Shown piece after piece: positions 1 to 37,094 of a DNA stretch of 37,094 nt. Where the stretch lies: positions 1 to 37,094 of the forward strand of contig CAIVVQ010000023.1 of NCBI GenBank assembly GCA_903909465.1. The letters run 5' to 3'. The notes under the pieces are model-generated. The model did not search any database, had not been told where the DNA came from, and saw only the letters and a program-made list of their open reading frames with translations. The position numbers and the translations under genes are program-made. Position 1 is the stretch's first letter, and each line of letters opens with the position of its first letter. The stretch comes from an uncultured Opitutia bacterium. GTDB lineage: Bacteria > Verrucomicrobiota > Verrucomicrobiia > Opitutales > UBA953.

Positions 1-965
1 CAGCTTATGTTCCCGATCGTCCAACTAATAAAAATTACACCATCAACACGTTTACTGGCGTAGGTTTGGGTTTAGTTTTTGGCGTCGCGCTGATTATTTT
101 CTTGGGCATGTTCGACGATCGAATTAAGTCTCCAGACGATATTGAAACGGTCTTGCAAATCCCGTTGCTGGGGACTGTTCCGCAGATCACGAAGACCGTG
201 GGGCCCGAACGTGCACTATTGGCACAACACGATAAGGACTTGGTCGCAGTCGAGGCGATGCGGGCAATCTATTCCTCGATGCACGTCAATCCAGCGACGA
301 TGGCAAGTCGGGTGTTCTTGGCGACATCGACGCGTCCCGGCGAGGGCAAGACATTCGTGGTCACCAATCTGGCACTGATTTATGCGCAACACGGCGAGAA
401 GGTCCTCGTTATCGATGCCGACTTAAGACTCCCGAATATAGGTCCATCGATTGGCTTAGTTGGGTCAACTGGTATTAGTCGCTGGTTCAATGGCGATTCC
501 ACCATCGATGAAGCCATCGTTAAGAATGTTACACCCAATTTGGATGTCTTGCCAGTGGGTATGAGTTGTCGAAACCCCACGCAGGTTATCAATGACGATA
601 AATTTATACAGATGTTGAATGAAATGCGAATGCGTTATGACCGCATTTTCATCGACTCGCCTCCTCTGGGTGCGGTTTCTGACGCACTTAACCTCATTCC
701 TAACGTTGACGGCGTGATTTATATTGTACGCTATAATGCGATCAGCACACGTAATGTTAGAGATTGTATTGCTCGAATGCGCGAAGTGGGGGTGCCGATT
801 TTTGGCGCGATTCTAAATCGTATGTCGATTAAGCTCTCCTCAATCTACACGGATAGTTTCGATGCCAGTTACGAGCGTTATTACGCGGCGGCTGCGGGTG
901 CGCCTGAAGCCGAAGCGAGTGGCGCCGTGCAGTCGCCTGCCAATGATGACGACGTCAAGGCTTAG
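1..965 (+). CDS. C-terminal part of polysaccharide-export tyrosine autokinase (BY-kinase, Wzz/CpsD type), 5' truncated by window
   Basis: Frame is open from base 3 (AYVPDRPTNKNYTINTFTGVGLGLVFGVALIIFLGMFDDRIKS, end of Wzz-type region plus TM). Walker A STRPGEGKT, Walker A' VLVIDADLR, Walker B RIFIDSPP, C-terminal Tyr cluster SIYTDSFDASYERYY. Confidence 0.88.
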   Translation, partial: AYVPDRPTNKNYTINTFTGVGLGLVFGVALIIFLGMFDDRIKSPDDIETVLQIPLLGTVPQITKTVGPERALLAQHDKDLVAVEAMRAIYSSMHVNPATMASRVFLATSTRPGEGKTFVVTNLALIYAQHGEKVLVIDADLRLPNIGPSIGLVGSTGISRWFNGDSTIDEAIVKNVTPNLDVLPVGMSCRNPTQVINDDKFIQMLNEMRMRYDRIFIDSPPLGAVSDALNLIPNVDGVIYIVRYNAISTRNVRDCIARMREVGVPIFGAILNRMSIKLSSIYTDSFDASYERYYAAAAGAPEAEASGAVQSPANDDDVKA

Positions 966-1746
966 GCCCCGCGTGCTACTAGCTTTCGTTGCGGTGGCCA
1001 TGTTCACCGGCTGCGAAACTGTGCCCATTACGGGTCGGTCCCAGTTGCTCATTATTAGTAATGCCGAACTATCTGCCGTCGCCGCGGGAGAGTTCTCCAA
1101 AATGAATAAGGTGAGTAATGATCCACGAATTGAGCAAATTCGTCGAGTGGGACTCAATATTTTGACGGTCGCCCGTCGCGATGACGCACACGGCGTTTTG
1201 CCGCCAGCTAACAAGTGGGAGTTTGCCATTATCGATGATAAATCTCCGAACGCTTTCGCCATGCCTGGCGGAAAAATTGGTTTTAATGTTGGGATGTTTC
1301 CTTACGCGGCAACGGATGATGATATCGCCGTGATATTGGGGCACGAGGTCGCTCACGTCCTGAGTCGCCATAGCAGTGAGCGAGTCTCGCAGGTGCTACT
1401 TGTGCAACTGGGTGCGGTGGCCGTCGATCACGCCACCAAAAACCAATCGGCCCGAACGCGACAAGCGTGGCTGACTGGTTTTGGTTTAGGGGCGCAGTTT
1501 GGTATGCTTCTGCCATTTAGTCGCTCCCATGAGTCTGAGGCGGACCACCTCGGCCTAATTTTCATGGCCCGAGCAGGCTATAATCCTGAAGCTGCTCCAC
1601 TGTTTTGGCGCCGCTTTTCTAATGCCAGTAGCACTAAGCCGCCGGAATTTTTCTCTACGCACCCGGCCGACGAGACTCGTATCCGTCAATTGCAGGCTTG
1701 GATGAGTGAGGCTAAGGCTCAGGCAAACTCCCTGTCTAAGCCTTAA
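943..1746 (+). CDS. M48 family metallopeptidase, probable lipoprotein
   Basis: HEVAH zinc motif in ILGHEVAHVLSRHSSERVSQ; downstream ESEADHLGL; lipobox-like AVAMFTGC near the N-terminus. Start chosen at ATGATG 943/946 rather than ORF start 862. Confidence 0.88.
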   Translation: MMTTSRLRPRVLLAFVAVAMFTGCETVPITGRSQLLIISNAELSAVAAGEFSKMNKVSNDPRIEQIRRVGLNILTVARRDDAHGVLPPANKWEFAIIDDKSPNAFAMPGGKIGFNVGMFPYAATDDDIAVILGHEVAHVLSRHSSERVSQVLLVQLGAVAVDHATKNQSARTRQAWLTGFGLGAQFGMLLPFSRSHESEADHLGLIFMARAGYNPEAAPLFWRRFSNASSTKPPEFFSTHPADETRIRQLQAWMSEAKAQANSLSKP

Positions 1747-3551
1747 GGTGTTTTAAGCTGCATGGGGCAGGTTAGGTAGACGCCCTTAGGGTCATTGAGC
1801 GACTGCACCTTTTTGAGTATATCAAGGTGGGCTTTCACGAAGCTTAGGGCAGGGCTCTTGGAGTTGACTCGGGCAAAGAGTGGCTGGTCGCTTTCATCCT
1901 CTGAAACAAGTTTCTGTATAATATTTTCACGACCCGAATATAGGCTCGGCACCTGAATGATTTCGGCCTCATCCAGTTTTGCTGTTTCGCGGGCAATTTG
2001 AATGGCGTCGTGAAGCCCGCCAATACGGTCAACGAGGCCGATCTCGCGGGCATCAGCGCCCAGCCAGACGCGCCCTTGGGCGATTTCATGAACACCTTCC
2101 TTTTTCATCTTGCGACCACTGCTGACGACTTGAAGGAAGTCGTCGTAAACATCGTCCACCAAATTTTGAACAATACTAAGCTCTTCAGGAGTGGCGGGGC
2201 GGTGGCTATTAAGGAGGTCAGAGTAGCGCGAAGTTTTCACGCCATCCGTTGCGAGCGAAAGTTTAGTGGCTAATTCGCTATAATTAAAATGTAACCCAAA
2301 AACCCCGATGGAACCGGTAATGGTCATGGGGTCGGCGACGATAAGGTTAGCGGGCGCGGCAATATAATAGCCGCCGCTGGCAGAGACGTCACCCATCGAG
2401 ACAATGACGGGAATGCCCTTAGCTTTAAGGAGGCCTACCTCACGTGCGACCAGGTCGCTCGCAAACGCTGAACCGCCCGGACTATTAATCCGCAAGACAA
2501 CCGCTTTCAGTTTATCATCGTTGCGCAGTGTCCGTAAATCATGGGCGAGTTGATCGCCACCGACCTCATTGTCGGCGCCCCAGCCATCGACAATTTCGCC
2601 TTCGGCATAAACCACTGCAATGCGCCCGCCTTTGTGAGGAAGCTTGGCCTTGCTGGAATAATTAAAGAGTGAGACTTGGCGGAAAGAGGCCTCACCTTCA
2701 TCTGCCTTCGCTCCGATTTTTTGCATCTCCGCGATGAGTTCGTCGCGCTGCATCAATTGGTCGACCAGGTTTAGTTTTAGCGCTTCGGATGCGGAGAATA
2801 TCCCCGCACTATTAGCGTATTGATTAAGGGTTCCGACGGTCAGTCCGCGTGAGCTGGCAACTTCAGATGTAATCCTTTTCCATGCGCCCCGAAGCACGGC
2901 CTCGGTTTGTTCGCGCGAGGGTTCGCTCATCTTATCTCCTAGGTAGGGTTCAACCGCTGATTTATATTTGCCGACTTTGGTGACCTGAACCCCAACCCCG
3001 ATTTTCTTAAGCGTTTCTCCGAAATAAAAATTATAAGTTTCGAGGCCCTTGAATTCTAATTCACCCGCAGGGTGCTGATAAATTTTGTCAGCCACGCTGG
3101 CCAAGTAATATTCGTGCTGCGAAGCGTTCTCGACCCAGGCAATCAAAGGCTTACCGGACTTTTTGTAGGCTTGCAGCGCCTGACGAATCTCTGCCAGCTG
3201 AACGTAGCCCGCTTCAACTTCGCCCGCAATAAGGATGCCCACAATCGCTTGATCCTTGCTGGCGAGCTTAATGGATTCTACCGCCCGCCATAAATCCACC
3301 TGCACCGTATGGTCACTCCCAAGTAGCCTTTCAAAGCTTGGGCTGCCGTGAGAGGGGGTGTCATTAACGACTATGCCGTTGCCGATGACTAAGACGGTTT
3401 TGTTTTTTACTGTTACGGGGGATTTCTCGGCGTGCATGCCAGCCGAAGAAACTAAAGCGACGAGTAGAATGAGTAGCGCGAAGCCAGCGATGATGCCGGC
3501 AGCGAAGGTTCCAATGGCAGATGCCAGTACGTTCTTAAAAAACTCTTTCAT
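1743..3551 (-). CDS. sppA: Signal peptide peptidase SppA, 67K type
   Basis: Two ClpP-like/SppA domains; VLRINSPGGSAFASDLVAREV, SMGDVSASGGYYIAAPAN, ITGSIGVFG; N-terminal TM MKEFFKNVLASAIGTFAAGIIAGFALLILL. Start placed at 3551. Confidence 0.9.
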   Translation of the reverse strand: MKEFFKNVLASAIGTFAAGIIAGFALLILLVALVSSAGMHAEKSPVTVKNKTVLVIGNGIVVNDTPSHGSPSFERLLGSDHTVQVDLWRAVESIKLASKDQAIVGILIAGEVEAGYVQLAEIRQALQAYKKSGKPLIAWVENASQHEYYLASVADKIYQHPAGELEFKGLETYNFYFGETLKKIGVGVQVTKVGKYKSAVEPYLGDKMSEPSREQTEAVLRGAWKRITSEVASSRGLTVGTLNQYANSAGIFSASEALKLNLVDQLMQRDELIAEMQKIGAKADEGEASFRQVSLFNYSSKAKLPHKGGRIAVVYAEGEIVDGWGADNEVGGDQLAHDLRTLRNDDKLKAVVLRINSPGGSAFASDLVAREVGLLKAKGIPVIVSMGDVSASGGYYIAAPANLIVADPMTITGSIGVFGLHFNYSELATKLSLATDGVKTSRYSDLLNSHRPATPEELSIVQNLVDDVYDDFLQVVSSGRKMKKEGVHEIAQGRVWLGADAREIGLVDRIGGLHDAIQIARETAKLDEAEIIQVPSLYSGRENIIQKLVSEDESDQPLFARVNSKSPALSFVKAHLDILKKVQSLNDPKGVYLTCPMQLKTP

Positions 3552-3672
3552 GGTGGGTAGATGGTTGCGGAGCCAGTAGGGTGAAAGTTTGGTGAATATT
3601 CGCCACCATAAAGAGAATATAAGCTGAGTCTTTCCGCTCGTTTTATCGGAGAAGGTTCTACAGGATGTGACT

Positions 3673-5121
3673 ATGTCGGAACTCAATCAAGAACAGGGTG
3701 CCGGTACCGCGCGTAAGGCGCTGGCCATTAACCTCGATAAATCTGCCTATGGGGTCTTCGCTGAAATCGGGGCCGGCCAAGAAGTCGTTCGGCATTTCTT
3801 TAAAGCGGGCGGCGCTTCCGGTACGGTTGCCAAGAGTATGTCGGCTTACGACATGCGCGTGAGCGATGCCATTTACGGACACCCCAAGCGGTACGTCTCG
3901 CGTGAGCGCTTGGAGCAGATGATGTCACACGAGTACGGCTTGCTCGTCGATCGCCTCGCTTCCGAGCGTGGTGCAAATACGAGATTCTTCACTTTTGCCG
4001 ACACCGTTGCCACGACGCCCAAGGAAGGGAAGGCCCAGGGACACTCTTGGATGGGCATGCGTTTTCAGGTGACGCCTGGCTCTGAGCCTAGCGACGTTAT
4101 CTTGCACTTGCGACTTTGGGATCGTGGGGTCAGCCGCCAACAAGACGCCTTAGGGATGGTCGGGGTGAACCTCGTTCACGCGGCATTGTTTTCCCGTAAC
4201 TCAATTTCAGAATTTTTACAGGCCCTGATTGATGAGGTCGGGTCAGGTCGAGTGGAAATCGACTTTGTGCATTTTAGTGGGCCAGCATTCGCTAGTTTCA
4301 ATAATCAAGATGCACTCATTGAATTAGTCCGTCAGGGCTTAACCGACGCAATTTTATTTGATGAAAACGGCGCCCCTGCCGTCGCGGGTGAATACTTTTA
4401 CAAAAAATCCCTACTCGTTGCCCGCGGCACCTATCGCCCAGTTTCATTGGTGAATGAGGATATGTTGGCTTGTGCCGAACGGGCGCTGCAGGGCACGAAA
4501 GAAATGGTGACGATTTTCGAAATGTGCATCGGGCAAGACACGAGCTCGCATGATGAAGTTCTCGGACGTGTCGCCTTGGTGGCGGCGCTTAAACGTCCCT
4601 TGCTCATTACGCGTCACCGTGGCTGGTACCGCTTGCCGGCGTATTTCCGCTTACACACCGATGGTGAAATCACACTGGTGGCCGGCATGAATAACTTGGT
4701 GGATCTATTTAATCCCGAGCACTACCGACACTTGGATGGCGGCGTGCTGGAGGCCTGCGGACGGCTCTTTAAGGAAGGGGTGCGTGTCATGGTCTACCCC
4801 ATGCTCGGCCACCAATTGCGACGACTGATCGCCGACCCAGTTGCCTGCCAAGTGTGCTTCCCTGAAACTTATAAAATCGATGATAATTCGGTGATCACCG
4901 CCGCAGACGTACAAGTGCGACCCAAGGTCGCCGGCTTGTTTGAGCACCTTCGCACCAATGGATTCTTAGTGCCAATTACGGGCGCCAGCTTGCAGGCGCT
5001 GGCTTGTCAGCCGCGCACCTTGGCCGAACGCATTCAGGCGGGAACGCCGGGTTGGGAGAAAGAGGTCCCCGTCCCCGTTGCTGCGGAAATTAAGCGTCTG
5101 AAACTTTGGCAGAAGACGTAA
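3673..5121 (+). CDS. Conserved hypothetical protein (about 480 aa), unknown function
   Basis: Long ORF; N-terminal block INLDKSAYGVFAEIGAGQEVVRHFFKAGGASGTVAKSMSAYDMRVSDAIYG looks like a widespread conserved family. No signal peptide or barrel features seen. Confidence 0.75.
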   Translation: MSELNQEQGAGTARKALAINLDKSAYGVFAEIGAGQEVVRHFFKAGGASGTVAKSMSAYDMRVSDAIYGHPKRYVSRERLEQMMSHEYGLLVDRLASERGANTRFFTFADTVATTPKEGKAQGHSWMGMRFQVTPGSEPSDVILHLRLWDRGVSRQQDALGMVGVNLVHAALFSRNSISEFLQALIDEVGSGRVEIDFVHFSGPAFASFNNQDALIELVRQGLTDAILFDENGAPAVAGEYFYKKSLLVARGTYRPVSLVNEDMLACAERALQGTKEMVTIFEMCIGQDTSSHDEVLGRVALVAALKRPLLITRHRGWYRLPAYFRLHTDGEITLVAGMNNLVDLFNPEHYRHLDGGVLEACGRLFKEGVRVMVYPMLGHQLRRLIADPVACQVCFPETYKIDDNSVITAADVQVRPKVAGLFEHLRTNGFLVPITGASLQALACQPRTLAERIQAGTPGWEKEVPVPVAAEIKRLKLWQKT

Positions 5122-5171
5122 AGTTCTGGTTTCGGGAAACTTTTACTGCATAAAGGTTTTCATCTTTAAGA

Positions 5172-6596
5172 ATGAGAACCCCCTTATTCCTTATTTTGTA
5201 TATAAGTACGGTCTGGGCTGCTGAAAGTCCTCCAAACTTCTTGGTTATCTTGGGCGAGGCCCAAGGCTGGTCATCATTATCAATGCCGCTCGACGACCGC
5301 AATGTGGCTGGTTCTCGCAGCGACTATATTCAGACACCTAATCTAGATAGCATCGGTAAAAACGGCATCAGCTTTTCGGATTTCTATGCAGGAGCTCCCC
5401 GATGTACGCCGTCGCGTGCCGCTTTATATACTGGTCGGAGCCCCGCACAGTTACACATGACATTTGTCAGTGAGGGCAAGAAAGATGGAGCCGCCAGCCC
5501 CGGTGACAAAGTCATCGCCCCCGCTTGCATCACTGAGTTGCCGGCAGGCGTTGAAACGATCGCGACGCTTTTGCGTAAGCGAGGTTATGCGACGGCTCAC
5601 TTTGGTAAGTGGCACTTGGGTCGGGTGAATCCGACTGAACACGGATTCGATGAAAGCGATGGCGCAAACTCTAACGGCGGACCCGATGACGTTGAGAACC
5701 CCAATCCGAAACAATGTGCGCTCACGGCGCAAAAGGGTTGTGATTTTATCGCCCGACAGGTGAAGGCTAAAAAACCATTCTACTTGGAAATCGATCAGTA
5801 CCCTGGTCGCCAAGGCGATTCCGCGACCCCTGAGACGATCGCTGCAGTGAAAAAGCGTTTAGGCGAAAATTTCAATTCACAGAATCTAAGTCGGGCCGCT
5901 GGTTGCGAAGAAATTGATAAAAGTATCGGACAGGTCTTGGCTCAGCTCAAGGCACTGGGAGTTGAGCAGAACACCTATATTATTTATACAGCCGACCACG
6001 GCGCACAAGGCGCCAACAGCAATGGTATGCTCACGAATGGCAAGGGCACGATTTGGGAGGGTGGAGTGCGAGTGCCCTTATTAATTTCGGGGCCGCAGAT
6101 TAAGTCAGGCGTATTTTCGCATGTGCGTGCGAGTCACGTGGATTTACTTCCCACCGTGGTTGAGTTGGCTGGCATTGCTGGCGACTCGTCGCCAAAGGGG
6201 ATTGAAGGTGCAAGTTTGGTGCCGATTTTATTGGGTAAATCGCTGGAGGCGCCCCGACGCCCTCGCGATGATTTTGTCATTCACTACCCGCATTATGATA
6301 AAGATGAGCTAGGTCCCACTTCGGCAATTTATTATAAAAATTATAAGTTAATAAGGGTCTATGAAACGGGTCAGTCGATGCTCTTCGATTTGTCATCAGA
6401 TCTGGCTGAGCAAAAAAATCTCGCTGCGGCATTACCAGACGTCGTTGCTGAACTTGATCGACGGCTCACTGATTACTTAAAGCAACAAGGAGGGCTTTTG
6501 CCTCAGCCCAATCCTGACTACAATCCAACGGGGGCTCGCTCGGTGGAGAGCCGGGGTGGTAGTGGAGGCGGGAAAAAATCTAAAAACAAAAAATGA
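5172..6596 (+). CDS. Sulfatase (type I, formylglycine-dependent), secreted
   Basis: Signal peptide MRTPLFLILYISTVWAA; CTPSRAALYTGR matches the C-x-P-S-R sulfatase signature; HFGKWHLGRVNPTEHGFDE; YTADHGAQG. Confidence 0.88.
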   Translation: MRTPLFLILYISTVWAAESPPNFLVILGEAQGWSSLSMPLDDRNVAGSRSDYIQTPNLDSIGKNGISFSDFYAGAPRCTPSRAALYTGRSPAQLHMTFVSEGKKDGAASPGDKVIAPACITELPAGVETIATLLRKRGYATAHFGKWHLGRVNPTEHGFDESDGANSNGGPDDVENPNPKQCALTAQKGCDFIARQVKAKKPFYLEIDQYPGRQGDSATPETIAAVKKRLGENFNSQNLSRAAGCEEIDKSIGQVLAQLKALGVEQNTYIIYTADHGAQGANSNGMLTNGKGTIWEGGVRVPLLISGPQIKSGVFSHVRASHVDLLPTVVELAGIAGDSSPKGIEGASLVPILLGKSLEAPRRPRDDFVIHYPHYDKDELGPTSAIYYKNYKLIRVYETGQSMLFDLSSDLAEQKNLAAALPDVVAELDRRLTDYLKQQGGLLPQPNPDYNPTGARSVESRGGSGGGKKSKNKK

Positions 6597-8050
6597 TCTC
6601 TAATCGATTCAAGGTCTTTATCGGAGTCAGTGCACTTTTTTCCATCTTCGCACTGTCGATTATGGCAGGCCCAGAAGATGCTAAAAAAATTCGTGGGGCA
6701 AAATCAGGAGGGCAGGGTGGTGGCGCCACGGTAGAGCCAGCAGTAGTGCCTGCTTATCCTTTTAATACTTGGCTTTGCCGGCCGATGGCAGATGGCGTGA
6801 CGGTGAATGTATTAAGCTGGTCGCCGATGGGTGCGCACCTGATTTATGGTGAGAACGAAAAATCATTGAGTCAGAAAAGTGCGGAGCAGATGCTCAGTGT
6901 GGGTGAGCCCAAAGATTTTGTCCTTAGTAAATTAAAGCCTGGCACTAAGTATTACTATCAATTGGTTTATCGTTTAAATTCTGGGGAGGAGAAGAAATCT
7001 GCGGTAGCAAATTTTCAAACCCAACGCCCAGCGGGCAAGGCGTTTACTTTTGCGATACAAGCTGACTCACATTTAGACGTCAGCACGGACCCTAAGCTTT
7101 ATCAGCAGACGTTGACTAATATTGCGAAGGATCGCCCCGACTTCTTAATTGATCTCGGTGACACCTCGATGGTCGATAAATTTGGCAGTCAGTTTAAGAA
7201 GGCCGAAGCTCAGTACCTCGCCCAACGTTATTATATTGGGAATATCGCACACAGCGTTCCGTTGTTCATGGTGCTGGGAAATCACGATGGCGAAGTCGGT
7301 TCGCGATTAGGCGGGGCTGACTCCATGCCCATTTGGTCGGTCGGCATGCGCAAGAAATTCTTTCCTAATCCCGAGAGTGGCGGCATTTACTCGGGCAATA
7401 TCAGTCCCGAGCCCAGTGCTGGCATGCTGCAGGATTACTACGCATGGGAATGGGGTAATGCGCAGTTCATTGTCTTAGATCCATTTTGGTTTTCGCGTGA
7501 AAAAAACGGACCAGACCAATGGTCGGCCACGCTGGGCGAGGCTCAGTACCGATGGTTAACTGCGACGCTTGAACAGAGTAAGGCAAAATTCCGTTTCGTT
7601 TTCATTCACCACTTAGTTGGCGGATTAGGGCATGATGTTCGCGGCGGTGCACGCTTTGCACCTTACATGGAGTGGGGTGGTAAGAACGCGGATGGCTCGG
7701 ACGGATTTGCCCAACATCGACCAGGCTGGCCGTTGCCGTTACACGCCCTTTTCGTGAAGCACCACGTCAGCGCTATTTTTCATGGTCACGATCACATCTA
7801 TGCGAAGGAAGATTTAGATGGCATCGTTTATCAAGAAGTTCCCCAGCCCAGTAATCCAAGTGGCGGCACGAAGAGCGCGGAGGACTACGGTTACACGGGG
7901 GTAATCATGGGTAGCTCGGGGCACATTCGGGTTACGGTCGAGTCAGATCAAGCAAAAGTTGAATATGTTCGATCCGCTGTTCCTGGGGTCACGCGTGCAG
8001 ATGCGGTTAACGAGAATGTAGAGCATTCATACGTGATTAAGCCGCGGTAA
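6593..8050 (+). CDS. Purple-acid-phosphatase-like metallophosphoesterase, secreted
   Basis: Fn3-like N-terminal region (KLKPGTKYYYQLVY) plus metallophosphoesterase motifs DSHLD, DLGDTSMVD, LGNHDGE, FIHHL, HGHDHIY. ATGA overlap with the upstream sulfatase. Confidence 0.85.
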   Translation: MISNRFKVFIGVSALFSIFALSIMAGPEDAKKIRGAKSGGQGGGATVEPAVVPAYPFNTWLCRPMADGVTVNVLSWSPMGAHLIYGENEKSLSQKSAEQMLSVGEPKDFVLSKLKPGTKYYYQLVYRLNSGEEKKSAVANFQTQRPAGKAFTFAIQADSHLDVSTDPKLYQQTLTNIAKDRPDFLIDLGDTSMVDKFGSQFKKAEAQYLAQRYYIGNIAHSVPLFMVLGNHDGEVGSRLGGADSMPIWSVGMRKKFFPNPESGGIYSGNISPEPSAGMLQDYYAWEWGNAQFIVLDPFWFSREKNGPDQWSATLGEAQYRWLTATLEQSKAKFRFVFIHHLVGGLGHDVRGGARFAPYMEWGGKNADGSDGFAQHRPGWPLPLHALFVKHHVSAIFHGHDHIYAKEDLDGIVYQEVPQPSNPSGGTKSAEDYGYTGVIMGSSGHIRVTVESDQAKVEYVRSAVPGVTRADAVNENVEHSYVIKPR

Positions 8051-8118
8051 ATGCTTAGAGTGGAATCGCTTTCTTCGGTTTGCACTTTGGGACGACCCTA
8101 GCATCGTCACGCTTAACC

Positions 8119-8724
8119 ATGGAAACGCCGCCCACCTCATTGCCTTCGGAGTCGCATACCGAATTAGCGTTGTCAGTGGAACGTGCTTACCGCGAAGCCG
8201 TGGTGGTTGATCGACTGGGTGCACTGTGGTCGGTTATTATCGCTAAGTGTCTGCTGGCTCAGTGGGCAATCGATTACTATGCGATTCCGATTAGCGGGCT
8301 GCGCTTTATTTGGACGCTGACCTTGACCATGGCCGTCATTGCGACCGTGCTTTACCTCCAAGCCCACCGCTCAAAAATCAGTTTCTTCCCTAATCAATTC
8401 CGCGTTGGCTCTGCCGTGTTTGTCGGAGTCATGATTAACGCCGGATTTATATTTTACGCACACTTTGCCTTGGCCGCCCTCACATCTATCGCCGCTTATG
8501 CCATGGTTGCGGCTTTAATGGGCGGGTGGTCATTGGTTAGGGCCACATTGAGACGTGCACCTGAGCCTTTGATGGCCGCTTTACTTTGGTGGTTGGTTGC
8601 CGGCTTAATTTTGCGAGCCGCTCCCGAATTTTCGATGCTCTGGCTCGGGCTGGGTTGCCTCGTGGCACAAGCATTACCCATCTTCGCGATGGTGATGCGC
8701 ACGCAGAAGGCCTTGCGAGTCTGA
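8119..8724 (+). CDS. Hypothetical membrane protein
   Basis: Several hydrophobic segments (FIWTLTLTMAVIATVLYL, LAALTSIAAYAMVAALMGG, LMAALLWWLVAGLIL). Start 8119 ATG or 8080; family not recognised. Confidence 0.55.
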   Translation: METPPTSLPSESHTELALSVERAYREAVVVDRLGALWSVIIAKCLLAQWAIDYYAIPISGLRFIWTLTLTMAVIATVLYLQAHRSKISFFPNQFRVGSAVFVGVMINAGFIFYAHFALAALTSIAAYAMVAALMGGWSLVRATLRRAPEPLMAALLWWLVAGLILRAAPEFSMLWLGLGCLVAQALPIFAMVMRTQKALRV

Positions 8725-9630
8725 TTAGGCTAAGTCGACCTTCTTGGCGTTCAGGCCATTCAGCATGAGCGTCATGAAACGCTTCATCGCTGGTGTCAGG
8801 ACGCGACCTTTACGATGGAGCAGGGCGAGGGGGCGGACCACTCGACGATCGCGTAGGCGAAGTTTTACGAGGGTCCCTTGCTCGATTTCTTGTCGGATGG
8901 TGCCTTCGGGAACGAGGGCCACGCCGGCATCGACTTCGACGGCCCGTTTCAAGGTTTCGATATTATCGAATTCCATGGAGGGTTCGAGTTCGATGCGTTG
9001 CTCGCGGAAGAATTGATCCAGTGCTTTACGGGTCGGAATATCTTGGTCGAAACCAATAAAGCGGCAGCCCTGGAGGTCGGCCAATTCAATTTCTTTTTTT
9101 CCGGCGAGCTTATGCTTCGGTGCGCAAATCGCAACGAGTTGATCTTCCATGAACGGAATGATTTCAATCTGGCGGAATTTTTGAGGGAAGGCGACCAGCC
9201 CGAAGTCGGCGGCACTCGAAACCACATCTTCGTATACGAGGTTGGAGCGACGGTATTCGATGCGGACATTCACATGCGGAAACTCCTGCATGAAGCGTTT
9301 CACGTAAGGCGGAAGTTCGTGCAGTCCGATAGAGACAATGGTGGAGACGTGGACGGTACCGCTGACTACTTTGCGCATCTCTTGCATTTCACTGGAGACC
9401 TCTTCATAGCGATTGAGGATGTCCTTAGACGCCTCGTAGAGGCTGCGTCCCTCGCGCGTTAGGCGAAATTGTTTCTGACTGCGGTCGACGATTAAGACGT
9501 TAAAGTGTTTCTCCATTGAACGCAGTTGCTGGCTGACGGCCGATTGGGTGATGTCGTTCAGCTTAGCGGCCTTGGAGAAACTTTCATTCTCCACTAGGTC
9601 CCTAAAGATCTTCAGGTTCTCAATGTGCAT
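8725..9630 (-). CDS. LysR family transcriptional regulator
   Basis: N-terminal wHTH MHIENLKIFRDLVENESFSKAAKLNDITQSAVSQQLRSMEKHFNVLIVDRS, then a substrate-binding-type C-terminal domain. Confidence 0.92.
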   Translation of the reverse strand: MHIENLKIFRDLVENESFSKAAKLNDITQSAVSQQLRSMEKHFNVLIVDRSQKQFRLTREGRSLYEASKDILNRYEEVSSEMQEMRKVVSGTVHVSTIVSIGLHELPPYVKRFMQEFPHVNVRIEYRRSNLVYEDVVSSAADFGLVAFPQKFRQIEIIPFMEDQLVAICAPKHKLAGKKEIELADLQGCRFIGFDQDIPTRKALDQFFREQRIELEPSMEFDNIETLKRAVEVDAGVALVPEGTIRQEIEQGTLVKLRLRDRRVVRPLALLHRKGRVLTPAMKRFMTLMLNGLNAKKVDLA

Positions 9631-9651
9631 AAACGGCGTGAGGGTGATTAA

Positions 9652-9687
9652 TAAATCTAATGCAAAACGCCTTCAAGTGTAGATTTA
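9652..9687. promoter_or_regulatory. Inverted repeat upstream of the LysR gene, candidate LTTR operator
   Basis: TAAATCTA (9652-9659) and TAGATTTA (9680-9687), perfect 8-bp arms, 20-nt spacer, starting 22 bp before the LysR start codon. Confidence 0.4.
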
Positions 9688-9731
9688 CTTATCATGAATT
9701 GCTTGTTTTCCTTAGTTTATGAATAAATTAA

Positions 9732-9770
9732 GGGGGTAGGGCTAAGGGGCTTAAAGGGGTGGGGTTTGGG
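9732..9770 (+). other. Putative G-quadruplex-forming run upstream of yggS-recN
   Basis: GGGGG-TA-GGG-CTAA-GGGG-CTTAAA-GGGG-T-GGGG-TTT-GGG: six G-runs of 3 or more with loops of 6 nt or less. Confidence 0.6.
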
Positions 9771-10510
9771 TGGCGTTGACTCTCAGTCCTTTCTCCTTCC
9801 CTCTGGTCGTAGTGGTCACCTACGAACAGTTTACCGGCCATTGTGAGTCGGTCCTAGCCCGGATCAACGCCACGTGCGTCGATTGCGGACGTGACCCGCG
9901 CACGGTACGTTTGTTGCCAGTCACCAAAACACATCCAGTCGAGGCGGCCCTTTTTGCTCATCGCTTTGGACTGCGTGCAGTGGGCGAGAATCGCGTGCAA
10001 GAAGCCATCGCAAAGCGTCCACTAGCGCCTGCGGATTTACGCTGGGAGTTGATTGGGCATTTGCAGTCGAACAAAGCGAAGTCGGCTTTGCAGGTTTTCG
10101 ATGTTATTCAATCGGTTGACTCCGCCGAGCTCGTTGAGCGGTTGGGTCGCATAGCCCAGGAGTTAAACCTCAAGCGCGATATTTATATTCAAGTGAACTC
10201 GGGCAATGACCCGGCGAAGTTTGGTTGTGAATTGAGTGACGCACCAGCGGTACTCGAAGTGGCCCTTGCTCAGCCGGCTTTGCGTGTGATAGGACTGATG
10301 GCGGTCCCGCCGCTTGCCGATGGTAACACTGCCGCCGAAAGAACTTTCAATGAGTTGCGACTCTGTCGCGACGCCCTCGAGTCGCGCTTTAACATTAAAC
10401 TTCCCGAACTCTCGATGGGTATGAGCGGAGACCTAGAGATTGCCGTCCACGCAGGCTCAACCTGTGTGCGAGTGGGTTCATCCTTATACGGGGCACGTCC
10501 ATCCGCATGA
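9770..10510 (+). CDS. yggS: YggS/PLPBP family pyridoxal-phosphate homeostasis protein
   Basis: LLPVTKTHPVEAALFAHRFGLRAVGENRVQEA, RWELIGHLQSNKAK, LSMGMSGDLEIAVHAGSTCVRVGSSLYG. Start uncertain (GTG 9770 or GTG 9812). Confidence 0.88.
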   Translation: MALTLSPFSFPLVVVVTYEQFTGHCESVLARINATCVDCGRDPRTVRLLPVTKTHPVEAALFAHRFGLRAVGENRVQEAIAKRPLAPADLRWELIGHLQSNKAKSALQVFDVIQSVDSAELVERLGRIAQELNLKRDIYIQVNSGNDPAKFGCELSDAPAVLEVALAQPALRVIGLMAVPPLADGNTAAERTFNELRLCRDALESRFNIKLPELSMGMSGDLEIAVHAGSTCVRVGSSLYGARPSA

Positions 10511-12165
10511 TCCGTCGGCTCGCCATTCGCGACCTCGCCTTGATGGATCGCACCGAACTGGAGCTGGGGTCTGGTTTCACCGTGGTCACCGGCGAAACGG
10601 GTGCCGGTAAATCAGTCCTCCTTGGTGCCTTCTCACTATTGGCGGGAAATCGCGTGACGAAGACCGTCGTGCGCAAGGGGGCAGAAGAGTGCACCGTGGA
10701 AGCCGAATTAGAGGTCGGTAAAAATACCGACTATAATAAAGTATTAGAAACGTTAGATTTGCCGAAGTGTGAGGACGGGCTGCTCATCATTAAACGTTCG
10801 GTGCATGTAGCCAAGGCGGGACGGATTTCGATTAATGGTGGTTCGGCCACACTCGCACAGCTGCAAAAGCTCGGTGAGAGTTGGATTGATTTTCATGGTC
10901 CAGGCGAGCCGCAGAAATTAATGCGGGCGGAAACGCAACTGGAGATGCTCGACCTCCATGCCGGCTTATCGAGCGATTTGCAGGCCTATCGTCTACAGTG
11001 GAAGCGTCGCAACGAACTTCTAAATCAAATCACCGAAATTTCTACGGCGGAAAAAATCTCAGATGACGAAGCCGCTTTCTTGCGCGCCCAGCTAGAGAAA
11101 ATGGATGCGCTGGATCTCAGCGATGAGGCCATCCAGAAACTCGAGCGCGATCACTTACGTTCATCGCGCGTCCAAGAGCTCGCGGCCTTGTACGCACAGC
11201 TCGAGTCCGGTTTAGGCTCAGACGGACTCGCAGAAACTTTCCCTAAGATCCTCAAAGCCGGACAGGATGCGGCGCGTATTGATCCTGAGGCCGCCGCTTT
11301 GTTCGAGCGGATTGAGTCGCTGGCGGCCGAAATCGATGACATCCGTGCCGATTATAATCGCTTGGCTCGTGGGCTAAATGCCGATGAGGAATCCGTCAGC
11401 GAGCTCGATACGAAAATGAATTTCTGGTTGGAGCTCCGTCGTAAGTATGGCCCGACGGTGGAGGCTGTGCGCGCCAAGCGCGACGGCTTACGGGCCCGTT
11501 TACTTTCGCAAGGCGACGTGGAAGCGCAGGTCGTTAAGTTAAAGGCTGAAGTCACGAAGTGTGAAAACGAACTCAAGAAGCAGGCGACCGTCTTGCATGC
11601 CGCACGTTTTAAGGCTGCCGATAAGTTGGCGGGAGCGGCACGAAAGATGTTGGGCTCGTTGGGCTTTAAGAAGGCTGACTTAAAAATCGAGGTCGCTAAG
11701 GCCGAGCTTGGGCCGATGGGCTCGGACGCTGTCCAATTCCTATTCTGTGCGAACGCAGGTCAGGATTTATTACCCTTGAATCAAATCGCTTCGAGTGGTG
11801 AAGCCGCCCGCGTGATGTTGGCGTTAAAGACCGTTTTGGCTTCGGTCGACGAAACACCCGTATTGGTATTTGATGAAGTCGACGCCAACGTCGGTGGTGA
11901 AATCGGGGCGCAGGTGGGCCGTGAACTCGCCGCTTTAGGCAAGAAGCATCAAGTCTTTTGCGTGACGCACTTACCGCAGGTGGCTGCTTTAGGACATGCG
12001 CACTATGTGGTCACTAAAACGCAGGATGAGAAATCGACGAATGTGGAAATCGCACCCGTGCATGCAAAGCGCAAAGAACGTGAAAGCGAAATTGCTCGGA
12101 TGCTCGGAGACCGTTCCAGTAAGGTGGCACTCACGCATGCCCGCGAGTTGCTAGACGGCGCTTAA
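10507..12165 (+). CDS. recN: DNA repair protein RecN
   Basis: IRDLALMDRTELELGSGFTVVTGETGAGKSVLLGAFSLLAG; coiled coil; VLVFDEVDANVGGEIGAQVGRELAALGKKHQVFCVTHLPQVAA. Confidence 0.93.
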   Translation: MIRRLAIRDLALMDRTELELGSGFTVVTGETGAGKSVLLGAFSLLAGNRVTKTVVRKGAEECTVEAELEVGKNTDYNKVLETLDLPKCEDGLLIIKRSVHVAKAGRISINGGSATLAQLQKLGESWIDFHGPGEPQKLMRAETQLEMLDLHAGLSSDLQAYRLQWKRRNELLNQITEISTAEKISDDEAAFLRAQLEKMDALDLSDEAIQKLERDHLRSSRVQELAALYAQLESGLGSDGLAETFPKILKAGQDAARIDPEAAALFERIESLAAEIDDIRADYNRLARGLNADEESVSELDTKMNFWLELRRKYGPTVEAVRAKRDGLRARLLSQGDVEAQVVKLKAEVTKCENELKKQATVLHAARFKAADKLAGAARKMLGSLGFKKADLKIEVAKAELGPMGSDAVQFLFCANAGQDLLPLNQIASSGEAARVMLALKTVLASVDETPVLVFDEVDANVGGEIGAQVGRELAALGKKHQVFCVTHLPQVAALGHAHYVVTKTQDEKSTNVEIAPVHAKRKERESEIARMLGDRSSKVALTHARELLDGA

Positions 12166-12980
12166 GATTTTTTTACGAAGCGATCCAGTTTTAGTCTACG
12201 AATCATGCGTAGGCCAATTTTGGCTACGAATGGTTTGGGTAGACGCGCACTGAAAAAACCCAAGAGCCGATTTTTCCAGCCAGTAATAATTTGAGGCCGT
12301 TGACGCATCATGGCTTGCAGGGATTCTTCGACGCACGCTTGAACCGTCTGACCGCCTAAGCCGGTGGAACTTTCGAAACCAGCGGCCTTCGAGAAATTCG
12401 TTGAGACGGGCCCTGGACAAATCGCCACACAACTCACCCCGAAGGCACGTCCTTCGGCATCGAGCGCGATACTCCAATTCAGTAAGAACGCTTTCGTCGC
12501 GGCGTAAGTGGCCATTAGGGGGGTGGGTTGATAACCAGCGAGCGAGGCCACGTTGACCACTTGGCCGCCTCGCGTTTTTATATCATTCCATAAGAGGGCG
12601 GTGAGGTGAACTGGCGCACGCGTATTCACGTCCACCATGCGCAGAGTGTGATCGATGCCCGGAGCGGGGAACTCGCCGTAGGCTCCGAAGCCGCTATTAT
12701 TAACGAGTAGAATTCTGCCAGTACTTGGCATTAGTTTCTTTAATTCGGCAACAACTGACTCGATGTGAGCGGGTTGCGACAGGTCGCAGTTAAGATGAGT
12801 AAACTTCAGGGCTTTAGAAATAGTTTCGGGAGGAGTGCGAGAGAGGTTGAATACGCTCGCGGCGGTGCCAGAATATTCAATGCGCGAGAGGAGTTCGCGT
12901 CCTATGCCCGAAGAAGCCCCAGTAATGATGATACAGGAGAAATCCTGTAAGTATCTTTCGATGGTTTTATTTTTTGGCAT
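12162..12980 (-). CDS. Short-chain dehydrogenase/reductase family protein
   Basis: TGASSGIGRELL Rossmann motif, LVNNSGFGAYG, and YAATKAF catalytic Y-x3-K motif. Confidence 0.88.
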   Translation of the reverse strand: MPKNKTIERYLQDFSCIIITGASSGIGRELLSRIEYSGTAASVFNLSRTPPETISKALKFTHLNCDLSQPAHIESVVAELKKLMPSTGRILLVNNSGFGAYGEFPAPGIDHTLRMVDVNTRAPVHLTALLWNDIKTRGGQVVNVASLAGYQPTPLMATYAATKAFLLNWSIALDAEGRAFGVSCVAICPGPVSTNFSKAAGFESSTGLGGQTVQACVEESLQAMMRQRPQIITGWKNRLLGFFSARLPKPFVAKIGLRMIRRLKLDRFVKKS

Positions 12981-13017
12981 GGGATGTGGGTCACTCGTCT
13001 AACCTAAATACAACCCA

Positions 13018-13377
13018 ATGAGCAATGCTCCAATCGTCATTTCGGGGGTTCACCTTGAACTCACCGAAGCCTTGAAAGAAACGGTGCACGTCAAAGTTGA
13101 AAAACTTTTACGGCACAACCCTCGGATTGTGAGAATTCACGTCGAGTTAGTTTTCAATCATACTCGAGACCACAGCCGCGAGTTTGCAGCGCAGATTCGA
13201 CTCGAATTGCCGGGGCCTGATGTCGTGGTGCGCGAGGAGTCCGAAGACTTATATAAATCGATTGATACCGTGGTCGATAAGGTGGACCGCCAGCTGCGCC
13301 GTCGGCACCGCCTCGAAAAGGAAAAGCGGAATCACCCGCACGATACCGATTTAGGCCCGATTCACCGGGCAAGTTAG
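13018..13377 (+). CDS. Ribosome hibernation-promoting factor, short form (HPF/RaiA family)
   Basis: 119 aa; ISGVHLELTEALKETVHVKVEKLLRH and DLYKSIDTVVDKVDRQLRRRHRLEKEKRN are typical of HPF/RaiA. Confidence 0.88.
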   Translation: MSNAPIVISGVHLELTEALKETVHVKVEKLLRHNPRIVRIHVELVFNHTRDHSREFAAQIRLELPGPDVVVREESEDLYKSIDTVVDKVDRQLRRRHRLEKEKRNHPHDTDLGPIHRAS

Positions 13378-13400
13378 TGGGTTTGATGTGTTCATAAGCA

Positions 13401-13440
13401 AGCCCTCAGGCAGTGAATTGCCCGGGGGCTTTTTGTTTTA
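13401..13440 (+). terminator. Rho-independent terminator downstream of HPF/RaiA gene
   Basis: AGCCCTCAGGCA-GTGAAT-TGCCCGGGGGCT stem (one internal mismatch) followed by TTTTTGTTTT. Confidence 0.8.
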
Positions 13441-13476
13441 CTCGCCCTCCGTCGGCCGGATGCCCTATACCGTGTT

Positions 13477-14889
13477 ATGCGGATTTATTTTATCGGCATC
13501 TGTGGCACAGCAATGGGCAATGCGGCGTTGTTGATGCGCTCGATGGGCCACGATGTCATGGGATCCGACGCGGGAATCTACCCGCCGATGTCCGATCACT
13601 TGCAGCGGAGCGGCATTACGATGCTCGAAGGTTGGAGTGCGGACCGTTTGGCAAAATTAAAACCCGATTTAGTCGTGGTGGGCAATGTCGCCTCGCGCGG
13701 ACACCCCGAGGTCGAGTGGCTCTTGCAAAATCCGGGGCAAAAGTATGTTTCACTTCCCGAACTGCTGCGTAATTATTTACTCAATGACCGTCGCAACTTG
13801 GTAATCGCCGGTACGCACGGTAAAACCACGACGACTTGTTTGGCGACAGTCTTACTGCGGGCGAATGGCACTGACCCCGGCTGGCTAGTAGGCGGCGTGC
13901 CCCGTGATTTACCGGATAGCGCTGCACCAGGAAAATCGGGCGCACCGTTTGTGATTGAGGGCGACGAGTATGACTCGGCATTTTTCGATAAACGCAGTAA
14001 GTTCATTCAGTACCTCCCGAAGGTACTCGCGATTAATAATATCGAATTCGATCACGCCGATATTTTCCGCGATTTAGAAGATGTGTTGCGCACTTTCACT
14101 CATGGACTGCGCGTGGTTCCCGGTAGTGGCGTAGTGGTCGCCAACGGTGACGATAAAAATGTCGAAGGATTAGTAAAATCCGTGACCTGGTGTCCGGTGG
14201 TACGCGTTGGCGTCGGCACTCACAATGATGCCGTGATTACCTACTTTAAAGAATCGGCCGAGGGTGCTTCGTTTACACTTCACTGGAAGGGCCGCGAGTG
14301 GGGTAAAGTGAAATGGTCGCTCCCCGGTCTTTTTAATGCGCGTAACGCGGCGGTCGCTGCCGTCTCGGCCGGGCTCTTACTCAATTCATCGGATCCAACA
14401 GTTTTGAAACTCAATGCACTTGCAAACTTTCAAGGCGTGATGCGCCGTCAGCAAGTTCTGGTGAATCGAGCTGACCTGATAGTCATCGAAGATTTTGGAC
14501 ATCACCCCACGGCCCTGTCGTTTACGCTTGAATCATTGCGCGCGCGTTACCCGCAACACGACTTGGTCGCCTGCTTTGAGCCGCGCAGTAATACCGCAGC
14601 TCGGAAGATCATGCAGGATGAATTTCAAGAAGCCCTCGCCAAGGCGGATGCGATTTATTTAGTTCCCGCCCATCGTGCGGAAAAATTAGGCTCCGAAAGC
14701 TTTGATAGCGCGGCCGTCGTCGCGTCGTTGAAAGCATTGGGTCGAAGTGCACAGGTAGCAGCGACAGCGAATGACTTGCTCGCGCAGTTGCTGGCGCCGT
14801 CGGCGAAGACCAAGCGTCCGCGCTGCGTAATCTTTTTCTCCAACGGTTCGTTCGGTGGAATTATCAGTCAGTTCGCGCAGCAGGCCTAG
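13477..14889 (+). CDS. mpl: UDP-N-acetylmuramate:L-alanyl-gamma-D-glutamyl-meso-diaminopimelate ligase
   Basis: Mur ligase: IYFIGICGTAMGNAALLM, IAGTHGKTTTTCL, EGDEYDSAFFDKRSKF, EDFGHHPTAL, FEPRSNTAAR. Confidence 0.9.
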   Translation: MRIYFIGICGTAMGNAALLMRSMGHDVMGSDAGIYPPMSDHLQRSGITMLEGWSADRLAKLKPDLVVVGNVASRGHPEVEWLLQNPGQKYVSLPELLRNYLLNDRRNLVIAGTHGKTTTTCLATVLLRANGTDPGWLVGGVPRDLPDSAAPGKSGAPFVIEGDEYDSAFFDKRSKFIQYLPKVLAINNIEFDHADIFRDLEDVLRTFTHGLRVVPGSGVVVANGDDKNVEGLVKSVTWCPVVRVGVGTHNDAVITYFKESAEGASFTLHWKGREWGKVKWSLPGLFNARNAAVAAVSAGLLLNSSDPTVLKLNALANFQGVMRRQQVLVNRADLIVIEDFGHHPTALSFTLESLRARYPQHDLVACFEPRSNTAARKIMQDEFQEALAKADAIYLVPAHRAEKLGSESFDSAAVVASLKALGRSAQVAATANDLLAQLLAPSAKTKRPRCVIFFSNGSFGGIISQFAQQA

Positions 14890-15794
14890 GCCAGTCCGTG
14901 AATCGTCTTTGCCTTTTGGACGTCGGACGTGATTTGACGTTCGAGGGCGCTGAGGTCGGCAAATTTTTGTTCGTCACGAATGTATTCTAACCACCGCACT
15001 CGCAGGCTTTCGCCGTGCACGGGAAGGGCTTCGGTGGGACGAAGTAAATGGATTTCGAGCAGGGGCTTAGGGGTTGCCGTTTCCACGGTCGGACGTAGGC
15101 CCCAGTTAGCGATGCTGGGCTCAGCCACGCCGTTGGGGGTGACGAGTTCGACCGCATAAACGCCAAAGGCAGGGAGCAGCTCAGGACTCCAATCGATATT
15201 TAAAGTAGGAAAACCAATGCGCCTCCCGATTTGTTTGCCGGGAATAATGGAGCCCTCGGCTTCGTAGGGTCGCAGCAACATTTGATTGGCGAGGGAGATG
15301 GCACCCGAGGTTAATGCGGTGCGGATGCGTGAACTGCTCACGGGTTCGTTTTCTAAGATAACGGGATCCACGAAGTGAACTTTGACGCCAATGGCGGCCG
15401 CATCTCGGACAAGCGTTTGATTATTGCCCGACCGATTTCGTCCGTACTGAAAATTAGCGCCGACGTGTAAGCTCTGTAAATTGGGAAAAGTTTTTTGTAA
15501 CCACTTTGGAAAATCGCTCGCCTCCATGGCGGCGTGTTGCGCATCGAAGGCGTGGTGATGGATGAGTTGAGCGCCCGCCTCGGTGAGGCGTTCGTCTTTT
15601 TGGGCGCGATTAAAAATCAACGGCACGGCGGACTGCGGTCGAAGGATGCGGCTGGGGTGCGGGTCAAATGTCATGACACCAACCTGGCCCTTGGTTTGTC
15701 GGGCTAAATCGCGCGCCGAATGCAACACTGCCCGGTGACCTAGGTGGACACCGTCAAAGGCGCCGATGGCTAAGTGTAGGGCAGGGGAACTCAT
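14886..15794 (-). CDS. ribF: Bifunctional riboflavin kinase/FAD synthetase
   Basis: [49 protein letters not shown]. Confidence 0.92.
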
Positions 15795-16519
15795 CCTAAG
15801 GCAATACTGGGTACGGCTTCATGCACAGGCACGAGGCATTCGATTAACTGCAGACGGCTCATGGCGCCGAGTTGCATGAGCGTGTGGGCCTTGTCGACAT
15901 TCAGACTGCCGGAGATCGTGCGACGAAGCATCGAAAGGTGTGCGCCGGGTCCGAGTTTATTCCCGAGGTCAAAGGCAATGGTGCGCACGTAGGTGCCCTT
16001 GGTGCATTGCACGCGAAATTGAATATTCGGTGATGCCCAGTTTTCTAAATTAAAAAGGTTAATGCGAATGAAGCGCGGCTCGCGTTCGATCTCGATGCCC
16101 TTGCGGGCGAGTTCGTAAAGTTTTTTGCCGCCGACTTTTTTGGCGGAGTGCATGGGTGGCGTTTGGTATTGATCGCCGAGCATGGATTTAAGGACGTCCT
16201 TAATTTGTTGCTCGCTGATCTCAGGGACGGGCTTCGTTTCGGTGACTTCGCCATCGGCGTCTTGGCTATCGGTGGTCGCGCCGAGTGTGGCTTGTCCGAT
16301 GTACTCTTTCTCTTGCGACATCAGGTACTGCGATGCCTTGGTTGCTTTACCGACGAGAATGATGAGCAAACCAGTGGCCATGGGGTCGAGCGTGCCGGCG
16401 TGACCGACGCGGCGAGTGCCGTAAAGGCGACGGATTTTATCGACCACGTCGTGCGACGTGATGCCTTGTGGTTTATCGACTAATAAAATGCCCTCGGGCT
16501 CGGAGAGTGGCTCGCTCAT
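15791..16519 (-). CDS. truB: tRNA pseudouridine(55) synthase TruB
   Basis: [67 protein letters not shown]. Confidence 0.95.
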
Positions 16520-17520
16520 TGGGCGGAATACTCGCGGTAATGGGCAGCGACAATTTGCAGAATTTTTTCGCGATCAGTTTTCAAAGTACAACCCAACATA
16601 TTAAAACCCGCAGCCAACATGTGTCCGCCGCCATTTAATTTTCCTGCCAGTAAATCGAGACGGAGCTTGGGGTCGCGTCCGCGTAGGCTGCCGCGAATAC
16701 CATCTTTGCCTTCTTCCATGAGTACGGCAATTTCTACGCCCGCGACTGAGCGTGGAAATTCCACTAGGCCTTCTTTATCTTCTTTGGTGGTTTGGGTGTC
16801 GGCGTAATCCGCTTGGGTGATTTCGCCGGAACAAATTTTTCCGTCTTCATGGAATTGAAGCGTGTTCAAGAAGCGCTTGGTGAGGTCAAGTTTACCGCGA
16901 CTCTCTTGTTCGAATATGAGAAAGTTGGCTTCGGCGGGCTTGGCGCCACGCTTAATTAATTCGGCGGCGATTTCAAAAACCGAGGCCGTGGCGCTGGAGT
17001 AACTGAAACGTCCAGTGTCGGTCACGATGCCGAGGTGGAGGCACTTGGCGGTTAAGGCGTCGACCGGCAGTCCGTATTGCAAAGCGGCTTGAGCGAGAAT
17101 GTGACACGTCGCGGCGGCTTCTTTGACGATGATATTAATTTTCGCGTAGCCGGGGTTAGAAGCGTGGTGGTCGATATTCGCTAAAAGTGGGCTAGCAAAC
17201 TTAGCGAGTAATTCCGTCCCAATTCGGGACGCATCGGCACAGTCCACGGAGATCGCCTCGCGGCTGGCATCTATGGCGTAATTATCTCCGGTGATGAAGG
17301 TGACGCCCTTGGTGTACGAAATCATGTTCGGGGGCACGCGGTCGCGGTTGACGCAAATGGCGTCGACCTCGCTGGCGAGCAGCATGCGGCAGAGGGCGGT
17401 TTGGGAGCCAATACAGTCACCATCTGGACGCATATGGCCCAATACGGCTACTTTCCGACCCCGGAGGCTCTGGACGAGCTCCTTGAGTGCGGGACCGGCG
17501 GCTTGCATGTTTATTCCCAT
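16516..17520 (-). CDS. nrnA: DHH family bifunctional oligoribonuclease/PAP phosphatase (NrnA-like)
   Basis: [44 protein letters not shown]. Confidence 0.9.
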
Positions 17521-17605
17521 AATCTTGCTAAAAGAAACAACCCCGAACGCGGGCTGGCAAAGGCAAAAGGCGGGTTATTTACAAAGAGCGGGGAACGCTT
17601 GAAGG

Positions 17606-17648
17606 GTTTGGGGCTCTGGGCATACTAACTGCTAAATAGTCCCCAAAC
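17606..17648. repeat. Inverted repeat in the clpC upstream region
   Basis: GTTTGGGG (17606-17613) and CCCCAAAC (17641-17648), perfect 8-bp arms with 27-nt spacer, ending 18 bp before the clpC ATG. Confidence 0.4.
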
Positions 17649-17665
17649 ACACCCACCCAAAATTC

Positions 17666-20221
17666 ATGGATAAGGACAAAAACAATAATTTCACGCCCCG
17701 CGCCCGTAAGGTCGTTGAGCTCGCCCGAGCCGAAGCTCGTCGCTTTAACCACAATTACGTGGGGACGGAGCATATCTTGCTTGGGCTGATCAAGCTCGGG
17801 GAGGGTGTAGCCGTGAATGTTTTGGGTCGCATGGGGCTCGACTTAAAAACTGTCCGTGCGGCGGTTGAGAAGCAAGTGGGTCCCGGACCCGAAGAAGCCA
17901 AGGTGCCTGATTCCATTCCGCTGACACCTCGCGTGCAGAAGGTGATGGCTCACGCTGTGACTGAAGCGCGCAGCTTGGGTCACGCGTATGTGGGTACTGA
18001 ACATATTTTGTTGGGCCTCCTAAAGGAAGGCGAAGGCGTCGCAGCGCGCGTGTTGCAAAACTTAGACGTCGACCTCGAGCGCTGTCGCAAAGAAATTTTG
18101 GCGGACATCGATCCAGCGGCCAGTGCTGAGAGCGAAAGCAAAGCTTCGGGCGATGAACCCTCGGCGAATAGCGAAGAAGGCAATAGTGACGACGCGCCTC
18201 CTCCTTCGCGTAAGTCCGAAGAAAGCAGCCGCCCCGGTCGCGGCGAGCGCTTGTCCTTACTCAAAACTTTCGGACGTGATTTAACCGAGTTAGCCAAGGC
18301 GGGCGAATTGGATCCCGTCATCGGACGCAAAGAAGAAATCCGCCGCGTGGTTCAGATCTTATGCCGACGCACCAAGAATAACCCCGTCCTCATTGGTGAA
18401 GCGGGTGTGGGTAAGACTGCGATTGTGGAAGGCCTGGCACAGGAAATCGCTTCGGGTATTGTCCCTGAAATTTTATTGGACCGTAAAGTAATCACCTTGG
18501 ATTTGGCCCTCATGGTCGCTGGTACGAAATACCGCGGTCAGTTTGAAGAACGCATTAAGGGGATCATGGACGAAATTAAGCGCGCCAAGAACGTCATCCT
18601 CTTCATCGATGAAATGCATACCATCGTTGGTGCTGGTGCGGCCGAAGGTGCGATGGACGCTTCAAATATTTTAAAGCCCGCACTCTCGCGCGGCGAAATT
18701 CAATGTATCGGTGCGACTACTCTGTCGGAGTACCGTAAGCACATTGAAAAAGACGCCGCCTTGGAACGTCGTTTCCAATCGGTCAAAATCGATGACCCAT
18801 CGCCCGAAGATGCCATTTTAATTCTGCGCGGTATTCGTCATAAGTATGAAGACCACCACAAGTGTGAATACACTGATGCCGCTATTGAAGCCGCCGTGCG
18901 CTTGTCGCACCGCTACATTACCGCACGTCACTTACCCGATAAGGCCATCGATGTGATGGATGAAGCGGGTGCTCGTGCCCGTATTCGTTCGCTGAACTTG
19001 CCACCTGAGCTCGATAAAGCGCAGGCGGACATTGATGCCGTGGTTCTGCAAAAAGAAGAGGCCTCGCGTCACCAAAAGTTTGAAGAAGCCGCTAACCTGC
19101 GCGACCAAGAGAAGAAAATGCGCGCGAAGCGCGAGAAGTTGCTCGAAGAGTGGCGCAAGAAGCGCGACGAGAAGAAGATCGTCGTCGGAGAAGAAGAGAT
19201 GCTACACATCGTGGCAGATTGGACCGGCGTGCCTTTGAATCGGATGGAGAAGAAGGAAACCCAGAAACTTCTGGATCTCGAAAAAGACCTGCAGGGCAGC
19301 GTCATCGGTCAGGAACGCGCTTGCGAAGTTGTGGCCCGCGCCTTGCGTCGTTCGCGCGCAGACCTCAAGGATCCTCGTCGCCCCATTGGCTCATTCCTTT
19401 TCCTTGGCCCCACCGGCGTCGGCAAGACGCTCTTGGCGCGTACGCTTGCAGAACGCATGTTCGGCGAGAAGGAAGCGGTTATCCAAATCGACATGTCGGA
19501 GTACATGGAGAAATTTACGGTGTCCCGTTTGATTGGTTCGCCTCCCGGTTATGTGGGCCACGACGAAGGCGGTCAGCTCACCGAGCTCGTCCGTCGCAAG
19601 CCTTACTCGGTGGTCCTGTTCGATGAAATCGAAAAAGCGCACCCCGATGTGATTCAACTGCTTTTACAGGCCTTGGAAGACGGTCGTTTGACTGACTCCT
19701 TGGGTCGCGTGGTCGACTTCCGGAACACGATTATCATCATGACTTCCAACGTTGGGGCCGATGTGTTGCAGCGTAATAACTCGGTCGGCTTTGATGTCGG
19801 CGTAGATTCGACGCGTGATTACGAAAAACTCAAGGAGCGCATCATGGATGAAACCAAACGTGCCTTTAAGCCTGAGTTTTTAAATCGCTTAACCGATATC
19901 GTGATCTTCCAACAGCTGGCGAAGGTGCACATGACCAAGATCGTGGACATCGAAGTCGAAGCCGTGGCAAAACGCTTATTGAACCTTGGGGTCAAACTCG
20001 TGGTCAATGAAGCCGCCCGTGGTTACCTCGTTGATAATGGTTGGGACGAAAAGTATGGCGCCCGCCCTTTACGTCGCGCGGTCGAACGCTTGCTCGAGGA
20101 TCCTTTGGCCGAATCGATTCTACGTAACGATTACAATAAGGAAGAGCCCGTCATTGTTTCAGTCGGAGAAAAAGGTCTGGTGTTCACGCAAAAGAAATCG
20201 GGCGCAGATACCGGTGCTTAA
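17666..20221 (+). CDS. clpC: ATP-dependent Clp protease ATP-binding subunit ClpC
   Basis: Two N-terminal repeats each with GTEHILLGL, two AAA+ modules ([30 protein letters not shown]), UVR-like motif [22 protein letters not shown] in the middle domain. Confidence 0.95.
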
Positions 20222-20224
20222 GCG

Positions 20225-20572
20225 GTGAACCCACGTTTGATTACCTCTGGGCTACTCGGGGCGACTGCTGTCGCCCTGGGTGCCTTTGGTGCGCATGCCT
20301 TGAAGGCCCAATTAAATTCGATTCCCGAGGCCTTGGCCTGGTGGAATACGGCCACCTTTTATTTATTGATTCACGCGGTTGCGGTTGGCGCAATTGCGCA
20401 AAGCGGACGTTGGTCAGTAATTTTCTGGTCCGTCGGCACCGTGATTTTTAGTGCCACGCTTTATGCGATGGCACTCGGTGCCCCGCGTTGGTTGGGCGCG
20501 ATTACACCTATCGGTGGTGCAATGTTAATTCTCGGATGGCTGACCCTTGTGGTCAGTGGCCTTCGAAAATAA
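20225..20572 (+). CDS. DUF423 (YgdD-like) small membrane protein
   Basis: GLLGATAVALGAFGAHALK start and four-helix hydrophobic pattern; GTG start. Confidence 0.82.
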   Translation: MNPRLITSGLLGATAVALGAFGAHALKAQLNSIPEALAWWNTATFYLLIHAVAVGAIAQSGRWSVIFWSVGTVIFSATLYAMALGAPRWLGAITPIGGAMLILGWLTLVVSGLRK

Positions 20573-21607
20573 TTATTGGGCGACTCGACGGCGGCGACGA
20601 GCCACGGCAGCAATCAAAGCGGCCATGCCAATTCCGATGCCGTAAGTGGAGGGCTCGGGAATACTGGTGAGCGACCAACCTAAAGCGTCCATTACCTTCA
20701 GGTCGTTGGAGCTGATATTTAACTGCTCACCGTATGTGGCGGTTGGATCCATGATGCCAAGGCTTAGATTGTCTTTGAAGTGAGAGGCCTGTTCGCCGTC
20801 GCCGAGACTGACGCCGGTCGACATCGCGAGTGTGGTATCGCCGATACGAAGGTATTTTGCGACTGGTCCGGCTGAAACATCCTGAATCCCCAATGCACTA
20901 CTGGTGGTCGAGTAGCGCATGAAATCAAGGGGCATACTCAAGAAATCTGCTGCGTCCCCTGAGTAGAAGTCGATCAAATCAACGATGGAGTTGAAACCCA
21001 GGGCGTGACCGATTTCGTGGGTGGCCACACCGATGAAATCCATCTGGTTATAGCTGATGCCGTTGGCGCGATTATAATCAAACGAGAAGGACGAATTAAA
21101 TTCAATAAGGGCATCGATAGCGCTATAGTTTGCGGGTAGGAGTCCGAGGGCCTTGGCGTTGCCGCCCGTGAGGTAGACTTGTGACTCAGTGTCGATCCAC
21201 GTTGCATAATAATCATTACCCGGCGTGTCGTTCGTCTGGTTGATCAGTCGCGAGTAAGTGGAACCTGCGGGCAATGTATTTAAAAAAGCATAGTCCGTTC
21301 CGCTGCTTGCGTGGGTGGTGATGGATTGGCGAAAGTCACTGTAACTCGCCGAGTAATACGATGAACCCGACTGGCCAATTATGTCGGTCTGGCCCGTCCC
21401 AAAGTCACGCATTCCGACTCGGATGTTGAGGGTGACGGGAGTGCGAATCTCACTTTGCCAAAGCGAGGCAGCTGATAGAAAGCCTTGGCGGGCCTGAGCG
21501 GAAAGTGGATTCGCTAAATCTTCATAGAATTGAATCGTTAGGGCGTTGGCGGGGATGATCCCTAAACCAAAGGCACAACTTAGGAAGAAATGGCGGGGCA
21601 GGCCCAT
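20573..21607 (-). CDS. Secreted zinc metalloprotease-like protein with PEP-CTERM sorting signal
   Basis: HEIGHALGF (HExxHxxGF); C-terminus SIPEPSTYGIGIGMAALIAAVARRRRRVAQ (PEP motif, hydrophobic stretch, Arg cluster). Start could be 21649 or 21607. Confidence 0.83.
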   Translation of the reverse strand: MGLPRHFFLSCAFGLGIIPANALTIQFYEDLANPLSAQARQGFLSAASLWQSEIRTPVTLNIRVGMRDFGTGQTDIIGQSGSSYYSASYSDFRQSITTHASSGTDYAFLNTLPAGSTYSRLINQTNDTPGNDYYATWIDTESQVYLTGGNAKALGLLPANYSAIDALIEFNSSFSFDYNRANGISYNQMDFIGVATHEIGHALGFNSIVDLIDFYSGDAADFLSMPLDFMRYSTTSSALGIQDVSAGPVAKYLRIGDTTLAMSTGVSLGDGEQASHFKDNLSLGIMDPTATYGEQLNISSNDLKVMDALGWSLTSIPEPSTYGIGIGMAALIAAVARRRRRVAQ

Positions 21608-21678
21608 GCCTTCTCTCTCTATATTTTTAATATGATTTGCCAACCCCAAAAACTCCCAGTGTGAGGGCAGGCGGAAGC

Positions 21679-22374
21679 TTATTCAAACGCAGGAATGATG
21701 CCGTCTTTTTCTAATTTGAGAAATAATTCACGGCCGAACCACGCATCGTTGGCGGCGTACTTAATTTGTTCCTTCGAGAGCGGCCGCTCCCAGTGCGAAG
21801 TTTGCACCTTTTTCGACTTCTTCATTTGCAAGCCGAGGTAGTGCGCGGCGAGTGCGCGGAGGCCGGTGTTTTCCACGCCGGCCTTGCGGGTGAAGTCGGA
21901 AATATCGATGAAGCTTGGAGCGTCGAACGGGGCGCGTTCTTGGAGGTGGCGCACGTCATCACGAACGGCGACGCCGACTTTGGCTTTCTTGGGGTGACAG
22001 AGTAAAGGGAAGGCGATTGGCACACCGCCGCATTCATCGAGGCGGAAAACAAAAATCCGATCTTCACCGGCGAGTTGTAGGATCGATGGAAGGTAGGTGA
22101 CGCCGCGCGTGTGCGAGGGGCGCGTTTCGGTGTCGAAGCCAACGACGCGTTCTTTGTATAAGTGGTGAATTGCTTTCTCGGCGTCCTTTTCACTCTCAAT
22201 CAACTCAATCGGTCCGTCCCACTGGCCCACGGGCAAAGTCTCGATAAAATCTTTCTCGATGCGCAGGCCCCGGTTTGGTTGCAGGCTGAAGGTCCCCTCC
22301 TCGGGGGTGTCGGCTGACTCGTCCACAAAACGAAGGAAAGGGCTCGGCGTGGCATGGCAATCAGAGAGTCGCAA
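21679..22374 (-). CDS. DEDDy 3'-5' exonuclease (RNase D / WRN-exonuclease-like)
   Basis: VVGFDTETRPSH, VGVAVRDDVRHLQ, IKYAANDAWFGREL. TTG start at 22374 is uncertain; a downstream start is possible. Confidence 0.82.
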   Translation of the reverse strand: MRLSDCHATPSPFLRFVDESADTPEEGTFSLQPNRGLRIEKDFIETLPVGQWDGPIELIESEKDAEKAIHHLYKERVVGFDTETRPSHTRGVTYLPSILQLAGEDRIFVFRLDECGGVPIAFPLLCHPKKAKVGVAVRDDVRHLQERAPFDAPSFIDISDFTRKAGVENTGLRALAAHYLGLQMKKSKKVQTSHWERPLSKEQIKYAANDAWFGRELFLKLEKDGIIPAFE

Positions 22375-22435
22375 TGTTGGGAAAAAAGCGTTGACCGTGC
22401 CAAGGGGGGCACCTTTCTTAACCTTTCGGTTTTAT

Positions 22436-22511
<76 letters not shown>

Positions 22512-22519
22512 TTTAATTC

Positions 22520-22551
22520 GGTCACCTTTTCGCGAAGGTGGCCTTATTTTA
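22520..22551 (+). terminator. Terminator-like hairpin downstream of tRNA-Ala
   Basis: GGTCACCTT-TTCGCG-AAGGTGGCC followed by TTATTTTA. Confidence 0.65.
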
Positions 22552-22561
22552 TATTATAAAT

Positions 22562-22587
22562 AAAAAGGCCACCCGAGTGGGGTGGCC
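22562..22587 (-). terminator. Rho-independent terminator for the ACP gene
   Basis: On the minus strand GGCCACC-CCACTCG-GGTGGCC followed by TTTTTA, about 20 nt past the ACP stop codon. Confidence 0.8.
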
Positions 22588-22608
22588 GAGGTCGGGCAGG
22601 GCAGCCGT

Positions 22609-22869
22609 TTACTTGGCGGCTTTGGCCAGGAACTTGGGGAGCAAGTAGTTGGCGCAGGACTCGAGCGAGGCCAGTTGCACGTAATCGGCTTCGGGGACTT
22701 CAATGCCGTACTTCTTGCGGAGCTCCATGACGATATCGAGGAAGTCCATCGAATCGAGCGAGAGCTGATCGCGGAGGCGAACCTCGGCTTTAACCGTCGT
22801 CAAATCTTCGTCGGGAGCGATGTCAGAGATGATATCGAGAACGATCTGTTTAATGTCTTCCTTCGTCAT
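22609..22869 (-). CDS. Acyl carrier protein (specialised type)
   Basis: 86 aa; phosphopantetheine site LSLDSMDFLDIVMELRKKYGIEVPE. Confidence 0.9.
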   Translation of the reverse strand: MTKEDIKQIVLDIISDIAPDEDLTTVKAEVRLRDQLSLDSMDFLDIVMELRKKYGIEVPEADYVQLASLESCANYLLPKFLAKAAK

Positions 22870-22902
22870 GTGCGTGGGTTTGTTTCAAACATCCTAGCCC
22901 GT

Positions 22903-24144
22903 TCAGGCAACCCCATATTTCTTAACAATGAGGGCGGAGTTGATTCCGAGCATACCAAAGGAATTGTTTAAAATAGCTTTAATGGAGGGGGCCTGGATGG
23001 CTTGGTTGATGACCAGCCCCGGGATGGCACATTCTGGGTCTAATTCATCGATATTAATCGTTGGGTGCACCCAGCCGTCCTCAAAAGAGGGCAAATTGCC
23101 TGCCAACTCGAGGGCGCCCGCAGCTCCCATGCAGTGACCGATAAAGCTCTTGGTGTTGTTAACATGAGTCTGCGGGCAGCCCTCGAAGACCTCCCTCAGG
23201 GCGATGCATTCCTGGATGTCTCCCATGGCCGTGGCGGTCGCATGGGTGGAAACGATGTGGATGTCCTGGGGCTTCATCCCGGCGCGCTTTAGGGCCAGGC
23301 GGACGCACTCGGCTTGGCGTTCTGGGTTGGGGAGGACGGCGTCGGTGGCGTCCGAGTTGATGCACCAGCCAGCAATTTCGGCGATGATGCGTGCGCCGCG
23401 GGCTTGAGCGTCCTCAAGACGTTCCAAGGTGTAGATGGCGCCGCCTTCAGAAATTACGATGCCGTTGCGATTCTTGTCGAACGGACGAGAGGCCTTGGTG
23501 GGGTCGACGTGTGCGCCCAGTGCGCCTTGATTTTTGAAGCCGGCGAAAATCCCGAAAGTGTGAATCGACTCCGAAACGCCGCCTGCAAATGCGAAATCGA
23601 CTTCGCCCAGTTGCAACATTTGGGCAGCTTGAATCAGTCCGGCGTTACCAGCGGCACAGGCCGCACCGATTGTGTAATGCGGTCCCGTGATGCCCATGTT
23701 CATCGTCACTTCACCTGCAGGATTATTGGCGACGGTGCGCGGGTTGTGGTGGTGCGTCCAATATTTCGTGTCGTTACCGAATTGAGAAATATTATGAATT
23801 TCGTTTTCGGTTTCCACGTTACCGTGTTCGGTGATGCCGAGGTAAACGCCGACGCGCGATTTGTCCGCTGTCTCCCAATTCAATCCCGAATCAGCGAGGG
23901 CTTCGCGGGCGCAATAAATCGAAATGGATCCAACGCGCGTGCCGTTGCGAATCTCTTTTCGCTTCTGCCACTTGGTGGCGTCGAAATCACAAACCCCAGC
24001 CGGGTGGCGGCCCATGTGGCGGACGTCGATTTCGGCAATGCGGGCTTTGCCAGCCAAGAGGTTGGCACGGAACTCAGACAGGGAGTTGCCGTTGGGGGCG
24101 GTGAGGCCTATCCCAGTGATGACAATGCGTGACTTGGAGGACAT
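22903..24144 (-). CDS. Beta-ketoacyl-ACP synthase family protein (FabF-like, variant)
   Basis: IVITGIGLTAPNGNS start; active-site Cys GAACAAGNAG; STHATATAMGD; IGHCMGAAGALE. Start set at 24144 (MSSKSRIVITG) rather than ORF start 24285. Confidence 0.88.
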   Translation of the reverse strand: MSSKSRIVITGIGLTAPNGNSLSEFRANLLAGKARIAEIDVRHMGRHPAGVCDFDATKWQKRKEIRNGTRVGSISIYCAREALADSGLNWETADKSRVGVYLGITEHGNVETENEIHNISQFGNDTKYWTHHHNPRTVANNPAGEVTMNMGITGPHYTIGAACAAGNAGLIQAAQMLQLGEVDFAFAGGVSESIHTFGIFAGFKNQGALGAHVDPTKASRPFDKNRNGIVISEGGAIYTLERLEDAQARGARIIAEIAGWCINSDATDAVLPNPERQAECVRLALKRAGMKPQDIHIVSTHATATAMGDIQECIALREVFEGCPQTHVNNTKSFIGHCMGAAGALELAGNLPSFEDGWVHPTINIDELDPECAIPGLVINQAIQAPSIKAILNNSFGMLGINSALIVKKYGVA

Positions 24145-24241
24145 CGGACAGGCTTCCATCAAGTGATGGCAGGGGGTGATGTCAAACCCGCCTCCCGCTT
24201 CCCCTTGCCAATCATGCAACTCCTCATTTGCTAATCTATGC

Positions 24242-24724
24242 ATGTCCAAGCCGCTCCAGTGCTCCGTTTGCGACGCAGTCGCCACGGTTCACCTTACCCA
24301 AATCACCCAAGGCAAGGTGAACAAGGTTCACTACTGTGAAGCCTGTGCCAACAAGGGCGGGGCGGGGGATGCAGCGGTTTTCCAGTTAGCGGATGCGGTC
24401 ACGGCGGCGACAGTGGCCCCGGCGATCGTCTGCCCGACTTGTCAGTTCAGCGATGTCGACTTCCGTCGGTCGGGTCGCTTGGGCTGTCCGGATTGCTGGC
24501 CAGTATTTCTCGATGCTTTGGATGGCTTGCTGACGAAAGTGCAGCACCAAGTGCAACACATTGGCCGAGCCCCGACCGGTGCTTTAGCCGTCGGACAAAT
24601 TCGTCACCGCTTACAATTAGCCCAAGTGGAAATCGCTAAGGCAATTGCCGCCGAGGATTATGAAGTGGCCGCTCGCTTGCGCGACGAAATCACCCAGCTC
24701 TCGGCTCAACTACCAACCGAATAA
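24242..24724 (+). CDS. mcsA: McsA-like protein: zinc-binding CxxC motifs plus UVR domain
   Basis: CSVC...CEAC, CPTC...CPDC; UVR motif LAQVEIAKAIAAEDYEVAARLRDEITQL; directly upstream of mcsB. Confidence 0.82.
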   Translation: MSKPLQCSVCDAVATVHLTQITQGKVNKVHYCEACANKGGAGDAAVFQLADAVTAATVAPAIVCPTCQFSDVDFRRSGRLGCPDCWPVFLDALDGLLTKVQHQVQHIGRAPTGALAVGQIRHRLQLAQVEIAKAIAAEDYEVAARLRDEITQLSAQLPTE

Positions 24725-24730
24725 TTTTTT

Positions 24731-25804
24731 ATGTCCGTTCAAGATATCCTCGCCGCTGAAAATGAACTGACCCACATGCTGGGCGCCCAGCAGGCAGTGG
24801 TATTGAGTACTCGCGTACGCTTGGCGCGTAACCTTTCCGGTTTCCCTTTTCCGGGTTGGGCGAAACCAGCGCAGCGTAAAGAAATCGCCAACCGTTGCAT
24901 CGATGCGTTCACCAAGTTGCCGCGTTTTCGCAAGGCCCACGTTTTCAAGATGGGCGACTTGCTGGATATGGAACGTGCGGTGCTCGTCGAACGTCACTTA
25001 GTTTCCAAAGAATTAGCCGCAGGCAAGAGCGGGGCGGCAGTCATCAGTCGCGACCAAACGTGCTCCGTGATGATCAACGAAGAAGATCACATTCGCCTGC
25101 AGGTGGTGAAGGCGGGTTGGCATTTGCGTGGCACTTGGAATATCGCCGAACAACTTGACGAGGCCCTTGGTGCGTCGCTGGGCTTGGCCTTTTCGGATCG
25201 TCTCGGATTTTTAACCGCCTGTCCGACCAATGTTGGCACGGGTTTACGCGCTTCCGCCATGGTGCACTTGCCCGGACTTTGTTTAGGCGGTCACATCGAA
25301 AAAGTTTCACGCGCCCTCAGTCAAGATGGACTCGCCGTACGCGGTTGGCTTGGCGAAGGTACGGAGGCGGCCGGTAATATTTTCCAAATTTCCAATCAGC
25401 AAACCTTAGGGCTTTCGGAAGATGCGATTATGAAACACCTGGGCACGTGGATTAAATCCCTCGTTGAACAGGAATGGAATGCACGCCGCAAATTAGCCGC
25501 TGAAGAGGGTCCACGTTTTGTGGATCGTATTGCGCGCTCCTTGGGCGTGCTACTTTCGGCGCATTTACTGAGCAGTGCCGAATCGATGAACATGCTTTCG
25601 CATTTGCGCATGGCGTGCGACATGGGCTGCTTGCCCGAAGCCAATCGTCACATCATTGATCGCCTCATGATTGAGGGTCAGCCTGCGCACGTGCAGTCGC
25701 GTCGCGGTGAAGAGTTGGATAGCGATGGTCGCGACACGAGGCGCGCAGCTTCGATTCGCGAAGCGCTGTCGGGTTTCCCTGAAGTCGGACCCCCGACGGC
25801 TTAG
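24731..25804 (+). CDS. mcsB: Protein arginine kinase McsB (ATP:guanido phosphotransferase family)
   Basis: VVLSTRVRLARNLSGFPFPGWA, LTACPTNVGTGLRASAMVHLPGL, C-terminal RDTRRA fitting the RDxxRA motif. Confidence 0.92.
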   Translation: MSVQDILAAENELTHMLGAQQAVVLSTRVRLARNLSGFPFPGWAKPAQRKEIANRCIDAFTKLPRFRKAHVFKMGDLLDMERAVLVERHLVSKELAAGKSGAAVISRDQTCSVMINEEDHIRLQVVKAGWHLRGTWNIAEQLDEALGASLGLAFSDRLGFLTACPTNVGTGLRASAMVHLPGLCLGGHIEKVSRALSQDGLAVRGWLGEGTEAAGNIFQISNQQTLGLSEDAIMKHLGTWIKSLVEQEWNARRKLAAEEGPRFVDRIARSLGVLLSAHLLSSAESMNMLSHLRMACDMGCLPEANRHIIDRLMIEGQPAHVQSRRGEELDSDGRDTRRAASIREALSGFPEVGPPTA

Positions 25805-26169
25805 TCGGCCGAAGTATCTTTTTTAGTGCCGTCTTTGCGCGATAACTCATCGAGCAAAGATTGCACCCGTGCAACGCCGCCGGTGACGTCGTCTTCTGCG
25901 AAGATGAGGTCAGGCGTGTTTTTCATCTGTAAAATTTTTCCGACCGTGGATTTTAATTCCAAGCGCACGCGTTTAAGTAGGGCACGAGCCGCTTTCTTTT
26001 CAACTGGTCCACCGGAAACCGCGTAGCCCACGCGGAGCTGACGGAGGTCGGGCGAAACGGTGGCCTGTGTGATCGTGATGAGTGCCGACTCTGCGCTCCA
26101 GTTGCGACGGAGCGTCATCGAAACTTCACGTTGGACTAATTCAGCGACCCGTAACTGACGTTGCGACAT
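25801..26169 (-). CDS. rbfA: Ribosome-binding factor A
   Basis: RVAELVQREVSMTLRRNW, TITQATVSPDLRQLRVGYAV; downstream of infB. Confidence 0.9.
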   Translation of the reverse strand: MSQRQLRVAELVQREVSMTLRRNWSAESALITITQATVSPDLRQLRVGYAVSGGPVEKKAARALLKRVRLELKSTVGKILQMKNTPDLIFAEDDVTGGVARVQSLLDELSRKDGTKKDTSAD

Positions 26170-26172
26170 GCT

Positions 26173-28584
26173 TTAGAGGCTGGGGCGGACTTGTAACACC
26201 TCGATGACTTCGATGGTGTCGCCAGGCAGGTACTCGTCGTAGCCACCCAACTTGATACCACACTCGAAGCCAGCTTTGACTTCCGAGGCGTCGTCCTTGA
26301 ACCGACGAAGGGTTTCGACTGGGCCGTGGTGGATGACTTGTCCTTTGCGGACGAGGCGAGCCTTGGCCGCACGTTTGACGGAGCCTTCGGTGACCATACA
26401 GCCAGCAACTTTGTGATCCTTGCCGAGAGGGAAGACGGCACGCACTTCGGCGGCGCCCATTTTGTTTTCCTTGGTCTCTGGATCCAGCAACTCAGCCATC
26501 GCTTCTTTCACGAGGGTGATGAGTTCGTAAATAATGTCATGCGTGATGACGCGAACGCCCGTGCGTTTGAGGTGCGCTTGCACACCGTTTTCAACTTTAG
26601 TGTCGAAGCCCACAATCAGTGAGCCCGCTGCTTCAGCCATTTGCACATCGCTCTGGGTGATGGGTCCAACGGAGCCACCAACGATTTCGAGGCGAACCTT
26701 GGTTGACTTAATTTCTTCTAAGCAACCTTGCAGCGCTTCGAGTGTGCCATTGACGTCGGCCTTCAGTAGGACGCGTAAAATCTTTTCCTTATCTTTCTCG
26801 AGTGCAGCCATCAGGCGGTCGAGGTCCGACATGCCAGGGCGACCCGCAGGGGCACTGGAGGCACCAAGCGCTTCAGCGGCCTTGCGTGCAGCGAGTGCGG
26901 CTTCATCCGCGAGCTCACGGGCTTCGCGATCGTTCTTAACGGTACGGAATTTAGTGCCAGGTGCAGGAGTTGCGTCCCAACCCAAGACGAGTGCAGGTGT
27001 GCCCGGCGTAGAGCTTTGTAAGCGCTGACCATTCTCATCCATCAACGCTCGTACCTTACACCAGGTTTCGCCACAGACGAAAGAGTCGCCAGGTTTCAGG
27101 GTGCCTTTTTGAACGATGACCGTCGCAGTCGGACCACGACCGGTTTCCATTTGCGATTCAACGATGACACCTTGTGCGGGGCACTTGGGGTTCGCTTTGA
27201 GGTCGAGGATTTCCGCCTGCAGTAAAATGGATTCTAAAAGTTCAGTCATGCCCGTACCTTTAAGCGCCGAGACGGGACAGGTAATGGTTTCGCCACCCCA
27301 ATCTTCAGGGGTGATGCCGCGCTGTTGCATTTGTTGCTTCACGCGATCGATGTTCGAACCCTTGGAGTCGACCTTGTTAATCGCACAAACAGTCGCAGTG
27401 GCGTGCTTCTGCGCAAACTTTAGGGCTTCTTCAGTCTGAGGCATGAAGCCGTCATCCGCCGCGACAACGAGTACGGCAACGTCGGTGACGCTGGCACCGC
27501 GCTCGCGCATTTTTGCGAAAGCGGCGTGACCAGGGGTATCGAGGAAAGTTACGGAGCGACCTTTATACTCAGGCTTTTCGCCTTGGTACTTAACGGAGTA
27601 AGCGCCGATGTGTTGGGTGATGCCGCCGGCTTCACCAGAGACGACATTGGATTTGCGGAAGAAGTCGAGCAGGGTGGTTTTTCCGTGGTCGACGTGACCG
27701 AGTACGCAAACCACTGGCGGACGGGCCACCATGAGCGCGGGATCATCTTCGGAGGCCTTCTCAACTTTTTTGACCGGTTGCGCGCCTTCGCCGCGGTGAC
27801 GAATTTCTAAAGTGTAACCATGTTTTTCTGCGACCTTACGAGCGTCGGCGTCATCAATCACCGAAGTGACACTGACGACTTTGTTGAACTCCATTAAGGA
27901 GCCGATGACTTGGAAGGGCTTTAAATTAAGGGCGATGGCGAAATCGCGCACGACAATCGGAGGACGAACCGTGACGGTTCCTTTGCTGCCCGGAGTGATG
28001 GCGCTGCTGCTGGCGGCAGGGCGATTAACAATGGGTGCAACGGGCGGACGGGCAATCGGTGGAAGCGGCGCTGGGCGATTGCTCGCAGGGGTTTGATTTC
28101 CTGGCGTAATTACAATCGGCGGCAATTCATTGCGTGGAGCGGAGCTCGATGGACCGACGCGCGGAAGTGGTGGTGGGGTGCTGGTTACACGAGGCGCAAT
28201 GGGAGTGGCGACGCGTGGAGGAATTGAAACCGGTGGAGGGGTGCTGGGCTTAGCAGTAACTGGCGCAACTGGCTTAGGTGCTTCCACTTTCACTGGAGCC
28301 GGTGCGGGCTCAGGTGCCTTCGGTGCTTCTTCGACAGCTTTCTTCGGAATTTTATCTGCAATGAATTTCAAGAAGTCATCACGATAGGTTTTCGAAAAAT
28401 TACTCGAGGCGGCTGGCTTCTTGCCTTCAGGGTAGACGTAATCTTTGTATTCCGGGGACGCCTCCACAAACTTGTCGGCCAAGGCCAAGAGTAACTTGAC
28501 CTCGATGCCAAGGTCCTTGGCGACGTCGCTATAACGCTGGGTCGCTGTGGATTTTTTGGCTTCGGGTTTTTTCTTCTCGGTCAT
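26173..28584 (-). CDS. infB: Translation initiation factor IF-2
   Basis: [51 protein letters not shown]; Pro/Ala-rich N-terminal linker. Confidence 0.96.
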
Positions 28585-28630
28585 GTGCTAACAGTAAGGT
28601 GAGGGTAGGGGCGTTAAGCGATGAAGCGAA

Positions 28631-29881
28631 TTAGCCTACGGTCTTTGCTTTTGCGACTGCTTCCAACACCGTCGAAATTTCTTCCGGGGTGAGGTCAGTG
28701 CCAGCAAAGTCTTCCGGACCTACACCTTCAAAGGAGGCCACGCTCTCGATACCGAGACCGATAAACTTGGCGACCAATTCAGGTGAGAGTTGGAGTTGGG
28801 CAGCGAGGCGGATGGCCTTTTCGCCGAGCTGAGCTTCCACGCTTTCAGCGGCACGAGTCGACTTCGTGATGTCGAGGCGCCAGCCCATGAGCTTCGAGGT
28901 CAGGCGGGCATTGCGGCCCTTGCTGCCAATCGCGATACGCATGTCGTCTTCATCCACTTCGAAGTGAATCAAGCGATTGCGTTCATCGATGTGAACATTG
29001 CGTGGTTTCGCCGGGCGAATCGCCTCTTCCAAAAGTTGGAGAGGCTCTGGGTGCCAGCGGATGATATCAATTTTCTCACCGTTCAATTCTTTCACGATGT
29101 TGCGAACGCGGGCACCACGGGCACCAACGCAAGCACCGACGGGGTCGACCTTAGGATCCGATGAATCCACGGCGATCTTCGTGCGGTAACCGGGATCGCG
29201 CGCCATGGCGGCAATCTTGACGGTCTTGTCGGCGATTTCGGAAACTTCGAGTTCGAGTAAGCGACGAACGAAATTAGGGTGCGCACGGGAAAGCACGAAT
29301 TCACGGCCACGTTGAGTGTCTTCGCGAATTTCGAGCAACAAACAGCGAATGCGATCGCCGGTGCGGAATTCTTCACCTTGGCAGCGCTCAGCGCGAGTGA
29401 GTACGGCTTCTGCGGAGCTGAGTTCAACAACAACATTGCCGCGCTCGGTGCGACGAACAACGCCGGTGACGATGTCACCAATCTTGTCTTTGTACTCCTT
29501 GAAGACTTGGTCCTTCTCAATCTTGCGGAAACGCTGATTGAGCAATTGTTGGGTGGTCTTAGCGGCGATACGACCGAGGTCGGCCACGGCGATGGGGCGA
29601 CGAACCTCTTGGCCAACGCGGGCGTCGACATCAAGGGTGATGGCCATCACAGGGTTCATTTCACGCAATGGGTCCGAAACGGCGTCGGTCACGGTGAAGA
29701 CGGCGTAGGCGTCGAGCTTGCCGGTCACGGGGTCGGCGACGACCTCGATGTTTTGGCCAGCCATGATGGACTTCTCGACCGAGGCCTTGATGGCTTCGGC
29801 GATGAGTGCACAGGCTTCATCCTTAGGGATGTGCTTTTCTTTTTCGAGGTACTGCAGGTAGGGCTTAATATCTACGCTCAT
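28631..29881 (-). CDS. nusA: Transcription termination/antitermination factor NusA
   Basis: S1/KH layout; DPVGACVGARGARVRNIVKELNGEKIDIIRW, RIAIGSKGRNARLTSKL; single C-terminal HhH-like repeat. Confidence 0.95.
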   Translation of the reverse strand: MSVDIKPYLQYLEKEKHIPKDEACALIAEAIKASVEKSIMAGQNIEVVADPVTGKLDAYAVFTVTDAVSDPLREMNPVMAITLDVDARVGQEVRRPIAVADLGRIAAKTTQQLLNQRFRKIEKDQVFKEYKDKIGDIVTGVVRRTERGNVVVELSSAEAVLTRAERCQGEEFRTGDRIRCLLLEIREDTQRGREFVLSRAHPNFVRRLLELEVSEIADKTVKIAAMARDPGYRTKIAVDSSDPKVDPVGACVGARGARVRNIVKELNGEKIDIIRWHPEPLQLLEEAIRPAKPRNVHIDERNRLIHFEVDEDDMRIAIGSKGRNARLTSKLMGWRLDITKSTRAAESVEAQLGEKAIRLAAQLQLSPELVAKFIGLGIESVASFEGVGPEDFAGTDLTPEEISTVLEAVAKAKTVG

Positions 29882-29917
29882 GATTTTTTTAGGTGGTGTG
29901 GTGAAAATTTGGGGGAC

Positions 29918-29947
29918 AAAAAAGGCGGGTCCAAGAATGGACCCACC
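29918..29947 (-). terminator. Intrinsic terminator in the nusA 5' leader (candidate attenuator)
   Basis: Minus strand GGTGGGTCC-ATTCTT-GGACCCGCC-TTTTTT, 37 nt upstream of the nusA ATG. The gene behind it (ettA) is divergent, so it does not end another minus-strand gene. Confidence 0.7.
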
Positions 29948-29969
29948 TTAATGAAAGGTGACTTCCGAG

Positions 29970-29999
29970 ATTTAATGAGGAGGAGGCCTTGGGTGTCAA
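29970..29999 (-). promoter_or_regulatory. Candidate promoter for nusA-infB-rbfA
   Basis: Minus strand TTGACA (29999-29994), 18 nt spacer, TTAAAT (29975-29970). Confidence 0.5.
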
Positions 30000-30078
30000 G
30001 CGGGATGGCGGCCGGTAAAAGTCGACTTTTTAGGGTTCCGCTTGCACCAAAAGGGAGTTGGGCAAATCTTTTGGGCCT

Positions 30079-31755
30079 ATGGCGGACGAAAAAGTAATTT
30101 TTACGATGACGGGGGTCACGAAGTACTTCGAGAAGAAGCCGGTCTTCCGCGATATTTCACTTTCCTATTTCTTTGGCGCCAAAATCGGCGTGCTCGGACT
30201 GAACGGTTCAGGCAAATCCACTTTGCTGAAAATCATGGCCGGTGAAGACAGTGAATTTGACGGCGAGATCAGTCGCGTGCCAGGTTACACCGTGGGCTAC
30301 CTAGCACAGGAGCCGCGGTTGAATGAAACTCAGACCGTCGCCGAAAATGTGCAGCAAGCGGTCGCCGAGATGAAAGCGTTACTCGAAGAGTACGATGACA
30401 CGTTTGTGAAAGTTTCAGAAACCGACGACGCGAAGGAGCAGGAAAAGATTTTAGCCCGCCAAGGTGAAATTCAATCCATCCTCGATGCGCGTGGCGGTTG
30501 GGATTTGGATGCGCGCATGGAAATGGCGATGGAGGCGTTGCGCTGTCCCGCTGCGGACACGATTGTCTCAAAACTTTCGGGCGGCGAGAAGCGTCGCGTG
30601 GCCTTGTGTCGACTGCTCTTAATGGAGCCTGACATTCTTTTGCTCGATGAGCCGACCAATCACCTCGACGCCGACACGGTGGATTGGTTGGAGCGACACT
30701 TAAAAAATTATAAGGGCACAGTCATCGCCATCACGCACGATCGTTACTTCTTGGATAATGTGGCGGGCTGGATTTTGGAATTGGATCGCGGACGTGGCGT
30801 ACCCTGGAAGGGTAATTATTCATCCTGGCTTGATCAAAAGCGCATTCGACTCGAAGCCGAAGAAAAGCAATCCGCGGGCCGTCAACGCTCGATGGAACGC
30901 GAACGCGAGTGGGCGAGCTCATCGCCTAAAGCTCGCGTGGCAAAAAATAAGGCACGCTTACGTGCGTACGAACAAATGCTCACGCAGGATCAAGTGCAGA
31001 GCGAGCGAGCGACTGAAATTTGGATTCCGCCAGGCCCACGTCTCGGCGGTGCAGTGATTGAGGCAAAGGGCATGATGAAGGCCTACGGTGATCGCGTCTT
31101 GATGGAGGACGTAAACTTTTCGCTACCCGCCGGCGGCATTGTCGGAATCATCGGACCGAATGGTGCGGGTAAGACGACTTTGTTCCGCATGATCACGGGC
31201 GAAGAGAAGCCCGACAAGGGAACACTGACCGTTGGCGACACCGTGAAACTCGCCCACGTCGATCAATCGCGCGATTCATTGCCCGCGGATAAGCCATTGT
31301 GGGAAGCAATTTCGGACGGACAGGAAATGGTGCACCTCGGAAAAATTGTGGTGCCTGCTCGAGCGTACGCCGCGCGTTTCGGTTTCACAGGCGATGTCCA
31401 ACAACGCAAGGTCGGCATTATGTCCGGTGGAGAGCGTAATCGCATTCACCTGGCCCGATTGATTAAAGCGGGTGCCAATGTCTTGCTGCTCGACGAGCCA
31501 ACGAATGATTTAGATGTGAATACCATCCGCGCCCTTGAAGATGCACTCGAATCTTTCGCAGGATGCGCAGTGGTGATATCGCACGATCGCTGGTTCCTCG
31601 ACCGTGTGGCCACGCATATTTTGGCCTTTGAAGACGACGGGAAAATCGTTTGGCACGAAGGGAATTACGGCGACTACCTTGAGGACCGCCGCCGCCGACT
31701 CGGCATCAGCTCCGATACGCCACGTCGACCTAAATACCGCCGGCTTACGCGTTAG
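30079..31755 (+). CDS. ettA: ABC-F family ATPase, energy-dependent translational throttle protein EttA
   Basis: Two ABC domains (GLNGSGKSTLLKIMAG, GPNGAGKTTLFRMITG), LSGGEKRRVALCRLLL and SGGERNRIHLARLI signatures, no TM segments. Start at 30079 rather than 30058. Confidence 0.92.
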   Translation: MADEKVIFTMTGVTKYFEKKPVFRDISLSYFFGAKIGVLGLNGSGKSTLLKIMAGEDSEFDGEISRVPGYTVGYLAQEPRLNETQTVAENVQQAVAEMKALLEEYDDTFVKVSETDDAKEQEKILARQGEIQSILDARGGWDLDARMEMAMEALRCPAADTIVSKLSGGEKRRVALCRLLLMEPDILLLDEPTNHLDADTVDWLERHLKNYKGTVIAITHDRYFLDNVAGWILELDRGRGVPWKGNYSSWLDQKRIRLEAEEKQSAGRQRSMEREREWASSSPKARVAKNKARLRAYEQMLTQDQVQSERATEIWIPPGPRLGGAVIEAKGMMKAYGDRVLMEDVNFSLPAGGIVGIIGPNGAGKTTLFRMITGEEKPDKGTLTVGDTVKLAHVDQSRDSLPADKPLWEAISDGQEMVHLGKIVVPARAYAARFGFTGDVQQRKVGIMSGGERNRIHLARLIKAGANVLLLDEPTNDLDVNTIRALEDALESFAGCAVVISHDRWFLDRVATHILAFEDDGKIVWHEGNYGDYLEDRRRRLGISSDTPRRPKYRRLTR

Positions 31756-33220
31756 TGCGTTGCGACTGAATTAGCATTTCGCGCCACATGGGCGCTTGGG
31801 CGAAGAGTGATTGCACCTGCGCATCACTCATCCGCCATGTCCAGTTCCCTTGCGCGGTTCCGGGTGTATTGAAGCGCGCTACAGAGCCGAGCCCTAGTAA
31901 ATCTTGCGCTGCAATCACCGCACAGATGGCCGGACTCTCCAGTGCCGCCCGCGCGATGGCGATGGGGCCATTGGTGAAGTCGCCTAAACAGTCGCGAACA
32001 TTTTGTTTCTCGGCTTCCGAGGCGTGGTCGAGCCAGCCTTGCACGGTGTCGTTATCGTGCGTGCCCGAATACGCCACGCGGTCGGGTGTGATTTGCGAAG
32101 GGTGGTGTGGATTTTTTTCAGGATTACTGAAGCCGAATTGGAGAACCGACATACCCGGCAGGCCCGCGGCTTGGCGTAGCGTATCGACACCGGGAGAGAG
32201 TAAACCAAGGTCTTCGGCCACGAGCGGAAGGTCGCCCAGGGCATGAGTGAAATCAATGCCAGGGCCTTGTTTCCATTCGCCGTGACGGGCGTTCAGCGCG
32301 CTGGCGGGCACGCTCCAATAGTCGTGAATGCCGCGGAAGTGATCAATGCGCACCGCATCAAAAAGATTTAAATCGTGATGAACGCGCGAACGCCACCAGC
32401 TGAAATTATTTTGGGCGTGGCGATTCCAGTCGTAGAGCGGATTGCCCCAGAGCTGTCCGTCTTCCGAAAAATAATCGGGTGGCACGCCCGCAACCGAGAT
32501 GGGTTGAAGGTGCCGATCCAATTGAAAGAGTTCGGGGTGCGCCCACATGTCGCAACCATCGGCCGAAACATAAATCGGTTCGTCGCCGAGAAGTTTTATT
32601 CCTTTCTCGTGCGCATATTTCTTTAACGCGAGCCACTGTTCATGAAATAAAAACTGCAGTACCGCGGCCTCGATCATTAACTCAGCATCAGGCTTAATGA
32701 TTTTCCAGGTGGCGGGCGCAGTGAATTGATTTTGCTCTCGGAGTGCCGAATAACGCATCCAGGGCATCAGCCAGGCCGCGTGCTGTTGTTTGAAAGATTG
32801 GAAGTGATGGTCCTTGGCGAGGGCGACGCTGCCACGGACGGCGACGTGCTTGAGCAGCGGACGTAATTCATGCCAGAGCCTTCCGTAGTCGGTCGATTCT
32901 TGAGCGATACGGCCCGCTGCTTTAACTTCCGCGGCATTAAGTAAACCGCGGTCTTCGAGGTTCGCCAAATCGAGCAGGTAGGGATTGCCGGCGAAAACCG
33001 AAAGGGCTTGATACGGCGAATCGCCGTAGCCCGTTGGACCGAGCGGGCAGACCTGCCACCAGGTGAAACCCGCCGCCGCAAGAAAATCAATGAATTGGCG
33101 AGCGTGCGCACCGGCCGATCCCACCGGTCCTGGACCTGTCAGCGAAGTGAGGTGGAGTAGCACGCCTGCAGTTCGCTGCGGAAAGGCGCGGCAGCGAAAA
33201 GCGTGAGAGGCGTTCGACAT
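31745..33220 (-). CDS. malQ: 4-alpha-glucanotransferase (GH77)
   Basis: RTAGVLLHLTSLTGPGPVG, WWQVCPLGPTGYGDSPYQ, FDAVRIDHFRGI, VAEDLGLL, YSGTHDNDTVQGW. Start placed at 33220. Confidence 0.93.
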   Translation of the reverse strand: MSNASHAFRCRAFPQRTAGVLLHLTSLTGPGPVGSAGAHARQFIDFLAAAGFTWWQVCPLGPTGYGDSPYQALSVFAGNPYLLDLANLEDRGLLNAAEVKAAGRIAQESTDYGRLWHELRPLLKHVAVRGSVALAKDHHFQSFKQQHAAWLMPWMRYSALREQNQFTAPATWKIIKPDAELMIEAAVLQFLFHEQWLALKKYAHEKGIKLLGDEPIYVSADGCDMWAHPELFQLDRHLQPISVAGVPPDYFSEDGQLWGNPLYDWNRHAQNNFSWWRSRVHHDLNLFDAVRIDHFRGIHDYWSVPASALNARHGEWKQGPGIDFTHALGDLPLVAEDLGLLSPGVDTLRQAAGLPGMSVLQFGFSNPEKNPHHPSQITPDRVAYSGTHDNDTVQGWLDHASEAEKQNVRDCLGDFTNGPIAIARAALESPAICAVIAAQDLLGLGSVARFNTPGTAQGNWTWRMSDAQVQSLFAQAPMWREMLIQSQRTNA

Positions 33221-33222
33221 TT

Positions 33223-34314
33223 TTAGCGGAACTCGACGTGATTCTTGGCGCGTAATTCGCCCATCCATTTATCCACGGCATCTTTCATCGACTCCATGCG
33301 AACGCGTTCTTCAATTTCGGAGCGGACTTTGACGTCATCTAGTGAGCCATTGCCTGCGGGCTTAAAGCCGTCGCGCTTTAAAATAAACCAAATGGACTTA
33401 CCTCCGGGTAAATCAAATTGTAGGGCATTGGAGGTTTCGCCGTCTTTAAGGGTCCGCAACTCAGTAGCGACACGTTCATTCAGTTCTTCAATCGACTTCC
33501 ATCCGGCGTCGCCTCCGGCACTCGCATAATCGTCGGTGCTGATGGACTTAGCGACTTCGGCAAAGTTAAGTGTCACCTTTTGATTCGGTGGAATAACTTT
33601 ATAAAAAGCAAAGGTTGCCGCGATTTTTTCGGGGCTCTTCAGTGCATCCACCCAAGCATTGGCACGGGTTTTGGCTTCTTCAATCGTCTCGGCCGCACCT
33701 TGTGTAATAGTAATCTGACTCAGCTTAACGCTTTCCTTGTGTGTGAAGTCGGCCTGGTGCTTAGCAAAGTATTCGGCCACGCGACCAGGGCCCACTTCGA
33801 GCGCGGTACGACGAACCTGACCAATCATGTAATCAAAAATAATCCGATCTTCAATCTGACGACGGTAAGCCAAGGGCGTGGTGCCTTGAGCGCGCAGTGC
33901 CGCAACAAAGCGATTGCGGTCGCCGCCGAAATCACGGCGGATGGTGTCTTCAATATCCCCATCAACGTAACTCTCCGGAATTTTCCCCATGCTGTTTTTA
34001 AATTCAGCGATGATGAGTTGGCGGTCGGCAAATTGCTTGAGGGTTTCTTCCGCAATTGAATCTAAAGTTTTATTAAATTCTTCATCGGTCTTCGCCTTGG
34101 CGCGAATTTCACGCACGAAGGGGGTGACTTGTTGGCGGACGTCAGAGAGGGTAATCACTTGTCCGTTGGCGCTGCCAGCCACACGATCTGAATTCATTTC
34201 CGACCAGCGCTTGGCGGCGGTCTCTTCGAGTGAAGCCTCCTTAGGTGCCAAGGCTTGAGCATTCAGCAACGGGCTAAGGGCAAGCAAAGTGATTAAGGAG
34301 GTGGAAACTTTCAT
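33223..34314 (-). CDS. Parvulin-type peptidylprolyl isomerase / SurA-like periplasmic chaperone
   Basis: Signal peptide MKVSTSLITLLALSPLLNAQA; SurA-N-like region; PPIase-like DAGWKSIEELNERVATELRTLKDGETSNAL. Confidence 0.75.
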   Translation of the reverse strand: MKVSTSLITLLALSPLLNAQALAPKEASLEETAAKRWSEMNSDRVAGSANGQVITLSDVRQQVTPFVREIRAKAKTDEEFNKTLDSIAEETLKQFADRQLIIAEFKNSMGKIPESYVDGDIEDTIRRDFGGDRNRFVAALRAQGTTPLAYRRQIEDRIIFDYMIGQVRRTALEVGPGRVAEYFAKHQADFTHKESVKLSQITITQGAAETIEEAKTRANAWVDALKSPEKIAATFAFYKVIPPNQKVTLNFAEVAKSISTDDYASAGGDAGWKSIEELNERVATELRTLKDGETSNALQFDLPGGKSIWFILKRDGFKPAGNGSLDDVKVRSEIEERVRMESMKDAVDKWMGELRAKNHVEFR

Positions 34315-37094
34315 TGACTGTTAGGATGGGAGAGTCGCGACAGGAAGCCACGAATCTCGGCGAGTTTCCGCAGGGGGTCCTTGGCGGTCAAGCGGGGAAA
34401 GCGATTTCCAATTAAGACGGAGGTTGATTGGCCAGTGGCTGTCACTTGTTGGCAGCGAAGGGTATTGCCTTCAGTGCCGACGGTGGCGACGCCTTTGACT
34501 TCGGCAAGGCAGCGAATTTCAGCAATTTGTATCAATGCCTCCGCTTCCGCGGGGAGCCGTCCGTAACGATCCTGTAAACTGTGGCGAAGTTCGCCAAGCT
34601 CAGTGGTGTCGAGCGCGAGGGCGATTTTGCGAAAAGCTTCAATGCGTAGACGGGTCTCTGGAATCCAGTCGCTGGGCAAGGTGGCAGTGAGGAGCGGGCC
34701 TTCGTCGTCCGTGACGTAGTGACCATCGTTAATCACATCAGCATGAGAAACAAAATCGAGGTGCACTTCGCAACGGTCGACGATGGTGGTGCGGTCACCT
34801 TTCATTTTTGAAACGCTGCGTCGGAGGAGCTGACAGTATAACTCGAAGCCCACGCTGGCGATGTGTCCACTTTGGGCTGAGCCGAGAATATTTCCGGCGC
34901 CGCGCAGTTCGAGGTCGCGCATCGCAATTCGAAATCCCGCACCGAGTTGATTGTATTGGCGAATGGCCGAGAGTCTCCGGCGTGCGCCTTCAACTAATTC
35001 GGCATGACGGTGCAGAAAGAGGTACGCATACGCTTGTCGGTTGAAGCGGCCCACCCGCCCGCGCAATTGGTAGAGCTGGGCGAGGCCGAATCGGTCTGCG
35101 CCCTCAATGATGAGTGTGTTGCAATTAGGAATATCCAAACCGGTTTCAATGATGGTCGTGCAAACAAGAATATCGTATTCACCCGCGACAAATGCAGCCA
35201 TCGTTTCTTCAAGTTCGCCCGCGCTCATCTGTCCGTGTCCAACCACAATACGGGCCTTGGGCATCAGGGCTTTTAAACGTTCGGCAACGGCGCGAATGGT
35301 GTCGACGCGATTATGAAGGTAGAAAACTTGGCCACCACGAGCGAGTTCAGCCTGCACTGCATCCTGCACACATTTTTCATCGTAGCTGCGCACGATGGTG
35401 CGAATGGCGAGGCGTTCACGTGGCGGGGTTTCGATGACGCTTAAATCGCGAGCGCCGAGCAGTGCGAGGTAGAGTGTGCGCGGAATCGGCGTGGCGCTCA
35501 TCGCTAGGACATCAACTTCCGTGCGTAGGCGTTTGAGTTTCTCTTTATGCCTTACCCCGAAGCGGTGTTCTTCATCGATAATCACTAAGCCGAGCTTGGC
35601 GAAGTTCGTGCCTTCCGAAAGTAAAGCGTGCGTGCCGACAACGATGTCGACCGTACCAGCGACGGCCCGGGCGCGAACTTGGGCTTTCTGTTTCGCGCTA
35701 CGGAAGCTGCTCAGTAATTCAACGGTAACGGGCCAGCGGGTGAGACGTTCGCGGAAAGTTTCGTAGTGTTGCTGGGCGAGCACCGTGGTCGGCGCCAGAA
35801 TCGCGACCTGCCGGCCGCCGACGATACATTTGAAGGCCGCGCGCAGTGCGACTTCGGTTTTGCCAAATCCCACGTCGCCGCTGATGAGTCGATCCATCGG
35901 CGCCGTGCGTTCCATGTCCGCTTTGCAATCAGAGATTGCACGTAACTGGTCGGGCGTTTCGCGGTGCGGGAAGGAGCGCTCGAATTCGCCCATCCAATTA
36001 TTCTCATCATCTTTTGGATGAGCGATGCCGGGCTTGGAAACACGCTCGGCCTGCAGGGCGATGAGTTGGGCGGCTAAATCGACTGTGGCTTTTTCTACAG
36101 CGCGGCGGGACTTATCCCAGCCACCGCCACCGAGTTTGGAAAGTTTAGGGTGTCCGCGACCAATGCCTACGAAGCGAGAGAGGAGGTGCGATTCGCGCAG
36201 CGGTAAATGCAAGGTCGCCTTGGCGTCGAACTCCAGCGAAACGAAATCTTCGGTGCGTCCGTCGTTTTCAAACGGACGGATACCGCGAAACAGGCAGATG
36301 CCTTGCGTGGTGTGCACTAAGGTGTCGCCATCAGCAATCTCTCCGAAGTCGAGTGCACGTCCGACCGCGGCATGTATGGCGGTGCGTCGACGGGGCAGTG
36401 TGGCCAGTGGCCGACGTTTCCGTCCTAATAATTCACGCTCGGTTAATAAAATCAACCCGCCGGAAAGTTCGCCCGCGAGTGAGCCTGCTTCGATGATGAT
36501 GCCACCACTGAAACGCGCTTGGATGATTTGCGGGGCAAAGCCTTTGAGTTTCGCCGCTGCGAGGTCGGCCTGTAAGCGTTCAACCGAGGCTTCGGTGTCG
36601 CCCGCCAAAATGCAGGGTCGGCCGCCACGACTCAGATCAGCGGCTTGTTGTAAGAGCGAGAGTCGAGAGTCGGTGCCATCGTTATTATTTCCAATCAGAA
36701 GTGAATCAATCGGCGTACATTCCAGCGACTGTGTTGACCAACCCGCTTCTGTTTCGTCGGTTTCTTCGAGCGCGAGAAGATTGATATCGGACTGAAGGAG
36801 TTCGCGGCACAGTGCCTCGTCAAAGGTTTGGTTAACGCCTATAATAATCGCGTGTTTCGGTAAGTGTGTAAAAAAAGGTTTCTCGTTAACATTCGTTGCC
36901 TCGGTGCGAGGGGCGCAGATGACGAGTCCGTTGACTTCACCTTCACTGCGTTGCGTGGACGGATCAAAGGGCCGGAGTGATTCCACGGTGTCGCCAAACA
37001 AATCAATCCGCACGGGCATTTGCGCGTTGAGTGGGTAGACGTCGAGAATGCCACCGCGCAGTGCGTATTCGCCCGGCTGTTCGCAGAGGGCTTC
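34311..37094 (-). CDS. mfd: Transcription-repair coupling factor Mfd, N-terminal part beyond window
   Basis: Frame continues open to 37094 (EALCEQPGEYALRGGILDVYPLNAQMPVRIDLFGD); RLISGDVGFGKTEVALRAAFK, DEEHRFGVRHKEKLK, ATPIPRTLYLAL. Confidence 0.95.
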   Translation of the reverse strand, partial: EALCEQPGEYALRGGILDVYPLNAQMPVRIDLFGDTVESLRPFDPSTQRSEGEVNGLVICAPRTEATNVNEKPFFTHLPKHAIIIGVNQTFDEALCRELLQSDINLLALEETDETEAGWSTQSLECTPIDSLLIGNNNDGTDSRLSLLQQAADLSRGGRPCILAGDTEASVERLQADLAAAKLKGFAPQIIQARFSGGIIIEAGSLAGELSGGLILLTERELLGRKRRPLATLPRRRTAIHAAVGRALDFGEIADGDTLVHTTQGICLFRGIRPFENDGRTEDFVSLEFDAKATLHLPLRESHLLSRFVGIGRGHPKLSKLGGGGWDKSRRAVEKATVDLAAQLIALQAERVSKPGIAHPKDDENNWMGEFERSFPHRETPDQLRAISDCKADMERTAPMDRLISGDVGFGKTEVALRAAFKCIVGGRQVAILAPTTVLAQQHYETFRERLTRWPVTVELLSSFRSAKQKAQVRARAVAGTVDIVVGTHALLSEGTNFAKLGLVIIDEEHRFGVRHKEKLKRLRTEVDVLAMSATPIPRTLYLALLGARDLSVIETPPRERLAIRTIVRSYDEKCVQDAVQAELARGGQVFYLHNRVDTIRAVAERLKALMPKARIVVGHGQMSAGELEETMAAFVAGEYDILVCTTIIETGLDIPNCNTLIIEGADRFGLAQLYQLRGRVGRFNRQAYAYLFLHRHAELVEGARRRLSAIRQYNQLGAGFRIAMRDLELRGAGNILGSAQSGHIASVGFELYCQLLRRSVSKMKGDRTTIVDRCEVHLDFVSHADVINDGHYVTDDEGPLLTATLPSDWIPETRLRIEAFRKIALALDTTELGELRHSLQDRYGRLPAEAEALIQIAEIRCLAEVKGVATVGTEGNTLRCQQVTATGQSTSVLIGNRFPRLTAKDPLRKLAEIRGFLSRLSHPNSQ

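Follow-up and report, generated by a model that had tools for sequence, protein, structure and literature searches.

The region analysed here lies on a contig from a freshwater member of the Verrucomicrobiota, an uncultured Opitutia bacterium (Opitutales; UBA953), and the window comprises positions 1 to 37,094 of contig CAIVVQ010000023.1 of assembly GCA_903909465.1. The nusA operon is encoded on the minus strand and is preceded by a short leader, for which a preliminary description had proposed an attenuator made of two competing hairpins. The features are as follows:

30079 to 31755, plus strand: ettA (ABC-F; NF008775, 878 bits), the divergent neighbour, outside the element
29999 to 29994, minus strand: TTGACA, -35 hexamer of the nusA promoter
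29975 to 29970, minus strand: TTAAAT, -10-like hexamer, 18-nt spacer from the -35 hexamer, four of six positions matching TATAAT
29963, minus strand: predicted transcription start (A29963), first base of AGTCACC, placed by its distance from the promoter and by the conserved AGT(T)CACC
29960 to 29944, minus strand: hairpin 1, CACCTT-TCATT-AAGGTG, 6-bp stem with loop TCATT
29960 to 29955, minus strand: CACCTT, 5' arm of the putative antiterminator; CACCT is constant in the genus, and the arm changes with the terminator arm in sister genera
29949 to 29944, minus strand: AAGGTG, common to the 3' arm of the putative antiterminator and the 5' arm of the terminator
29949 to 29938, minus strand: terminator 5' arm AAGGTGGGTCCA, 12-bp stem
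29934 to 29937, minus strand: terminator loop TTCT
29933 to 29922, minus strand: terminator 3' arm TGGACCCGCCTT, with a compensatory T-A to C-G change in the group of leader L043
29923 to 29918, minus strand: T-tract of six T, predicted 3' end of a short leader RNA of about 46 nt
28631 to 29881, minus strand: nusA, 416 aa (TIGR01953, 335 bits; NusA_N and KH_5)
26173 to 28584, minus strand: infB (IF-2), nusA operon (TIGR00487, 637 bits)
25801 to 26169, minus strand: rbfA, nusA operon (PF02033)

Near the end of the operon, a gene for a protein-arginine kinase (McsB-like) occupies 24731 to 25804 on the plus strand, with a 182-aa frame just upstream of it (24176 to 24724). The preliminary description had argued from the divergent neighbour that the terminator can act only on the nusA transcript; a terminator belonging to the upstream gene was ruled out, as ettA points away and the promoter lies between ettA and the terminator. 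In two relatives (L071 and L073), another, co-directional gene takes the place of ettA, and the leader is the same as elsewhere.

The promoter-like pair TTGACA-N18-TTAAAT is present with the sequence and coordinates first given for it. TTAAAT did not appear in the output of the promoter scan because it matches TATAAT at only four positions, and this hexamer is also weak in relatives. The TTGAC element, on the other hand, precedes hairpin 1 by 38 to 42 nt in each of the 48 parsed loci of the family, and this spacing places hairpin 1 at the extreme 5' end of the predicted transcript; from the sequence, we infer a start at about position 29963.

The letters and coordinates of hairpin 1 and of the terminator likewise agreed with the window sequence. 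Hairpin 1 has a predicted energy of -5.9 kcal/mol (z -5.65 against shuffles), the 12-bp terminator stem is the longest among 10 terminator-like sites in 4 kb, and the 81-nt leader region as a whole folds with a z of -4.34, with none of 200 shuffles as good. The preliminary description further held that the hairpins share GGTG (29944 to 29947) and that only one of them can form. The overlap is real and in fact extends over the whole of AAGGTG, but the exclusion is partial: when hairpin 1 is forced in folding calculations, pairing persists in the upper part of the terminator (GGUCC/GGACC), which stacks on hairpin 1, and this upper stem is then several nucleotides away from the U-tract. It is thus the lower terminator stem that is predicted to be mutually exclusive with hairpin 1. 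As the terminator is 2.5 to 9 kcal/mol more stable, hairpin 1 could act only kinetically. When a growing transcript was folded, hairpin 1 persisted (P of at least 0.93) as long as no more than 39 nt of RNA were free, and the structure flipped at 40 nt; given the general footprint of the polymerase, the modelled flip would fall at about the moment when the enzyme stands at the end of the U-tract. A leader peptide starting from the TTG in the terminator loop was also considered and ruled out, as that TTG is missing in relatives.

To assess conservation, relatives were collected by their NusA, the leaders upstream of nusA were compared, and the two-hairpin pattern was searched genome-wide with the reversed pattern as control. 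Of 55 genomes of the genus, 48 have exactly one copy of the motif, among them all 22 near-complete ones, while the reversed-pattern controls gave no match in the genus genomes. Wherever placements were compared with nusA coordinates, which was done for part of the 48 genomes, the motif lay directly upstream of nusA. Among the misses, the assemblies of G006, G008 and G022 are without a nusA match, a contig end falls inside the leader in G204, and the leaders of G210 and G212 have a variant that differs at two bases, AAGGCGTG; in G021, the nusA match is interrupted by stops (this sole match, at G021:C2:258433-259574, is in pieces with several stops, perhaps due to frameshift errors in the assembly). 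Outside the genus, the motif was found in genus g101, in five of its six genomes, whereas genera g98, g99 and g100 gave no match to this sequence pattern, and neither did 18 other families of the order. All aligned genus leaders have the six T, and both hairpins are conserved in relatives, whereas the preliminary description had named a lack of such conservation as grounds for refutation. Pairs were counted on sequences anchored by hand, as MAFFT had put CACC in the wrong place when aligning the genus leaders: the CACCT/AGGTG stem is nearly unchanged in the genus, and no two-sided change in hairpin 1 was seen within it.

The variant AAGGCGTG replaces AAGGTGGG in L160 (on the same contig as L031) and L180, the closest relatives of the window. 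It introduces an A-C mismatch into hairpin 1 and a T-C mismatch into the terminator, so that both hairpins are weakened, and judged by its sequence this leader is a natural weakened form of the putative switch. An assembly error behind the L031 variant is unlikely, because a second genome (L180) carries it.

Beyond the genus, nusA in Verrucomicrobiota is usually preceded by a terminator whose stem is GTGGG/CCCAC, GTGGG/CCCGC or GCGGG/CCCGC. Among 72 loci from outside the genus, which include a few that are not from Verrucomicrobiota, 54 have a terminator of any kind (4.1 % of shuffles) and 42 the terminator core (0.6 % of shuffles). The core in the window reads GTGGG..CCCGC, and GGG/CCC is near-universal in the terminators found across loci. 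In 31 distinct stems, the nine-pair core shows changes on both sides at four pairs, a count that none of 500 shuffles reached and that was far lower in slid controls. Four nusA leaders (L141, L145, L153 and L155) have a terminator GTGGAAAC..GTTTCCAC in place of the GGG..CCC core.

By these sequence features, the verrucomicrobial nusA terminator is the general rimP-leader that Naville and Gautheret (2010, PMC2965389) described in other bacteria, for which no antiterminator was visible and NusA was proposed as the best candidate regulator. The preliminary description had recognised neither this known attenuator type nor the lack of rimP. Both have a short GGG..CCC terminator with a U-stretch in the leader of a (rimP-)nusA-infB operon, some tens of nucleotides ahead of its first gene. 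In the general form, the U-stretch follows right after the stem, 4 to 130 nt before the gene; in the window, the six T are followed after 36 nt by the ATG of nusA, and the leader stands directly upstream of nusA-infB-rbfA, but rimP is absent. The fourth pair of the general GGGc..gCCC is C-G, whereas the window has U-A; this pair is printed in lower case in the source and is hence not strict, and C-G does occur in the L043 group, as it does in several further families of the order. What makes the leader in the window a variant is the upstream hairpin that competes with the terminator, as no antiterminator is visible in the general form. The gammaproteobacterial rimP leader of Rfam (RF01770) concerns the same operon and the same terminator/antiterminator idea, but is a form with two tandem terminators; the window had no hit with E≤1 to it, and the Verrucomicrobiota loci tested had none either, whereas E. 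coli scored 102 bits. The L20 leader (RF00558) was rejected, with 24.4 bits in the window against a gathering threshold of 58.7 and with the wrong operon.

Between genera of the family, the upstream arm and the terminator arm change together. They read CACCTT/AAGGTG in g1 and g101, GCTTTC/GAAAGC in g99 and g100, and CTTTC/GAAAG in part of g98; outside the family, several genera of the order have CACTTT paired with AAAGTG or AAGTG. Across 52 representatives, which are not phylogenetically independent, the upstream segment paired better with the terminator arm of its own locus than with permuted ones (p=0.00005), phylogeny not being modelled. By subset, p was 0.015 for the order including the family, 0.001 for other members of the class and phylum, and 0.23 for the rest of the order alone. 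This permutation between loci was chosen after the result of a locus-by-locus shuffle had been seen; the latter, which has low power, gave p of at most 0.05 for eight of 14 leaders in g1, none of six in g98, and three of 32 other-order leaders. In two leaders of the same class, L198 and L200, and in L221, which belongs to the same phylum, 10 to 12 bp of upstream sequence pair with the terminator arm (-9.7 to -12.4 kcal/mol), which is possibly a stronger antiterminator. The antiterminator hairpin of the preliminary description is thus supported by an upstream arm that, from genus to genus, changes together with the terminator arm, and its covariation with the terminator is, on sequence grounds, supported rather than proven.

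A rival reading is that this is a plain rimP-leader in which the terminator alone matters and is stimulated by NusA, hairpin 1 being a 5' stabiliser of the RNA or a by-product of the initial transcribed sequence. It would fit the general form as reported, with no antiterminator visible (PMC2965389), and the many other loci of the phylum in which no upstream pairing is seen. Yet CACCT is constant in 25 distinct genus leaders, though it lies outside the terminator, while the adjoining bases vary, and the coordinated change of the two arms between genera is not what a dispensable upstream arm would suggest; we regard this reading as unlikely, if the most serious of the competitors. Alternatively, CACCTTTCATTAAGGTG could be a palindromic operator in the DNA, bound by a repressor just downstream of the start site, as its two 6-bp halves are perfect inverted repeats, 5 bp apart, with their centre about 12 bp into the predicted transcript. 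Within the genus, however, the half-sites CACCT and AGGTG are between 6 and 9 bp apart, a variation more in keeping with an RNA loop than with a DNA operator and the ground for rejection; the single occurrence per genome, the retention of GU-compatible changes and arms that change sequence in step with the terminator also speak against an operator, leaving it very improbable.

The attenuator reading further differs from the general scheme in doing without rimP. Neither RimP_N (PF02576) nor the RimP C-terminal domain (PF17384) was found in any of 145 Verrucomicrobiota genomes at least 90 % complete, a set that includes several single contigs, whereas 10 of 14 control genomes matched each of both domain models; RimP_N was also found in none of 54 relatives. 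RimP thus seems to be absent from the phylum, absence here meaning a RimP within reach of both domain models, which a strongly diverged one would escape. In two deltaproteobacterial loci (L106 and L108), a frame just upstream of nusA resembles the end of RimP by eye. That RimP or another ribosome-assembly factor reads the leader, a feedback whose RimP version Naville and Gautheret raised as a possibility (PMC2965389), is scarcely to be expected here, as the persistence of the leader without rimP argues against RimP as its regulator. This persistence and the covarying, antiterminator-like upstream arm appear to be what is new here.

Two further leaders offer instructive parallels. In B. subtilis, NusA stimulates termination in its own leader and thereby autoregulates (Mondal et al. 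2016, as reported in PMC12288461); there, and by prediction here, an intrinsic terminator sets transcription into nusA and NusA is the signal, which is a proposal in our case. Autoregulation was shown by experiment in B. subtilis (PMC12288461), whereas for the window leader we infer it from homology to the rimP-leader and from the experiments reported for B. subtilis and E. coli. The account of S. agalactiae rimP-nusA (PMC4448216) describes a terminated leader RNA of 31 nt, similarly very short, that begins at the same site as the full transcript; it differs in that rimP is present, and the passage on this RNA mentions no antiterminator.

Taken together, strict conservation, position, occurrence once per genome and compensatory changes support an attenuator in the nusA leader, and it is probable that nusA-infB-rbfA is controlled by a lineage-specific rimP-leader in which hairpin 1 is the antiterminator and NusA exerts negative feedback via dwell time. 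Polymerase starting at about 29963 would first make the 5'-terminal hairpin CACCUU/AAGGUG, and the upper terminator stem would then form beside it. By the time the U-tract has been transcribed, completing the terminator would require the 3' arm (GCCUU) to displace hairpin 1, and transcription would then end at about 46 nt. Hairpin 1 would act as an antiterminator by making termination depend on how long the polymerase dwells at the U-tract. NusA is proposed to lengthen this dwell, such that high NusA would cause more termination and low NusA more readthrough.

The rimP-leader has been called the most ubiquitous attenuator, and which product of the operon it senses had been left open. A whole phylum that seemingly lacks RimP but keeps this leader in front of nusA represents a natural experiment, and its outcome favours NusA over RimP. 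More tentatively, and with somewhat less than even confidence, Opitutales and possibly Verrucomicrobiota more widely may have kept and co-evolved, without rimP, a kinetic dwell-time switch that measures NusA activity without a further factor, its 5'-end antiterminator being so placed that the terminator closes only after a sufficiently long pause at the U-tract. The compact two-hairpin form offers a testable, protein-minimal model of how pausing could be turned into gene control.
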